NCBI RefSeq assembly: GCF_000379525.1
Contig: NZ_KB902502.1
Span: 1-64,000 of the forward strand
Source: Lamprocystis purpurea DSM 4197
GTDB taxonomy: Bacteria; Pseudomonadota; Gammaproteobacteria; Chromatiales; Chromatiaceae
Length of the DNA: 64,000 nucleotides
Direction of reading: 5' to 3'
This document shows, in pieces, positions 1 to 64,000 of the stretch. The stretch's first letter is position 1. The number at the start of each line of letters is the position of its first letter. The notes beneath the pieces are model-generated. The model was not told the origin of the DNA. It was given only the letters and a program-made list of their open reading frames with translations, and did not search any database. The position numbers and the translations under genes were made by a program.

Positions 1-175
1 TTTCAAACAGCGTCCCGGCCTGCTCCAGGATCTCCTTTTTCCACTGCCCCACCTGGACCGGATGGACTCCATGCTCCTGTCCGATCTCGTTCGTCGTTTT
101 GACCCCGCGGATCGCCTCCAGGCCGACTTTGGCCTTGAAGGATGCCGTGTACGTCTTGCGCTTCGCTTCGCCCAT
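1..175 (-). CDS. IS3-family transposase OrfA, N-terminal part
   Basis: The first 58 codons of a transposase OrfA are visible, cut by the window edge. It begins MGEAKRKTYTASFKAKVGLE and continues with a helix-turn-helix containing TNEIGQEHGVHPVQVGQWKK, the typical DNA-binding head of IS3-family OrfA proteins. In the family OrfA is fused to the DDE catalytic OrfB by programmed frameshifting; that part is not visible. The start is the ATG at 175, about 60 bases inside the inferred end of the element. Confidence 0.8.
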   Translation of the reverse strand, partial: MGEAKRKTYTASFKAKVGLEAIRGVKTTNEIGQEHGVHPVQVGQWKKEILEQAGTLFE

Positions 176-238
176 TATGATATGCCCCTTTTGGTTCGAC
201 GCGAGCTTAAATTACTGTCCGGTTTTCAGGGTCCACTA
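1..238 (-). mobile_element. IS3-family insertion sequence, left end (partial)
   Basis: Read on the minus strand, the segment starts at about 238 with a terminal-repeat-like sequence ending in AAAACCGGACA, followed by a short leader and the start of an IS3-type OrfA. The right part of the element lies outside the window. It abuts the Mor-like gene at 240, so the insertion sits directly at that gene's start. The outer boundary is judged from the usual IS3 end pattern and may be off by a few bases. Confidence 0.65.
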
Positions 239-239
239 T

Positions 240-605
240 ATGGCCCCCGGCAGCGCCCCCACCCCGCACCAGCGTAACCTGCGCGATGCCCTGGGGCCGG
301 ACGGCCTAGCCGTGCTGGTGCGGGCCTATGGCGGGCTGCGCATCCGCGTGCATACCAAGCCGCGGCTTGACACCGAACTGGCGCGGCGGCTTGGCCCCGA
401 GATCTACGCCCAGCTTCAGCGCTGGTATGCCGGCGAGGAAATCGGCGTGCCGAAGCTCTTGGGCTTGGCCGCGGCAGAGCGTGCGCAGCGCGTGCTGCAA
501 CTGCGCGCGGATGGGCAGACGGCGGGGGCGATTGCGCGGGCCGAGGGTATCTCACTGCGGTGGGTGCGCACGATACTGGCGCGCGAGCAGTCGGGGACGG
601 ATTAG
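240..605 (+). CDS. Mor-type transcription activator-like protein
   Basis: The 121-residue product has an AYGGLRIRV segment, a second half with WYAGEEIGVPK, and a C-terminal helix-turn-helix (ADGQTAGAIARAEGISLRWV). This two-part arrangement resembles the Mor/C family of Mu-like phage activators and related phage HTH proteins. The frame stays open upstream into the IS3 end, but the ATG at 240 directly after that end is the only start outside the insertion sequence. The IS may have removed the original promoter or N-terminus. Family call is by pattern only. Confidence 0.5.
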   Translation: MAPGSAPTPHQRNLRDALGPDGLAVLVRAYGGLRIRVHTKPRLDTELARRLGPEIYAQLQRWYAGEEIGVPKLLGLAAAERAQRVLQLRADGQTAGAIARAEGISLRWVRTILAREQSGTD

Positions 606-834
606 GACGAGCGATACAACAAACTGTAATCCCACAAACGGCCCGAAAAAGCCGCTTACACGGATACAACACCGAACGGCCCCCACGAATCCCATAGGGC
701 GCAAGTAATCCATGGGACAATTAAGGGACACTGAAGGCGACAAATTGCAATAATTACCAATTCAGTCTGACACCATAAGGCGCACAATAGACTGATTTGT
801 ATGTTAGTTCTTGTTGTGTCGTGCTAAAGGCGCG
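606..834. other. Intergenic stretch without a gene
   Basis: This AT-richer stretch lies between the Mor-like gene and the att repeat. I see no convincing ORF, no D-arm of a tRNA in front of the tRNA fragment, and no terminator. Confidence 0.6.
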
Positions 835-881
835 GACTTTTAATCAGGTGGTCGCGCGTTCGAGTCGCGCAGGGCGCACCA
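835..881 (+). repeat. Left att site: 3' fragment of a tRNA-Lys(UUU)-type gene
   Basis: The fragment reads GACTTTTAATC (anticodon loop with TTT), then a variable region, a T-arm with 5-bp stem GCGCG/CGCGC and loop TTCGAGT, and an acceptor strand ending in CCA. No D-arm or 5' acceptor strand precedes it, so this is not a working tRNA. The same 47 bases recur at 8230-8276 with a single mismatch (G at 874, A at 8269). This is the classic footprint of tyrosine-integrase insertion into a tRNA 3' end. Confidence 0.85.
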
Positions 882-888
882 AAAAAAC

Positions 889-922
889 AACGGCTTAGGC
901 GCTTCGGCCCTGAGCCGTTTTC
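889..922 (+). terminator. Rho-independent terminator after the tRNA fragment
   Basis: Hairpin with outer stem AACGGCT / AGCCGTT, a TTCG tetraloop region and a following T run. It sits 7 bases downstream of the tRNA 3' end, where a tRNA terminator is expected. Confidence 0.75.
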
Positions 923-926
923 GTTT

Positions 927-965
927 GAGTCACCATAGAGTCACCACGCGGAGCAAAGTCACCAG
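927..965 (+). repeat. Left integrase arm-type sites (GAGTCACCA repeats)
   Basis: GAGTCACCA occurs at 927-935 and 938-946 in the same orientation with a 2-base gap, and a partial copy, AGTCACCAG, follows near 957. The pair with identical spacing recurs at 8092-8111, just inside the other att copy. Paired direct repeats inside both ends of an integrated element are the usual layout of arm-type binding sites for tyrosine integrases; the role here is inferred. Confidence 0.6.
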
Positions 966-1090
966 CGGCCTACCGCTCGTCAGTCTGACAAACGGTAGTC
1001 TCACGGCGTCGGCGCCGGACACCAGGGCGAGCCGGCCGCGTGCCCATGGGAGGTTAAGCCGGATTTCAAATCCGACTTCTTTGAGCCGAC

Positions 1091-1173
1091 ACCGGGACCT
1101 CGAACCAGCCGCGGCGGGCTTGGGCTCCTGGAGGGTGTCCAGGGCCTCGGGCTCGGGCTCCTGGAGGGTGTCT
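1091..1173. repeat. Short direct repeats in the element
   Basis: GGGCTCCTGGAGGGTGTC occurs at about 1122-1139 and again at 1155-1172. ACCGGGACCTCGAACCAG at about 1091 recurs at about 2192. No gene is convincing here; the 242-codon plus-strand frame across it looks like composition noise. Confidence 0.6.
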
Positions 1174-1194
1174 TTCCGGCCGTTCAGAGTTCAG

Positions 1195-1218
1195 AAAAAA
1201 GCCCGCACAGGGCGGGCT
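1195..1218 (-). terminator. Minus-strand terminator after the 127-aa gene
   Basis: On the minus strand AGCCCGC, a 5-base loop and GCGGGCT are followed by TTTTT. It lies 28 bases past the stop of the gene at 1246-1629 and supports that gene being real. Confidence 0.75.
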
Positions 1219-1245
1219 CGGTTGGTATCGGCGGGGGTCAGGTGG

Positions 1246-1629
1246 TCAACTGCGGCTGGACCGGAACAGGTCCCCGTCCAGGTGGTCATCAGAGCCCCAC
1301 ATCATGCGGTCGTCGGCGCCTTCCCCGATCACCCCACGGATGGTGTCATGTGCATACCGCGCCAGCACGGCAGCGGCGCCGATCAGTGCGCAATGACGGC
1401 CAGCGGTGAAAGGTCGTTGCCAGCCTGGGGCGTCGCCTCCCTCGTCAATGGCTCCCTCGCGGTCTACCTCGGCAGCGATCAACAATTCCGCAATCGCCTC
1501 GATACCACGCAAGGCCGCGCCGATATCGGGCGCGCCATGAAGCAGGCGGTACCGGGTGTACAGGGCGAGTTCGTGGGCTTCAAGGGGGTTGGCTGGTGTG
1601 GTGTCGGTGGGTGTCGTGGATGCGGTCAT
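1246..1629 (-). CDS. Hypothetical protein of the integrated element
   Basis: The product has 127 residues and no family I recognise. After a Thr/Pro-rich N-terminus it is Ala-rich and probably helical (ALRGIEAIAELLIAAEVDRE), then has HCALIGAAAVLARYAHDTIR and an acidic tail. The ATG at 1629 is preceded by AGGAA nine bases upstream, a good ribosome binding site, and is preferred over the longer open frame to 1698. A terminator follows at 1195-1218. It is probably an accessory gene of the element; function unknown. Confidence 0.6.
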   Translation of the reverse strand: MTASTTPTDTTPANPLEAHELALYTRYRLLHGAPDIGAALRGIEAIAELLIAAEVDREGAIDEGGDAPGWQRPFTAGRHCALIGAAAVLARYAHDTIRGVIGEGADDRMMWGSDDHLDGDLFRSSRS

Positions 1630-1783
1630 GTCGTGGGGTTCCTGAGTTGGTGAGGGAACCGCAGCACCCTGGGTTCGAATCGGGGGCGGCGGGAACACGC
1701 GGGGTTCGAACTACCGGACTCAGGGACCGGCCTACCCGAAGGTAGCCCCGCGCATCCCGCCATGGACAAACCACGCGGGCATG

Positions 1784-1814
1784 AAAAAAGCGCCGGCATG
1801 GACAGGGGGCGCTT
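1784..1814 (-). terminator. Minus-strand terminator next to repeat element copy 1
   Basis: On the minus strand AAGCGCC, a loop of about 13 bases and GGCGCTT run into a T tract. There is no ORF immediately upstream on that strand; only the repeat element copy at 1830-1961 lies there, which suggests a non-coding transcript. Confidence 0.55.
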
Positions 1815-1829
1815 GATGCGCCTGAGTGT

Positions 1830-1961
1830 TCCGGGGTTCGAATCCCGGCCGCCCATGTGGAGCGGCAGGATCATCATCAGTCGGCAGGTGCGGGTGCGTC
1901 AAGAGCTATCCGAACCTCGGGCGCCGGTCGATAGGCAACCACTATCGGGCATGGGCTTTAC
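1830..1961. repeat. Imperfect ~130-bp repeat element, copy 1
   Basis: This stretch aligns over about 130 bases with 3872-4003 at roughly 75% identity. The best conserved block is AACCTCGGGCGCCGGTC. A hairpin CGATAG / CTATCG (1929-1947) corresponds to CAATAGGC / GCCTATTG in copy 2, with a compensatory G-C to A-T change. A second hairpin CCGGG / CCCGG near 1831-1848 is kept in both copies. Neither copy has a convincing ORF. On the minus strand both copies carry TTGACG followed 17-18 bases later by GATGAT, which could be a promoter. Confidence 0.65.
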
Positions 1962-1970
1962 GCTCGCGGC

Positions 1971-1994
1971 AAATACGACACGCGTGTCGTATTT
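1971..1994. promoter_or_regulatory. 24-bp perfect palindrome, putative operator
   Basis: The half site AAATACGACACG (1971-1982) is followed directly by its exact reverse complement (1983-1994). No T run follows, so it looks more like a dimer-binding operator than a terminator. It is absent from repeat copy 2. The binding protein is unknown. Confidence 0.5.
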
Positions 1995-2002
1995 AGGGTC
2001 TA

Positions 2003-2087
2003 CCCCGCGCGCGAGGACGGAAGTCTCGCTCCTTGACCTCAAGGTGTACGCCTATACGTGCGCCCCACGCGCGCGAGGACGGAAGCT
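2003..2087. repeat. Two direct repeats GCGCGCGAGGACGGAAG
   Basis: GCGCGCGAGGACGGAAG occurs near 2006 and again about 60 bases downstream. They sit between the palindrome and the gene at 2374, in a stretch with no convincing ORF. They may be regulatory or replication-related; nothing more can be said from sequence. Confidence 0.5.
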
Positions 2088-2373
2088 ACTAAAGTAGACA
2101 GCACGCCAGAGGGTGACGGCCGTCCGCGGTTCCTGGGAGGTTGCCAGCGGGTCAGGATCGGCCCCGGAATCCGCCCGGCCGCCAACCTCGAACCGGGACC
2201 TCGAACCAGCTGCGGCAGGATCGGCGCCAGTGCCTTCGCGATGCGGCGCCCGTGGATCTTCAGGGCGGCCAGATCGAGCGGACACCCACGGGGTGTCAAC
2301 TGGAGGGCACGGGCCGGGATCACTCGCACTGGCTGGGCTATACTGACACTAGGCAACGACGAGGACACCGACC

Positions 2374-2655
2374 ATGGAAACCATCTTCGACCACCACCCG
2401 ACCCCTGACGAACTGCGCTATTTGGGGGACGGGGATGCAGACGCCTATCGGGCCGGGCTCACGCTGGATCGGGCGCTTGAGGACTTGAGTATGTTGTTCG
2501 CCATGCGCGGCGATGGACAACGCGCTGAAGCCTACGCCCGCCGGATATCAGATCAGGATTACGTCAGACTCAACCTGCTGAATCATGACTTGATCCCGCC
2601 AAGTCGAGAGAGAAACAGCGCATCCTTCGCCAGCAACAAGTCTAAGGCCGCCTGA
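2374..2655 (+). CDS. Hypothetical 93-aa protein
   Basis: The product starts METIFDHHPTPDELRYLGDG and is acidic and probably helical; I recognise no family. The ATG at 2374 has GAGGA 8 bases upstream and a TATACT box at 2339-2344 that could be a -10 element. The last 25 codons overlap the end of the capsid-like pseudogene on the other strand, so the C-terminus may be a read-through product of rearrangement. It is the only plus-strand gene with good start signals inside the element. Confidence 0.55.
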   Translation: METIFDHHPTPDELRYLGDGDADAYRAGLTLDRALEDLSMLFAMRGDGQRAEAYARRISDQDYVRLNLLNHDLIPPSRERNSASFASNKSKAA

Positions 2656-3839
2656 ATCTTGTCCGCCGGGTAACCGCTACGCCGGCCAAGAAGTTTCGCA
2701 ACCTGCTTGGCGCCTTCCAGTAGATTGGCCTCGCGATTCACCGTGGCCAACTCCCCGGCGACATCCAGCGGACTAAGACCGCATTCCCGCACGATCTGCC
2801 AGAAGCGGCTGACGGTGGCCGCGTAGCCATAACCGTTGTCAATGACCCAATCCTGATGCACCGATTGCCCTCCCAATCGCTCGATAAAGCTCGGGTAGGT
2901 CAGCCTGGCAGCCGCTTGATTCAAGGTTTCGGCAAATCGGCGCACTGGATGCGTCGGCTCCAGCGCCGCAACGGCATCCATCCCCGTTTGCCGGTTGTGC
3001 CAAATTTCGTGCCACAGGGATTCGAGGGCGTATTCCTCGTCACGTGTCATCTGGGGGCGCTGCTTGTCCGCACACTTCGCCAGCCCGCCAAAGAGGTCAC
3101 GGCGCGAGTTGAAGGTTCCATACTCGACTTCGCGGAAATAGAATCCGCCCTTGCCGTTGGTGCCCATGTAGAAATCATCATCCGGTCCGCCTTCCTTCAC
3201 GAACTTCACCCCGTGTGGCAGGTCACCCGGCAGGCGGTAGGCGTACTCGCTGAGCAAGGTCTCAAGGGATCCCAAGTCTTTCCATCCATTGCGGAATGAG
3301 CCGGGCGAGTACGTGAATCGTTCACAGCGTCATAAAGAAACCAGGGGAAAGCAGCAACCGCAGCCATCTGTTGTTCATAGCGCCCGCGGTTATAGGCTCC
3401 CTGCACATTGGTCCTAAAAATATTTTCCAGGCGATGGGGGCGGGAGGTCCAGGGGAATCTCGCCGGACGCCACCCGCTTCTTCCAGCCGCCGAAACTTTC
3501 GCCCGTCTCCAGCACGGCATCGAGCGAATCCTTGACCGCCTGCAACTGATCGAGCTTGGCGAGCCCCGCGATACTGAAGGACATGGCCCGCGCCAGACCC
3601 TGCAGGTCGTTATAGTAGGGGCCGGGCAGAACCACTCCCCTGGCCTTTGCCCAGGTGATCGCTTCAGCGAATGGCAAAGGCTCCAGCGGCTGGAGAGGGC
3701 CAACGCCACCATCGGCGGCAAGGGTGACATCGTTCACTCCGCGGGCCACTCGTAATGGTTGCCATCGTTGAAGCGACCACCCCAGATGCCTCCTTGCGGC
3801 TCCCCCGCGCGTTCCCGCCATAGAAGGCAGGCACGACAA
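2583..3839 (-). pseudogene. Phage Mu F-like head morphogenesis protein with C-terminal HExxH domain, frameshifted
   Basis: Three minus-strand frames join into one protein. 3839-3414 carries FAEAITWAKARGVVLPGPYY and ESFGGWKKRV. 3430-3250 carries FRTNVQGAYNRGRYEQQ and YDAVNDSRTRPAHSAMDGK, the hallmark of Mu gpF / SPP1 gp7-type minor capsid proteins. 3275-2583 continues with a 230-residue tail containing SLWHEIWHNRQ, a metallopeptidase-like HExxH motif. Frame breaks fall near 3420 and 3270. The family acts in head assembly and DNA packaging; C-terminal enzyme domains on minor capsid proteins are known in other phages. As read it cannot make an intact protein. Confidence 0.7.
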
Positions 3840-3871
3840 AACCGCTTTCGCGGCCTGTGGGCCTCATGCTG

Positions 3872-4003
3872 TCCGGGGTACCAAACCCGGCCGCCAATGA
3901 GTGACGGCGGGGGCATCATCGGTCGGCGAGTGCGCCGTCGTCAAGGGATACCCAAACCTCGGGCGCCGGTCAATAGGCGGTGCCTATTGGGCATAGGGTT
4001 TGC
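3872..4003. repeat. Imperfect ~130-bp repeat element, copy 2
   Basis: Partner of the element at 1830-1961, about 2 kb away in the same orientation. The hairpin CAATAGGC / GCCTATTG (3971-3989) is longer than in copy 1 and differs by a base-pair-preserving change. On the minus strand CCGCGAAAGCGG followed by TTTT near 3838-3853 could terminate a transcript, parallel to the terminator beside copy 1. Confidence 0.65.
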
Positions 4004-4085
4004 TTTATTCGCGCACGTCATTTATTCCCCGTATGAGCAAAAACCGTACCTGATAGGTTGCGCCGATGAATCGACCGGGCTCCGG

Positions 4086-4229
4086 TCAAGCCCGATGAAC
4101 CCGTGCGGTCGCCTGTGCCAGCATGGTTGCAAGCTCGACAGGGCTTCGGTAGATCAGCAGGGTCGATTGCTCTACCGTGGCGGTCTTGGCTTCCAGGGCC
4201 TCAAGCCTGCGTTCAAGGCTTTCTGCCAT
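4086..4229 (-). CDS. Small coiled-coil protein, 47 aa
   Basis: The peptide begins MAESLERRLEALEAKTATVE, a short coiled coil, and ends in an Ala-rich helix. It overlaps the end of the upstream frame (4213) by 17 bases, typical of translationally coupled phage or plasmid genes. No family recognised. The longer open frame upstream of this ATG belongs to the preceding frameshifted gene. Confidence 0.45.
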   Translation of the reverse strand: MAESLERRLEALEAKTATVEQSTLLIYRSPVELATMLAQATARVHRA

Positions 4230-4448
4230 TGGCGGATTCCTCCAATCGAATGATGCGGGCTTCAAGTTCGGTTGCCTCGCGGACCTTGACCAGCGACGCC
4301 ATGACGCCAGCCAGGGCGCCGGCCTGATCGGTGCCGATGGTCCCCGCCGATAGGGCCGCCAGGACGGCCGTAGGGGCGCCGGCCAAGTCGGACAGGTCAA
4401 CCCAGGGGGCAGCGGCACAGGCGCGTCCTGGGGCCGTAGGGCAGGCAA
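4213..4448 (-). pseudogene. Small element protein related to DUF5681-associated proteins, frameshifted
   Basis: One minus-strand frame reads AKGGDARAARLILDRCLPAL and then loses sense; the adjacent frame takes over with LAALSAGTIGTDQAGALAG and ends in ELEARIIRLEE. Together they match the pattern of small proteins common in integrated elements, often next to DUF5681 genes. The frame break is close to 4390. Family assignment is from memory of the pattern, so moderate. Confidence 0.45.
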
Positions 4449-4462
4449 ACAGCGGTCTAGGA

Positions 4463-4567
4463 TCAGGCGGGCCGCCCGCGCATCCCCTCCCTTGGCTTGA
4501 GACAGCCAATCAAAGCCTGCTCGGCATGGATCGAATGCGGCGGAACGTGAAGGTCTGACAGGTTCAT
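4463..4567 (-). pseudogene. N-terminal fragment of a DnaB-type replicative helicase
   Basis: A 34-codon frame begins MNLSDLHVPPHSIHAEQALI and resembles the DnaB N-terminus (E. coli LKVPPHSIEAEQSVLGG). The similarity stops after about 22 residues, where the sequence runs into the neighbouring element gene in another frame. It is probably a recombination scrap or a minimal remnant of a helicase gene next to the replication gene at 4570-5370. Confidence 0.55.
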
Positions 4568-4569
4568 GG

Positions 4570-5370
4570 TCAATCCTCGGGGGCGAAGTAGCGGTAGGCG
4601 GCTCCGGTCGGTTCGGGTCCGGATGCGCGGAAACTCGCCCCGGCCGATTTGCTGCCAGCGTCGCGGAGCCTGATTAGGGTTCCCTCGACCTTGCCGTTCT
4701 TGCGAAAGCTGGACTGCCAGTCGGCGCGCTTCGTGGTCCGTTCAGCCCAATAGCCGCGGAACTCCAGAACCGCAGGACGCGCGGCCTCGACAGTTACCCC
4801 GAAGCTCTCGATCCACTTCTGAGACATCGCGTCAGGCTCCCAGTCCGAAGGGCATTTCGTCGGTGACGCACGCAACGCACGCGACGCACGCGACCGACGT
4901 TTTTCGTCGGCGCGTACTCCTGACGGTTCTCCTGACGGATCCCCTGATGGTTCATAGCCCCTGCAACCCATTGCCGGTTTGCCTACGCTGGATTGTCGGC
5001 TTGAAGCGGCAATGGATTGCCGGTTTGCCCAGTCAAAGCGGCAATGGGTTGCCGGTTTGGTTTGGTCGGCGGATAGGGCAACGCCTCAAGGTCGAACTGG
5101 TACCCGTTCGACGTGCGCCCCCCTCCCAGCTTCCCCCGCGGGTGTGCGGTCAGGATGCCCCGACATCTCAGTTCCGCGAGGTTGTAACGGGCCTGTCGCT
5201 CACCCTGCCCAAGCTGTTCAGCGATCCGCGCAATACCAGGGTAGGCGTAGCCTGCTCTGTCCCTTGGTGCCGCGGTTTGCCCCCGCGGCATTCTCACGTT
5301 TGGGGCGTGGATCCTTGGCAGGATCGCCCGGCCGGCCGCTCTGGGCCGGGGTCTGGTTGGTGGGGTCCAT
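4570..5370 (-). pseudogene. Lambda-O-like replication initiator (HTH plus DnaT-like domain), frame-broken
   Basis: From the ATG at 5370 (MDPTNQTPAQSGRPG) the gene shifts frame into GYAYPGIARIAEQLGQGERQ and RTSNGYQFDLEAL, an HTH_36-type DNA-binding domain. After a linker that contains short DNA repeats, a third frame (4971-4570) gives WIESFGVTVEAARPAVLEF and YWAERTTKRADWQSSFRK, like the C-terminal domain of DnaT and phage replication proteins. The architecture is that of phage initiators that recruit host helicase. Frame changes near 5280 and 4975 suggest decay; a split gene pair is the alternative. Confidence 0.55.
4971..5060. repeat. Iteron-like repeats inside the replication gene
   Basis: TTGCCGGTTTG occurs at 4971, 5017 and 5049, and the last two copies are preceded by CGGCAATGG. 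They lie in the linker between the HTH and DnaT-like parts, the same relative place as the origin iterons inside lambda O. Function as an origin is inferred. Confidence 0.5.
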
Positions 5371-5373
5371 GGT

Positions 5374-5620
5374 TCAGCATCCCCGCGCCCGACTTGCTGG
5401 GGCGGGTCCGGCCGATGGTCCGGTATTGGTGCGGATGCGATCATTCAGCCAGGCGTCAACCGCCGTGGGGTCGTAGCGCACGCTCGGGCCGATCTTCAAG
5501 AAGGGCGGGCCGTCCCCCTTCAACCGCCAGCCTTGCAGGGTCTTGACGGAGAAGCCAAGCCGGGCGGCTTCGCGTCGCTCGGTGTGAAGGGTCTTGAGGG
5601 GTTGCTATTGATTCTGACAT
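5374..5620 (-). pseudogene. AlpA/excisionase-like HTH protein with a one-base frameshift
   Basis: The body reads TERREAARLGFSVKTLQGWR and PPFLKIGPSVRYDPTAVDAW, a typical MerR-like AlpA/excisionase fold. The good start (ATG at 5620 with AAGGA upstream, MSESIATPQD) is in a different frame; dropping one G near 5595 would join them. The stop lies 3 bases before the ATG of the replication gene. In phages and islands this family controls excision and integrase expression. Confidence 0.6.
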
Positions 5621-6170
5621 TGTGAGTTCCTTTACCGTGGTTTTCGTTCCACGGCAAAGGTACGCGGGGCGGTGGTGGTCGCTCTACCGAACTGGTACGA
5701 GTGCTAAGCAAACGTACCGGATTTTTTTCGGCGCGGCGGTTAGCGAGATAGGCGCGGGCGTGGCGGTCCTTGATATCGCCGCGGCGGTGGTGATCCGGGT
5801 GTCCAGTTCCTACGATACGAAGCGTCACCAACAGCAGCTTGGTATGTCCGCGCTGCTTTGATCCGTCTGCCTCAAGCTGGGAATACGCTTGATCGAAGAT
5901 CGGGCGCATCCATTCGTTATCGGCTCGGGCCTTCGCCGCGCGCGCCTTGGCACCCATGCTGCGTGCATTTGATGCGCGGTCCATATCGTATGCAGCGCGC
6001 TCTAATGCGTCCTTTATGCGGCTATTCACGTCATCTTCCCACCAATTATCCGACTCCGGTGTATGGCCGGTGCAATGCCTTTTCCCATTGCCGTATCGGA
6101 GTATTGGCGGTAATTCCTTATGCGCTTCCAAGTCATACAGATCGTCCAATAACTCGGAAATTTCAGTCAT
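5520..6170 (-). CDS. Hypothetical element protein
   Basis: From the ATG at 6170 the product begins MTEISELLDDLYDLEAHKEL and has a helical Ala/Arg-rich centre (ARSMGAKARAAKARADNEW). No family recognised. Its last 35 codons overlap the AlpA-like gene in another frame, so the natural stop has probably been lost and the true protein was shorter. A TTG at 6191 is an alternative start. Confidence 0.4.
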   Translation of the reverse strand: MTEISELLDDLYDLEAHKELPPILRYGNGKRHCTGHTPESDNWWEDDVNSRIKDALERAAYDMDRASNARSMGAKARAAKARADNEWMRPIFDQAYSQLEADGSKQRGHTKLLLVTLRIVGTGHPDHHRRGDIKDRHARAYLANRRAEKNPVRLLSTRTSSVERPPPPRVPLPWNENHGKGTHNVRINSNPSRPFTPSDAKPPGLASPSRPCKAGG

Positions 6171-6269
6171 AACGCGCACCTTCGGGCGCAAGCCTTCAAG
6201 AAGGTGGCCGGGTCAGGGCGGTGAAGGGGCCGCCCGTTCGGGGATCAGCCTAGACCCGGCCGTAACAGG

Positions 6270-6494
6270 TCAGTGGTCGGTCAGTTCCAACCGCCGTTCG
6301 ATGCGCTCAACGCGATGAATAACGGTTTGTAGGGTTTCCCGGTCACTGGCAGAAAGGGCATACAGGCCGCCTAGCGTCTGTTCCATGACAGACATCCTCA
6401 GGTCCATACGGTCGAGCCGTTGCTTGATGTCTGCGATATCCCCTCGCATCGCGCGCAAGTGTTCGAGTACCAGGCTTTCAATGTCTGCGGTCAT
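6270..6494 (-). CDS. Small coiled-coil protein, 74 aa
   Basis: The sequence (LRAMRGDIADIKQRLDRMDL, later RVERIERRLE) is heptad-rich and predicts a coiled coil without membrane segments. Such small proteins are common in integrated elements and plasmids; no function is known to me. The ATG at 6494 has GAGAA upstream. It follows the DUF1640-like gene by 15 bases on the same strand and is probably cotranscribed. Confidence 0.65.
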   Translation of the reverse strand: MTADIESLVLEHLRAMRGDIADIKQRLDRMDLRMSVMEQTLGGLYALSASDRETLQTVIHRVERIERRLELTDH

Positions 6495-6509
6495 AGGTTT
6501 CTCGTGTTG

Positions 6510-6836
6510 TTAAACCAGCTTCGCGACCTTCAACAGAACGCCGATGATGATGGTCGTTTGCAGAAAGCCCACGCCAATAACCCATCGGGTCAAGTCGGCT
6601 TTCGTCTCGGCAATCCGGGTGTTGGTCTCGGCAAGGTCGCGCTTCAATTCCAGGCGTAAGACTTCAATTGCGTGCTGTAGGTTGTTCTCGTGCTCGGCAA
6701 CCTCGGCCTTGGTCGCCATTTGCCGATCCAGGATTTCGGCCAATGCGCGGGCCTGGGTTGCGGCTTGCTGCTCGCTGAACCCGCCAGCTCTGAGGGTTTC
6801 GGAATAGGCCAGGGTGTCAAGAATGAAGGTGGTCAC
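6510..6836 (-). CDS. DUF1640-like coiled-coil membrane protein
   Basis: Starting at GTG 6836, with GGAG 11 bases upstream, the 108-residue product begins VTTFILDTLAYSETLRAGGF, then EQQAATQARALAEI, a long coiled coil, and a C-terminal membrane helix (WVIGVGFLQTTIIIGVLL). This layout matches DUF1640/CCDC90-type proteins often found on mobile DNA. The longer frame to 6908 would overlap the integrase gene and has a Pro-rich unnatural N-terminus, so the GTG is preferred. Confidence 0.65.
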   Translation of the reverse strand: MTTFILDTLAYSETLRAGGFSEQQAATQARALAEILDRQMATKAEVAEHENNLQHAIEVLRLELKRDLAETNTRIAETKADLTRWVIGVGFLQTTIIIGVLLKVAKLV

Positions 6837-6867
6837 GGGTGCGGGCTCCGGGTGAAAGAGGGGCGGG

Positions 6868-8073
6868 TCACTTGGCGGCGGTCCGGGCACGGGGCGCAAG
6901 CTCGGCAACCTCTGCGCTTGGGGTCAGTCCGGCCGCCCCCATGAGCCGGGCGCCGTGTTGGTCCAGGGCCGCCCGTACCGAGTCCTCGCCGAACCGGGCA
7001 TAGACCGCGGTGGTTGACTGGTTGGAGTGATTCAGAACCCGGCCGATCAGGTGCAGGGAATTGCCGGACTGTGCGAGCCATGAACCGACCGTGCGGCGAA
7101 GGTCATGCAGTCGCACATCAGCGACCCCGGCCGCCGTGCGGACTCGCCCCCATGGCTTGCTGATGTTGACCAGGTGGGCGCCTGGCAGCTTGCCGGGCAG
7201 GACGTAGGGGTTGCCCTCGGTCTGGGGCAGGTCGCGCAGCAGGGCCACGGCAGGCGGGCTCAGCGGGATGTAATGCACCCGGCCGGCCTTGGTGTCGGGC
7301 AAGCGTAGTTCCGCCCGTGTCCAATCCACATCGGACCATTGGGCCGTGAGTAGCTCGGTCTTGCGGGCGCCAGTCAGCAGGTACAGCCACAGGGCGGCGC
7401 GGGCCGATGCGTTCGGTTCTTCGTTGATCGCCTGGGCGAGACGGGGTAGTTCGTCATGCGTTACCCAGCGGTCGCGCTTGGCTTCCGTGAAGCGGTCAAT
7501 GTCGCGGGCCGGGTTGCCGTGGCCGTCGGGAACGAATCCCCAGCGGCGGGCAAGCTCGAACATCTTGGACAGCAGGGCAAGCACCCGGTTGGCCTCATAG
7601 GGGGCGCGCTTGCCGATGGTGCGATGCAAGGTTTCCACGTCCGGCCGGGTGATCGCCCGCGCCTTGAGGCTTCCCCACTTGGGCAGGACGTAGGCGTTGA
7701 TCCGCCGTTGGTCCTCGTCGCCTGACTTCTTGGCGTTGCCGTGCCGATCCATGTAGGCGGCGCACAGGTCGCGCATGGTCTCGCCTTGGCGTTCCTGCTC
7801 GCGGGTCGCGACCGGATCGGCGCCTTCGGTCTCGACCTTCGCCAGTTCCGACCGGGCTACGGTGCGGGCTTGGTCCAGGGTTAGGACGCCATAGGTCCCG
7901 ATGGTCAACAGGCGCTTGCGGTCCCCGACTCGGTAGGACAGCACGAATGCCTTGCGACCTCCCGGATAGACCCGACAGCCGAACCCCGGCACTTCGTCAT
8001 CCCACAGGACGCACCGGGCGTTGTTCTCGCCCGCATACCGGGCCGCGTCTACGACTCGCTTTGTCAGCTTCAC
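6868..8073 (-). CDS. int: Tyrosine recombinase (P4-type integrase)
   Basis: The 401-residue protein has a DUF4102 arm-binding N-terminus (VPGFGCRVYPGGRKAFVLSY), a SAM-like core-binding domain and a C-terminal catalytic domain. Visible catalytic residues are Arg in LLTGARKTELL, the HxxR of LHDLRRT, His in LNHSN and Tyr in TTAVYARF. The gene is intact and ends near one att copy (8230-8276), as expected for the integrase that inserted this element. It should cut and rejoin DNA at the 3' end of a tRNA-Lys gene. It is the best preserved gene of the element. Confidence 0.95.
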   Translation of the reverse strand: MKLTKRVVDAARYAGENNARCVLWDDEVPGFGCRVYPGGRKAFVLSYRVGDRKRLLTIGTYGVLTLDQARTVARSELAKVETEGADPVATREQERQGETMRDLCAAYMDRHGNAKKSGDEDQRRINAYVLPKWGSLKARAITRPDVETLHRTIGKRAPYEANRVLALLSKMFELARRWGFVPDGHGNPARDIDRFTEAKRDRWVTHDELPRLAQAINEEPNASARAALWLYLLTGARKTELLTAQWSDVDWTRAELRLPDTKAGRVHYIPLSPPAVALLRDLPQTEGNPYVLPGKLPGAHLVNISKPWGRVRTAAGVADVRLHDLRRTVGSWLAQSGNSLHLIGRVLNHSNQSTTAVYARFGEDSVRAALDQHGARLMGAAGLTPSAEVAELAPRARTAAK

Positions 8074-8091
8074 CTTTCCGCCCTCAAATTT

Positions 8092-8111
8092 GAGTCACCA
8101 CTGAGTCACCA
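8092..8111 (+). repeat. Right integrase arm-type sites
   Basis: GAGTCACCA at 8092-8100 and 8103-8111, same orientation and 2-base spacing as the left pair at 927-946. They lie directly upstream of the integrase start, so integrase binding there could also repress its own gene. Confidence 0.6.
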
Positions 8112-8229
8112 GAAGGGGGCGAATCAGGGCGTACCGTGCAGTAAAGGATAGCACAAGCGAACGGGCTAAACTGTTGTTGCAGCGTAAGGAATCGTAATCG
8201 ATAGTAACCGAGCGAAAGGGCGACTCTCA

Positions 8230-8276
8230 GACTTTTAATCAGGTGGTCGCGCGTTCGAGTCGCGCAGGACGCACCA
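8230..8276 (+). repeat. Right att site: second tRNA-Lys 3' fragment
   Basis: Matches 835-881 in 46 of 47 positions, including anticodon loop, T-arm and CCA. The sequence before it has no D-arm, so this copy is also only a fragment and is not called as a tRNA gene. Confidence 0.85.
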
Positions 8277-8292
8277 TACTTTCAATAACTTA

Positions 8293-8319
8293 AGGCGCCT
8301 TTATGGCGCCTGTTCTTTT
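8293..8319 (+). terminator. Rho-independent terminator after the right tRNA fragment
   Basis: Stem AGGCGCC / GGCGCCT with a 5-base loop, followed by GTTCTTTT. Probably the original terminator of the tRNA locus. Confidence 0.75.
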
Positions 8320-8792
8320 CAGGTGTGCCGCAGAATGTGCGAAGCGTTTATTGATCGTCATTTTTCACCAGAGTGACCCGTCCCTCGATCGTCCTTGCGT
8401 GCTCCGCCAAGTGTCCCGGGGCGAGACGAGCGCAGCGCCTCAATATCTCCTGAAGACCATCCGCCAGGGACGCGGCATTCGCTCAGCCGCCTCGCTGAGC
8501 ATCGGGCAGCAGTGGTTGAGGCCAGTGCCCGGGAAACGGCGCTGACCGGGGAGAAGAATGCCCTGACCCTAGAGCCGCAGCGGTTGCGACAGCATCTTCG
8601 GATGATGCAGTCCGAGATCAATGATGAGGTTCGCACACCGGGAAGGCGGTACGGCGCCTGCGACGCCTATTCTCCAAGAGGAGGGGGAGGCACCGCACGC
8701 AGCGCCGACCACGGGGCTGGGCTGTCGGCCAGAGGCGACTCGGCGTGACCCGCGTCTCAACCGCTGGGCGGCCTTGACCTGCTATTTAGCAC
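8320..8792. other. Stretch with no supported gene
   Basis: Open frames here look like noise. One plus-strand stretch (about 8490-8620, EKNALTLEPQRLRQHLRMMQ) faintly resembles the coiled-coil head of IS66 TnpC and may be a transposase scrap, but I would not call it. Confidence 0.4.
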
Positions 8793-9113
8793 CTACCAAT
8801 CAAATCCGTTATCCTGATACTGGTTGTTCCGGTATCGGGTGTTTTGATACCTGTTGTTTTGGTAGGTTTGATACCGGTAGTTCTGATTGTTCTGCTGAGT
8901 TTTCTGGTTTTGATCGTAGATCAGGCCGCCGATGGCACCGGCGCCGGCGCCGATCAGTGCACCCTTACCCGCGTCGCCGCTCAGCGAGCCGATCGCGGCT
9001 CCGCTGAGCGCACCGAGGGCGGCCGAGCTGCCGGTCCGCGAGGCGGTCGTCGTGCCGCAGCCGGACAGAATGGCCAAGGTGGTCACGAGTATAGAGGCAG
9101 TGGTGAGTTTCAT
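8793..9113 (-). CDS. Glycine-zipper lipoprotein with Asn/Gln/Tyr-rich tail
   Basis: The ATG at 9113 has GGAG 9 bases upstream and starts a lipoprotein signal peptide with lipobox LSGC. Next is a Gly/Ala-zipper (AALGALSGAAIGSLSGDAGK, then GAGAGAIGGLIYDQ) like small outer-membrane or periplasmic proteins. The last 35 residues are almost only Asn, Gln, Tyr and Arg (QNNQNYRYQTYQNNRYQ), encoded by degenerate short repeats. Predicted to be anchored in the outer membrane; role unknown. Confidence 0.75.
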   Translation of the reverse strand: MKLTTASILVTTLAILSGCGTTTASRTGSSAALGALSGAAIGSLSGDAGKGALIGAGAGAIGGLIYDQNQKTQQNNQNYRYQTYQNNRYQNTRYRNNQYQDNGFDW

Positions 9114-9549
9114 CGAGTGTTCTCCAGGGTTGACGATACCAAAAGCCCCGCGTCGCGGTGGCTTACAAACTGTCGATCCATTGTTTCCCACTGTGAACGC
9201 CAACATTGGCTAACAATCAGGAAGCCATGAATAGACAGTTTCTTACCGTCTCCGTTCTAATCGTAGGCGGCAACGGTCGGCGCGTGAGCGGCACCACGCA
9301 TGGGCGCGTTCTGCGCGGCGCGTGACGCCAATTGCCGTACGGCTGCGCAACCGTCGCCTCAGGCTCTTGTTGATGCTTTCATAACGGCCCTTGACTTGTT
9401 CGACGGCATGCTGATATGGCATTGCGCTATGACCAGGGTGATCATAGCCGGCGCGTGGCACGAGGCCTCACATCGCTATGGGGCATAGACTACCCATTTC
9501 GTGACGGCCCTTCGGTGCGCCAACGCACAATGGCGAAGGAAAGGCGGTG
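9114..9549. other. Stretch with no supported gene
   Basis: Short frames on both strands lack start signals and family resemblance. The lipoprotein promoter must lie within the first 100 bases. Confidence 0.5.
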
Positions 9550-9798
9550 TCGGTGCGGACGCGGGGGATCAGCGACGGCAAGCCTACGGAGGTCGCCGTG
9601 ATCAAGGTGCTTCCCGGCGACCTCGTGGCGCTCGCGGCCGGCGACCTGATCCCGCCCGACAAGCCAGGTCCCGAGGCCCACGACCTGTTCGTCAAGCAGG
9701 CGTTGCCGACCGGCGAACCCTAGCCGACCGACATGATCCTGCTGGATCAGGACCTGCACGGTCTCGATGACGGCGAACTGGAAGGCCGCCGCGCCGTC
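9550..9798 (+). pseudogene. Mg2+-type P-type ATPase, two fused fragments
   Basis: The frame reads VIKVLPGDLVALAAGDLIPP and DLFVKQALPTGEP, the actuator domain of MgtA/MgtB-like P-type ATPases (normally ending TGES), then a TAG stop. The same frame continues TDMILLDQDLHGLDDGELEG with RRAV, which matches the hinge after the P-domain (SDIILLEKSLxVLxxGVxEGRR). Some 400 residues between the two are deleted. A dead remnant. Confidence 0.7.
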
Positions 9799-9860
9799 AA
9801 AGAAGGTGTTGATCAGATCATAGAGGCTGACTGTCCGGTCCAGCCCGAACAGGTCACTTC
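9798..9860 (-). pseudogene. IS1634-like transposase scrap
   Basis: About 20 codons on the minus strand read LFGLDRTVSLYDLINTFFDG, like the TLYDLTNTYFEG signature of IS1634/IS4-type transposases. It begins exactly where the ATPase fragment ends, marking a recombination joint. Confidence 0.55.
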
Positions 9861-9907
9861 ATGATTGGCTGCTTCTCAACAGCCGGAGGCATCAATTACC
9901 TCGGACA

Positions 9908-10672
9908 TTATGGATTACAGAGCTTGCGAATGGTGTCAGCCACCGCCTGATTGACATCAAAATGTCTCTCCAGGAACGCGAGAATCGCTTGCGCAGACTC
10001 ACAACTGTGGTCATAGCCTTGAATGAAACACGGGAGTTCTTGTGCTACACCGGGGAACCGCTGCTCAAAACGCCGTTCATTGGCGAATGCATCCCTAGGC
10101 GCCCCTATCTCTTGCGCAATGACGGCGGATAACTCCAAGACCCGGTCCACCGCGTACTGCTGAATAAAGCGACTCGCCGACAACTTTTCGCCGCGCCGGA
10201 ATCGCCCCAGACCAACAAGCAGATTGGTCAATGCCTCGCCGACCAACCACTCCGTCGCGCTCTGGCAGACGGCCGGAAGGGGAACAACAGGTTCGGCGAT
10301 ATCCTCATTCAGACCGGGCACCTTCCAAACGATTCGCCCACGGGAAAACGGAATAGTGCCTAACTCGGCAAGCTCAAACACCGCGAACTCGCAGAAAATA
10401 CCATCCTGGAACAGCACCTTAAAGCCATCCGGCGTATTCCGGAACTGATAGGCGAGCGGACACAGGCAACTCAACCAATCGAGATTGCTGAGATAACGAC
10501 CCTTGTGACCCTGCTCCACGATCGCGAAAAAATCCAGATCCGACCAGGCATCCAGTCGCTCCAGTTCAACGCCGACGGAGCCCAGACCAATCAGCGCAAG
10601 GGCATGGCCTGAGCGTTCGAGCGACGCACCGATCTCATCCAAGCGGGTGAGCAATCTATTGGTCATGTTCAT
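9908..10672 (-). CDS. Nucleotidyltransferase-fold protein
   Basis: The 254-residue product has a pattern ALIGLGSVGVELERLDAWSD followed by LDFF, i.e. the GS...(S)DxDF core of the nucleotidyltransferase superfamily, with a second acidic segment (IFCEFAVFELAEL). The C-terminal half is helical. The fold is shared with aminoglycoside and lincosamide nucleotidyltransferases, but nothing shows the substrate and resistance should not be assumed. It stands alone, flanked by scraps of mobile DNA, which hints at acquisition by transfer. Confidence 0.65.
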   Translation of the reverse strand: MNMTNRLLTRLDEIGASLERSGHALALIGLGSVGVELERLDAWSDLDFFAIVEQGHKGRYLSNLDWLSCLCPLAYQFRNTPDGFKVLFQDGIFCEFAVFELAELGTIPFSRGRIVWKVPGLNEDIAEPVVPLPAVCQSATEWLVGEALTNLLVGLGRFRRGEKLSASRFIQQYAVDRVLELSAVIAQEIGAPRDAFANERRFEQRFPGVAQELPCFIQGYDHSCESAQAILAFLERHFDVNQAVADTIRKLCNP

Positions 10673-11084
10673 CTATTCCATCGGCTGTTTGATGATCGTT
10701 CGCAATTTCGATGGGTCTGCTTCACGGGCGTTGATCATCGTTCCGGACGCAAGAAGAACGGTATATCACTGCCTTACCGGCTCGGGAACCGGCCAAGCAG
10801 CAGCCAAGGTCGGTTTAGGGTAGCGTAACCCGACAATGCGCGCCAGAATGGCGAGTGATGGCGAGCGTTAACCGTCTGTTTTCGCGTGCCAAGGCAAGAC
10901 CGCGCGCACCTATTCCGGCGTGAGGCTCGTGGCGCGGAGCGCCACGACGATGCGCGACACCGCGGAGCGGTGTCGCGAGAGTCCGGGCGGTGTCACGGGG
11001 AGTCCGCGCGCCGAGACCCCAACGCGGTCAACCGCTCGATCGCGATTGGGCAACATGCGGCGCACGCCGCTGCGCTATTGCGCC
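10673..11084. other. Intergenic stretch containing only hairpin repeats
   Basis: No gene seen apart from the twin hairpins at 10927-10977. Plus-strand frames starting here are antisense to the large dehydrogenase gene. Confidence 0.6.
10927..10977. repeat. Tandem hairpins (REP-like)
   Basis: Two perfect hairpins follow each other: TCGTGGCG / CGCCACGA around loop CGGAG (10927-10947), and an 11-bp stem CGCGACACCGC / GCGGTGTCGCG around loop GGA (10953-10977). Twin hairpins of this kind are typical of REP/BIME-like intergenic repeats. Confidence 0.65.
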
Positions 11085-14000
11085 CTACAGCAAGACCCGC
11101 TCGATTCCGCCGGCCTGCACTTGCTTGATGAATGCGGCCTGCCAGCCCTCGCCGAGCAGCCGGCGGGCCAATTCGACGACGATGTAGTCCGTGGTGAGGC
11201 CGGTGTCGTCGGCGTACTTGGCGAGCCCCTGCTGACAGGCCGGACAGGCGGTGAGCAGTTTGACCTCGCCGTTGGTCACACGGTCGGTTCCGGTCAGGCC
11301 GCGGATGGCGCCGATCAGTTCCTCTTGTTTGCGAAAGCGCACCTGATTGGCGATGTCGGGCCGGGCGGTGCCCAGGGTGCCGGCCTCGCCGCAGCAGCGC
11401 TCGGAGAGCCGCACATCCTGGCCCATCAGGCTTGCCGCTACCTTGACCGGGGCATAGGTCTTCATGGGTGTATGACAGGGGTCGTGGTAGAGGTATTGGA
11501 CCCCAGGCACGCCATCAAGACTGATGCCTTTTTCCATCAGCCACTCATGAATGTCGAGCAATCGGCAGCCGGGAAAGATTTGCCCGAATTCGTATTGCAG
11601 GAGTTGATCCATGCAGGTGCCGCAGGAGACCAGGACGGTGCGGATGTCCAGATAGTTAAGTGTATTGGCGACGCGATGGAAGAGGACGCGGTTTTCCATG
11701 GTGAGCTGCCGGCCGCGCGCCTCCAGGCCCGCGGCGCGTTGCGGATAGCCGCAGCACAGATAGCCGGGGGGCAGGACGATCTGGGCGCCCTGGCGGTAGA
11801 GCATGGCGAGTACGGCCAGCCCGACATCCGAGAACAGGCGTTCCGACCCGCAGCCGGGGAAGTAGAAGACCGCCTCGGCATCGTCCGCGCTCTGGCGCGG
11901 GTCGCGCAGGATAGGCACCTGGGTGCGGTCCTCCAGGTCCAGCACCTGGCGGAAGCCGCGCTTGGGCAGTTGCACCCGAATCGGCCGGCTCACCAGGTCC
12001 AGCACTTGACCGGCGATGGCGGGCCGGCCGGTGGTGGCCCTGGGATGCGCGGTGCGCGCGTGGGTGAGACCCAGGGTGCGTGCCGCCCCGTGCGCCAGGT
12101 TGAGCGCGGCGAACCCCCACTGGGCCAGGCCCTTGCGCAGAAAGCGGATGGTGCGCGGGTGCGTGGTGTTGAGGAACTGCATGGCCGCCCAGGCCCCCGG
12201 GTTGAAACGCTTCTGACCGCGGCTGACCAGGATGCGGCGCATGCGCATGGTCACATCGCCGAAGTCGATCGACACCGGACAGGGGTTCAGGCACTTGTGG
12301 CAGACGGTGCAGTGATCGGCCACATCATTCATCTCATCGATGTGACGCAGCGACAGACCGCGCCGGGTCTGGTCCTCGTAGAGAAAGGCTTCGATGATGA
12401 GTCCGGTGCCCAGGATCTTATTGCGCGGCGAATAGAGCAGGTTGGCGCGCGGGACATGGGTCATGCATTTTGGCTTGCATTTGCCGCAGCGCAGACAATG
12501 CTTCACGTCGTCGTTGAGTGCGCCGAGCTCGCTCTCCTCCAGGATGATCGCCTCCTGCTGCACCAACCGCAGTGAGGGCGTATAGGCGCCGGCGAGTCCG
12601 GAACCCGGCATCAGCTTGCCGGGGTTGAACCGGCCGCGCGGGTCCACCCGTTCCTTGTAGGTGACGAAGGCCGCGAGCTTCGCCGGCTCCAGGTAACGCA
12701 GCTTGGTGATGCCGATTCCGTGCTCCCCGGAGATGACCCCGCCCAGCGCGCCGGCCAGCGCCATGATCCGGTCGACCAAGCGGTCAGCCTCCTGCAGCAT
12801 TGCGTAATCGGCTGAATGGACGGGGATGTTGGTATGGACATTGCCATCCCCGGCGTGCATGTGCAGGGCAATGAAGAGCCGGGAGTCGCGCCCCCGGCGG
12901 TGGATGGCGGCAAGCCGATCGCGCACGCCGGTCAGGTCCTGCCCGGCGAAGATCTCGGCGAGCCGGGCGCCGACCTCCTCCCGATAGGACTGACGCAGGT
13001 CGCGCCGCAGCATCAGATCCAGCAGCAGGTCGCCCGGCCGCAGCCGCGACTGTGCCGCCGCATCGAGTAATGACAGGTGTGCGCTCGCCGGCGCATCGAG
13101 CTGAGCCAGCACCGTCTGCCAGCGGGTGCGGGCACCGGTCACGACGGCGCGGGCGGCGTCGCGCTTGGCGTCGAGGATGGCCGCCTCCTCGGCGGAGTCG
13201 TCGTAATCGCCCGCCGGACGCGCCTCGGGCAACCCCTGCGCCAGGTAGCCGAGAACAGCGGCCATGATCGCGTCCTTGTTCCTGATCGACTGCTCGATGT
13301 TCATCCGTTCGATGCCGCGGCTGTAGTCCGCCAGCCGCGGCAGGGGAATCACCACGTCCTCGTTGATCTTGAAAGCGTTGGTATGACGTGAAATGGCCGC
13401 GGTGCGGGCGCGGTCCAGCCAGAAGCGTTTGCGCGCCTCGGCACTGACGGCGATGAAACCCTCGGCATCGCGCGCCCGCGCCAGTTCGACGACACGCTCG
13501 GCCGCGGCGGCTACGGCCGCCTCGTCGTCACTCACCAGGTCGGCGATCAGGACCATCTTCGGCAGTTCCCGACGATTGGCCTTGGTGGTGTAACCCACCG
13601 CCCGGACGTAGCGCTCGTCCAGGTGCTCCAGACCCGCTACCTGCACGTCCGGCAGGGCGTCGACCGCGTCTTTGATCTCGCAGATGGCCGGCACCGCCAG
13701 TTCCAGGTCGGTCCCGAAGAACTCCAGACAGACGGTGCGCACATGATCCGGCATCCGGTGCAGGACGAAGCAGGCGGAGGTGATAATGCCGTCGCAGCCC
13801 TCCTTCTGGACGCCGGGGAGTCCGCACAGGAACTTGTCGGTCACGTCCTTGCCCAGCCCGACCGTGCGCAGGGCGCTGCCGGGCATGGTCAGGATCTCGG
13901 GCTCACCCTGCGATGTGGTGCCATCCGGGGCGAAGCGCGACAAGCGGAAGCGCACCGTCTGCTGCGCGTGGATCTTGCCCAGATTGTGGTCCAGACGCTC

Positions 14001-14942
14001 GATCAGGAGCCAGTCCGCATCCGGGGTGACCATGCGCCAGGACACCAGATTATCCAGGGCCGTGCCCCAGAGCACCGCCTTCTTGCCCCCGGCGTTCATC
14101 GCCACGTTGCCGCCGATGCAGGAGGCATCCTGCGAGGTCGGGTCTACCGCGAAGGCGAGCCCGCTGGCGTCCGCCAGGTCCGAGACCCGACGAGTGACCA
14201 CCCCGGCACCGCAACGCACGGTGGGGACCAGCCCCGCCACGCCGGGGAGCGCGATCCGCTCAACGAAGGACAGGTCTTCGAGCTTTTCGGTGTTGATGAC
14301 GGCTGTCATCGGGTGTAGCGGGACGCCCGAGCCGGTATAGCCGGTGCCGCCGCCGCGCGGAATCAGGCTCAGGCCGCAGTCGATGCAGGCGCGCACGATG
14401 GGGGCCACCTCGGCCTCGGTGTCCGGGGTGATGACGACGAAGGGCAACTCGACACGCCAGTCGGTCGCGTCGGTCGCGTGCGAGACCCGCGCCAGGCCGC
14501 CGAAATCGAGGTTGTCCCGGCGGGTGATGCCGGCCAGCGCCTTGCGCAGCCGCGCGCGCGCCGCGCGCTCGGTATCGAACCAGTCCTTGAAGCGGGCCAC
14601 CGCGGCGCGGGCGCCAGCCAGGAGTTGTGCCGCCGACGCGTTGTCGTTCAGTCGCTGCTCGAACTGATCCAGACGATGGTCCAGCGCACCGAGCAGCAGC
14701 CGGCGCCGCTTGAGGTTCTCCAGCAGATCGTCCTGGAGGTAAGGATTGCGGGTGATGACCCACATGTCTCCCAGCACCTCGAAGAGCATCCGCGCCGAGC
14801 GTCCAGTCCGCCGGGTCCCCCGCAAGGTATCGATGAGCGCCCACATCGGCTCGCCCAGGAAGCGGATCACGATTTCCCGATCGGAAAACGAGGTGTAGTT
14901 GTAAGGGATCTCGCGGATGCGTGGCTGGCTGTCGGGAATCAT
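11085..14942 (-). CDS. FAD-linked / Fe-S dehydrogenase fusion (DUF3683 type; D-lactate or glycolate oxidation)
   Basis: The 1285-residue protein starts at ATG 14942 ([20 protein letters not shown]), the usual head of DUF3683 proteins. An FAD_binding_4 domain follows ([32 protein letters not shown]), then an FAD-oxidase C-terminal domain with [16 protein letters not shown], two 4Fe-4S motifs ([11 protein letters not shown] and [12 protein letters not shown]), and CCG-type domains ([28 protein letters not shown]). It combines the roles of GlcD and GlcF and probably passes electrons from D-lactate or glycolate to quinones. No clear ribosome site precedes the ATG. Substrate is not proven. Confidence 0.85.
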
Positions 14943-15078
14943 GGGGGGTCGGGGGTCCAACGGGGGTTCATCATGCACTGCACAAAAGTGTAACCGAACC
15001 CAAGGTGACCTTCGCCATCGATCCGCTGAGGTTGCGCAGTGGTGCCGCATGCTGACCATGAAAATCGCACCGTGCCCC

Positions 15079-15163
15079 GTGGGAGCGGCCTCCGGCCGCG
15101 ATGAGGCCATCGCAGCGTCTGAGTTTGCGGCGCGCTCCCATCGCGGCCGGAGGCCGCTCCCAC
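15079..15163. repeat. 25-bp perfect inverted repeat (REP-like)
   Basis: GTGGGAGCGGCCTCCGG and 8 further bases at 15079-15103 are repeated as an exact reverse complement at 15139-15163, 35 bases apart. It lies between lipB and the dehydrogenase gene. Similar GTGGGAGCGGCCTC repeats are widely dispersed in gammaproteobacteria. Confidence 0.75.
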
Positions 15164-15195
15164 GAAGGACGTTGACGCCGCGCGCTCGTTTCTTG

Positions 15196-15840
15196 CTAAG
15201 GCTGCCGCAGCACCCGCTGCAAAGCCGCACCCAGCGCCGTGGCCGTCGCGTCGAAGTCCACCCCGGTGATCAGATCCGCCACTTGGGTAACGGCGAGCCC
15301 CGGATAGCCGCAGGGGTCGATCCGGCGGAAGGGTTCGAGATCCATGTCGATATTGAGCGCGACACCGTGGTAGCTGCAGCCGTGACGGACCCGCAGGCCG
15401 AGCGCGGCGATCTTGGCTCCGGCGACATAGACCCCGGGTGCGTCCGCGCGGGCGCCGGCGACGATCCCATTCGCGCCGAGCAACTCGATCACCGCCTGCT
15501 CCAGCAAATGGACCAGGCGCTTGACGCCGACCCCCGAGCGGCGCAGGTCGAAGAGCAGGTAGGCGATGATCTGACCAGGGCCGTGGTAGGTCACCTGACC
15601 GCCGCGATCGGTCTGCACCACCGGGATGGCGCCCGGATCACGGACATGTTCCAGGCGGCCGGCTTGACCCAGGGTGAAGACCGGTGGGTGTTCCAGCAGC
15701 CAGATCGCGTCCGGGGTGTCCGCGTCGCGCGCGTCGGTGAAGGCACGCATGGCCTCCCAGGTTGCGCGGTAATCCTGGAGTCCGGCCAGACGGCGGACGA
15801 TGAGCGGTGCCCCATCGTTCATGCGCGACTCGATCGTCAT
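15196..15840 (-). CDS. lipB: Octanoyl-[acyl carrier protein]:protein N-octanoyltransferase
   Basis: LipB moves octanoate from acyl carrier protein to lipoyl domains in lipoate synthesis. The 214-residue product shows the family motif [18 protein letters not shown], the catalytic Cys in DPCGYPG and the conserved Lys in GAKIAALG. The start at ATG 15840 lies 14 bases after the ybeD stop; an ATG at 15822 is possible. It follows ybeD as in many gammaproteobacteria; lipA is not in the window. Confidence 0.93.
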
Positions 15841-15854
15841 GTCCGCCAGTCGCC

Positions 15855-16163
15855 CTAGAGTGCCCAGATGACCCGTTCGTCGGCAGTCAGGTCCTGATAG
15901 ATCGCATCGAGTTGGGCCCGGCTCTCGGCCTGGATCGTGACAGTCACCGCCAGCCACTTGCCGCCGCTGCTCTCGCGCTGGCTGACGGCGGCCGCGTCGA
16001 ATTCCGGAGCATGTCGGCGCACGATCGCCACAACCAGGGCGGCGAAATCGCCGTCCGCCCGCCCGGCCGCCTTGATGGGGTAACTGCAGGGGAACTGGAG
16101 CAGCGTCTGCGTGGCGGACGCCGGCTCGGACAGCGGTTCAATCGGTTCAATCGGTTCAGACAT
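15855..16163 (-). CDS. ybeD: YbeD-family (DUF493) protein
   Basis: The 102-residue protein has the DUF493 core ([20 protein letters not shown], ... [14 protein letters not shown]). The family has an ACT-like fold and sits between dacA and lipB in many genomes; its role is not firmly known. The N-terminus contains a small tandem repeat (EPIEPIEP) from repeated GGTTCAATC. Same strand and close spacing with lipB indicate cotranscription. Confidence 0.9.
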
Positions 16164-16196
16164 CGCCTACAGGCACCTTGGTTTTGTCACTCCGGA

Positions 16197-17393
16197 TCAA
16201 AACCACTGTAACACGGTATCCCGGATCCGTTCCCACAGCCCGCCCTCGGCCACGGCTTCGAGCGCCACCAGCGGAACCCGGGTGATCTCCACGCCGGCCA
16301 GGGTGACGACGATGTCACCCAGCCGGGTACCCTGCGCGATCGGCGCGGTGAGCGTCGGCGCCTGGTCCATGCGGGCGCTCAACTCCGCGTAGCGGCCACG
16401 CGGAATGGTCGCCAGGACATCACGCGCCGGACCGATCGGGACCTCCTCCCGATCACCCTTCCAGACCCGCAGGCTTTTCACCGGCTCGCCGCCCGGATAG
16501 AGCCGATGACTTTCGTAGAAGCGGAAGCCATAGTTCAGCAGTTCCAGACTGGCCGATGCGCGCGCTTCCGGATTCTTGGCTCCCAGGACGACCGAGACCA
16601 AACGCATGTCATCGCGTTTGGCCGAGGCGACCAGGCAATAACCGGCGTTCTGGGTATAGCCGGTCTTGACCCCGTCCACGGTCGAATCCCGCCACAGCAG
16701 ACGGTTGCGATTGTGCTGCTTGATGCCGTTGTATTCGTACTCCTTGGTCCCGTCCCACACATAGTATTGCGGAAACTCACGGATCAGGGCGACGGTGACC
16801 TTGGCGATATCGCGGGCAGTGGTGTAGTGGTTGGCGTCGGGCAGCCCGGTGACGTTCACGAAGTGAGAGTTAGTCATCCCCAGCCGCTGGGCCTGGGCAT
16901 TCATCAACTCCGCAAAGACCTGCTCGCTGCCCGCCACATGTTCGGCCAGGGCAACGCTTGCATCGTTGCCGGACTGGATGATCATCCCCTTGAGCAGGTC
17001 CTCCAGACCGACCCGCTTGCCGACCTCGACGAACATCTTGGAGCCGCCGGTGCGCCAGGCGTTCTCACTGATCAGCACCTGGTCGGTCAGGTGCGCATGC
17101 CCCTCGGCCAGTTCCCGATACAGGGTATAGCCGGTCATGATCTTGGTCAGACTGGCCGGCTCCAGCCGCAGGTCGGCGTTGGACTCCGCCAGGACGGCAC
17201 CGGTATTGAAGTCCACCAGGAGATAACCCTTGGCCTCGATCTGGGGTGCGGCCGGGATGATCGGCGCCGCCTGAGGGGCCGCCGGGGGGTTGATCGAAGG
17301 GTTGGTTGGGGTGCTCGAAGCCCCCTGCGCCCCAAGCCGCGCGGGCAGGAGGGCAAGCAGACACAGGAGCAGCAGCGCGGGATGCAACTTCAT
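16197..17393 (-). CDS. dacA: D-alanyl-D-alanine carboxypeptidase (PBP5/6 type)
   Basis: This peptidoglycan-trimming enzyme removes the terminal D-Ala of pentapeptides in the periplasm. From ATG 17393 it starts with a signal peptide (MKLHPALLLLCLLALLPARL). Active-site motifs are SLTK, SGN (IQSGNDASVAL) and KTG (VDGVKTGYT). The C-terminal PBP5 beta domain ends in an amphipathic helix (LWERIRDTVLQWF) that anchors it to the inner membrane. The 398-residue length is normal. The longer frame upstream of the signal peptide is not used. Confidence 0.94.
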   Translation of the reverse strand: MKLHPALLLLCLLALLPARLGAQGASSTPTNPSINPPAAPQAAPIIPAAPQIEAKGYLLVDFNTGAVLAESNADLRLEPASLTKIMTGYTLYRELAEGHAHLTDQVLISENAWRTGGSKMFVEVGKRVGLEDLLKGMIIQSGNDASVALAEHVAGSEQVFAELMNAQAQRLGMTNSHFVNVTGLPDANHYTTARDIAKVTVALIREFPQYYVWDGTKEYEYNGIKQHNRNRLLWRDSTVDGVKTGYTQNAGYCLVASAKRDDMRLVSVVLGAKNPEARASASLELLNYGFRFYESHRLYPGGEPVKSLRVWKGDREEVPIGPARDVLATIPRGRYAELSARMDQAPTLTAPIAQGTRLGDIVVTLAGVEITRVPLVALEAVAEGGLWERIRDTVLQWF

Positions 17394-17496
17394 GGGGAAT
17401 AAATAGAGACTCGCGGTGGTAACAGGCGAATGGCCCTTAATTCTAACCGTGCGCCGGCTATTTGACACCCGCCTTGGGCGCTTGCCGGAAATCGCC

Positions 17497-18654
17497 TTAG
17501 TTCCAGACCCGCCGCGGTTCACTCACGCCAAGGGTCGACAGCTTGGCGGACACCCGCCGCGCCTCGCCTTCCGACCCAAAGGGGCCGACGCGGACTTTGT
17601 AGAGACTGGCGCCGCCCTCCGCGGGGCGCTGCACGCGCACTTGCTCGGCCAACTGGACGGTCAGTCGCTCACGCAGGCGCTCGGCGTTGTGCGGATCGCC
17701 AAAGGCGCCCACCTGGAGATAGAGCCCTTCCTTCCCTGCCCCATCGGCATCCGCGGCGACCGCTGGACGCGAGGGCGCGGCGGCGGCCGTCCTGGTGTCG
17801 GAGGCTGAATCGCTCTTCGCTGCGACGACCGTGGGCCCGTCATCCGCCGATTGCGGCCGCGAGGGCGCCTTGGTGTCGGACGCGGGCCGCGTCGGCGGCC
17901 TGGATTCGATGGCGGCGAGTGCCGCGGCGACGGCCCGGTCGTGCGACGCGGACGCTTTGGCCGGGGCCGAGGTCCGCCGCGGTGCCGCACTGGCGGTCAC
18001 CGCCGACGCGCGGGCCGGAGGCTGTTTGGCCGCGAGGAAAGGTCCGCGCGAGGGTCCGGGGTCGGTAGCGGGACGCCCTGGATCGATGGCACGTACCTCG
18101 ACCATCGCCGTGCCATTGGACACCACCCCGATCTTCGTGGCCGCGGCGTAAGACAGATCGATGACCCGCGGCCCGTGGAACGGCCCCCGGTCGTTGATGC
18201 GCACGACCGCGCTCCGACCATTTTCCACGTTCGTCACTCGGGCATAGGTCGGCAGCGGCAGCGTCTTGTGGGCCGCCGTCATCGAGTACATGTCATAACG
18301 CTCGCCGGAACTGGTTTTTTGCCCGTGGAATTTCTTTCCGTACCAGGACGCCATCCCCAGCTCCACATGCCCGTGACTATCCGGCTTCGTGTAGTAGCGC
18401 TTGCCGCGTACAACATAGGTGGCCATGTTCCCGTACTTGGAGCGGGGCTCCACGCGCGGGACCGCATCCGGAGTGTCACCCAAATTCAAACCCCGATCAC
18501 CGGGTGCACCATCCGCTGTATCCCCCCCCCGGCTGGCGCACCCGCCCAGCGCCACCAGCAACCCGCAGATGGCAGCCGTTTGCAGGACACTGGCCGCCAT
18601 GGCAGAACGACGGCGCCTCGACGCCTCTTGAAAGCTCGCGTTGCGCGCGTTCAT
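17497..18654 (-). CDS. rlpA: RlpA, septal ring lytic transglycosylase lipoprotein with SPOR domain
   Basis: RlpA proteins bind denuded glycan at division sites and in some species cleave it. The ATG at 18654 has GGGGAG 8 bases upstream. A lipobox LGGCAS follows residue 30. The double-psi beta-barrel domain has GMASWYGKKFHGQKTSSGE and VVRINDRGPF; a Pro/Ala/Ser-rich linker of about 110 residues leads to a SPOR domain (YLQVGAFGDPHNAERLRERL). At 385 residues it fits the family. It lies 200 bases downstream of rodA, probably in the same elongation gene cluster. Confidence 0.92.
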   Translation of the reverse strand: MNARNASFQEASRRRRSAMAASVLQTAAICGLLVALGGCASRGGDTADGAPGDRGLNLGDTPDAVPRVEPRSKYGNMATYVVRGKRYYTKPDSHGHVELGMASWYGKKFHGQKTSSGERYDMYSMTAAHKTLPLPTYARVTNVENGRSAVVRINDRGPFHGPRVIDLSYAAATKIGVVSNGTAMVEVRAIDPGRPATDPGPSRGPFLAAKQPPARASAVTASAAPRRTSAPAKASASHDRAVAAALAAIESRPPTRPASDTKAPSRPQSADDGPTVVAAKSDSASDTRTAAAAPSRPAVAADADGAGKEGLYLQVGAFGDPHNAERLRERLTVQLAEQVRVQRPAEGGASLYKVRVGPFGSEGEARRVSAKLSTLGVSEPRRVWN

Positions 18655-18855
18655 TGGACCACTCCCCCGGTTTTTTTCGGTAAATGCCACCGCGTGTAAA
18701 GTTCCAAGAAACTTTAATTTTAAACCACGTCTCCACCGAGGTTGGTTAAACCCCCAAGGCCGAACACACCATGAAAATTACGCGTTTCGCGCCGGACGCG
18801 GTTTAGATTATCAGGCATTACTTTGAGTATATCCGCAAAGCCGCTCAATACAAAG

Positions 18856-19977
18856 CTATTTGCGATGCGTTTGGATCGCCATCAACATGCCGAAACCAGC
18901 CATCAGCGTGACCATGGAGGTCCCGCCGTAGCTGATCAGCGGAAGCGGAACACCGACCACGGGCAGCAAGCCGGTGACCATGCCGGTGTTGACGAAGACA
19001 TAGATGAAGAACACCAGCGACAGGCCCCCGGCGAGCAGCCGCCCGTAGGTGTCGGGGGCATTCACCGCGATCACGAGCCCGCGATAGATGATGAAAAGAT
19101 ACAGGGCGAGCAGCACCAGGATCCCGAACAGACCGAACTCCTCCCCGATCACCGCAAAAATAAAGTCGGTGTGACGCTCCGGCAGAAACTCGAGGTGGGA
19201 CTGAGTGCCGTTCAACCAGCCCTTGCCGTGCAGACCGCCGGAGCCGATGGCGATCTGCGACTGGATGATGTGGTAACCGGACCCCAGCGGATCCGACGCG
19301 GGGTCCAGAAAAGTCAGGACCCGCTGCCGCTGGTAATCCCGCATATGGTGCCATAGCAACGGCGCCAGGCCCCCCGCGGTGGCGGCCGTCATCGCGATGA
19401 CGCGCCAGCCCAAACCGCCGATGAAGAGGACCGTGAGCCCGGCGCCGGCCACCAGAATCGCGGTGCCCAAATCCGGTTGTTTGGCGATCAGGACCACCGG
19501 GACCAGGATCAGCGCGGCGACCGCCAGCACCCGCAACAAACCGGGCGGCAAGGGCCGCGCGGCCAAGACCCAGGCAACGGTCATCGGCACGGCGAGCTTG
19601 AGCAGTTCCGATGGCTGAAAACGCACCACCCCCAGATCGAGCCACCGCTGGGCACCCTTGCCCACGTCGCCGAACAGCAGGACCGCCAACAACATCAACA
19701 CACCCAGCACATACAGCGGGAACGACCAGCGGCGCAGGTGATCAGGCGAGACCTGGGCCAGGACGAACATCAGTCCGAACGCCAGGGCGAGCCGCAACAA
19801 CTGGCGCTCGACCACCGCGAGGTCGCGGTCCCCGGCACTGAACAGCACGGCCAGACCGAAGGCGCAGAGCAAGAGCAAGCCCCCCAGGAGCGGGGTGTCG
19901 AGGTGCAGACGCCGCAGGAAACCCGCGCGTCGGTCAACCAGCGACTGGAAGCCCGCTGACAAGGGCCTAGTCGCCAT
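18856..19977 (-). CDS. rodA: Rod shape-determining protein RodA (SEDS glycosyltransferase)
   Basis: RodA polymerises glycan during lateral wall growth together with PBP2. The 373-residue protein has about ten membrane helices and SEDS signatures GDVGKGAQRWLDLG, FQPSELLKLA, AKQPDLGTA and the C-terminal PLPLISYGGTS. It overlaps the end of mrdA by 11 bases, so translation is coupled. Confidence 0.96.
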   Translation of the reverse strand: MATRPLSAGFQSLVDRRAGFLRRLHLDTPLLGGLLLLCAFGLAVLFSAGDRDLAVVERQLLRLALAFGLMFVLAQVSPDHLRRWSFPLYVLGVLMLLAVLLFGDVGKGAQRWLDLGVVRFQPSELLKLAVPMTVAWVLAARPLPPGLLRVLAVAALILVPVVLIAKQPDLGTAILVAGAGLTVLFIGGLGWRVIAMTAATAGGLAPLLWHHMRDYQRQRVLTFLDPASDPLGSGYHIIQSQIAIGSGGLHGKGWLNGTQSHLEFLPERHTDFIFAVIGEEFGLFGILVLLALYLFIIYRGLVIAVNAPDTYGRLLAGGLSLVFFIYVFVNTGMVTGLLPVVGVPLPLISYGGTSMVTLMAGFGMLMAIQTHRK

Positions 19978-21856
19978 CGACTGATCCCGAGTCGGTCATC
20001 GGCGAGGAGCCGCCGAGATAGGCATCCATGACCAGGCGCGCCACCGGGGCCGCCGTCGAACCCCCATGCCCGCCGTTCTCCACGATGACCGCCACCGCAA
20101 TCCGCGGGTCGTCCACCGGGGCGAAGGCGATGAACAGCGCGTGATCACGCATGCGCTCGTCGATGCGTGCCGCGTTATACGACTGGTTCTGGCCCAAAGT
20201 GAAGACCTGCGCGGTGCCGGTTTTGCCGGCGATCCGGTAGTCCTGACTGCGGATGCCCTTGGCGGTGCCCCGCGCACCCTCCACCACCTGGGTCATCGCA
20301 TGGATGATCTGATCCCAGCGGTGCGGATCGGCCACGTCGATCTGGTGAGAGACCACCGGCAAATCCTCCGCGGCGGATGCTCCCGGCAGTTTGGCGCTGC
20401 GCGCGACGCGCGGCTGGAAAAAGTGTCCACGACTGGCCAGGCTCGCGGTGGCGACCGCGAGTTGCAAGGGGGTGGCCAGAAAGGCGCCCTGGCCGATCCC
20501 GACGATCAGTGTCTCGCCCGGGTACCAGATTTGTTTACGCACCTGCTCTTTCCACTCCTTCGACGGCACCAGCCCACTCATCTCGCCGGCCACGTCGATC
20601 CCGGTGCGTGCGCCGAAGCCAAACGCGCCCAGAAACGGCTTGAGACGTTCGATCCCGATCGCATGGGCGAGATCATAGAAATACACATCACAGGATTGCA
20701 CCAGCGCCGGCTCCAAGGTCACGGACCCGTGCCCGCCGCGCCGCCAGCAACGATACCGGTGACTCTGGCCGGGAAGCCGGTAATAGCCGGGGCAGTAGGT
20801 GGCCTTGCGGGCGTTGGTCACCTCGGTCACCAGCCCGGCAAGTCCGACAAAGGGCTTGACCGTCGACCCCGGCGGGTACTGACCGCGAACCGCCCGATTG
20901 TAGAGCGGTTTATCCGGCGAATAGAGCAAGGCGTGATAGTCCTTCTGCGCGATGCCCTCGACGAACGGGTTGGGATCGAAGCTCGGTTGACTCACCAGGG
21001 CCAGGACGCCGCCGGTGCGCGGGTCCACGGCCACCACGGCCCCACGACGATCGCCCAGTGCCCGCGTGGCGGCGCGCTGCACCTCGATATCCAGAAACAG
21101 GTGCAGATCCCGACCCGGCACCGGCGGCTTGCCTTCCAGTGTCCGCAGGACCCGCCCGCGGGCGTTCACCTCCACCTGCTGATAGCCGACATGCCCATGC
21201 AGCAGTGACTCATGCGCCTTTTCCACGCCGCCCTTGCCGATGAAATTGGTCCCGGCATAGTCGCTGGTATCGATGCGCTCCATTTCCTGCTCATTGATCC
21301 GCCCCACGTAACCGAGGACGTGGGCCGTCAGCTCGCCGTGAGGATAGGTGCGCAGCAGTTCCGCATGGACCTCCACGCCGGGAAAGCGATAGCTGTCCAG
21401 GGAGAAGCGGGCCACCTCCTCCGGGGTTAGATTGAGCCGCAGCGGGACACCCTGAAAGCGCACGCGCTGACGTTTCATCCGCGCGAAACGTTCACGGTCC
21501 TTGTCGTCTACACGGATGATGGCGGCGAGGGCGGCGATGGTCGCGTCCAGATCGACCACTTTTTCGATGGTGATCTCGAGTGAAAAGGAGGGGTGATTGT
21601 CGGCCAGCACGACGCCCTTGGCATCGTAGATCAGCCCGCGGGCGGGCGGCACCGGCTGGACCTTGACCCGATTGTCCCGCGACAGGACCGAGAAATGTTC
21701 GTGATCATGCACCTGCAGCCGCGCCAACCGCACCGCCACCATCGCCAGTGCCGCGAAGACCAGGACTCCGGCGATGATGGCGCGCGTGGCGACCAGGCGC
21801 TGCTCGCGTTGCCGGTCCGCAAGCCTGGAATCCACGGGCCAGGAATCGCGCGCCAT
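19967..21856 (-). CDS. mrdA: Penicillin-binding protein 2 (elongasome transpeptidase)
   Basis: PBP2 cross-links peptidoglycan in the elongation machinery. After one N-terminal membrane helix (IIAGVLVFAALAMVAVRLA) comes the dimerisation region, then the transpeptidase domain with STVK (PPGSTVKPFVGL), SCD (QSCDVYFYDLA) and KTG (AGKTGTAQVF). The 629-residue length is typical. It is 3 bases downstream of mreD and overlaps rodA. Confidence 0.96.
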   Translation of the reverse strand: MARDSWPVDSRLADRQREQRLVATRAIIAGVLVFAALAMVAVRLARLQVHDHEHFSVLSRDNRVKVQPVPPARGLIYDAKGVVLADNHPSFSLEITIEKVVDLDATIAALAAIIRVDDKDRERFARMKRQRVRFQGVPLRLNLTPEEVARFSLDSYRFPGVEVHAELLRTYPHGELTAHVLGYVGRINEQEMERIDTSDYAGTNFIGKGGVEKAHESLLHGHVGYQQVEVNARGRVLRTLEGKPPVPGRDLHLFLDIEVQRAATRALGDRRGAVVAVDPRTGGVLALVSQPSFDPNPFVEGIAQKDYHALLYSPDKPLYNRAVRGQYPPGSTVKPFVGLAGLVTEVTNARKATYCPGYYRLPGQSHRYRCWRRGGHGSVTLEPALVQSCDVYFYDLAHAIGIERLKPFLGAFGFGARTGIDVAGEMSGLVPSKEWKEQVRKQIWYPGETLIVGIGQGAFLATPLQLAVATASLASRGHFFQPRVARSAKLPGASAAEDLPVVSHQIDVADPHRWDQIIHAMTQVVEGARGTAKGIRSQDYRIAGKTGTAQVFTLGQNQSYNAARIDERMRDHALFIAFAPVDDPRIAVAVIVENGGHGGSTAAPVARLVMDAYLGGSSPMTDSGSVDGD

Positions 21857-21859
21857 GGC

Positions 21860-22348
21860 TCAGCAAGCCCCCGCCCGGCGCCCAAGGTCACGCAGGACCG
21901 CATAGGTCCAGGGCCACAGGGCGGTGCCGATGAAGGTCGGTGCCCAGTAGATCAGGGTGGGGGTCGGCGCCGCGGTGGCGCCGAGCACCCACAGGTAAAG
22001 CAGCCGCTCCACCAATAACAACACCCAGACGAACAGGGTTTGTTGCCACAACGGAAAAATCCGCAGCCGCTGGTGAAGCTCCACCACCAGATAAGCGACG
22101 ACCGAGAACCCCAGCGCATGGTGACCGAGCACCGAGCCGGTCATCACGTCGAGCACCAACCCGGCGCCGAAGGCCCAGAAGACACCCACCCGCTGCGGCA
22201 GGGCCAATGACCAGAAGATCAGCGTCAGCACCACCCATTGGGGCCGGAAATCCTCCATCCAGCCGGGCATCGGCAGAATACTGAGGAACAGCGCCGCCAG
22301 GAGACTGACGACGATCGCCCAGGTGCCGCGCCGGGCGACCTCGTTCAA
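21860..22348 (-). CDS. mreD: Rod shape-determining protein MreD
   Basis: The 162-residue integral membrane protein with about five helices (AIVVSLLAALFLSILPMPGW, then WVVLTLIFWSLALPQRVGVF) has the size and position of MreD between mreC and mrdA. It links MreC/RodA/PBP2 in the inner membrane. Its ATG overlaps the mreC stop. Confidence 0.93.
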   Translation of the reverse strand: MNEVARRGTWAIVVSLLAALFLSILPMPGWMEDFRPQWVVLTLIFWSLALPQRVGVFWAFGAGLVLDVMTGSVLGHHALGFSVVAYLVVELHQRLRIFPLWQQTLFVWVLLLVERLLYLWVLGATAAPTPTLIYWAPTFIGTALWPWTYAVLRDLGRRAGAC

Positions 22349-23223
22349 GGGAATGACCCGGCGGGCACCGGCCCGCCCAGGCTGGAACCCAGGGGGCTGG
22401 AACCGGGGTGATCGACCCGGCCGCGCAGATCCGGACGCTCGTCGGGGGTCAGGGTCCAGACCAGCAAGACCTCGCGGCTGCGATCCAGCCGGGCGGTCGG
22501 TTCCGCCTTGACCGCGGTGAACGGGTTGTCCGGCTCATGCCCGACGGCCGTCACGCGGGCCACCGGATACCCCGGCGGGAAGCGCCCGCCCATCCCGGAG
22601 GTCACCAGCAGATCGCCGATCCGGATGTCCGCATTCTTGGGAATATGCAAGAGATCCAGCTCCTGGCTGAGACCGGTTCCGGCCGCGATGGTGCGTAACC
22701 CGTTGCGGTTCACCTGCACCGGCAGCGCATGATCCGCATCGGTAATCAGCAGAACGGTGGCTGAAAACGGGTTGGTCGCGACCACCTGCCCCATCACGGC
22801 GTTGGCGTCCAGCACCGGCTGACCCACATAGACCCCGGAGTTGGTTCCCTTGTTGATCAGGACTTGCTGCCGGTGATCGGCCAGGTCCACCTCCAGAATC
22901 TCCGCGATCAGGACCCGTTCCCCGATCTTGAAGGATGAACCCAGGAGGTCACGCAGGCGCATGTTCTCAGCCTCCAATGACGCGAGTTGCTGGAGCCGCG
23001 CGCCGAGGAGCATGTTCTCGCGCCGCAGGGACTGATTCTGATTGCGCAGCCGACGCTCGTCCACCAGTCGACCCTGAGCACCGCGGACGTAGCGGATCGG
23101 CAAATCCGCCAGCAATTGCAGCGGATAGACCACGACCGCCACGACCGAACGCACCGCCCCCAAGCGCTGGTAGCGATGGTCGGCCACGATCAGCCCGAGC
23201 GCCATGAGGACCGCCAGGATCAC
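22345..23223 (-). CDS. mreC: Rod shape-determining protein MreC
   Basis: MreC is a periplasmic scaffold of the elongasome. One N-terminal membrane segment (VILAVLMALGLIVADHRYQ), a coiled coil (RRLRNQNQSLRRENMLLGAR) and the beta-barrel MreC domain (QVVATNPFSATVLLITDADH) are clear. The given start is a GTG, but the frame stays open further and encodes IKPLFLHGPSPTFR, which belongs to the family's N-terminus; no ATG, GTG or TTG exists there, only CTG at 23256 or ATC at 23265. The true start is therefore probably non-standard. Confidence 0.93.
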   Translation of the reverse strand: MILAVLMALGLIVADHRYQRLGAVRSVVAVVVYPLQLLADLPIRYVRGAQGRLVDERRLRNQNQSLRRENMLLGARLQQLASLEAENMRLRDLLGSSFKIGERVLIAEILEVDLADHRQQVLINKGTNSGVYVGQPVLDANAVMGQVVATNPFSATVLLITDADHALPVQVNRNGLRTIAAGTGLSQELDLLHIPKNADIRIGDLLVTSGMGGRFPPGYPVARVTAVGHEPDNPFTAVKAEPTARLDRSREVLLVWTLTPDERPDLRGRVDHPGSSPLGSSLGGPVPAGSFP

Positions 23224-23282
23224 CCGGAAGGTGGGTGACGGCCCATGGAGAAACAGTGGTTTGATCGGAGAAAACCGCCCCG

Positions 23283-24628
<1,346 letters not shown>

Positions 24629-24979
24629 TCATCCCGACCTGCCAACCGGTCCGACCAGGGCCATGATCTTTGCCTGGACGTCATTCAACTCGGCGGCTGA
24701 AACCTGTCCTTTGTACTGCGCCCGACGCGCCCCCCAATCGAGACTCTTGACCTGGTCGGCCAGGGCGGCGCTCGGACGGTCGCCCGCAATCGGCACTTCA
24801 AAAGGATAACCCTTGATCTGCGTTGTCATCGGGCAACAGAGCATCAGGCCCGTCTTGCCGTTGTAGGCCGCAGGGCTGACGACCAGCGCCGGCCGATGAC
24901 CGGCTTGCTCGTGCCCGGCCTGCGGATCGAAATGCAGCCACACAATATCGCCCGCCTCCGGCACGTAACGGCGAACCAT
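24629..24979 (-). CDS. mazF: MazF-family endoribonuclease toxin
   Basis: The 116-residue protein has the PemK/MazF fold signatures: [34 protein letters not shown] and [15 protein letters not shown]. Such toxins cut mRNA at short sequence motifs and are held inactive by MazE. Its ATG overlaps the mazE stop by one base (TGATG), the usual coupling of toxin to antitoxin. Confidence 0.92.
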
Positions 24980-25221
24980 CAGAGGGCTTCCTTGCCCAGT
25001 GGTGAGCCGAAATCGACCTCGGCGTGCAGGTTCTCCGCCGTGATGTCGGCCAGCAATCGAGCGAGGTCATATTCTTTCGGGCGAATCGGCTCGATCACGA
25101 TGCACCCGCCTTCCTCGCGCATATCAACCGTCTCGTCCAGACTCAGGTGCGCGGCCGCCATGATGGCCGCGGGAATACGCACCGATGCACTGTTACCCCA
25201 CTTTTTCACAGTCACTCGCAT
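24979..25221 (-). CDS. mazE: MazE-family antitoxin (AbrB-type)
   Basis: The 80-residue product begins [20 protein letters not shown], the swapped-hairpin AbrB DNA-binding domain of MazE, and has an acidic C-terminus that in the family blocks the MazF active site. MazE usually represses its own operon. It sits between mreB and gatC, a pair often adjacent in relatives, so the TA module looks like an insertion. Confidence 0.92.
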
Positions 25222-25489
25222 GTTGGTCTCCAGCGTATCTTCAATGTTGATACTTTACGCCAACAGCGGGGGTGCAACAAGGTCAGCTCGATGTACCATT
25301 TTTCGGCAATCGCCTGACTCCCCGGCTGCCGTCCACAGGGAGTTCCAGCCGCCCTGCAGCGGACGCGATTCACCCGCCCCCGCACGGTCCGCGTTCCGCC
25401 ACCCCAATGGGGTATGTTATGTTGCACTCTATGACCGCATGACCGCGACGGCACCCGCGCCGCCCAGCCCCAGAGGAAACCGCATCGCA

Positions 25490-25777
25490 ATGGCACTGGA
25501 TCAATCGGACGTCGAGAAGATCGCCCACCTGGCACGGCTCGCGCTTCCACCCGCGGCCTGTACCCGTTATGCCCAGGATCTTTCAAACATTCTGGCGCTG
25601 GTGGCGCAGATGGATGCAGTCGATACCGCGGGCGTCGCACCGATGGCCCATCCCCTGCACCAAACCCAGCGGCTGCGGCCGGACGTACCGACCGAGCCCG
25701 ATCAGCGCGCGCGCTTTCAAACCATTGCGCCCCAGACCGATGGCGGGCTCTATCTGGTTCCCAGGGTGATCGAGTGA
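25490..25777 (+). CDS. gatC: Asp/Glu-tRNA amidotransferase subunit C
   Basis: GatC stabilises the GatCAB complex that converts Glu-tRNA(Gln) and Asp-tRNA(Asn) to the amide forms. The 95-residue product ([20 protein letters not shown]) has the family pattern, including the C-terminal [10 protein letters not shown]. The ATG at 25490 has AGAGGA about 14 bases upstream. The stop overlaps the gatA start (TGATG). Confidence 0.94.
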
Positions 25778-27231
25778 TGCACGAGCAGAACATCCTCGCG
25801 CTGGCGGACGACTTGCGCACCCGCCGCTATTCCAGCGTCGAACTGACCCGCCATTACCTGGAGCGGATCGCGCGCCTCAATCCCGACCTCAACGCCTTCA
25901 TCACCGTCGCCGCCGAGCCGGCCCTGGCCGCCGCCGGGCGCGCGGACGCGGCACTCGCCGCCGGCACTGCCGGGCCGCTCACCGGCATCCCCATCGCCCA
26001 TAAGGACATTTTCTGCACGCAGGGCTTACGCACCAGTTGCGGCTCACGGATGCTCGACAACTTTATCGCCCCCTATGACGCCACCGTCGTGGAGCGCCTG
26101 GCGGCTGCCGGTGCCGTGGTCTTGGGCAAGACCAACATGGACGAGTTCGCCATGGGCTCGTCCAACGAGACGAGCTGGTACGGCCCGGTCAAGAACCCCT
26201 GGGACCACACCCGGGTTCCCGGCGGGTCGTCGGGCGGCTCGGCCGCGGCCGTCGCCGCCCGGCTGTGCGCCGCCGCCACCGGCACCGATACCGGCGGTTC
26301 CATCCGCCAGCCCGCGGCCCTGTGCGGCATTACCGGGATCAAGCCGACCTATGGACGCTGCTCCAGATGGGGCATGATCGCCTTCGCCTCGTCGCTCGAT
26401 CAGGCCGGCCCCATGGCGCGCTCCGCCGCCGATGCGGCACTCATGCTCCAGGCCATGGCCGGATTCGATCCACGGGACTCGACCAGCATCGACACCCCGG
26501 TCCCCGACTATACCGCGGGTCTGAATCAGGACCTTGCCGGTCTGCGGATCGGCCTGCCGAAAGAATATTTTGGTGATGGACTGGACGCGCGCACCGCCGC
26601 GTCCATCGATGGCGCCATTCGGGAATATGAGCGACTCGGCGCGCGGGTGAGCGAGATCAGCCTGCCCAACAGTCCACTCTCGGTTCCGGTCTACTATGTC
26701 GTCGCCCCGGCCGAGTGCTCATCCAACCTCGCCCGTTTCGATGGCGTGCGCTACGGCCACCGCTGCGAGGCGCCCAGGGACTTGGAAGACCTCTACCAAC
26801 GCAGCCGCGCCGAGGGCTTCGGGCCGGAAGTTCAGCGCCGCATCATGATCGGCACCTACGTGCTGTCGGCCGGCTATTACGACGCCTATTACCTCAAGGC
26901 GCAGAAAATTCGTCACCTGATCGCCGAGGACTTCAAGCGCGCCTTCACGCAGGTCGACGTCATCATGGGCCCCAGCAGCCCGACCACCGCCTTCCCCATC
27001 GGCGCCAAACGCGACGACCCGGTGGCGATGTACCTCAGCGACATCTACACCATCGCCACCAACCTCGCCGGCTTACCCGGCATGTCCATCCCGGTCGCCC
27101 CGGTCGACGGCCTGCCGGTCGGGCTGCAGATCATCGGCAACTATTTCGAAGAGGGGCGACTGCTCAACGTGGCACATCGGTTGCAGGAGGAGACGCACTG
27201 GCATTGCGCAGTACCCACAGGCTGCGCGTGA
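25777..27231 (+). CDS. gatA: Asp/Glu-tRNA amidotransferase subunit A
   Basis: GatA is the amidase that releases ammonia from glutamine. The 484-residue protein shows the amidase signature with Lys in PIAHKDIF, the Ser-rich [15 protein letters not shown] and the nucleophile region [15 protein letters not shown], i.e. the Ser-cisSer-Lys triad. Start is the ATG at 25777 overlapping the gatC stop; the GTG three bases earlier is less likely. Confidence 0.96.
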
Positions 27232-27264
27232 CGGCCTTGGTCATCGTTTTGGCCGGCCGCGGAT

Positions 27265-27321
27265 GGTCCGCACAGCGGACCCTACGGGAAACCGTGATCC
27301 GTAGGGTCCGCTGTGCGGACC
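27265..27321. repeat. 23-bp perfect inverted repeat
   Basis: GGTCCGCACAGCGGACCC plus 5 bases (27265-27287) pair exactly with 27299-27321 across an 11-base loop. It lies after gatA and before the J-domain gene. No T run, so more a REP-type repeat than a simple terminator, though it may protect or end the gatCA transcript. Confidence 0.7.
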
Positions 27322-27459
27322 GACGACCGCGCAGAGCGCAATGTGGCCGGCTTTATGACCAAGGCCCGCGTGATACCATGGGATGCACTATCCCGTGATC
27401 CCGTTGACCAACATGAATGCTTGACTTCACTCTGGTACAGCTAGACCGTTGACACTCAG

Positions 27460-28398
27460 ATGAACGTGAATAAGGACTATTACGCGACGCTGGGACTGAC
27501 GCCATCAGCCGACTCGGTCGTGCTGCGTGCAGCCTTCAAAGCGCTGGCGCAGCGTTATCACCCGGACAAGTCGGGGATCGACCGCGACCAGGCCAGTCAG
27601 CGCATGGCCGCTATCAACGAGGCTTATCGCGTCCTCAGCGATCCGGCCACCCGCATGGAATACGATCGGCTGCGGGAGAAAACAACGCAAAACGCGGATA
27701 CCGCCTTCGCCGACGGCGACACCGAACCCACGGCGGGCAGCCCGTTGGATGCGGATTGGAAGATCGCGGTCCAGTTCTATCCCGAACTGAAAGAGATCCG
27801 TTTGGGACTCGCCAGGATCTCCTGGAAACTTGCCGAGTCCTTTCGCGCCCGGCTCCTGAAAACCAAAGAGTTCGTCAATGCCCGCACATTGGCCGCTGAA
27901 CTGGAAAACGAGTTTTTGGCTCTCTATTTCGGAGCCAATCCCAAGACGCTGGGTTTCGGCAAAAGTCTTATTCTGGATGGCCGCCGGGATGCCGCCAGAG
28001 AACTCAACCGGGCCATTCGGATTTTGGGTGACGGCGCCGACCCTGACAAGATCATGCAGGTCATCCGGGACAAATATGATATCCCCGACACCGGCGCGGC
28101 CTGGCGTTACGATACCACCGGCAAACGCCGGGGAATCAGAGCCCAACGGTTTGCCAGTGAAAACGGCATGGTGTTGATGGAACTCCTTGAGCGTATCCGC
28201 AACCGCGAAGTCCCAGGATTCGTCGTCGACGGCATTTTTTATGTAGAGATCGACGAGCATGGCAGACCATTGCCGCCAAACCGCAGATCGGCGCGGGTCA
28301 AGCGCTCGTCCGCCAACATCGGCAACTATGTATTGATCGGGCTGCTTTTTACTTCGATCCTTGCGCTGTTTTTTCTGATTTCAAATTATTTATTCTAG
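27460..28398 (+). CDS. Membrane-anchored J-domain (DnaJ-like) protein
   Basis: The first 70 residues are a J domain with [20 protein letters not shown], the HPD motif (RYHPDKSG) and [16 protein letters not shown] central region of about 200 residues has no recognised domain (no Gly/Phe linker, zinc fingers or DnaJ C-terminal domain). It ends in a membrane helix ([20 protein letters not shown]). J domains stimulate Hsp70 ATPase, so it probably recruits DnaK to the membrane. It lies between gatA and gatB, 32 bases before gatB. Confidence 0.85.
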
Positions 28399-28430
28399 AA
28401 CGCTCTTCAGCTTCCCCCAGGTACTACAGC

Positions 28431-29863
<1,433 letters not shown>

Positions 29864-29867
<4 letters not shown>

Positions 29868-30562
29868 ACCCGCAGGCTGGAGAGCCCGGCGTCCAGATGC
29901 AGGATCTGGCCGGTGGTCAGGCGTGCATCATCAAGCAGCCAGACCCCTGCCCGCGCCAGATCGGCGGCCTCCCCGATCACTTTGAGCGGGTGTCGCTCCG
30001 CTGCTGCCGCGCGTTTCTCCGCGGTTGCCAGCAATCGCTCGGCCAAGGGGGTCGCGGTCAGGGTCGGCGCGATGGCGTTGACGCGGATGCGCGGGGCCAG
30101 TTCGGCGGCCAGGGCGCGGGTCAGCCCCTCGATGGCACCCTTGGCCGCCGCCACCGAGGCGTGATAAGGCATTCCAGTTCCCGCGGCGACACTGCTGAAG
30201 AGCAGAATGCCGGCGCTTTCAGCCTGACGTAATGATGGTAAGGCGCCCTGGATGGCGCGCACCGCGCCCATCACATTCAGGTCCAGATCCTCGCGCCACT
30301 CGTGCTCGGTCAATCGCTCGAAGGGTCGCAGACGGATACTCCCCGGGCAGTAGGCCAGTCCGTCAAGCACCGGCGGTAGTCGATCGCCCGGGAAGGCGTC
30401 CTGACGGACATCCCAGCACACACTGGTGATCCGCGGGTGGTCGGCGACCAACTCCGGATGCCGCGACAATTGGGTGACCTGGTGCCCCTGTTCAATGAGT
30501 TTCGACAGCAGGGCGGCACCGATTCCGGAGGTGCCGCCGACGATCAGGAAGTGTTTGGACAT
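29864..30562 (-). CDS. Short-chain dehydrogenase/reductase
   Basis: The 232-residue product has the Rossmann motif [10 protein letters not shown], the LNVMGA segment and the catalytic Ser and YxxxK-like region ([20 protein letters not shown] followed by AKGA; the Tyr is in [10 protein letters not shown]). The end ([13 protein letters not shown]) is typical of SDR proteins. The start at ATG 30562 ([15 protein letters not shown]) is preferred over the longer frame. Substrate unknown. Confidence 0.85.
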
Positions 30563-30798
30563 GGTCCGAATTCCGGTTGGGGGCCCGGGGAGTCCGGGCA
30601 AGAGTCACGAGGTATCGTCTCACCTGAGTTTTTCAACGGCTGTTCAGCGGGCGCGCAGACCCAACCCCGGCCGAGCCGGTACGCACCGCGCCATGCATCC
30701 TTCAACACCAGGAAACGTATTGGAACCGGCTGACTTTTGCGCTGATCGACACCGCCCATCCGACCCCTTCCGGAGGGTGCCGGGATCGGAGAGCACCC

Positions 30799-30826
30799 TT
30801 GACATCGCCTGGACAGGTACCATTTT
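30799..30826 (+). promoter_or_regulatory. Putative sigma-70 promoter of the 32-codon ORF
   Basis: TTGACA at 30799-30804, 16 bases, then CATTTT at 30821-30826. The -35 box is perfect and the -10 box weak. It lies about 75 bases before the small ORF. Confidence 0.35.
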
Positions 30827-30900
30827 CCTTGGTGCCCGGCAACAGACCGGGTCATGCAAAGAAATCCGGCCGCGCGCCGGTCAACCACCAGGAGAACACG

Positions 30901-30999
30901 ATGAACGATCCGATCGACATACTCGAGTCCTACTGCCCCGACAGCCGGGTTCATGCAATGATCAACAATCCGGAAACCGAGGGAATCGACGAAGGCTGA
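30901..30999 (+). CDS. Small ORF, 32 aa, unknown
   Basis: The peptide MNDPIDILESYCPDSRVHAM continues for 12 residues to an acidic end. AGGAG lies 7 bases before the ATG, a strong ribosome site, and a GC-rich hairpin with an 8-bp stem follows at 31007-31027. It has one Cys and a net negative charge, no signal peptide or membrane segment. It sits 80 bases before the NAD-dependent epimerase-like gene and could be a leader peptide or small protein. No family recognised. Confidence 0.5.
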   Translation: MNDPIDILESYCPDSRVHAMINNPETEGIDEG

Positions 31000-31080
31000 G
31001 CCTGTCCGGGGGCCTTGCCGGCCCCCGCGAGGTCTCGGCGTTCAACAAAATTTCAATCTAATCAGATAGGAGTGCGCGGC

Positions 31081-32004
31081 GTGAAGGTGGCAATCATCGG
31101 CGGTACCGGGTTCGTGGGCACCTATCTGATCGAGCGACTCCTCCAGGATGGCCACCTGCCGCGGTTGCTGGTCCGGGCAGGGAGCGAATCGAAAGTTGAG
31201 CGACCGACCGAGTGCGAACTGGTGACCGGCGAGGTTGGAGACCTCGCGGCGCTCCATCGCTGCGTCGAAGGGGCTGACGCCGTCGTCTATCTCATCGGCA
31301 TCCTGCGCGAGTTCCCATCACGCGGCATCAGCTTCGATGCACTTCAGCATCGTGGGGTGGTGGATACCCTAAGTGCGGCCAGAGCGCAGGGCGTGAAGCG
31401 TTTCCTCTTGATGAGTGCCAATGGGATCCACGCCGACGGCACCGCGTATCAGCGCACGAAGTTTCAGGCCGAGGCAGCCGTGAAAGCATCCGGGATGGAC
31501 TGGACCATCTTCAGACCCTCGGTGATTTTCGGCGATCCGCGCGGCCGGATGGAATTCTGCGACCAACTCAAGCGCGACATTATCGACAGCCCGATCCCCG
31601 CACCCCTGTTCTACACGGGCCTGCTGCCATTCAATGCCGGTCAGTTTCAGCTTGCGCCGGTGAGCGTCACCGATGTGGCGGCCGCGTTCGTCCAGGCGCT
31701 CACCGATCCCCGCACGCACGCCCAGACCTACTGTCTCTGCGGCCCGGACGCACTGAGCTGGAAGGCGATCCTCGGCACCATCGCCGCGGCCGGCGGTCGC
31801 TCCAAGTGGATGCTGCCGGCCCCCGTGTTCGGGATCAAAGCGGCCGCGCGTCTGTTCGATCGCTTTCCCTGGTTCCCAATCACCCGTGGCCAGATCGAGA
31901 TGCTCATGGAGGGCAATGTCTGCACGCAGGACGACGGCTTCGCGCGGCTCGGCGTGACCCCGCACCCCTTCAACAAAGACGCGCTGGCGTACCTGAGGAA
32001 CTGA
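31081..32004 (+). CDS. Atypical SDR, complex I NDUFA9-like NAD(P)-binding protein
   Basis: The 307-residue product starts at GTG 31081 with AGGAG 7 bases upstream. The N-terminal Rossmann motif is VKVAIIGGTGFVGTYLIERL. Further signatures are DAVVYLIGIL, RFLLMSANG and TIFRPSVIFGDPRGR. This pattern matches the NDUFA9-like atypical SDRs, which bind NAD(P)H but often lack the catalytic Tyr/Lys pair. A role in quinone or lipid metabolism is possible. Confidence 0.8.
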   Translation: MKVAIIGGTGFVGTYLIERLLQDGHLPRLLVRAGSESKVERPTECELVTGEVGDLAALHRCVEGADAVVYLIGILREFPSRGISFDALQHRGVVDTLSAARAQGVKRFLLMSANGIHADGTAYQRTKFQAEAAVKASGMDWTIFRPSVIFGDPRGRMEFCDQLKRDIIDSPIPAPLFYTGLLPFNAGQFQLAPVSVTDVAAAFVQALTDPRTHAQTYCLCGPDALSWKAILGTIAAAGGRSKWMLPAPVFGIKAAARLFDRFPWFPITRGQIEMLMEGNVCTQDDGFARLGVTPHPFNKDALAYLRN

Positions 32005-32042
32005 CCCGACGGTCATATCGCCATCGAACGCGAAAACCGGAC

Positions 32043-32288
32043 CTAGCAGCCTGTCGGACTTTAGGCGATTTCCGAATAAGACGCTATCAAGAATCAAGCT
32101 CCGTAGGAGCCCGCTTGCGGGCGACGTGACCTGCCGGAATCGCGTCATTGCCCACCCGTCGCCCGCAAGCGGGCTCCTACGGGTTGGATTTTTCGCGGAA
32201 ATCACCTTACGTTAGATTGTGGAGCAACAAAGAGCCTTTATGTTGACTCATACCCTAATCCTAGGGGCTAAGTCCGACAGGCTGCTAG
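32043..32288. mobile_element. MITE-like element with CTAG target duplication
   Basis: Terminal inverted repeats CAGCCTGTCGGACTT (32047-32061) and its exact reverse complement (32270-32284) enclose 238 bp without a transposase gene and are flanked by CTAG on both sides. Removing the element and one CTAG rejoins ACCGGACCTAGGGGCG, which matches the uninterrupted repeat at 57897-57912 (one base different). That fixes both the ends and the 4-bp duplication. It needs a transposase supplied elsewhere. Confidence 0.8.
32101..32182. repeat. 26-bp perfect inverted repeat inside the MITE
   Basis: CCGTAGGAGCCCGCTTGCGG plus 6 bases at 32101-32126 pair exactly with 32157-32182. Same general type as the GC-rich repeats near 15079, here carried within the MITE. 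Confidence 0.75.
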
Positions 32289-32501
32289 GGGCGAGTTTAA
32301 AACCCGCCCCTACACGCGTGTTCGTCTGGGTATCGGGTACGAAAGCTGTCATCAGGCCGCGGGCGGGTTGTCGGAATCCGCGCCAACGTTTAAGGTTGCG
32401 CCCTTGCGGCGACGGGACCGGCAGCGGCCGTCGCGACGCGACGGCGTTGCCCAGACCGGGCGGCCAACCCTGCGACTACCCCAAGGATCCCCGTAACCCT
32501 C
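32289..32501. other. ccmA upstream region with a split dispersed repeat
   Basis: 32289-32325 is the right part of the dispersed repeat interrupted by the MITE (GTTTAAAACCCGCCCCTACA). The rest up to ccmA holds no gene; the ccm promoter should be here but is not obvious. Confidence 0.55.
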
Positions 32502-33119
32502 ATGCTTCAGGTAGCCCAGCTCGAATGTCGGCGTGGCGACCGCTTGCTGTTCTCCGGACTGGACTTCGAGGTCGGACCCGGTACCCTACTTCACGTGCGG
32601 GGACGTAACGGCAGCGGCAAGACGACCCTGCTGCGCACCCTGTGCGGTCTCTACACCGCCGATCACGGGGAGGTGCACTGGCGCGGCAAGTCGATCCGCG
32701 CCTTGGGCGAGGATTACCGGCGCGACTTGCTGTATTTCGGCCATCTGAACGGAATCAAGGGCGATCTCACCGGGGTCGAAAACCTGCGCCTGGCCGCCAC
32801 CCTGGATGGCGACAAGGCCGACACGCGCACCGTCTGGGCCGCCCTGGCCCGCATCGGGCTGGCCGGGTTCGAGGATATTCCCACGCGGATGCTCTCGCAG
32901 GGCCAGAAAAAGCGCACGGCCCTGGCACGTCTGATCCTGAGCCGGGCGCCGCTGTGGATACTCGATGAGCCCTTCACCGCACTCGATACGGATGCGGTCG
33001 ACCTGCTCCAGCTGTTGATTGCCGACCAGGTCGCCGGCGGCGGGCTGGTGGTGCTCACCACCCATCAGGAAGTGCCGCTGACCTCGGGTCAGGCCTGCCA
33101 CCTGGACCTGGGCCGCTGA
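32502..33119 (+). CDS. ccmA: Heme exporter ATPase CcmA
   Basis: ATPase of the CcmABCD complex that releases holo-CcmE during cytochrome c maturation. The 205-residue ABC protein has Walker A (GRNGSGKTT), the signature LSQGQKKR and Walker B (LWILDEPFTALD). It starts the intact nine-gene ccm operon. Confidence 0.95.
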   Translation: MLQVAQLECRRGDRLLFSGLDFEVGPGTLLHVRGRNGSGKTTLLRTLCGLYTADHGEVHWRGKSIRALGEDYRRDLLYFGHLNGIKGDLTGVENLRLAATLDGDKADTRTVWAALARIGLAGFEDIPTRMLSQGQKKRTALARLILSRAPLWILDEPFTALDTDAVDLLQLLIADQVAGGGLVVLTTHQEVPLTSGQACHLDLGR

Positions 33120-33142
33120 GCCCGGAGCCGAGACCGGATACT

Positions 33143-33814
33143 ATGTTCAAGGTCTTCTGGAGCGTCCTGCACCGTGACTTGTTGCTCGCCATGCGGCGGC
33201 GCACCGATGTGTTGACGACGCTGTTTTTCTTCCTGATCGTCGTCAGCCTGTTTCCCTTGGGCGTCGGCACCGAAACCGCGGTCCTGCGCATCCTGGGACC
33301 GGGCGTGGTCTGGGTGGCGGCGCTGCTCGCCTCCATGCTGGCCCTGGAGCGGCTGTTCGCCGCCGACTTCGAGGACGGGACCCTGGAGCAATTACTGCTG
33401 ACCGATCAGCCGCTGGTGTTGCTGGTACTGGCCAAGATCACGGCCCACTGGTTGCTGACCGGGCTACCCCTGGTCTTGATGGCACCCCTGGTCGGCATGC
33501 AATATCACCTGACCGACCCGGCTATCGGTATCATGATGGCCGCCCTGCTGCTCGGCACCCCGGTGCTGAGCCTGATCGGGGCCATCGGCGCCGCGCTGAC
33601 CCTGGGCTTGCGCGGCGGGGGCATCCTGTTGTCGCTGCTGATCCTGCCGCTCTATATTCCTGTGCTGGTCTACGGCGCGGGGGCGGTGGAACTCGCCGCG
33701 GTGGAACTTACCGCCACCCGGCCCTATCTGATGCTGCTGGCAGCCTTCCTGCTGTCGTCTCTGATCCTGGCGCCGCTCGCATCCGCGGCCGCGCTGCGCA
33801 TTTCAATCGAATGA
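33143..33814 (+). CDS. ccmB: Heme exporter membrane subunit CcmB
   Basis: The 223-residue protein has six predicted membrane helices and the CcmB pattern (WSVLHRDLLLAMRRRTDVL, LFFFLIVVSLFPLGVG, FEDGTLEQLLL). Membrane partner of CcmA. Its stop overlaps the ccmC ATG. Confidence 0.95.
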   Translation: MFKVFWSVLHRDLLLAMRRRTDVLTTLFFFLIVVSLFPLGVGTETAVLRILGPGVVWVAALLASMLALERLFAADFEDGTLEQLLLTDQPLVLLVLAKITAHWLLTGLPLVLMAPLVGMQYHLTDPAIGIMMAALLLGTPVLSLIGAIGAALTLGLRGGGILLSLLILPLYIPVLVYGAGAVELAAVELTATRPYLMLLAAFLLSSLILAPLASAAALRISIE

Positions 33815-34596
33815 CACTGCACCGCCCGAGCCACCCGATGTCCAGCGCCTGGTCCAAGTTCGCTTCACCGTCCACCTTCTATCCCCTGGCGGGCCGGATG
33901 ATTCCGGTTTTCTGGGTGCTGGCGGCCGGTTCGCTCCTGGTCGGTCTCTACTGGGGCTTCTTCGAGACGCCGGATCAGCTCGGCGGCAGCAATGCTCAGA
34001 AAGGCTACTACCGGATCATCTTCCTCCACGTCGGCGCCGCCTGGATGTCGATGTGGCTCTATGCGGTCATGGTGGGCTGGGCCGCGGTGGGGCTGGTCTT
34101 CAACACCCGGCTGTCGTATATGATGGCCAACGCCATCGCCCCGACCGGGGCCATCTTCACCTTCCTGGCACTCTGGTCCGGGTCCTTCTGGGGACGCCCG
34201 AGCTGGGGGACTTACTGGGATTGGGACCCACGGCTGACCTCGGAGCTGATTCTGTTCTTTCTCTACATCGGCTACATCGCCCTGCACTCGGCCATCGACG
34301 ATGCCCGCCGGGCCGACCGGGCCGCGGCCCTGCTGGCCATCGTCGGACTGGTGATGGTGCCGGTGATCTTCTGGTCCATCAACTGTCCGGATCCTAATCA
34401 GTGCGCGGCCCTGCACCAGCGCTCGGGGCTCGGCAAGGTGGACGGCAATATCCTGTTCGCCATGCTGATGACCACGCTCGGGTTCTGGATGTACTCCTTC
34501 GCGACGACCCTGATGCGCGTGCGCACCATCATCCTGACGCGCGAGGCGCAGACCACTTGGGCCGCGGAGACGATCCAGGCGGAGGCCCGCTCATGA
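33811..34596 (+). CDS. ccmC: Heme handling protein CcmC
   Basis: CcmC loads heme onto CcmE. The 261-residue protein has six membrane helices and the tryptophan-rich WWD motif WGTYWDWDPRLT. Two flanking His that ligate heme are expected (FLHVGAAWMS and YIALHSAIDD). ATGA overlap with ccmB. The first ten codons may precede the true start at the ATG in HPMSSAW. Confidence 0.95.
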   Translation: MTLHRPSHPMSSAWSKFASPSTFYPLAGRMIPVFWVLAAGSLLVGLYWGFFETPDQLGGSNAQKGYYRIIFLHVGAAWMSMWLYAVMVGWAAVGLVFNTRLSYMMANAIAPTGAIFTFLALWSGSFWGRPSWGTYWDWDPRLTSELILFFLYIGYIALHSAIDDARRADRAAALLAIVGLVMVPVIFWSINCPDPNQCAALHQRSGLGKVDGNILFAMLMTTLGFWMYSFATTLMRVRTIILTREAQTTWAAETIQAEARS

Positions 34597-34660
34597 TCGC
34601 AAACCCTGGCCCGGCGCACCCGCGCAGTACACGTCAAGGCGCCACGACGCCGGGAAAACC

Positions 34661-34855
34661 ATGAACGAAGGCTTGATGCATTTCCTGTCCCAGGGCGGTT
34701 ACGCCCAATTCGTGTGGGGCGCCTATGGCATGGCCCTGCTGCTGCTGGTCGGCGAGGTGATCGGTTTGCGTCGCGGGCGGCGAACTATTTTGGCGCGGCT
34801 GAGTCGATTGTTGCGGTTAGGCACTCCGCCGGACCACCCGCGAGATCACGAGTGA
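34661..34855 (+). CDS. ccmD: Heme exporter small subunit CcmD
   Basis: The 64-residue protein has one membrane helix (QFVWGAYGMALLLLVGEVIG) after a short N-terminus and a basic C-terminus, the CcmD layout. It helps release holo-CcmE from CcmC. Position between ccmC and ccmE confirms the call. Confidence 0.9.
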   Translation: MNEGLMHFLSQGGYAQFVWGAYGMALLLLVGEVIGLRRGRRTILARLSRLLRLGTPPDHPRDHE

Positions 34856-34863
34856 GGCATTTC

Positions 34864-35379
34864 ATGAAGGCACGACAGAAACGGCTGGTCCTGGTCAGTG
34901 TGGCGATCATCGGCGTCGGCGCCGCCGCGGCGTTGGCCCTGAGCGCACTGCAAAGTAATATCTCCTACTTTTTCAGCCCCTCCCAGGTGATGGCCAAAGA
35001 GGCGCCGGCGGATCATGTGTTCCGCCTTGGGGGTCTGGTTTCCCAGGGTTCGGTTCAGCGGGCGGAGAACGGGCTCACCGTCACCTTCGATGTGACCGAT
35101 CTGGCGCAAACCGTCAAGGTTTCCTACACCGGCATCCTCCCCGATCTCTTCAAAGAGGGTCAGGGGGCCGTGACCCGCGGACGGCTGGGCCCGGATGGGG
35201 TCTTCTATGCCGAAGAGGTACTGGCCAAGCACGATGAGGAATACATGCCGCCCGAGGTCGCCGACAGCCTCAAAACCGAACATGCGCAGGGGCTGACACA
35301 AAGCCTGAGCACCCCTTCGGCCGCTACCTCTCAACAAGCCGCGGTGCAGCCTGCCGACCCGCGAACGGTGACCCGATGA
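34864..35379 (+). CDS. ccmE: Heme chaperone CcmE
   Basis: CcmE binds heme covalently in the periplasm and hands it to CcmF. The 171-residue product has an N-terminal anchor (RLVLVSVAIIGVGAAAALAL), an OB-fold beta barrel (FRLGGLVSQGSVQRAENGLT) and the heme-binding His in LAKHDEEYMPPEV. The ATG at 34864 is chosen over the longer frame, which overlaps ccmD. ATGA overlap with ccmF. Confidence 0.95.
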   Translation: MKARQKRLVLVSVAIIGVGAAAALALSALQSNISYFFSPSQVMAKEAPADHVFRLGGLVSQGSVQRAENGLTVTFDVTDLAQTVKVSYTGILPDLFKEGQGAVTRGRLGPDGVFYAEEVLAKHDEEYMPPEVADSLKTEHAQGLTQSLSTPSAATSQQAAVQPADPRTVTR

Positions 35380-37364
35380 TTCCCGAACTCGGCCATTTCG
35401 CCCTCATCCTGGCCCTGACGCTGGCCGTCACTCAGGCGATCGTTCCACTTTGGGGCTCCTTCAACGGCCGGCGTTCCTGGATGGCGATGGCCCGGCCGCT
35501 CGCCTGGGGTCAACTGACCTTCCTGAGTGTCGCGTTTCTCTGCCTGGTTCAGGCCTTTCTGACCGATGACTTCTCGGTGGTCTACGTGGCCACCAATTCC
35601 AACAGCCTGCTGCCGACCGCCTACAAGGTGTCCGCCGTCTGGGGCGCGCACGAGGGTTCGTTACTGCTGTGGGGGCTGTTGCTCGCCGGTTGGGGCGCGG
35701 CGGTCGCGCGCTTCAGCCGCAACCTGCCGCTGCCGATGATCTCCCGCGTCATCGCTGTACAGGCGATGATCGCCATCGGCTTCCTGCTCTTCATGCTGCT
35801 GACCTCGAACCCGTTCGCACGCATCTTCCCGGCACCCCTTGAAGGCCGAGACCTCAATCCGCTGCTCCAGGACTTTGGTTTGATCATTCACCCGCCCATG
35901 CTCTACATGGGTTACGTGGGCTTCTCGGTGGCCTTCGCGTTCGCCATCGCCGCACTGATCGGCGGGCAGCTCGACGCCGCTTGGGCACGCTGGTCGCGGC
36001 CCTGGACCACGGTCGCCTGGATCTTCCTCACCATCGGCATCGCGCTCGGTTCCTGGTGGGCCTACTACGAATTGGGCTGGGGCGGCTGGTGGTTCTGGGA
36101 CCCGGTCGAGAATGCCTCGTTCATGCCCTGGCTGGTCGGCACCGCGCTGATCCACTCGCTGGCCGTGACCGAAAAGCGCGGGGCCTTCAAGAGCTGGACG
36201 GTGCTGCTCGCCATCGCCACCTTCTCACTCTCGCTGCTCGGCACCTTCCTGGTGCGTTCAGGCGTTCTGACCTCGGTCCACGCCTTCGCCACCGACCCGG
36301 CGCGCGGCTCCTTCATCCTCGCTTTCCTGGTGATCGTCATTGGCGGTTCACTGGCGCTCTATGCCTGGCGCGCCCCGACGGTCTCCGGCGGCGGCCGCTT
36401 CGATCTGCTCTCGCGCGAGAGTTTCCTGTTGGTCAACAACCTGCTGCTGGCGGCCCTGGCCGCGCTGGTGCTCTTCGGCACCCTGGCACCGCTGATCTAT
36501 GAAGCGGCCGGCTGGGGCAAGATCTCGGTCGGCTTCCCCTGGTTCAACACCATGTTCGTGGCGATCTCGCCGCTGCTGGTGCTGGCCATGGGTATCGGTC
36601 CACTGACCCGCTGGAAACACGATGAACCGGCCCGCCTCCTGCGGCAACTGTGGCTCGCGCTCGGTGTCGGCCTGGCCGTGGGAGCGCTCGCCGTCACCGA
36701 CCTGATCCTGCCCGGCAACCTCTACGTCAGCCTCGGGCTGGGCCTCGCGGCCTGGCTGATCAGCACCCACCTGATCGCCTTGGGTGAGCGCCTTTGGCAT
36801 CGCGGGTTCCAAGGCCTGGTCGCGGACCTGGGCGGCCAGGGCCGCAGTTGGTACGGCATGTGGCTGGCCCATCTTGGCATCGCCGTGTTCATCATCGGTG
36901 CCACGCTGGTCTCCAATTACGGCAGTGAGACCGATGTCCGGATGGCCCCGGGGTCAACGCACGAGGCCGCCGGTTACCGGTTCCAGTTCAACGGCGCCCA
37001 ACCCGTCATGGGTCCGAATTATCGGGCTCAGCGGGGGGAATTCCTGGTGTTCCAGGGCGACCGTCAGATCGCGGTCCTGCACCCCGAGAAGCGCGCCTAC
37101 CTGACAGGGGGGATGCCGATGACCGAGGCCGGGATCGATCCGGGCCTGCTGCGCGACCTCTATATCTCGCTCGGCGAACCGGTGGGTACCGCGGGTGATT
37201 GGGCGGTGCGTCTCTACTACAAACCGTTCGTGCGCTGGATTTGGCTCGGCGGCATTCTGATGGCCCTGGGCGGGCTGCTGGTCATCAGCGACCGACGCTA
37301 CCGCACCGAACGCCGGACCGCGACCGTACCGACCGTAGCGGCCGGCACGCCGGTACCGGCCTGA
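35376..37364 (+). CDS. ccmF: Heme lyase subunit CcmF
   Basis: CcmF with CcmH joins heme to apocytochrome c. The 662-residue membrane protein has the WWD motif WGGWWFWDPVENASFMPW, many helices and conserved His-containing segments (WGAHEGSLLLW, LIIHPPMLYMGY). Length and order are normal. Confidence 0.96.
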   Translation: MIPELGHFALILALTLAVTQAIVPLWGSFNGRRSWMAMARPLAWGQLTFLSVAFLCLVQAFLTDDFSVVYVATNSNSLLPTAYKVSAVWGAHEGSLLLWGLLLAGWGAAVARFSRNLPLPMISRVIAVQAMIAIGFLLFMLLTSNPFARIFPAPLEGRDLNPLLQDFGLIIHPPMLYMGYVGFSVAFAFAIAALIGGQLDAAWARWSRPWTTVAWIFLTIGIALGSWWAYYELGWGGWWFWDPVENASFMPWLVGTALIHSLAVTEKRGAFKSWTVLLAIATFSLSLLGTFLVRSGVLTSVHAFATDPARGSFILAFLVIVIGGSLALYAWRAPTVSGGGRFDLLSRESFLLVNNLLLAALAALVLFGTLAPLIYEAAGWGKISVGFPWFNTMFVAISPLLVLAMGIGPLTRWKHDEPARLLRQLWLALGVGLAVGALAVTDLILPGNLYVSLGLGLAAWLISTHLIALGERLWHRGFQGLVADLGGQGRSWYGMWLAHLGIAVFIIGATLVSNYGSETDVRMAPGSTHEAAGYRFQFNGAQPVMGPNYRAQRGEFLVFQGDRQIAVLHPEKRAYLTGGMPMTEAGIDPGLLRDLYISLGEPVGTAGDWAVRLYYKPFVRWIWLGGILMALGGLLVISDRRYRTERRTATVPTVAAGTPVPA

Positions 37365-37465
37365 CCGAAGCACTGCCCGACCGCGGCGCGCGTGGCGAAT
37401 GCGCGCGCCTGGCGGGCGCCGCGGCGCGGCGGCCCGCGGCAACCGACCGACATTGAGGATCGATC

Positions 37466-38035
37466 ATGGCACGTTCCACCACCAGTTATCTGGTGCCCTT
37501 GGGCCTCTTTCTGGCGCTGGCCGCCTTGCTGTTCTACGGGCTGTCACTGGACCCGCGCAAGGTGCCCTCGCCCCTGGTGGGTAAGCCGGCCCCGCCCTTT
37601 ACCCTGGAATCACTCAAAGAGCCGGGAACACAGATCAGCTCGGACATCCTCAAGGGGCAGGTCTCGCTGGTGAATGTCTGGGCGTCCTGGTGTCCGTCCT
37701 GCCGCCAGGAGCACGGCGAACTGGTGCGCATCGCGCGCGATTCGGACGTTCAGTTGATCGGCTTCAATTGGAAGGACGAGCGCCCGGCCGCCCTGGAGAT
37801 GCTGAGCCGTTTCGGCGATCCCTACACCCTGAGCGTCTTCGACCCGGACAACCAGGCTGGGATCGACTGGGGGGTCTACGGGGCTCCGGAGACCTTCGTG
37901 ATCGATGCCGAGGGCATCATCCGCCATAAGCGCATCGGTCCCATCGACGGCAAGGTCTGGGCCGAGGAGATCCTGCCGGTGATCCAGCAATTCTCGCCGA
38001 AAGGCGAGCCCGTCAATGCCGCAAACCAACACTGA
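37466..38035 (+). CDS. ccmG: Thiol:disulfide interchange protein CcmG/DsbE
   Basis: A membrane-anchored thioredoxin-like protein that reduces the apocytochrome CxxCH cysteines. The 189-residue product has an N-terminal anchor (YLVPLGLFLALAALLFYGLS), the active site WCPSC in NVWASWCPSCRQEH and the cis-Pro region YGAPETFVID. A 100-base gap separates it from ccmF. Confidence 0.95.
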   Translation: MARSTTSYLVPLGLFLALAALLFYGLSLDPRKVPSPLVGKPAPPFTLESLKEPGTQISSDILKGQVSLVNVWASWCPSCRQEHGELVRIARDSDVQLIGFNWKDERPAALEMLSRFGDPYTLSVFDPDNQAGIDWGVYGAPETFVIDAEGIIRHKRIGPIDGKVWAEEILPVIQQFSPKGEPVNAANQH

Positions 38036-38564
38036 TCCTTTGTTTTCAATGAGCAGTAACCATCTGATCGGCAAAACACTCCGGTCCGCCGCACGCGCCG
38101 GTGTCCTCGCCGGCGCGCTCGTCTGCGGCGGCGGCGCCGCCGCTTACACGCTACAGGAATTCACCTTCGACAGTCCGGCTCAGGAGCGGACCTTTCGCGA
38201 CCTGACCAGTAAACTGCGCTGCCTGGTCTGTCAAAACGAATCGCTGGCCGGCTCCCAGGCGGATTTGGCCCAGGACCTGCGCAAGGAGGTCTACGGCATG
38301 CTGCGCGAGGGGAAAAGCCAGGATGAGATCATCACCTTCCTGGTGGACCGCTACGGGGATTTCGTGCTCTACCAGCCACAGATCAAACCCTCCACCTATC
38401 TTCTCTGGTTCGGTCCCTTCGTCCTGATCGGCGTGGGGGGTTGGCTCCTGCTGCGCGCCCTGAAGGCCAAAAAGGCTGAACCCGAACCGGAAACCGACGC
38501 CGCCGAGCGCGCCCGCCTCCACCAACTCCTCGCCGCTGCCGAGCCGCACGACCAAGCCAAATGA
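38016..38564 (+). CDS. ccmH: Cytochrome c maturation protein CcmH (CycL)
   Basis: CcmH carries the redox motif LRCLVC (KLRCLVCQNESLAGSQADLA) that resolves the CcmG-apocytochrome disulfide. A signal segment, the three-helix CcmH domain and a C-terminal membrane helix (TYLLWFGPFVLIGVGGWLLL) are visible. Start 38016 overlaps ccmG by 20 bases and has a weak AAGGCGAG upstream; ATG 38049 is an alternative. ATGA overlap with ccmI. Confidence 0.93.
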   Translation: MPQTNTDPLFSMSSNHLIGKTLRSAARAGVLAGALVCGGGAAAYTLQEFTFDSPAQERTFRDLTSKLRCLVCQNESLAGSQADLAQDLRKEVYGMLREGKSQDEIITFLVDRYGDFVLYQPQIKPSTYLLWFGPFVLIGVGGWLLLRALKAKKAEPEPETDAAERARLHQLLAAAEPHDQAK

Positions 38565-39991
38565 TTATTTTCTGGATACTTGCGGCCGGGCTCACGGGCC
38601 TGGCCATCCTCTTCATCGCCCGGCCCTTACTGAGCGGCCTCGCGAGCGATCCATCGCCCAGCCAGTCCGAGCTGAATCTTCAGATCGCCCGCAGCCGCCT
38701 GGCGGAACTGGATGCCGACCTCGCCGCGGGCGTTCTCGATCAAGGCCAATCCGCTGCCGCGCGCAAGGACCTGGAGCGCGAACTGTTATCCGACCTGCAT
38801 GACTGCGAGTTGCAAGGGGACCAGGCCCCCGGCTCGCCGAGATCGACCGGCGCCCGCACCCCGGACGAGCGCGCACACGCGGACCGTGCACCCTGGCTCG
38901 CACTCGTATTGATACTCGCCGTGCCGACAGCGGCCGTACTGACGTACCTGGAACTGGGTGATCGCGCCATCATTCCGCGTATCGAGAACGCCGTGGTTGC
39001 CGCGGTCGCACCGACCGCTGAACACGTCGTCGGACCCGAGGGGCAATCCTTGCCGTCACTCGACACCCTGGCGCAGGGGCTCGCCGAGCGGATGCAGCAA
39101 AATCCCGACAATCTGGAAGGCTGGCTGATGCTCGGTCGCACCTACGTTGCCATTGATCAACCGGCCAAGGCGCTGGAAGCCATGGAGCGGGCCTTTCAAC
39201 TGGCTCCCGACGATGCCGGAGTGATGGTCGGTTATGCTGAGGCGCTGGCAGCAAACAGCGGCAACCAACTCGACGGCCAACCGGCTGAACTGATCCAGGC
39301 GGCACTGGAGCGTGAACCGGACAACGCCAGCGCACGCTGGCTCAGTGGGATGCTGGCCTTTCAGCAAGCGCGCTTCGCCGAGGCCGCGGCAACCTGGCAG
39401 GGAATCCTGACTGAGCTGGACCCAGCCGGCGAGGATGCCGTTCAGATGCGCGAGATGATTACCGAGGCGCGCCGTCGCGGCGGCCTGCCGGAAGCGCAGA
39501 GCGGTGCCCAGAGCAGCGCGGCGCCCGGCGGAAGCGGAATCAGTCCCGCGCTGCCGCCGGAGGCGCCGGCGGCAGCGGCTGCGCAGGCCCAGGTGAGCCA
39601 GGCCGACCCCGCGCAAGACACCCAGGCATCCGCGGCAAGCCAGGGGCCCCGCATCCAGGTCAGCGTCAACCTCGCCCCCGAGCTCGCCGCCCAGGTCAAT
39701 CCGACCGACACCTTATTCATCTATGCCCGCGCCGCGGCCGGCCCGCCGATGCCCCTCGCGGTAAGCCGGGTCACCGCCGCGGATTTACCGGCCACCGTCA
39801 CCCTGGACGACAGCTCCGCCGTGGTACCGGCCATGCGCCTTTCGAGTTTCCCGCAGGTGATCGTCGGAGCGCGCATTTCCAAGTCCGGACAAGCGACTCC
39901 CGGTCAGGGCGACCTGGAAGGCCAGGTCGGCCCGCTCGCTACCGCGACGCCCCAGTCGGTTGCGGTGACCATCGATCGCGTCCGGCCCTAA
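38561..39991 (+). CDS. ccmI: Cytochrome c maturation protein CcmI (CycH)
   Basis: CcmI brings apocytochromes to the heme lyase. The 476-residue protein has two membrane helices (IIFWILAAGLTGLAILFIAR and WLALVLILAVPTAAVLTYLE), a TPR region (NPDNLEGWLMLGRTYVAIDQ) and a periplasmic C-terminal domain after an Ala/Pro/Gln-rich linker. Last gene of the ccm operon. Confidence 0.92.
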   Translation: MIIFWILAAGLTGLAILFIARPLLSGLASDPSPSQSELNLQIARSRLAELDADLAAGVLDQGQSAAARKDLERELLSDLHDCELQGDQAPGSPRSTGARTPDERAHADRAPWLALVLILAVPTAAVLTYLELGDRAIIPRIENAVVAAVAPTAEHVVGPEGQSLPSLDTLAQGLAERMQQNPDNLEGWLMLGRTYVAIDQPAKALEAMERAFQLAPDDAGVMVGYAEALAANSGNQLDGQPAELIQAALEREPDNASARWLSGMLAFQQARFAEAAATWQGILTELDPAGEDAVQMREMITEARRRGGLPEAQSGAQSSAAPGGSGISPALPPEAPAAAAAQAQVSQADPAQDTQASAASQGPRIQVSVNLAPELAAQVNPTDTLFIYARAAAGPPMPLAVSRVTAADLPATVTLDDSSAVVPAMRLSSFPQVIVGARISKSGQATPGQGDLEGQVGPLATATPQSVAVTIDRVRP

Positions 39992-40023
39992 GGCGACAAC
40001 GATTCCACCGTGACCCACAGACG

Positions 40024-40506
40024 TCAGTTGTCGATCTTTTGATAGGTCCCGACCAGGGTCGCGTGGGTCAGGATGTGTTCATCCATGGCAAGCAGCAACT
40101 CGTCCTTTGACGGATAGCTCAAGGCAGCAGGCAGTCGGGTGTCCAGGGCGTACAGGCGAAAAAAATAGCGATGCCGGCCCACGGGCGGGCACGGCCCCCC
40201 ATAGCCGGTGCGTCCCCAGCTATTGAGCCCCTCGGCGCAGCCCGCGGGAAGCTCGGCGGGAGTCACCCCCGCCGCGAGTCGGTGCGTCGTCACCGGCACG
40301 TTGTACAGAATCCAGTGATCCCAGACCATCCGGGGCGCGGCCGGGTCTGGGGCATCCGGGTCGTCGATGATCAGGACCAGGCTCGCGGTATCATCCGGCA
40401 CGCCAACCCAGTAGATTTCCGGAGAGCAATCCTCCCCCTCACAGGTATACTTGGGCGGAATCTCACCACCGTCATCGAATGCTTCAGACTTGAGAACCAG
40501 AGTCAT
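40024..40506 (-). CDS. YbhB/YbcL-family (PEBP) protein
   Basis: The 160-residue protein has the PEBP/Raf-kinase-inhibitor-like pattern: PPKYTCEGEDCSPEIYWVGV, LVLIIDDPDAPDP, WDHWILYNVP and GRHRYFFRLYALD. No signal peptide is seen, so it is cytoplasmic. The family binds phospholipid-like ligands; function in bacteria is unclear. Confidence 0.9.
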   Translation of the reverse strand: MTLVLKSEAFDDGGEIPPKYTCEGEDCSPEIYWVGVPDDTASLVLIIDDPDAPDPAAPRMVWDHWILYNVPVTTHRLAAGVTPAELPAGCAEGLNSWGRTGYGGPCPPVGRHRYFFRLYALDTRLPAALSYPSKDELLLAMDEHILTHATLVGTYQKIDN

Positions 40507-40807
40507 TTTCTGCCTTCCGGTATGTGCTAAGGTAACCTAGTAGAATCATCATCAATGGATGGATATCGGGCGCCCCGCGGGGAGCCCCTAAGCAACGATG
40601 TGGGGTCAAAAATTCACGATTTAGTACCCGATGATCGACACGCCGGCCCTGACGCGGTGACCCCTCACCGCCGGGCCGAACGCCGAACCTGAATATAGAT
40701 CATGAGGCTGCAACGATGAAACAATTTGCGCCATACTGCGATCATCGGTTCATAGAGACAAAATCGCCCTAGAGACGGTTTTACCACTCCCTAGCTGTGC
40801 GTCCTTC
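40507..40807. other. Intergenic stretch, candidate sRNA locus
   Basis: No ORF is convincing. A strong plus-strand terminator follows at 40808-40833, but the genes on both sides are on the minus strand, so something non-coding may be transcribed rightward here. A TATAGA near 40694 is a possible -10 box without a clear -35. Confidence 0.4.
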
Positions 40808-40833
40808 GGCGGCCAAATGGCCGCCTTTTTTTT
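40808..40833 (+). terminator. Strong Rho-independent terminator without a gene
   Basis: Perfect 7-bp stem GGCGGCC / GGCCGCC with loop AAAT, followed by eight Ts. Read on the minus strand there is no T run, so it does not serve the minus-strand gene that ends at 40940. Confidence 0.85.
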
Positions 40834-40939
40834 CTTAAGCGTGGCGTTGGGGGTAGTGTATCGTCCAGCGTCGCCCCTGCGGCCATGGACCCAACCGTTT
40901 GGGCTTGGCTCCTGATTGCCCCCCGATCGGCCATGCCCC

Positions 40940-43420
40940 TCAGGCCGGGCGTCCAAAGCGAAACCGGTTGCCCGACTCCACCATCTCGCGGATGGCGCGC
41001 CAGGCCTGTTCGGCGTTGCCATCCCGCTCCAGGGCCGCCTCGTACAGCATGCGCAGTTCCAGGGGCAGGTCGGTACCGAAGGTCAGGGGGTTGTCGGTGT
41101 TGGCCAGGATCGGCAGCCGGTCCTTGAGTGCCAGCAGGGGGTGGTCCACCAGGGATGGGATACCGGTAATGGTGAGATTGCTCAGTGGGCAGGCCTCGAC
41201 CGCCACATGGCGCCGGGCGAGCAGGTCCACCAGATAGCCCTGGAGGTTGCGCAAACGCAGGGCCTCCTGTTCCCGATCGGCCTTGGTGGCCCGGAAGGGA
41301 TAGGGCTGGTGGGGCAAGGGGAACTCGTCCTCCCGGTCGAGCAGCCCCAGGTACCGCTCCAGCGCCCAATTGACATGGGGTTGGGTCCAGAGCCGGTCGC
41401 AGTCGCTCGCCCGGTAGCGGTCGACACCCGACCAGGCCACCGGAAAGCCGCGTGATCGCAGCACCAGGTTTGGGCAGTGGAGCGCGCAATAGAAGTCGTA
41501 CCACTCGCGGGCGGTGCGCGGCCGCTCCGGCGACTGGTCACCAGTGCCGAGCAGGGCCTCGCCCACCACGGCAATCTCCTGGGCGAGCCGCTCGCGCATC
41601 CCCGGGTCCATCGGCACCCGGCCGGTGGCCGCCAGCCCCCATTCCCACACCAGGTCGAACAACAGCCAGTCCAGTCGGCTCACAATCATCGGCACGCGCC
41701 CCTGCCACTCGCTCGGGTCCAGGCCCAGGGCCAGCCCATGGCCGACCCGGTCGCCTTCCTCCCAGGGGAAGAACTCCATGACCTCGCCGATGTGACGCAG
41801 CCCCTGGGCGAGGTGTACGAAATCCTCGCCCGCGTGGAAGGTGTAGCCGAAGCCCCGGCAACCCGGGCAGCGCGGGGCCAGGTGTTGCCGCCACCAGTCC
41901 CGCAACTCGACAAAGGCCGGCAGATAGAACCAATTCGGGCGTGCCAACTCGCGCCCGGCCACGTCCAGCCCCACCAGGAAGCGCGGCAGGCCGCGCGGGG
42001 CCTCGATCTCCATCAGGGTCTGCAGATCGCTGATGTGTTTGCGCAACTCCATCATGGCCCGGTCCACGCCGCCCCCCTTGGCAAGCGTGTCCCACTTCAC
42101 GGCGTGGACCACCAGCGACAGGCTGGCTCCCGCCCCGCCCCCGGCCTCCGGCCCGCCGGCCATGGTCTCGGCGACCTGGAGCATCTCATGGAGCACCGCA
42201 GGCGGGTCCGGCACGATGCGCAACTCCAGGTGGCGCAGCCGCCCGAGCGGGTTGAGGTGACGCATCAGTTCCGCCGGGTCCGCCTGGACCCGCTGACGCA
42301 GGGCCGTAATGGCCTTGGAGCGCTGATAGACGTCGGTGAAGAAGCCCAGGCCCTCGAGCCCCGGATCGTCAATGAAATGACGGTGGAAGCCCGCCCGCAC
42401 CCGGGCATAGAACCACCAGAGCGCATCGAATAGGGCCGGTAGTTCGGGGTCGGCATCGATGGCGACCCGTGACTCCACCAACAGCCAGGGCTCCTCCACC
42501 GGGGGCAGATTCAACTGGAGCCACAGGGACTGGAAACCGCGCAAGGTCTCGGTCCAGAAGAACTCGGGCTCTTCGTCGAGAAAGTCGTCGAGCCTCAGGA
42601 GGCCGTTGCGATCGAGACGCCGGCCAACCGCGAGGATGCCCCCCCAAAAGCCCCGCCAGCGGTTCAGGGCCAGCAGGGACAGGATGCGGCGCACCGCCGC
42701 GGCCATCGCCAGGAGCGGGGTATCGCGCGCCAGGGCATGCTGGGGACCGGGCTGATGCAGGAAAAACCGGCAATCCCGATCCAGCGCACCGAGCAGGTGT
42801 GGCCAAACGAACTCGGCGCGCAGTGCGGACCCGGCGTGCACATGACAATCGGCCAGCCCTGCCCCTCTGGGCTCCCCTTGGTCCAGCAGGTCGGACAGGG
42901 GGCGCATCGCCGCATCGTCCACCACCAGACCGGCGGCGATCAAGGGTCGCCGTGTCGCCGGCGGCAGGTCGGACACCAACAGGCTCGGCAACAAATCCGG
43001 TCCGACCCGCAGGCGCACCAGGTGGGCCAACTGTAGGGTCTCCAGCCGCGTCAGACCGAGCGCAAGAACATCTCCGCGGGGGCTGAGCTCCAGCCGGTCC
43101 CCGGCCGGGCGCAGGAAGCCGTTCGCGAGGCGCCGATAGTGGGTCGCAAGCCCCACCGGGTCGTCGGACCGCGGCCAGACCTGCGCCAGCAGGGCCTGGG
43201 CGAGTTCCTTGCCGATCCCATGCACGCGCTCGCGCTCGAACAGGTTCAGCCAGCGTTGCTCGATCGTCGCGGGATGCAGCGAGGGGTCTGGGGGACCGGC
43301 ATCGCCCTTGGGGATGAGCCGCACCAGGCCCGGCCGTAGAGGCCAGAGCCAGGCCTCGTCCTCGATCGGCAGGGTGGCGAGGCGGGCGAGCAGAAAGAGT
43401 CGGGAGTGGTCGACCGGCAT
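40940..43420 (-). CDS. Adenosine deaminase-like protein, RdrB-like (RADAR-type)
   Basis: The 826-residue protein is far longer than housekeeping adenosine deaminases (about 330-350) but keeps their active-site motifs in order: HxH at 193/195 (ADCHVHAGSA), FLVGLDVAGRE near 481-491 (GxDLAGxE), HAGED at 529-533, RVGHG at 558-562, VEACPLSN at 741-748 and NTDNP at 774-778 (usual NTDDP, with Asn instead of the second Asp). The first 185 residues and inserts of about 280 residues between the HxH and GLDVAG motifs are extra. Paired with a large P-loop ATPase upstream, it fits RdrB of the RADAR defence system. Last gene of the cluster. Confidence 0.75.
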   Translation of the reverse strand: MPVDHSRLFLLARLATLPIEDEAWLWPLRPGLVRLIPKGDAGPPDPSLHPATIEQRWLNLFERERVHGIGKELAQALLAQVWPRSDDPVGLATHYRRLANGFLRPAGDRLELSPRGDVLALGLTRLETLQLAHLVRLRVGPDLLPSLLVSDLPPATRRPLIAAGLVVDDAAMRPLSDLLDQGEPRGAGLADCHVHAGSALRAEFVWPHLLGALDRDCRFFLHQPGPQHALARDTPLLAMAAAVRRILSLLALNRWRGFWGGILAVGRRLDRNGLLRLDDFLDEEPEFFWTETLRGFQSLWLQLNLPPVEEPWLLVESRVAIDADPELPALFDALWWFYARVRAGFHRHFIDDPGLEGLGFFTDVYQRSKAITALRQRVQADPAELMRHLNPLGRLRHLELRIVPDPPAVLHEMLQVAETMAGGPEAGGGAGASLSLVVHAVKWDTLAKGGGVDRAMMELRKHISDLQTLMEIEAPRGLPRFLVGLDVAGRELARPNWFYLPAFVELRDWWRQHLAPRCPGCRGFGYTFHAGEDFVHLAQGLRHIGEVMEFFPWEEGDRVGHGLALGLDPSEWQGRVPMIVSRLDWLLFDLVWEWGLAATGRVPMDPGMRERLAQEIAVVGEALLGTGDQSPERPRTAREWYDFYCALHCPNLVLRSRGFPVAWSGVDRYRASDCDRLWTQPHVNWALERYLGLLDREDEFPLPHQPYPFRATKADREQEALRLRNLQGYLVDLLARRHVAVEACPLSNLTITGIPSLVDHPLLALKDRLPILANTDNPLTFGTDLPLELRMLYEAALERDGNAEQAWRAIREMVESGNRFRFGRPA

Positions 43421-43529
43421 GGGTCAGTCGCTGCCTCGGTAGGGGCTTGAGCCAGGATCGCGGACTGTGCCGGGATGGTTGGATTGCCTGGTCCAGGGCA
43501 GGCGGGTGCGCGGCACGGTCGGGGCGTCC

Positions 43530-45968
43530 TTAAGGGCTTGGGTCGCCCATGGGGGTTCCGATCGCGTCCGCGGAACCCGGCCCCACGGTGGGGGTGCCGT
43601 ACTCAGTGAACTCCTGGCCCGGAGCGTCGATGGCTCCAACCTCTGCGCTAGCGGCCCCAGCCAGGCGGATCCCGACCTGGAATGCGCGCCTCATCCGACT
43701 CCCCTTCTGCTGCTCAAAGACCTTAAGTTCGATCTCATCCACGAGGCCGCCGATGTTTTGGCGCAGGAGCGGGCGTTCTTGGGCCAACTCCCGCGCGGTG
43801 AGCCCCAGCACCAAGTCTTTCACTCGGGACGCGCTCAGTCCACAGGCGCGGAAGGGGCTGTTTCCGCCTTGCTCCGCACGCATCAGGAAGCGAAAGAGCC
43901 CAAGCTCCACCCACTCCGCAAGGATCCCATCCCCATCGGTGATGTCCTTGAAATAGGACCCTTGGAGTCGCCGCAGGATGGCATCGATCCCGAGGTTGGC
44001 CTGGGTCTCAGGCTCGAGCCGCCCGAGGGGCGCGGGCTCCTCCGCCAGGGGGGCCATGCGCCCAATCTTAATCGCCGCCTCCACCAAATGGAATAGAAAT
44101 AGCAGTTGCTGCTTCCCCATCGCCAGTCCCGGATCGAAGACAGCGACCTGATCCCAGTACCGGGTGAAGATGAGCCACTGGATTGGCCAGCGCCAGGCGG
44201 GCATTGGCAGACAATAGAAGCCGCCGGGGGACCCGCCTGCCACGGCCAGCGGATAGAAGGTCTCGAACAGTAGCCGGGTATCGCCGACATCCAGATCGAT
44301 CGGGCCTGTCGCCGCTGCCGTTGGCTCGACGGGGCCGAGTCGGTCGATACCGAGGCTCGGGAGATGGAGCCCGGGCAGGATGTCCGCCAGCTCTGGGCGT
44401 TGCAGATCGCGGAGCGCTAAGTAGCCCAGAGTCAGCGCGGGGGGCAGCAGGGCCGGGGTCTCGGCGCCCGATCCGGCGAAGATCGGGCGGCGGACCCTCA
44501 GCCCGATCTCATGGCCCGCGAAGAGATACAGGCGCGGGGTCCCTTCCACTGAGCCGGGGTAGGCACCGGGTGCCGGGCTCAGTACCCGCCATGGGGTTAT
44601 TTCGGTCGCCACCGCCGTGTTGGTCAATGACTGGGCGATAGCGCGTCCACCATCCGACGCCTCGTCGGCCTGGGATTGGGATGCGGCCAGTTGGTCATTC
44701 GCCAGATCCCAGACAAAGAGTCGGGCGAATCCGGTCAAGACCTCGCGTCGCGCTCGGTCCAAGTCTGGCGCCCCCTGGCCTGGGACGCGGCGCAGGACGA
44801 TGTCATAGGCCTGCTCCAGGAGTCGGGGATTCCCGCTCAGGACGGATGCGTAATGGGACAAGGTCGCAGTCCCCTTGATCGCCCAGTCGAGGCTCAGGAA
44901 GCGCCGCAGACCGATTCGATCCAGCAGATCCCCGAGGGTCGGGAGAGCGTCGTCGGGCCGAAAGGCGATACGCCCCTGCTCGTTCAGGGCGGTCAGACGG
45001 AAGCGCCCCTCATCGGGAAAGAACTTGGCGAGGAACTGAAAGGCCAGCCCCTGCGCGACCTCGTTCACCTCCCGGGGGCTGAACAACCGAGCGTCGGGGT
45101 CAGGCGTGTGCGACCAGTCCGGAAACATGGTCCGGGCATAGCGCGCCTTGGTGCAACGCAAGGCAAGCCGGTCGTCGGCGGTTACGAGCAGCACCAGGCG
45201 CGATAGAGACGGTGAGACGATGCGGATAAAGGTCATCACCTCGTCGAGGTACTCGGGCACCAGGTCGGTGTCGTCGATCGCCAGAAGCATCAGGGGGGGC
45301 CTCTTAGTGTCCTGGGGGCGGCCCCCGGCGCCAGCCAAGCGCCGGTCAGTCAGATTACGGACGAGCTGGTCGAGCCCCTCGGCAAAGCGCCGACCGCGAC
45401 TCAGGTAATGGAGCCTGAAACGCTGTTCCAGGGACCCTCCCCCGGCGGACTCGCCCCCGGATTGAAAGAGCCATCGAGCCTGCTCCGCCAGGTCGTGGAA
45501 AAGCTTGTTGAGGTCATCCGCGCCCTCTCGCCGGTGGCCCAGCCCAGTCGGCTGGGGCAGCCCCATCCACTCATGGCTCGCGCCCCCGGTAAGACGCTCG
45601 ACAAGAGGTTGCAGGGCAGCCAGAAACGAGTAGAGAACCCGATCCCCCGGCACGAAGCGGTGGGGATCGATGATCGGCAGGATAAGATCCCCCGGCGAGC
45701 GCTGCCGAATGTGCTCGAGAAGGGTGAGCAAGGCGCTGGTCTTGCCCGAGCCCCTGGGCCCGAAGATGCTGATCACGGGGTGGAACAGGAAGGGCTTGGA
45801 CCAGTGCTCGGCCGAGTTGCCGGGGCGCTCCCGCTGTTCGGTCTCCTCCAACTCGGCAAAGCGCAGCCGGTAGAGATCGAGGGTCGCCAGGGCGTCGTCG
45901 AGCCAGGGGAAACACTCGGGCTGCAGTACCCGGGCACCGCGAGCGAGTTTGGATGAAGGCGTCATCAT
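43530..45968 (-). CDS. P-loop ATPase, RdrA-like (RADAR-type)
   Basis: The 812-residue protein has Walker A at 70-78 (GPRGSGKTS), a Walker B region at 226-235 (LMLLAIDDTD) and a following strand LVLLVTADDRLAL that looks like a sensor segment of STAND/AAA-like ATPases. The C-terminal 500 residues have no recognised domain. No membrane segment. It lies 109 bases upstream of the adenosine deaminase-like gene and 85 bases downstream of the regulator gene. RADAR systems pair exactly such a large ATPase with a large deaminase; the identification rests on this context rather than sequence match. Confidence 0.65.
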   Translation of the reverse strand: MMTPSSKLARGARVLQPECFPWLDDALATLDLYRLRFAELEETEQRERPGNSAEHWSKPFLFHPVISIFGPRGSGKTSALLTLLEHIRQRSPGDLILPIIDPHRFVPGDRVLYSFLAALQPLVERLTGGASHEWMGLPQPTGLGHRREGADDLNKLFHDLAEQARWLFQSGGESAGGGSLEQRFRLHYLSRGRRFAEGLDQLVRNLTDRRLAGAGGRPQDTKRPPLMLLAIDDTDLVPEYLDEVMTFIRIVSPSLSRLVLLVTADDRLALRCTKARYARTMFPDWSHTPDPDARLFSPREVNEVAQGLAFQFLAKFFPDEGRFRLTALNEQGRIAFRPDDALPTLGDLLDRIGLRRFLSLDWAIKGTATLSHYASVLSGNPRLLEQAYDIVLRRVPGQGAPDLDRARREVLTGFARLFVWDLANDQLAASQSQADEASDGGRAIAQSLTNTAVATEITPWRVLSPAPGAYPGSVEGTPRLYLFAGHEIGLRVRRPIFAGSGAETPALLPPALTLGYLALRDLQRPELADILPGLHLPSLGIDRLGPVEPTAAATGPIDLDVGDTRLLFETFYPLAVAGGSPGGFYCLPMPAWRWPIQWLIFTRYWDQVAVFDPGLAMGKQQLLFLFHLVEAAIKIGRMAPLAEEPAPLGRLEPETQANLGIDAILRRLQGSYFKDITDGDGILAEWVELGLFRFLMRAEQGGNSPFRACGLSASRVKDLVLGLTARELAQERPLLRQNIGGLVDEIELKVFEQQKGSRMRRAFQVGIRLAGAASAEVGAIDAPGQEFTEYGTPTVGPGSADAIGTPMGDPSP

Positions 45969-46053
45969 GGATGCATCCGTGTCGGTTGGAACGGTGTCGG
46001 CGCGGGGTCTCAGTGGGATGCGGGGACGAATCGGCGCCCACGAGGACCTTGGA

Positions 46054-46857
46054 TCAGGACCGCGTCTCGCTTTGCCGGTCCTCGATCTTCTGGATCCAAC
46101 TGCGATAGGTGTTGTACGCGATCCCCAGGGCGACCGCCCGCTCGCGCTGGTTGCCGATGCTGTCCCGCACCATCGCCCGATCCAGGAGGTCCATCAATTC
46201 CAGTTGACCCAGGTCCCAGAGGCGGGCATCCGGGTCCCCCTTTTGGCGCAGGTAGATCCCGGCGAGGCGCGTCTGCAGCGCCGGACAGGCCCCGCCCGCC
46301 AACAGGATCACCAGTGCCCCCAATAGCTTGCGTGCCACCAGGTCGGAGAAGGGTTTGGGGTATACCCAGGTGGCGCCATGCCGGAGCAGGAAGCGGGTCC
46401 AGGGCAGGGTCGGGGTGGTGAAGCGGGCGAAGTTGGTGCCCACGGCCACCGCCGGGACGCCAAGGCCCAGGCCCCGCAGCCGCTGCAGCTCGCGCAGCAC
46501 CCAGAGCCCACCGACCCGTTTCAGGTCCGGGCATTCCCAGAACCGCTCCATATCCGCCTCGTCGGTGACACGATCGCCCAGATCTTTCACCGCCACCTCC
46601 TCGGCCCCGGAGAGCCCCAGATCGAGCAGCAGGAGCGGGGCGCCCAGGTCCAGGGCCTCCCACAGTGCATCCTGTGCCTCCACCGCGTTGTGCTTGAACA
46701 CGGCAGACTCTTGCATCAGGCGCGGACGCACCCGGTCGCGCTGCAGCCACTCCAGTGCCCCGGTGGCTTCGATCCAGAGATGCTCGGCGGTCAGTTCCTC
46801 CTTGACGCGTCCAAAGTCGTCCGGGTCGTTCTCGATGACTGGGATCAGGATGTCCAT
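46054..46857 (-). CDS. Response-regulator-like protein with C-terminal HTH
   Basis: The N-terminus (MDILIPVIENDPDDFGRVKE) and the strand APLLLLDLGLSG with Asp79 resemble a receiver domain; VPAVAVGTNFAR supplies the Thr and GATWVYPKPF the Lys-Pro of the family. About 50 residues are inserted after the phosphorylation site. The last 40 residues (NQRERAVALGIAYNTYRSWI) form a helix-turn-helix, so it may bind DNA. It starts 30 bases after the kinase gene stop. It probably receives phosphate from that kinase and controls the downstream pair. Confidence 0.7.
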   Translation of the reverse strand: MDILIPVIENDPDDFGRVKEELTAEHLWIEATGALEWLQRDRVRPRLMQESAVFKHNAVEAQDALWEALDLGAPLLLLDLGLSGAEEVAVKDLGDRVTDEADMERFWECPDLKRVGGLWVLRELQRLRGLGLGVPAVAVGTNFARFTTPTLPWTRFLLRHGATWVYPKPFSDLVARKLLGALVILLAGGACPALQTRLAGIYLRQKGDPDARLWDLGQLELMDLLDRAMVRDSIGNQRERAVALGIAYNTYRSWIQKIEDRQSETRS

Positions 46858-46887
46858 GGGGTGCGGTCTCTTTTGGGTAATTGGGTG

Positions 46888-49197
46888 TCAGAATTGCAGA
46901 CTGGTTTGGCCCGGGTTGATCGGGAAGCGCAAGGTGACTTGTGTGCCGACTCCGGGTTGCGAGTCCAACTCCACCCCGCCGGTCTGCCCATCCGCGCCGA
47001 CCAGAAGGTTGAGGAAATAGGTGGCCAGGGGCAGGCCGAGCCCGAGCCGGGCACCGCTGCGCGCGCCGCCGTGGCGTTCCAGCGAGAGCCCCTGACCAAG
47101 TCGTGCCGACTCGGCTACCCGGGCCAGTCGCGTCCGCAGTGCCTGGAGTTCGGCCTCACTCATGCCCCCCGCCCGATCCTCGACCCGGATCAGCACAGCG
47201 CCAGGCGTCGGCTCCATCCCGACCCGAATCGACCCACGGCCGGGTTCGGACTGGACCATCTCGGGTGTCAGCGCCTTAAACGCATTGTCGATGGGCACAA
47301 AGACCGCATGGAAGCTCGCCGGGCGAAAACCGCGGACCTGGGGGGTCCCCGCCAGGCCCGCCAGGTCTGCCAGATCAGGAAGCTCCAGACGCACCTGATC
47401 CCGGACCCGCTCGAATGACTCCTGCTGAAAGGCCCGATCGTCCACCAGTGCCGCGAAGACTAGATCGACCTCGGCGAGTAGGACGCCGAGGTCCAGGGAC
47501 TCGGTCTCCAGCGCCCTCGAGTTGGGCAGCCGGAACACGTCCAGGGCCTTGAGCTGGGTGTCGAGCAGGTTGGCGATCCCCTTGATCCGCGCCGCCAGGG
47601 CCGGTACCTCATGGGGCTTGGCCCGGCCCAGCCGGCTGGCAACATTCAGAAGCGGGGTCACGGTGGTCTTCGGCAGGTTGTGACCGAAGAAAGCCGAGAG
47701 CCCGCGCACGAACTCGAAACGCCCGAACTCGCGGCTGAAATGATGGATCAACAACCCATTGCGCAGATCCTTGGACTGGGCCAGCAGAGCCCGTTGCAGC
47801 CCGGCCCGCAATTCCGGAACCAAAGGCAAGCCGGCACGGGGCCAGGCGACCTGGGCGACCAGCGGGATCGACACGCCGTCTCCACCCAGGGTCTCTGCAT
47901 GTACAGGGATAAGCAACAGCGTGTCCCCCCGCTCACCCTCACAGAACAGCCCCTCAAAGCGCTCGAGTTCGGACAGCTCGTCGTCGATGGGCCAGTGACA
48001 GGGCAGGCCACTTGCCAGCACCTGCGCCAGGTGCTGGGTTGGGACCAACGCTCCGGCGATGGCCGTTAGGCGATCCGACAGCGGCGATGCCCCAGGGACT
48101 TCCCCCACCGAGCGGCGCTGCTCCCAGTCCAGGGCATAGCCATAGCTCCCGTCTTCCTGTTGGAGGAGAAAGGTCAGGACCAGGGGGTAGTTGTCGAGCA
48201 CATAGCCGAGCATGGCGGCCAGCTCGGGGGCCTGGTTGTCCGACCCCAACCAATCCCCCCCGATGACGGCCATGCGGGCATCGAACAAAACCTGATCCAA
48301 GATACTGGTGCGCTCCCGGTCCCGCGGCACCCCCCCGGCACCCGACCGGGCCTTGCGTTTGCCGGCGAGGATGCGCGCCCCCTCCTGGATGAAGCGTTCG
48401 AGTGTCTTCAGACTCCAACTGGCCGGGCGAGGCAGTGGCCCGACGGTGAACACCTCGATCGGGACCATATCCGCCTCCGGAGGCTCTTCCGGGGCCTTGG
48501 GGCCTTCGCGGTCCAGGTCCGGCAGATAAACCTGACCCCAGGCGATCCACTGGGAACGGCCGGCAAAGGCCGTCTCGTCCGCCGTGAGCCCCAAGGCTCG
48601 GGCATCGGTCTGGCCTCCATCGCCTGCGGGCGGGGGCCGCCAATCACGATAGGGGGCCAAAACCTCTTGCGTGTACGGCGAGAATTCGCGGCGCGAACCT
48701 GAACCTTCGGCTGGCCCCAGCCGCACCCACCAGAGGCTGGCCCCCAGAAAAGTTTGAATGCCCTGATCCGTGATAACCCAGAGTGCCTCCCAGCCGGTCA
48801 TTGGCAACCCCTGGAGCAGTTCGCCCGCCCAGTCCCGCAGGTCCTGCAGCTCCCCCTCTTCTTCGGCGATCCGGTGCTCGGTGGGGAGCTCCAGGCGATA
48901 CTCGATCCAGGGGTTGAATGCCTCACTGTCCACCCTCGCGGGCCGGGTCCCCGAGATGCGGTAGGCCGAGGTCAGGCGGCGGCGCGAAGACCGCTGGGGC
49001 GGGCTCGGGGTGTCCGGGACATCGCTATCCTCGACCCCCAGGCCGCCGCGCACCCCGAGCACAGTACCTCCGTACCAGTGGACCCTCAGACTCTCGGGGT
49101 CTACCCGCCCCGGCAGGTTGACCCGGAACGCGAACGCCCCTGCCTTAGCCCTGTCCTTCTGTTCCGAGTTCAATGCGCGATAGATTCGTCCGCTCAT
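46888..49197 (-). CDS. Soluble histidine kinase-like protein
   Basis: The 769-residue protein has no membrane helix. A possible H-box His506 sits in SAFFGHNLPKTTVTPLLN. The C-terminal HATPase domain shows the N-box (PIDNAFKAL, 635-643), G1 (EDRAGGMS, 673-680) and G2 (GARLGLGLPLA, 715-725). The 500-residue N-terminal part has no domain I recognise and could be a cytoplasmic sensor. First gene of a four-gene minus-strand cluster with a response regulator, ATPase and deaminase. A cytoplasmic sensor of infection is an attractive but unproven role. Confidence 0.7.
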   Translation of the reverse strand: MSGRIYRALNSEQKDRAKAGAFAFRVNLPGRVDPESLRVHWYGGTVLGVRGGLGVEDSDVPDTPSPPQRSSRRRLTSAYRISGTRPARVDSEAFNPWIEYRLELPTEHRIAEEEGELQDLRDWAGELLQGLPMTGWEALWVITDQGIQTFLGASLWWVRLGPAEGSGSRREFSPYTQEVLAPYRDWRPPPAGDGGQTDARALGLTADETAFAGRSQWIAWGQVYLPDLDREGPKAPEEPPEADMVPIEVFTVGPLPRPASWSLKTLERFIQEGARILAGKRKARSGAGGVPRDRERTSILDQVLFDARMAVIGGDWLGSDNQAPELAAMLGYVLDNYPLVLTFLLQQEDGSYGYALDWEQRRSVGEVPGASPLSDRLTAIAGALVPTQHLAQVLASGLPCHWPIDDELSELERFEGLFCEGERGDTLLLIPVHAETLGGDGVSIPLVAQVAWPRAGLPLVPELRAGLQRALLAQSKDLRNGLLIHHFSREFGRFEFVRGLSAFFGHNLPKTTVTPLLNVASRLGRAKPHEVPALAARIKGIANLLDTQLKALDVFRLPNSRALETESLDLGVLLAEVDLVFAALVDDRAFQQESFERVRDQVRLELPDLADLAGLAGTPQVRGFRPASFHAVFVPIDNAFKALTPEMVQSEPGRGSIRVGMEPTPGAVLIRVEDRAGGMSEAELQALRTRLARVAESARLGQGLSLERHGGARSGARLGLGLPLATYFLNLLVGADGQTGGVELDSQPGVGTQVTLRFPINPGQTSLQF

Positions 49198-49465
49198 CCG
49201 AGTCCACCCTTTGCTGACGGATCAAGCTGATCCACCGTGAGACACATTAGAGACCCGAAATCCGCATCGCGATCACGTCTGCGCCGCGTGACCGGCCGCG
49301 GTAGAGAGAGTTGAGCCGAGACCCAGGCTCAACAAGCGATAAAACTATCCTATTCTTAGACCTTTCGATCAGAAGGGAAATGCGGCTAGCATTGCCTGGC
49401 AAACAAGGATACCGGCCCTCGCAAGGACATGCGCCCAATAAACAACGGCACGGCATGGAACATCG
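49198..49465. other. Upstream region of the kinase-ATPase-deaminase cluster
   Basis: AT-rich relative to the surroundings, especially 49335-49385. It should hold the cluster promoter on the minus strand; no clear box pair is visible and the open frame across it is not convincing. Confidence 0.45.
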
Positions 49466-49744
49466 ATGACCATCTTCGTACGACGGGTTAAGGAACATCC
49501 GGGCTCGGGAGGGGCGAGCCGCAGGCGCTCCGACATATTTGCCGGCGACCCAGGCAAGTCCAAGGGCATTTGGGAAAAGATTGGCAGCTACACTCCCGGG
49601 GCGAATGGTGATCCGGACTCGGTCACGATCGACTGCGACACGTTGGACAAGTGCATCCGTGCGGGCCACCGCCCCTCGCCCCAGGTGCGCAAGCTCGCCA
49701 AGACCCATTGCCCCGGTATCGACCTGAACCCCGAAACCGATTGA
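49466..49744 (+). CDS. Hypothetical 92-aa protein
   Basis: The product starts MTIFVRRVKEHPGSGGASRR and ends with a Cys-containing half (TIDCDTLDKCIRAGHRP, AKTHCPGIDL). GGAA precedes the ATG by 6 bases. It reads away from the kinase gene, so it may share a divergent promoter with the defence-like cluster. No family recognised. Confidence 0.45.
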   Translation: MTIFVRRVKEHPGSGGASRRRSDIFAGDPGKSKGIWEKIGSYTPGANGDPDSVTIDCDTLDKCIRAGHRPSPQVRKLAKTHCPGIDLNPETD

Positions 49745-49749
49745 CCTGA

Positions 49750-50499
49750 TCACGTCGGCGCACCGCCGCCTTGATCGGGTTTCGGGAGCGATGATGCCAC
49801 CGTCACCCCCGCCGCCAGGGAGGCGACCAGTTCCTCGTGCTGATAGCACAGGTAGCGGTTCGCCTCACGCACCATCAGGACCGCGACCACGAGCAGGGGC
49901 AGCGCCATGAGCCCCAGCATCGGACTGCCGCCCAGTGGCGGTAACCCGCCATAGGCAATCCCCGCCAGCACCGCGGCCCACAGAATGGCTGCACTGGCAA
50001 GCCCGTCGCAGGTGGCACACATCACCCAGTAACGTAGCACCAGGGCCAGCGAGGCTGCGCGGGTCGGGTCATGGCGCAGCTCGGCCCAGAGCCGGGTGTA
50101 GAGCCTCCAAGGGCGGCGCAACGCATCATCCGCCGACCCGGTCAAATAGGGCGCAAAGCGCGGGTCCCCATCCAGCCCATGGGCGCGAAGGATGTCGGGC
50201 AGCACGCGCCCGCCGTCGAGGGGCGACTCGCGGGTCCAGAGGCGCCGGTTGTAGGCCGCACGCAACCAACGCCCGACGACAAAGGCCGCCAAGCCGCTCC
50301 CATAGACCAGCACCAGGGTGACCAGGACGGCGAACCAGCCGCCCGGCAGGCTTGGCAGGGCGATCCCCAGGCTGGTTGTTAGAAAGAACAGTGCAGCCAG
50401 GCTCAGGGTGCCGGCCACTAGGAAGGAAAGGTCGAGGATGTCGAAAAATCCGGCGATTCGCGCGAGCACTGCGCCCAAGGTGCTTTCGAGATCCTTCAT
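49750..50499 (-). CDS. Hypothetical membrane protein
   Basis: The 249-residue protein has two N-terminal helices (FLVAGTLSLAALFFLTTSLG and WFAVLVTLVLVYGSGLAAFV), a cytoplasmic middle of about 80 residues and two C-terminal helices (ASAAILWAAVLAGIAYGGL, LGLMALPLLVVAVLMV). No family recognised. It lies upstream of the kinase gene on the same strand but 550 bases away with an ORF between. RADAR loci often carry a membrane accessory protein, so a link is possible but not shown. Confidence 0.6.
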   Translation of the reverse strand: MKDLESTLGAVLARIAGFFDILDLSFLVAGTLSLAALFFLTTSLGIALPSLPGGWFAVLVTLVLVYGSGLAAFVVGRWLRAAYNRRLWTRESPLDGGRVLPDILRAHGLDGDPRFAPYLTGSADDALRRPWRLYTRLWAELRHDPTRAASLALVLRYWVMCATCDGLASAAILWAAVLAGIAYGGLPPLGGSPMLGLMALPLLVVAVLMVREANRYLCYQHEELVASLAAGVTVASSLPKPDQGGGAPT

Positions 50500-50783
50500 C
50501 TGCGACCCCCAGTCGAGTGAGTTCCAACCACGGCGAGTCCCGAGAGGTTATCGACGACCCGCGACACGAATTGCTGCGGCGCAGTTTCTAAACCTGACAG
50601 GTGCCGCACCGCGCAGTTCGCGTGATACTAAGCCGCCTCGGCCTTCTGGGCAACCCGACCTGTTGCGCCCTGCCGCCGGCAGCTTCCTGATCGCCCGGAG
50701 CGGGCGCCTCGCTCCCGCTGCCGGCTCCCAACCAATCCGCACGGCACCCCTGAGCGCGACGGGGCGCGACGGGCGAGTTACGG
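50500..50783. other. Intergenic stretch without a gene
   Basis: No convincing ORF or repeat; GC-rich. Frames here lack start signals. Confidence 0.5.
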
Positions 50784-50789
50784 TATAAT
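50784..50789 (+). promoter_or_regulatory. Putative -10 box of the EF-G-like gene
   Basis: A perfect TATAAT about 98 bases before the ATG. No good -35 hexamer lies at the right distance, so the promoter may depend on an activator or be weak. Confidence 0.4.
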
Positions 50790-50886
50790 TTCAGTTTCCT
50801 GATTAGACCGATGGGGATATGACGATCTACTCGCCGTTTCCCCTTAGGCGCATTCCCCCACGCCACTCCACAAAACAGGATCACCG

Positions 50887-52932
50887 ATGTCTGAATACAA
50901 CGCCGAGGACGTCCGCAACATCGCTCTGGTCGGACATGCCGGCAGCGGAAAAACCACACTGGTCGAGGCACTGCTCGCCGCCACGGGCGTCATTCCCGTC
51001 CCCGGCAGCGTCGCCAAAGGCACCACGGTATGCGATTTCGACCCGCTGGAGAAGGAGTTGCAGCACTCGCTCGACTCCGCCATCACCAGTGTCGACGTCC
51101 ACGGCAAGCACATCAACCTGATCGACACCCCCGGCTACCCGGACTTCCTGGGCCGCAGCGTCTCCGTACTGCCGGCCGTCGAGACCGCCGCCGTGGTCAT
51201 CAACGCCCAGGCCGGGATCGAATCAGTCACCCAGCGCCTCATGAAGGCACTCGATCACCGGCACCTGTGCCGGATGATCATCGTCAATCAGATCGATGCG
51301 CCGGATCTGGATCTGGGTGCGCTCACCGCCCGCATCCGCGAGACCTTCGGCGCCGAGTGCCTGCCCATCAATCTGCCGGCCGACCGCGGCACGCGGGTGA
51401 TCGACTGCTTTTTCCAACCCAGCGGTGAGGGGGCGGACTTTTCGTCCGTGGCCGAGGCCCATGGCCACATCATCGATCAGGTCGTGGAAATGGATGAGGC
51501 GCTGATGGATGTCTATCTGGAACAGGGGGAGGATCTCGCTCCCGAGCAACTCCACGACCCCTTCGAGACGGCGCTGCGCGAAGGCCACCTCATCCCCATT
51601 TGCTATTGCTCCGCCGGCACCGGGGTCGGCATCCCGGAGCTGCTGGAGATCATGGTCCGCCTGATGCCTAACCCGTCCGAGGGGAATCCGCCCGCCTACC
51701 TGAAGGGCGAAGGGGCCGCCATGGAGCCGGTGCGCGTGTCGCCTGACCCGACCAAACACGCGCTGGCCCATTGCTTCAAGATCATCAACGACCCCTTCCG
51801 CGGCAAGCTGGGCATTTTCCGCATCCACCAGGGGCGCATCAGCACCAACAGCCAGCTTTACGTCGGCGACGCCCGCAAGCCGTTCAAGGTCAACCACCTG
51901 TTCAGGCTCCAGGGCAACGAGCAGATCGAGGTCGCCGAGGGCGTCCCCGGCGACATCCTGGCGGTCTCGCGGGTGGACGACATCCACTTCGATGCCGTGT
52001 TGCACGATTCGCACGACGAGGATCACTACCACCTGACCACCATGGAGTGCCCGGTGCCCCTGTTCGGGCTGGCCATCACCCCAACCAAGCGCGGGGATGA
52101 ACAGAAGCTCAACGACGCGCTGCACAAACTCCAGTCCGAGGACCCCTGCCTCCATATCGAGCATCACGCCGCAACTAACGAGACCATCATGCGCGGCTTG
52201 GGCGAATTGCACCTCAAGGTCCTGCTGCGGCGGCTCTCGGAGCAGTTCCATGTGGATGTGGACACCCGTCCGCCGAGTATCCCCTATCGTGAAACCATCA
52301 CGGCCAAGGCCGATGGACACCACCGCCACAAGAAGCAGACCGGCGGTGCCGGCCAGTTCGGTGAAGTCTATCTGCGGATCGAGCCGCTGGAGCGCGGGGG
52401 CGGATTCGAGTTCGTGGACGCCACCGTGGGCGGCGTCATCCCCGGCAACTTCATCCCCTCGATCGAAAAGGGCGTGCGTCAGGTATTGGCCGACGGCGCC
52501 ATCGCGGGGTACCCATTGCAAGATGTCCGGGTATCGGTGTACGACGGCAAATACCATCCGGTGGACTCCAAGGACATCGCCTTCTCGACCGCCGGGCGCA
52601 AGGCCTTCATCGACGCCGTCGACAAGGCCAAACCGGTGATTCTGGAGCCGATCGTCAAGATCCGGATCAGTGCACCGGACTCCTGCATGGGCGATCTGGC
52701 GGGCGACCTATCCGGTCGGCGCGGGCGGATCAGCGGCAGCGAATCCCCGAGCCAGGGGCGCATCGACATCGACGGCGAGGTACCGCTGGCCGAACTCTCC
52801 GGCTATGACGCCCGACTGAAGGCGCTCACCGGGGGTGAGGGGACCTACGGGATCGAACTGAGCCACTACGAGGCGGTCCCGGCAAGCATTCAGAAGCAAC
52901 TGGCGGACGCCTATCAACGCAGCGAAGACTAA
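50887..52932 (+). CDS. Elongation factor G-like GTPase
   Basis: The 681-residue protein has the EF-G layout: G domain with P-loop GHAGSGKT, DTPGYPDF, and domains II-V (FKIINDPFRGKLGIFRIHQG; QTGGAGQFGEVYLRIEPLER; ending DAYQRSED). The G4 motif reads NQID where EF-G has NKxD. It is shorter than canonical FusA and stands alone rather than next to rpsL/rpsG and tuf, so it is the EF-G2-type paralogue, whose role differs from normal translocation. AGGA lies 7 bases before the ATG. Confidence 0.9.
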   Translation: MSEYNAEDVRNIALVGHAGSGKTTLVEALLAATGVIPVPGSVAKGTTVCDFDPLEKELQHSLDSAITSVDVHGKHINLIDTPGYPDFLGRSVSVLPAVETAAVVINAQAGIESVTQRLMKALDHRHLCRMIIVNQIDAPDLDLGALTARIRETFGAECLPINLPADRGTRVIDCFFQPSGEGADFSSVAEAHGHIIDQVVEMDEALMDVYLEQGEDLAPEQLHDPFETALREGHLIPICYCSAGTGVGIPELLEIMVRLMPNPSEGNPPAYLKGEGAAMEPVRVSPDPTKHALAHCFKIINDPFRGKLGIFRIHQGRISTNSQLYVGDARKPFKVNHLFRLQGNEQIEVAEGVPGDILAVSRVDDIHFDAVLHDSHDEDHYHLTTMECPVPLFGLAITPTKRGDEQKLNDALHKLQSEDPCLHIEHHAATNETIMRGLGELHLKVLLRRLSEQFHVDVDTRPPSIPYRETITAKADGHHRHKKQTGGAGQFGEVYLRIEPLERGGGFEFVDATVGGVIPGNFIPSIEKGVRQVLADGAIAGYPLQDVRVSVYDGKYHPVDSKDIAFSTAGRKAFIDAVDKAKPVILEPIVKIRISAPDSCMGDLAGDLSGRRGRISGSESPSQGRIDIDGEVPLAELSGYDARLKALTGGEGTYGIELSHYEAVPASIQKQLADAYQRSED

Positions 52933-53079
52933 GGACCGGTGACGGCGGCCGGCTGCAGATCCAGCCGCGCCGTCGACGCAAGGACGTTGACTCGACAACC
53001 GTCTCTGCTACTCTGACGAGTGATCGGTCATGGGGCCGGTCTCGTCCCCTCAACACGGCAATAGCCTGGAGTGACTACC

Positions 53080-53184
53080 ATGACGAAAGAGCGCAGCCCC
53101 AAGAAGGAAACCAAGAAAAAGTCCGGCTTGAACCTCAAGGAAAAACGGGCCGTCAAGAAAACCAAGCAAGAGAACAAGTCCTGA
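53080..53184 (+). CDS. Lys-rich mini-protein, 34 aa
   Basis: The peptide begins MTKERSPKKETKKKSGLNLK and is about 40% Lys/Arg. GGAG lies 8-9 bases before the ATG and a strong terminator follows at 53215. Very basic small proteins of this kind are likely to bind RNA or DNA. It faces an RRM gene across the shared terminator. Confidence 0.6.
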   Translation: MTKERSPKKETKKKSGLNLKEKRAVKKTKQENKS

Positions 53185-53214
53185 CCCTGGTTGTTCACCA
53201 CGCAGGACACCAAA

Positions 53215-53242
53215 CAAAAGCCCGGCTGACGCCGGGCTTTTG
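53215..53242. terminator. Bidirectional Rho-independent terminator
   Basis: Perfect 12-bp stem CAAAAGCCCGGC / GCCGGGCTTTTG with loop TGAC, with T-rich sequence on both strands. It lies between the convergent Lys-rich mini-protein and the RRM gene. Confidence 0.9.
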
Positions 53243-53299
53243 TTTTCACTCACCACGACGGCGCTCGGGCGCCGCCGCGGTGTTCAGAGGTTCGATGCC

Positions 53300-53602
53300 T
53301 CAATAACGACGGCCACCGCCGCCACCGCCGCCGCCAAACCCGCCGCCACGCGGCGCATCCGTCTTAGGCTTGGCTTGGTTGACCGTGATGTTACGGCCCT
53401 TCATGTCGGTGCCGTTGAGACCCTTGATCGCGGCATCAGCCTGGGAATTGTTGGCCATCTCCACGAACCCGAAGCCCTTGGACTCTCCGGTGAACTTGTC
53501 GCTGATCAGGTTGACCTGCGAGACTTCACCGAAACGGGAGAAGGTCTCCCGCAGATCGGCGTCGGTGATGCTGAACGGAAGATTGCCTACGTAGATATTC
53601 AT
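53300..53602 (-). CDS. RRM-type RNA-binding protein
   Basis: The 100-residue protein is a single RRM with RNP2 (MNIYVGNLPF) and RNP1 (KGFGFVEM), followed by a Gly-rich tail (GGGFGGGGGGGGRRY). Such bacterial RRM proteins resemble the cold-inducible Rbp proteins of cyanobacteria. It ends near the shared terminator at 53215-53242. Confidence 0.93.
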   Translation of the reverse strand: MNIYVGNLPFSITDADLRETFSRFGEVSQVNLISDKFTGESKGFGFVEMANNSQADAAIKGLNGTDMKGRNITVNQAKPKTDAPRGGGFGGGGGGGGRRY

Positions 53603-53921
53603 ATCTGTCTGTCTTTATAGAATGCGTGCATTGATGAAAATTGACACTATCGAAAAAAGCCAAGCACAAAATTCCTTCGACAGCGGAATGCCGCTACCGC
53701 GGCAGAGGAGGGCACACAGAGACCGGATGGGCTGAAAGCGCATCGATGTGATTGATTTCAACGACTCTACTGCTCTTCCTGAGCACTGTCGGCCGCTGAT
53801 TCAGAATGTCCTCGCCCCGATACAGTAACAGGTCTCTCTTGGAAACGCACGTCTCTTCTGGACTGCGTTGATGATCGCCGCGGCCGCCTGCGCCTATGCA
53901 CCATCCGGATGCAGACCGGCC
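53603..53921. other. Intergenic stretch upstream of the RRM gene
   Basis: A 320-base AT-richer stretch without a gene. On the minus strand TTCTATAAAG about 15 bases before the RRM ATG may be a -10 region. A long 5' leader is possible, as in cold-shock genes, but no structure is clear. Confidence 0.4.
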
Positions 53922-54497
53922 TTATTTCTTGGGGTTGACGGCCGCAACGCGCGCGCTCTTGCCGGTCAAATTACGCTGATTGAATGCCGCGGCACAACCG
54001 ACCGCGTACTCGGTGACCTCCTCCAGGCTGCCGCGGTGAAACCCGGTGATACAGGAGCGTCCACTCGACAGGACATAGCGATACCAATCCGCACCGGCGC
54101 CGTCCCCCGGCAGGTCCGCGCGCTCGACCGACGCCACTTCGTAATGGTGCCGGATGAGGATGCTGGGGAGTTCATCGTCGGGTGTTTGCGCGGCGACGGC
54201 CGCGCGGCGCGGTGTGCCGTCCGTCGCTTCGGCATCAGGACACACATTGATCACGACACCCATGAACACACTCCCGTGAAGGCCCGCAACGGCGCGCTCC
54301 GCGGCCTCGTGAGCGATAACCACATAGCGGACAACCCGCGCCTCGCTGCCCGGCTTCACCGGACCGGGATCGACCCGATGGGTATCCCCGTAGGGCGCCA
54401 GCAGGGCGCGGACGTCGTCATCGCCGACCCCAGGCGGAAGGTTGCTGATACGTAGAGTCGAGAGCGAGTGCCCGATAGGGGCGGATTTCGAATCCAT
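53922..54497 (-). CDS. RRM-like protein with unknown C-terminal domain
   Basis: The 191-residue product from ATG 54497 has a degenerate RRM (STLRISNLPPGVGDDDVRAL ... VRYVVIAHEAAERAVAGL) and a C-terminal half (IRHHYEVASVERADLP, CITGFHRGSLEEVTEYAV) I do not recognise. The RNP1 motif lacks the usual aromatic residues, so RNA binding is uncertain. A TTG at 54521 is an alternative start. Confidence 0.6.
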   Translation of the reverse strand: MDSKSAPIGHSLSTLRISNLPPGVGDDDVRALLAPYGDTHRVDPGPVKPGSEARVVRYVVIAHEAAERAVAGLHGSVFMGVVINVCPDAEATDGTPRRAAVAAQTPDDELPSILIRHHYEVASVERADLPGDGAGADWYRYVLSSGRSCITGFHRGSLEEVTEYAVGCAAAFNQRNLTGKSARVAAVNPKK

Positions 54498-54790
54498 GAC
54501 GGCACGCCTGTTGCGATACAAAGGGCGCCGCCACGAGTGAACGCGGCGGAGCGGTGGTTGGTCGGCATGTCCGATTGCGCTTGGATCCGGTCGATCACCG
54601 GCGCCCGACCGCCGCGGCGGGCGTGGGTAGGACGGCGCAAACCGGCTCTACGTTTTCTAAACACGCAAGATATTGGGGCGATACGTCCTAAGTCAAGCGG
54701 CCGGACCAGGCCCTCAGGCGACTGTCGGCTGCCCGGCCGGACTGCCTGGCAGCCACACCCGGAGCGCGTGCCGGAAGCCGGTGCGGTCCG

Positions 54791-55729
54791 TCACAACCAT
54801 CCTTTGCGCTTGAAATAAACAACCGGCAGCGCCGCCGAGACGACCATGATCAGGATCGAGAGCGGATACCCAAGCGGCCACCCCAACTCGGGCATGTGCG
54901 CGAAATTCATGCCGTAAATGCTGGCAATCAGGGTCGGCGGCAGGAAGGCGGCCGCGGCCACGGAAAAGATCTTGATGATCTTGTTCTGCTCGATATTGAT
55001 GAAGCCCTGAGCCGCCTGGAGCAGGAAGGTGACTTTCTCGAACAGATAGTTGTTGTGGGGCAGCAGGGCGTCGATCTCGGACAGCAGGTACTTGAGCCGC
55101 TTGGCGCACGGCTTGGACGCCTGCGCGCTGCGCCACACGAACGACAGGTCGCGGCGCGCATCCATCAGGCAGAGGCGGACCTTGCCATTGAGGTTCTCGT
55201 GTTCCGCCAGACGCTCCAGCGCCTGTCCCAGGTCGGCATCCTTGTCCTCCAGCACCAGGTAACTGGTCTCTTCCAGGTCGCGATAGAGCGCCTGCAGGGT
55301 ATCGCCCAAGTCCAGTACCGTGGTCTCGAACAGCCCGGCCAGCAGCCCGATGGGCTCTTTCAGTAACTCGGGGCGCCGGCGCACCCGGATCCGCATGAGA
55401 CGCAACGCCGGCACATCCCGGTCATGGACGGTCACCAGCCGCTCCCGCGTGCAGACCACGTTGACACTGGTGTTCTCCGGACGCCCTTCCACGCGGTGCA
55501 GAAACAGGGTCGAGAGATGGATCCCCTGCTCATCGATGAAGGTCCGTGTGCTGGCCTCGATCTCGTCGGCGTCCTCATCCTCGGGCAGTTCGTGCTGAAC
55601 CAGCGAGCTGATGAGCGCATACTCCGCGTCGGTGGGCTCGGCCACATCGATCCAGGCCGCCTCCAGCAGCCGCTCCGGGTCCTCGATGACGCGCGTCACC
55701 CCATCTTGTAATTGGTAGGCATACAGCAC
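54791..55729 (-). CDS. corA: Magnesium/cobalt transporter CorA
   Basis: The 312-residue protein has the CorA cytoplasmic funnel and the C-terminal two-helix pore with the selectivity motif YGMNF (LIASIYGMNFAHMPELGWPL) and a basic end (YFKRKGWL). CorA is the main Mg2+ channel of the inner membrane and also passes Co2+ and Ni2+. Length is normal. Confidence 0.94.
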   Translation of the reverse strand: MLYAYQLQDGVTRVIEDPERLLEAAWIDVAEPTDAEYALISSLVQHELPEDEDADEIEASTRTFIDEQGIHLSTLFLHRVEGRPENTSVNVVCTRERLVTVHDRDVPALRLMRIRVRRRPELLKEPIGLLAGLFETTVLDLGDTLQALYRDLEETSYLVLEDKDADLGQALERLAEHENLNGKVRLCLMDARRDLSFVWRSAQASKPCAKRLKYLLSEIDALLPHNNYLFEKVTFLLQAAQGFINIEQNKIIKIFSVAAAAFLPPTLIASIYGMNFAHMPELGWPLGYPLSILIMVVSAALPVVYFKRKGWL

Positions 55730-55951
55730 AAAAGAGTCTCCAGCCGTGATCGAGGCCCCGCGGTCGAAAGCGACGCCTGCGCCTTGAGTCGATATCTTAC
55801 AGAGTGCAGGGGCGGCGCGTCCGCCTGGTTGGTGTCGACCCGGGCCGGCGCGTTCAACCGCCGGGGTTGCACACTCGCCGATCGTGCTTTGTGCTAGGCT
55901 CCAAGCTGCAGTCCGTAACCCTGTCGAGCCTCACGCCGCGAGGACGCACCC

Positions 55952-56569
55952 ATGGCCGCCACCGCCGACCGTCTCGCCTCCCTGCCGCCCCCGGACCCGC
56001 ATCGGGTCGACCAGCGCATCCTGCTCAGCGGCGTCGGGTGGAGCGACTACCAGCGCCTCCTCGACCTGCGCGGCGAACGCGGTTCACCGCGCCTGACCTA
56101 TCTCGATGGGGAACTGGAACTCATGTCGCCATCAGTCGAACACGAGGGACTGAAGACCCGTCTGGGGCGCCTGATCGAGTGCTACGCCGACCTCCGCGGC
56201 ATCGCGATCGAAGGCTTCGGCTCCTGGACACTGCGTTGCGAACAACTGCAACGCGGTGCCGAGGCCGACGAGTGCTATCTGGTCGGTCCACTGACCGGCA
56301 CCCCGGCGCTGCCGGACTTCGCAGTCGAAGTGATCTGGACCCGCGGCGGTCTCGACAAGCTGGACGTCTATCGCGGACTCGGCGTGCCGGAGGTCTGGAT
56401 CTGGCAGGATGGCAGGCTGCGGTTCTATGCCTTGGGGGGCGATGGCTACCGGGTTGCGGCCCGCAGCCGCTTCCTCCCGACGCTGGACCCGCGCCTGATC
56501 CAGGACTGCATGAGCGCCCCGAGCCAGACCGAGGCACTGGCCCTGCTGCGCGCCCACCGCACCGCCTGA
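55952..56569 (+). CDS. Uma2 family (DUF820) PD-(D/E)xK nuclease-like protein
   Basis: The 205-residue protein has the Uma2 pattern: LTYLDGELELMSPSVEHEGL, LPDFAVEVIWT and VYRGLGVPEVWIWQDGRL. The fold belongs to restriction-type nucleases; members are abundant in cyanobacteria and Chromatiaceae and their role is unknown. The GTPase gene starts 21 bases after its stop. Confidence 0.85.
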   Translation: MAATADRLASLPPPDPHRVDQRILLSGVGWSDYQRLLDLRGERGSPRLTYLDGELELMSPSVEHEGLKTRLGRLIECYADLRGIAIEGFGSWTLRCEQLQRGAEADECYLVGPLTGTPALPDFAVEVIWTRGGLDKLDVYRGLGVPEVWIWQDGRLRFYALGGDGYRVAARSRFLPTLDPRLIQDCMSAPSQTEALALLRAHRTA

Positions 56570-56589
56570 ACGCCAAGCAATCGTCCAAG

Positions 56590-57831
56590 ATGCTGCGGCC
56601 GACCAACTCCAAAACCTGGCGCCCGGACTGGGTCGCACTACGCCGCTTGCTGCTGCAACCGCGGGTCGCCGACGCGGCCCTGGAGTCGGCACTCGACGCG
56701 GCCCGGGCGCGGCAGCCGCTGCCGGTGATCTGGCTGCTCGGCAAGGCCCAGTCCGGCAAGACGTCCATCATCCGCGCCCTGACCGGGAGCCCGAATGCGG
56801 TGATCGGCAACGGCTTTCGCGCCTGCACCCGGACCGCCCGCGGCTATGACTTTCCCGCCGATACCCCGGTGGTACGCTTCCTCGATACCCGCGGTTTGGG
56901 CGAGACGGCCTATGACCCGCGCGAGGACATCGACTATTGCGAGTCCCAGGCCCACCTGATCCTGGGGGTCATGAAGGCCACCGATCTGGATCAGGCGGAG
57001 GTCTTCCGGGTCTTGCAGGCGGTGCGCCGCCGCCACCCGCGGTGGCCGGTGGTGATCGCCCAGACCGGACTGCACGAAGCCTATCCGCCGGGCGCCGGTC
57101 ACTGCCTGCCCTACCCCTTCGATCGGCAGCCCTGGCCGCCCGCCGTTCCCCGCGACCTGACCCGCGCCCTGCACGCCCAACGTGCCGGTCTGGGCACCTT
57201 GACCGGAGACTCGGCAGCGCACTGGGTGCCGATCGACCTGACCCTGCCGGAGGATGGCCTGGAACCGGCCGACTATGGATTGGCCGCCCTGTGGGCCGCC
57301 ATCGGGGAGGTTTCAGCCCTGGGGTTGCAGGCGCTGCTGGGCGGTGATGCCGAGGTCCGCGACACCTTTGCACGCACCGCTCACCCCCACATCGTCGGCT
57401 ATGCCCTGGCGGCGGCCGGCGTTGGCGCCCTGCCGGCGGTCGATCTGGTGATGGTGCCGGCGGTCCAGGCCAAGCTCCTGCACAGCCTGGCCGCCATCTA
57501 TGGCCAGCGCTGGAGCGGCCAGGACCTGTCCGAGTTTCTCGGCCTGCTGGGCCTGGGGATCGGCACCGGCTACCTGGCACGCCTCGCCGGACGCGGGTTG
57601 ATCAAATGGGTGCCGGTCCTCGGTCAGACCCTGGGCGTGCTCTGGGGGGCGACGGCGAGCGGAGCGACGACCTATGCGCTGGGCAAGGCGGCCTGTTACT
57701 ACTTCGGCACCCGGCGCCTGGGTGAGCGGATCGACAGCGCGACGCTGCGCCGAACCTACGCCCAGGCCCTAGCCGCGGGCGCGCAGCTGCTCGCCGGGGA
57801 GCAGGCGGCGGGCACGGGGGGTCGGAACTAA
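56590..57831 (+). CDS. GTPase with DUF697-like membrane domain
   Basis: The 413-residue product has a P-loop (LLGKAQSGKTSII), a DxxG motif (FLDTRGLGE) and a G4-like stretch (VVIAQTGLHEAY). The C-terminal 150 residues contain helices typical of DUF697 (YALAAAGVGALPAVDLVMVP, FLGLLGLGIGTGYLARLAG). Such proteins resemble the E. coli YcjX/YcjF pair. Start ATG 56590; the longer open frame covers the Uma2 gene and is not real. Confidence 0.75.
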   Translation: MLRPTNSKTWRPDWVALRRLLLQPRVADAALESALDAARARQPLPVIWLLGKAQSGKTSIIRALTGSPNAVIGNGFRACTRTARGYDFPADTPVVRFLDTRGLGETAYDPREDIDYCESQAHLILGVMKATDLDQAEVFRVLQAVRRRHPRWPVVIAQTGLHEAYPPGAGHCLPYPFDRQPWPPAVPRDLTRALHAQRAGLGTLTGDSAAHWVPIDLTLPEDGLEPADYGLAALWAAIGEVSALGLQALLGGDAEVRDTFARTAHPHIVGYALAAAGVGALPAVDLVMVPAVQAKLLHSLAAIYGQRWSGQDLSEFLGLLGLGIGTGYLARLAGRGLIKWVPVLGQTLGVLWGATASGATTYALGKAACYYFGTRRLGERIDSATLRRTYAQALAAGAQLLAGEQAAGTGGRN

Positions 57832-57896
57832 GGCGTGTCGGCAACTGAACGCAAGTAAGAAACGCGAACACGATGCTATAGCCTTCGGACGTGATA

Positions 57897-57935
57897 ACCG
57901 GACGTAGGGGCGGGTTTCAAACCCGCCCCTACACG
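57897..57935. repeat. Dispersed inverted repeat, intact copy
   Basis: GTAGGGGCGGGTTT and its reverse complement AAACCCGCCCCTAC are separated by one base. With the leading ACCGGAC this repeat is the same as the one split by the MITE at 32043-32288. Confidence 0.75.
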
Positions 57936-58006
57936 AGGGTCTGTCTGTATATCAGGTGCGAACGCTATAAAGGCATTTCCTATCGGATGACCGGGGACCC
58001 ATTCTC

Positions 58007-59542
58007 ATGCTCAACCGCAGTGACCGTCTGCGCCTCGCCGCCTTGCTGCTCTGGACCCTGCCGGTCGCCGCGCTCCTGCCGCTGGGGCTTTGGCGGCTCT
58101 GGGAAACCGGCACCGTGCTGTATTGGATGGCCGCCATGGTGGCGTGCAGCGCACTCGGCTACGGGCTCCAGTACTGGCTGCGCCGCCGTGACACACGCCT
58201 GCTCGCCGGCGCCCAGACCACCCCCGATCCCTCCTGGCCGCCCCAGTCCAAGACCGCCTGGGACGCCATCGAACGCCTGGCGACGACAATCCAGCCCGCG
58301 GACTGGCCGCTGTCCGATGGTCCGCGACTCGCCGACCTGGGGCGCGCCGCGCTCGACCAGGTCGCACGCATCTATCACCCGCAGAAGGCCCAGCCCTTGC
58401 TGGAACTCACCCTGCCGCACGGACTGCTGATCATCGAACGCGCCTGTCGCGACCTGCGCACCGAGATCGCCGCGCAGATCCCGTTCAGCCACCGCCTGAC
58501 CATGGGCGATTTGCTGCGCGCCTACCGTTGGAAATCGACCGCCTCACGTCTGCTCGACCTCTATCGTGCCGGCCGACTGGTGGTCAACCCGGCCAGCGCG
58601 CTGCTGGGCGAGACCTGGGAGCGGCTGCGCGGCCGTGCCTTTGACGCCGCCTGGGCCGACCTGCACCGCTGGCTGCTCCAGGAATATGTCCGGAAGGTCG
58701 GCTACTATGCCATTGCCTTATACAGCGGACGCCTGACCCTGACCACGGACGCGCCGGCCGCCGCGGCGACCCCCGCGTCCCGACGCGACCAGACGCGGGC
58801 GGCCGACACCGCGGCCAGCCAGGCCGACGAACCCCTGCGCATCCTGATCCTGGGTCGGGCCAACGCCGGCAAGTCGAGCCTGATCAACGCGCTCTTCGGG
58901 CGCCTGACGGCGCCGACGGATGTCCTGCCGGACCCCGGCGGGCCCGTCACCCCCTATCGACTGGAACGCGAAGGCCTCACCACCGCCCTGATCTTCGACA
59001 GCCCCGGCATCGACACGGCCGGCCTCCCACCCAAGACCCTGGAACCGCTGGTCGCGGGCGCCGATCTGGTGCTCTGGGTCACCGCCGCGCATCGCCCGGA
59101 TCGCCAGGGCGAGCGCGCCGCCCTGGACCGCATCCGCGCCCTCTGGAACAGCAAACCCGACCATCACCCCCCGCCCCTGCTGATTGTCGTGAGCCACATC
59201 GACCTGCTCCGCCCGCCGCGCGAGTGGCAGCCCCCCTATGACCTGATCAACCCCCAGAGCACCAAGGCCGCCAACATCCGCGCCGCGGTGGAAGCCGTCG
59301 CCGCGGATCTGGAGGTACCGACGGCCGACGCCGTTCCGGTCTGTCTGGCCGAAGGCCGTGTTTACAACGTCGCGGACAGCCTGTGGGCGGCGCTCCTCGA
59401 CCGTCAAGGACCTGCCGATCGGGTCCGGCTCCTGCGCTGCCTCGATGAACGCAAGCGCTCGGAGAACTGGTCATTACTGCGCCGGCAACTGGCGGGGGCC
59501 GGCCGGTTCCTCGCCACGCTGCCGGGGCGGATCGTCGGCTAA
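58007..59542 (+). CDS. Membrane-anchored GTPase
   Basis: The 511-residue product has two N-terminal membrane helices (LAALLLWTLPVAALLPLGLW and YWMAAMVACSALGYGLQYWL), a helical region of about 200 residues and a C-terminal GTPase domain with P-loop GRANAGKSSLINALFG, DSPGID and SHIDLL. The Thr switch region is in GPVTPY. It follows a second GTPase gene on the same strand, and the two may work together at the membrane, perhaps in envelope stress as for YcjX/YcjF-type proteins. Confidence 0.75.
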   Translation: MLNRSDRLRLAALLLWTLPVAALLPLGLWRLWETGTVLYWMAAMVACSALGYGLQYWLRRRDTRLLAGAQTTPDPSWPPQSKTAWDAIERLATTIQPADWPLSDGPRLADLGRAALDQVARIYHPQKAQPLLELTLPHGLLIIERACRDLRTEIAAQIPFSHRLTMGDLLRAYRWKSTASRLLDLYRAGRLVVNPASALLGETWERLRGRAFDAAWADLHRWLLQEYVRKVGYYAIALYSGRLTLTTDAPAAAATPASRRDQTRAADTAASQADEPLRILILGRANAGKSSLINALFGRLTAPTDVLPDPGGPVTPYRLEREGLTTALIFDSPGIDTAGLPPKTLEPLVAGADLVLWVTAAHRPDRQGERAALDRIRALWNSKPDHHPPPLLIVVSHIDLLRPPREWQPPYDLINPQSTKAANIRAAVEAVAADLEVPTADAVPVCLAEGRVYNVADSLWAALLDRQGPADRVRLLRCLDERKRSENWSLLRRQLAGAGRFLATLPGRIVG

Positions 59543-59825
59543 ACCGCGCCCAGCGCGGTATGCGATGTCTTTGGATGAGATCGGCCCCGGCAGACGCGAC
59601 GATTGCCGGAGCGGGCGCGGTTTAAGGCGATTTCCGTCAACTACAGGATTTCTTGGCAATCACCTGAGTGATCAACCAGCGGCGCGTGCGGTCCGCGGAA
59701 ACCCTCGACCACACGGCGCATTTTTTCGGCGCGACCGGCTAGACTTCACGGGGATGAGGTCGCAGACTTAGCCGGAGCGGACCCAAGAACGATGACTTTC
59801 CGCCGTCACAAGGGGGAACCGATCG
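59543..59825. other. Intergenic stretch without a gene
   Basis: No convincing ORF, hairpin with T run, or repeat. It should contain the promoter of the cyclic-nucleotide-binding gene. Confidence 0.5.
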
Positions 59826-60308
59826 ATGAATGACCTGAACAAAACGGACGTCCTGCGGCGCTCCGTTCTCGGCACTGAACTCGATGAGGCCGAGGCCCAA
59901 GTGCTCGCCGAGCGCATGGGAGTGGTGAGCCTGCACGACGGCGAGACGCTGGTCTGCGAGGGGGAAGCGCGGCGTACCCTGGTGTTGCTCGCGCAGGGCG
60001 GCATCGCCGTCGGCAAGATCGTCGGACCCAGCGAGGAAACCGTCTACCAAATGCGGCCCGGCGAATGCGCCGGTACCCGCGCCTTCGTCGACGGCTCGCA
60101 ACGCAAGGCCGCGTTGCGCTCGATCGGCGACAGCACCGTGCTGACCCTGGAACCCGAAGCCTTCGAGACACTGCTCGATACCCACCCGCGGATCGTCTAC
60201 AAGGTCATGCGCGCGATCTTCCGCATCACCCACACCAACCTCATGCACGCGAACCTCGACAGCGCCGAGCTTCGCAATTATCTGATGCGGGGCGGCAGGC
60301 GGTACTGA
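59826..60308 (+). CDS. Cyclic nucleotide-binding domain protein
   Basis: The 160-residue protein is a lone cNMP-binding barrel (LHDGETLVCEGEARRTLVLL, MRPGECAGTRAFVDGSQRKA, LRSIGDSTVLTLEPEAFETL) with a C-terminal helix but no HTH, so it is not a Crp-type regulator by itself. The Arg of the phosphate-binding cassette is replaced (SQRKAALR is the nearest), so ligand binding is uncertain. It ends 3 bases before the convergent tldE-like stop. Confidence 0.8.
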   Translation: MNDLNKTDVLRRSVLGTELDEAEAQVLAERMGVVSLHDGETLVCEGEARRTLVLLAQGGIAVGKIVGPSEETVYQMRPGECAGTRAFVDGSQRKAALRSIGDSTVLTLEPEAFETLLDTHPRIVYKVMRAIFRITHTNLMHANLDSAELRNYLMRGGRRY

Positions 60309-60311
60309 GGT

Positions 60312-61631
60312 TTACAACGCCAGCTCGATCCCCCCCACCAGCACCCCCGGCAACAGGGCGCTTTCGGTGCTGCGCCCTTCATAGGTCTGCGGGTCCATCA
60401 GGAGATCCCGCTCGGTCGTCAGCCCTTCCAGCCGGTCGCCGAGCAGGTGATAGAGGCTGTCGTCGAACCGCATGACCTTGACCGGGGCCTCAATCCGGCC
60501 CTGCTCGACCCACCAGGTGCCGAAGCGCGTCATCCCGGTGACCCGCGCATCATTGGGGTCCGACCAGTTGCAATACCACAGGTTGCCGATCCACAACCCG
60601 GTATCGAGCCGGGCGAGGACGTCCGCCGGCGCCAACTCGCCCGGATCGAGCCCCACGGACGCGGGGGAACCCCCGGCCGCATTGACCCGCTCGCCGTATT
60701 CCTTGGCGTCCCGCGCGTCGACCAGGCAGTGCCCGAAGCGGCCCTGATCGATCAGCGTGACCCGCCCCGGCTGGATGAAGCCATCACCGGTGAACGCGGG
60801 CGTGAGGCCGCGGTCCTGTTCCTCGCGGATGGTCACGCGGGGATTGAAGCTGCGCTCACCGCGGACCAGCTTGAGCAACGGGGTCTGGCGGGTGCGGTGA
60901 CTCTTGAGGTCGAAGCTACCCCAAGCGAGCATGTTCATCAGTTCCGCAACGGCGGCCGGAGCCAGATAGGCACGGTAGCGGCCTGGTGTGATGACGCGCG
61001 CCGGACGCGCCATCACGGCGAGCCCCTGGCGCATCGCCGCCAGCTTTTCGGCCAGAACCCGCGGCTCCCAGGTCAGGCCGCTGTAGCTCGCCTTCACCGC
61101 CTTGTCCGACTCCAGATAGGTGCTCCAGTCCAGGTTGAAGCTGGTACCCGCATGCCAGTGGCGATGACCGATGGAACTGGCCAGACCCGTGCTGATCTCG
61201 CCGGAGGCCCAGATCCCGACCAGATCCAGACCGGCGGCGGCCGTGAGCAGATCGGCGACGGCAGCCCCGGCATCGGGCGGCGTCTCCCCGACCCGGCAGT
61301 CGCTCACCGACGGTTCAGTGGAGTAATTCAGGTAGGGATCGTCCGGCACATGGGCGAGGCGTTCACGCAACCGCGCCAGCAGACCGCGCGCGAGGGTCAG
61401 ATCTTGCTCCAGTTCGCCGCTCAGATCGCAGGATGCCTCGGCCTGCCGCGCCCCGTTGATCAGATTCAACCCGAGCACGGCCGAGCGCACCGCGCCGGCC
61501 TGACGGATGCGGTTGCAGTTGAGCCGCACGAAGTCCGACGACTCGGCATCCAGACTGCAAAAGAGGTGCTCATCACCGCGCAGCCCGGCGCAAAGCTGCT
61601 CGCTCAGGCTATAGAACGCATCCTGATTCAT
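60312..61631 (-). CDS. TldE/PmbA-type subunit of the TldD/E protease
   Basis: The 439-residue product is the non-catalytic partner type: it has the family C-terminal domain (TGMTRFGTWWVEQGRIEAPV, GVLVGGIELAL) but no HExxxH motif. TldD/E heterodimers degrade unfolded peptides and mature some modified peptides such as microcin B17. It overlaps the TldD-like gene by 4 bases, so both are made together. Confidence 0.85.
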   Translation of the reverse strand: MNQDAFYSLSEQLCAGLRGDEHLFCSLDAESSDFVRLNCNRIRQAGAVRSAVLGLNLINGARQAEASCDLSGELEQDLTLARGLLARLRERLAHVPDDPYLNYSTEPSVSDCRVGETPPDAGAAVADLLTAAAGLDLVGIWASGEISTGLASSIGHRHWHAGTSFNLDWSTYLESDKAVKASYSGLTWEPRVLAEKLAAMRQGLAVMARPARVITPGRYRAYLAPAAVAELMNMLAWGSFDLKSHRTRQTPLLKLVRGERSFNPRVTIREEQDRGLTPAFTGDGFIQPGRVTLIDQGRFGHCLVDARDAKEYGERVNAAGGSPASVGLDPGELAPADVLARLDTGLWIGNLWYCNWSDPNDARVTGMTRFGTWWVEQGRIEAPVKVMRFDDSLYHLLGDRLEGLTTERDLLMDPQTYEGRSTESALLPGVLVGGIELAL

Positions 61632-63070
61632 TCCCCACCCCCGAAGACCGCAACCGACCGGAAGCGCGCGGGCGGCGTGGCGTGTCCCACATACACCGAT
61701 TGATTGGGCTCGCCCTTACCGCAGTTCTGCACGCCGCGCACCTCGCGCGTGGCGGGCCCGCCGACACCGTCCAGGCGGCGCCAGAATTCGGCCGAAATGC
61801 CGCGGTAACCGGGGTTTCGGACCAGGCCCCTGAGTTCACCGTCGATGATGAGTCGGCCCAACTCACACCCGAACTGAAACTTGTTGCGACTATCGTCGAT
61901 CGACCAGGAACGGTTGGTATCCATCAGGATGCCCAGTTCCACACCCGCGATCAGCTCATCGAGCGTCCCCTCCCCCGGTTCCAGATTGATGTTCGCCATC
62001 CGATCGATGGGCGGCCGGTCCCAGGCGCAGGCGCGGGCATTCGCGGTGCCCGGCAGGCCGCTGCGCGACTGCGACAACACGCCGCCCAGCGGCCGTTCCA
62101 GGACCCCATTGCGGATCAGATACTCACGCCGCGACGGGGTGCCGTCGTCGTCCGCCGCGCCGGAAACCAACTCACCGGGAACGGTGGGGTCGAAGGTGAC
62201 GTTGAGCAGGTCGGAGCCGTAACGATAGGTCCCGAACATCTCGGGGGTCACAAAACTGGTGCCCGCGTAATTGCGTTCATCGCCAAGGATACGGTCCAGC
62301 TCCAACGGATGGCCGATGCTCTCGTGGATTTGCAGGACCATCTGCCCAGGGGTCAGGATCAGGTCGCGGGTATCCCGCGGGCACTCCGGCGCGGTGAGGA
62401 GCGCAATCGCCTCCTCCGCCACCCGCGGGGCGTCCGCCAACAGGCCGGCGGCGCCGATCCGCTCCAACCCGCCCTGCTGGGACCAGTCGGCGCCGCCGCC
62501 GTGACGCCGCTGGGTCTGACTCCCCGCGTTGGCTACCGCGACTAGACCGGGGCTGACATAGGTCCAGACCTGGGCGACCTGCCCGCCGTCGCTGGTCACC
62601 AGGAGTTGTTGCACCCGGCGGTACGCGAGCCAGGCGGACCAGTCGACGATGCGTTCATCCAGGGCCAGGGCCTGGTTGGCCTCCTGGAGCAGGTGGAGTT
62701 TATCCGGCAGGCGCATGGCCTCCCAGGGCTCGGCGACCGGGCCGCGGTAATCGGCCCGCAGGGCGCTGCGCGGATAGTAGGCCGCATCGAAGAGCCCGAG
62801 CCTGGCGTGACACGCGGCCCATCCCAGGGCCTGATCCGCGGCGGCCCGCAGACCCGCGGGGCTCAGATCGCTGGTGGCGCCGTAGCCAACCCCACCCCCG
62901 ACCACCAACGTGACCATGGCCCCCAATGAAGCGCCCAAGGCGCTGGGTTCGACCACGCCCTGACGCACGGCCAAGTGGTCGGATTCCTCGTCTACCAGAC
63001 GCAGGGTCCAGTAGTCGCAGGCGGGGGCCGCGGCGGCGAAACGCTCGGCGATCTGGTGAAGTCGGTCCAT
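61628..63070 (-). CDS. TldD-type metallopeptidase
   Basis: The 480-residue product has the zinc-binding HExxxH motif HESIGH ([17 protein letters not shown]) and the downstream Cys ligand in [19 protein letters not shown]. Length and fold match TldD. It forms a pair with the overlapping TldE-like gene. Whether the substrate is a modified peptide or general debris is not visible; no RiPP precursor is adjacent. Confidence 0.9.
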
Positions 63071-63192
63071 GGGGCAGTGTTGATCTCAAGCGATGGGCAA
63101 AGCGTGAATCTGGGCGTAGTCCGCGCTGGTGTCAACCGCATCCTGCACCGTGGTTGCAAGGTTTTCATCTGTCCGTGATACCATCCCGCGCC

Positions 63193-64000
63193 ATGCTGAC
63201 CTATCCCGACATCGACCCCATCGCCATCGCCATCGGACCATTGCGCGTCCATTGGTATGGGCTTATGTATCTGCTCGGCTTTGCCTTCGCCTGGGGGCTG
63301 GGTCGATGGCGCGCGTCGCGTCCCGGCTCGGGCTGGAATGCCGACATGGTCGACGACCTGATTTTTTACTGCGTCATCGGTGTCATCGCCGGCGGTCGGC
63401 TGGGCTACATGCTCTTCTACGGGTTCGACCAGATTCTGGCGAACCCGCTGAATTTAATCAAGGTTTGGGAAGGCGGCATGTCCTTCCACGGCGGCCTGCT
63501 CGGGGTCGTCCTGGCGGTGGCCCTGTTCGCGCGCCGCCACGGGCTGCACTTCTTCCAGGCGGCGGACTTCATCACCCCCTTGGTGCCGACCGGGCTCCTG
63601 TTCGGGCGCATCGGCAACTTCATCAACGGGGAACTCTGGGGCCATCGCACCGATGCCCCCTGGGGCGTGCAACTGCCCTGCATCCAGTTTCCCGACCAAT
63701 GCGCGGATCAGCCGGCGAGCGCACTGCTCAGCCCCGCGGTGCACGCCTCGCAGCTTTACGAGGCCGCGCTGGAGGGCCTCGTCCTGTTCCTGATCCTCTG
63801 GATCTTCTCCAGCCGACCGCGACCGATGATGGCGGTCTCCGGGCTCTTCCTGCTGCTCTATGGGTGTTTCCGCTTTCTGGTCGAGTTCGTGCGCACCCCG
63901 GATGCCCACCTCGGCTACCTCGCTTTCGACTGGCTCACCATGGGGCAGATCCTCTCATTGCCCATGATCCTGTTCGGCGCGCTGTTCCTCGGCCTCGCTT
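63193..64000 (+). CDS. lgt: Prolipoprotein diacylglyceryl transferase (3' end outside window)
   Basis: Lgt adds diacylglycerol to the lipobox Cys of prolipoproteins in the inner membrane. The product starts [20 protein letters not shown] and has FHGGLLG, the signature [13 protein letters not shown] and the conserved [12 protein letters not shown] segment. 269 codons are visible; the frame is open at the window edge. ATG 63193 lies about 120 bases from the divergent TldD-like gene. Confidence 0.95.

What the first reader, a model, noticed from the sequence alone, without database searches (positions are those of the whole stretch)
40940..49197. Two-component-linked RADAR-like defence cluster
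Seen: four same-strand genes in order encode a soluble HATPase protein with a candidate H-box His, a receiver-like protein with C-terminal HTH, an 812-aa P-loop ATPase and an 826-aa adenosine deaminase-like protein that keeps the HxH, HAGE, RxGHG and NTDxP motifs. Known: RADAR systems pair a large ATPase (RdrA) with a large adenosine deaminase (RdrB), sometimes with a membrane accessory protein. Inferred: this is a RADAR variant in which a kinase/regulator pair senses infection or controls expression. I know of no description of such a link.
Basis: partly seen in the sequence, partly recalled or inferred. Interest (0 to 1): 0.95.

Follow-up and report, generated by a model that had tools for sequence, protein, structure and literature searches.

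The report
RADAR-like defence island with kinase genes
A 9.9-kb block present in this bacterium but missing from six close relatives carries a very divergent version of the phage-defence pair RADAR together with an orphan sensor-kinase-like gene, a possible regulator gene and a membrane-protein gene, which may be how this copy is switched on.

Summary
The four genes exist as described. The 812-aa ATPase and 826-aa deaminase are true, very divergent relatives of RdrA and RdrB: profiles built without the window hit both, the deaminase keeps its zinc and catalytic residues, and the 20 best PDB fold matches of the ATPase model are all RdrA chains. Both score far below curated RADAR cut-offs. The kinase protein has a real HATPase domain; the 'receiver' rests on motif reading alone. 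The kinase-regulator pair has no relative in the genomes searched and adjoins no other RADAR-like pair among 90 loci, so the four-gene order does not recur. But two close relatives have a clean empty site: the insertion (40834-50753) holds these four genes, a 249-aa membrane-protein gene and little else, so they seem to have arrived as one unit. Verdict: a new variant of a known kind. Control of the deaminase by the kinase-regulator pair is plausible, unproven and seen once.

The parts
40940..43420 (-). 826-aa RdrB-like adenosine-deaminase-fold protein (ADA826), predicted nucleotide deaminase effector
   Evidence: NCBIfam RdrB E 3e-31 (108.6 bits, cut-off 800); PADLOC RdrB 6e-25; PDB E. coli RdrB 8fnw E 5e-16; HMM of the group around annotated RdrB (L006), window left out, E 2e-50; active-site residues conserved
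43530..45968 (-). 812-aa RdrA-like AAA+ ATPase (ATP812)
   Evidence: HMM of the group around annotated RdrA (L006), window left out, E 4e-11, wider HMM 2e-39; AF2 model (pLDDT 65, pTM 0.68) best matches RdrA chains, Foldseek E 8e-11, VIA Z 21.1
46054..46857 (-). 267-aa putative receiver-HTH protein (RR267); assignment by motif reading only
   Evidence: E9, D79, T141, K168 in receiver order (sequence); no Pfam or PDB match for the N-terminal part; weak HTH_Tnp_1 E 0.037; own genome only among 210 genomes of the order
46888..49197 (-). 769-aa histidine-kinase-like protein (HK769): unknown N-terminal ~470 aa, candidate phospho-His H506, HATPase 636-760
   Evidence: Pfam HATPase_c E 3e-8, 5.5e-9 on the C-terminal 300 aa; only weak matches to the HATPase part in 210 order genomes and 299 phylum genomes; none in plasmids or phages
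49750..50499 (-). 249-aa multi-pass membrane protein (U249), candidate new RADAR accessory
   Evidence: 4-5 hydrophobic segments; relative directly upstream of a RADAR-like ATPase in L062, E 1.7e-27, 33% identity; family otherwise rare
49198..49749 (.). 552-bp spacer between U249 and HK769; holds a doubtful 92-aa plus-strand ORF (49466-49744); possible control region of the operon
   Evidence: no sigma-70 consensus found in 40500-51000
40834..50753 (.). inserted island, 9.92 kb: U249, HK769, RR267, ATP812, ADA826 and the doubtful 92-aa ORF
   Evidence: window 40833 and 50754 are about 40 bp apart in two same-genus genomes (L116, L117); four more same-genus genomes aligned also lack it

Best explanation
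A horizontally gained five-gene defence island. The ATPase and deaminase are a divergent RADAR-type pair: an RdrA-like AAA+ ring docks on an RdrB-like assembly and, on infection, lets it deaminate ATP and dATP to ITP and dITP, poisoning the nucleotide pool of the infected cell. The kinase-like protein senses a cytosolic cue and controls the DNA-binding protein RR267 by phosphotransfer; RR267 sets the expression of the HK-RR-ATPase-deaminase operon from the 552-bp spacer, keeping a toxic enzyme low until needed. U249 is a membrane accessory, playing the part that SLATT or Csx27 proteins play in other RADAR loci. Shown: the genes, the RdrA/RdrB homology, the conserved catalytic residues, the single insertion, and the second U249-RADAR neighbourhood. 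Inferred: defence, ATP deamination, phosphotransfer, transcriptional control, the role of U249.
For: RdrA/RdrB homology by profiles that leave out the window, by PDB profile search with ATPases outside the annotated RADAR group, window included, and by fold. Adjacent ATPase-deaminase pair in 77 of 87 deaminase loci including the window. The insertion holds these genes and is absent from six of six same-genus genomes aligned. HK-RR-ATPase-deaminase on one strand with 30, 85 and 109-bp gaps. U249 relative directly upstream of a RADAR-like ATPase in L062, while the family is absent from 273 other genomes of the class and from 35 of 36 RADAR-like genomes. RADAR biochemistry, and RdrB toxicity without infection, from PMC9994260 (abstract, passages and sections 6, 8, 14 read).
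Against: The kinase-regulator pair is next to no other RADAR-like pair fetched (90 loci). RR267 is not confirmed as a receiver by any profile or model. No consensus promoter was found. The ATPase-deaminase gap of 109 bp is larger than in most relatives: four of 77 are larger. N777 departs from the usual D, so the substrate may differ. One genome only; absence in relatives could in principle be loss rather than gain here.
Confidence: 0.5

Rival explanations
1. The ATPase and deaminase are a self-contained RADAR-like pair, and the kinase and regulator are passengers that arrived with the island but control something else, or nothing.
For: No other RADAR-like pair fetched has them (90 loci); the pair has few recognisable two-component features beyond the HATPase.
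Against: They sit 30 and 85 bp from the next gene in the same operon-like run, and the insertion holds little else.
Confidence: 0.27
2. U249, HK769 and RR267 form a second, separate defence system that merely neighbours the RADAR-like pair.
For: Defence genes cluster: L062 carries an AbiLii/RloB gene just upstream of its U249 relative. A 552-bp spacer separates U249 from HK769.
Against: The U249 relative in L062 sits directly before a RADAR-like ATPase with no kinase between, which ties U249 to RADAR rather than to HK769.
Confidence: 0.1
3. The receiver reading is wrong: HK769 uses its HATPase fold as a nucleotide sensor, without phosphotransfer, and RR267 is an adaptor or DNA-binding partner of the RdrA-like ring rather than a response regulator.
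For: No profile finds a receiver or DHp domain; RR267 shows only a weak HTH match.
Against: E9, D79, T141 and K168 occur in the right order and context for a receiver (sequence reading).
Confidence: 0.25
4. The deaminase is a metabolic or signalling-nucleotide enzyme, not a defence effector.
For: N777 instead of D in the active-site motif; curated RdrB cut-off missed by far.
Against: Conserved pairing with an RdrA-like ATPase across phyla, RdrA fold, island gained by insertion, a Csx27-like and a weak SLATT-like accessory in relatives.
Confidence: 0.07

Closest known systems
RADAR (RdrA-RdrB) anti-phage system
   Same: AAA+ ATPase of RdrA fold next to a large adenosine deaminase with the RdrB zinc tetrad and catalytic Glu; order ATPase then deaminase.
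   Different: 16-22% identity to the plasmid-borne relatives aligned, including the annotated pair of L006 at 19% each; far below NCBIfam cut-offs; extra kinase-like and regulator-like genes; U249 in place of SLATT or Csx27.
Unlabelled RADAR-like clade in Bacillota, Myxococcota, Acidobacteriota, Planctomycetota and others
   Same: Same ATPase-deaminase pair; the window's deaminase groups with the Myxococcota/Acidobacteriota/Planctomycetota set (27 rows, SH-aLRT 97).
   Different: The window's deaminase is a very long branch (3.17; place unsure); no relative fetched has the kinase and regulator.
Detocs (defence two-component systems)
   Same: Idea of a two-component-type sensor tied to an enzyme that destroys the adenine nucleotide pool (one-sentence description in PMC9966839).
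   Different: Detocs effectors are ATP nucleosidases, not deaminases; no PADLOC match of HK769 or RR267 to any defence model at E<=1. Other Detocs details are recalled.

Membership tests
RADAR | RdrA-type AAA+ ATPase | tested here: met
   HMM of 10 ATPases around annotated RdrA (L006), window left out, E 3.9e-11; all 20 Foldseek matches with E<=0.001 are RdrA; VIA Z 21.1, rmsd 8.8 over 507 residues, against 11.8 for the best other ATPase. C-terminal half of the model is low confidence.
RADAR | RdrB-type deaminase with zinc tetrad and catalytic Glu | tested here: met
   HMM of 13 deaminases around annotated RdrB (L006), window left out, E 2.2e-50; H193, H195, H529, H561, E532 against E. coli H152, H154, H498, H530, E501 (PMC9994260); N777 is unusual. 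Not folded here.
RADAR | Adjacent same-strand rdrA then rdrB | tested here: met
   43530-45968 then 40940-43420, gap 109 bp.
RADAR | Score above curated NCBIfam equivalog cut-offs for RdrA (600) and RdrB (800) | tested here: not met
   12.6 and 108.6 bits. Of nine other RdrB-like proteins scored, eight get 116-188 bits and only L006 passes with 970. So it is not filed as an RdrA/RdrB equivalog, only as RADAR-like.
RADAR | Heptamer-dodecamer assembly, ATP to ITP conversion, phage protection | not testable with these tools
   Needs biochemistry.
RADAR | Membrane accessory of SLATT or Csx27 type (some variants) | tested here: inconclusive
   U249 matches neither by PADLOC nor by profile comparison with one Csx27-like and one SLATT-like protein, but it is a membrane protein with a relative at another RADAR-like locus.
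Two-component system | HATPase domain of the kinase | tested here: met
   Pfam HATPase_c E 3.1e-8, 34.5 bits, cut-off 26.4.
Two-component system | DHp domain with phospho-accepting His | tested here: inconclusive
   No Pfam HisKA-type match; H506 is a candidate by reading only.
Two-component system | Receiver domain with phospho-accepting Asp | tested here: inconclusive
   No Pfam match, no PDB match, model unusable; motif order only.
Detocs | ATP nucleosidase (PNP) effector in a two-component defence operon | tested here: not met
   No PNP domain among the Pfam matches at E<=1 of the four proteins and U249; no PADLOC match at E<=1 for HK769 or RR267.

The most novel reading that the evidence does not exclude
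A RADAR-type nucleotide deaminase gated by its own kinase and regulator, with a new family of membrane accessory: a defence machine whose trigger, unknown for RADAR, enters through an identifiable sensor protein.
Probability: 0.35. Interest if true: 0.78.

Novelty: new variant of a known kind. Interest (0 to 1): 0.55.

Why it matters
What activates RADAR is stated as unknown by its structural study (PMC9994260, discussion read). A version that carries its own candidate sensor kinase and regulator gives a handle on that question. U249 adds a possible third type of membrane partner, and the survey suggests that RADAR-like pairs extend well beyond what curated models label.

Tried and rejected
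Recurrence of the four-gene order: tblastn of HK769 and RR267 on 90 related loci gave nothing better than E 0.15 and 0.95; phmmer without filters on their called ORFs nothing better than 0.22 and 2.3. A motif scan flagged nine HATPase-like ORFs besides HK769. Five of these nine, plus four other neighbours, were scanned in Pfam: of the nine scanned, only L017 (PAS kinase, two ORFs downstream, same strand) and L053 (opposite strand) are histidine kinases, neither like HK769; the other three flagged ones were false hits. The four flagged ORFs left (L017_0, L037_16, L053_15, L064_0) were not scanned. The upstream genes printed looked unrelated by eye.

HK769 matches in other genomes were only weak hits to its HATPase part; the one read, L093, is a CheA-like protein by my reading. 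A hand-built receiver profile failed because the seed search returned one row. A receiver pattern of mine did not match RR267 itself, so the test was void. Both are dropped. Single-sequence folding of RR267 was useless. No meaningful PDB sequence match for ATP812 alone (two chance hits). Viral-contig scans with HK769, RR267, U249 and ATP812 found no relatives. Plasmid searches with ATP812, HK769, U249, its L062 relative and RR267 found nothing. Rfam found nothing in 40000-52000. The 92-aa ORF in the spacer had only weak matches (E>=0.003) in 4 of 54 other genomes, so its status is open. Exact direct or inverted repeats between the island ends: one of 8 bp, no more. Profile hits of A5 to hemagglutinin chains and others are taken as chance. 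The weak U249 match in the class of L062 (L124) has no RADAR-like gene in its 3.3 kb.

Of 90 loci, L039, L050, L064 and L070 were left out of the tree for lack of a deaminase ORF of 560 aa or more. The ten loci of 87 without a full ATPase look like contig ends or split or masked ORFs in the ORF table, but were not checked one by one. One search counted 83 of 87 with looser rules, including doubtful ORFs in L083 and L086; 77 of 87 is used instead. In the sets named after the annotated pair of L006 (10 ATPases, 13 deaminases) only L006 bears a RADAR annotation; the rest were chosen by their place in the tree, and L005 scores only 111 bits with PADLOC RdrB. One search timed out and was rerun in lighter form, where the ATPase profile-profile comparison printed no result.

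Full report
WHAT IS THERE. Five minus-strand genes lie in window 40940-50499: U249 (49750-50499), HK769 (46888-49197), RR267 (46054-46857), ATP812 (43530-45968), ADA826 (40940-43420). Gaps are 552, 30, 85 and 109 bp. All five have coding-like GC by codon position.

THE EFFECTOR PAIR. ADA826 matches the NCBIfam RdrB model (E 3e-31, 108.6 bits against a cut-off of 800), two PADLOC RdrB models, Pfam A_deaminase and E. coli RdrB in the PDB (8fnw, E 5e-16). ATP812 alone gives only weak RdrA hits (E 0.033 and 0.094). I therefore gathered relatives: plasmid records, 80 genome loci and 5 viral-contig loci. HMMs that leave out the window hit it clearly: the set around the annotated RADAR pair of L006 (10 ATPases, 13 deaminases, only L006 itself annotated) gives E 3.9e-11 for ATP812 and 2.2e-50 for ADA826, and the wider set gives 2.2e-39 and 1.3e-87. 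A profile of 50 ATPases, the window and 49 genome loci but no plasmid or viral row, finds RdrA of E. coli (8e-19) and of S. suis (3e-7) as its best PDB matches. The model of ATP812 (mean pLDDT 65, pTM 0.68, AAA+ part good, C-terminal half poor) gives 20 Foldseek matches with E<=0.001, all RdrA chains (TM-scores about 0.3 over the full length); VIA-align gives Z 21.1, rmsd 8.8 over 507 residues for RdrA and 11.8 for the next protein, BrxC.

Zinc and catalytic residues of RdrB, known for E. coli as H152, H154, H498, H530 and E501 (PMC9994260, passage), correspond to H193, H195, H529, H561 and E532; H195, H529, H561 and E532 are in 84 of 84 aligned proteins, H193 in 83 (three of 87 rows left out). 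The residue after D776 is N where 75 of 82 have D, so the substrate should not be taken for granted.

HOW COMMON IS THE PAIR. A full ATPase lies upstream on the same strand in 77 of 87 deaminase loci, the window included; four of the 90 loci fetched were left out for short or missing deaminase ORFs. The window's deaminase is a long branch beside Myxococcota, Acidobacteriota, Planctomycetota and Thermodesulfobacteriota forms (SH-aLRT 97; long branch, place unsure). Within the order and class of the host no other genome matches ADA826: 1 of 210 and 1 of 369, itself each time. Of nine other RdrB-like proteins scored, eight get 116-188 bits with the NCBIfam RdrB model, while the annotated RdrB of L006 gets 970. 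Relatives carry known kinds of RADAR accessory: a Csx27-like protein in L036 and a weak SLATT match in L005 (below cut-off; annotated SLATT in the record). SLATT and Csx27 as RADAR accessories: PMC11676413, passage.

THE KINASE AND REGULATOR. HK769 has a HATPase domain, a 470-aa N-terminal part without any match and a candidate phospho-His at H506. RR267 has E9, D79, T141 and K168 in receiver order and an HTH-like end, but no profile confirms a receiver. No relative of either was found beyond weak matches to the HATPase part: HK769 in 210 order genomes and 299 phylum genomes, RR267 in 210 order genomes, both in plasmids, phages and viral contigs. None of the 90 RADAR-like loci shows them within the flanks fetched. 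Among nine neighbour ORFs scanned in Pfam, two are histidine kinases (L017 downstream, L053 opposite strand), both unlike HK769.

ONE INSERTION. Six same-genus genomes were aligned with the window. In L116 and L117 the sequences matching window 40833 and 50754 are about 40 bp apart, so 40834-50753 is an insertion holding the five genes and a doubtful 92-aa ORF. The other four lack the island too; one (L121) has a different insert there, with a 1653-aa ORF. The seventh same-genus genome, G144, was not aligned but has no ADA826 or HK769 match. Loss in all the others is possible but needs more events. This is the best evidence that the kinase and regulator belong with the pair.

U249. It has 4-5 hydrophobic segments, no Pfam or PADLOC match and no profile similarity to the one Csx27-like and one SLATT-like protein compared. 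Its one clear relative (33% identity, E 1.7e-27) is the gene directly before the RADAR-like ATPase in L062, an uncultured Clostridia genome. The family is otherwise rare: 1 of 274 genomes of the class, the host itself; 2 of 291 genomes of the class of L062, one of them L062's own and the other a weak match in a frame with stops; 1 of 36 RADAR-like genomes, L062's own. Two independent neighbourhoods of a rare protein with RADAR-like pairs are unlikely by chance, but it is two cases, and L062 also has an AbiLii/RloB gene just before it.

MECHANISM. RADAR converts ATP and dATP to ITP and dITP after infection, and overexpressed RdrB is toxic without phage (PMC9994260, sections read). A dedicated kinase and DNA-binding regulator would fit the need to keep such an enzyme quiet until wanted. 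That study says the trigger of RADAR is unknown and suggests the RdrA C-terminus as sensor. ATP812 is among the shorter ATPases (812 aa, median 991), but relatives as short show no such kinase, so a sensor role handed over to HK769 is not implied.

LITERATURE. Searches for RdrA with RdrB, for RADAR or adenosine deaminase with histidine kinase, for RADAR accessories, for ATP nucleosidase with response regulator and for two-component or histidine-kinase terms in defence and conflict systems brought up no description of this link in the held library (open-licence PMC only). I saw the listings, and passages of PMC7159879, PMC8195603, PMC12839542, PMC13092281, PMC10952713 and PMC9966839. Subscription papers were not searchable. 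A figure legend in PMC13092281 lists HATPase and REC among domains of predicted defence systems, so such domains in defence are not new in themselves. Receiver domains acting apart from kinases in conflict systems are discussed in PMC8195603 (passage).

VERDICT. A real, divergent RADAR-like pair on an acquired island, with a candidate new membrane accessory and an orphan kinase-regulator pair. The tie of that pair to RADAR rests on one insertion in one genome.

Noticed in passing
window 40741-40833 (+): A sequence of about 76-93 bp ending in a strong intrinsic terminator is 93-99% identical in two same-genus genomes (L119, L121) where its flanks do not align or are 67-83% alike, and is present in all six aligned; looks like an unannotated small RNA, with the island inserted just after its terminator. 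No Rfam match.
   Followed up: partly
L121 2380-7341: A different same-genus genome has another insert, with a 1653-aa ORF of secreted-repeat look, at the same site, which suggests an insertion hot spot.
   Followed up: no
L008 11632-12459; L018 11194-11982: Two acidobacterial RADAR-like loci have a TauD-type dioxygenase-like gene overlapping the deaminase end by 4 bp (Pfam TauD E 6e-6 and 0.0018, below cut-off); a similar-sized gene, not scanned, overlaps in L035.
   Followed up: partly
   Followed up: partly
window 49466-49744 (+): A 92-aa plus-strand ORF in the spacer between U249 and HK769 with somewhat coding-like GC3 (0.76) and only weak matches elsewhere.
   Followed up: partly
L016 6055-18841: Oceanirhabdus carries two RADAR-like ATPase-deaminase pairs within 13 kb.
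   Followed up: no
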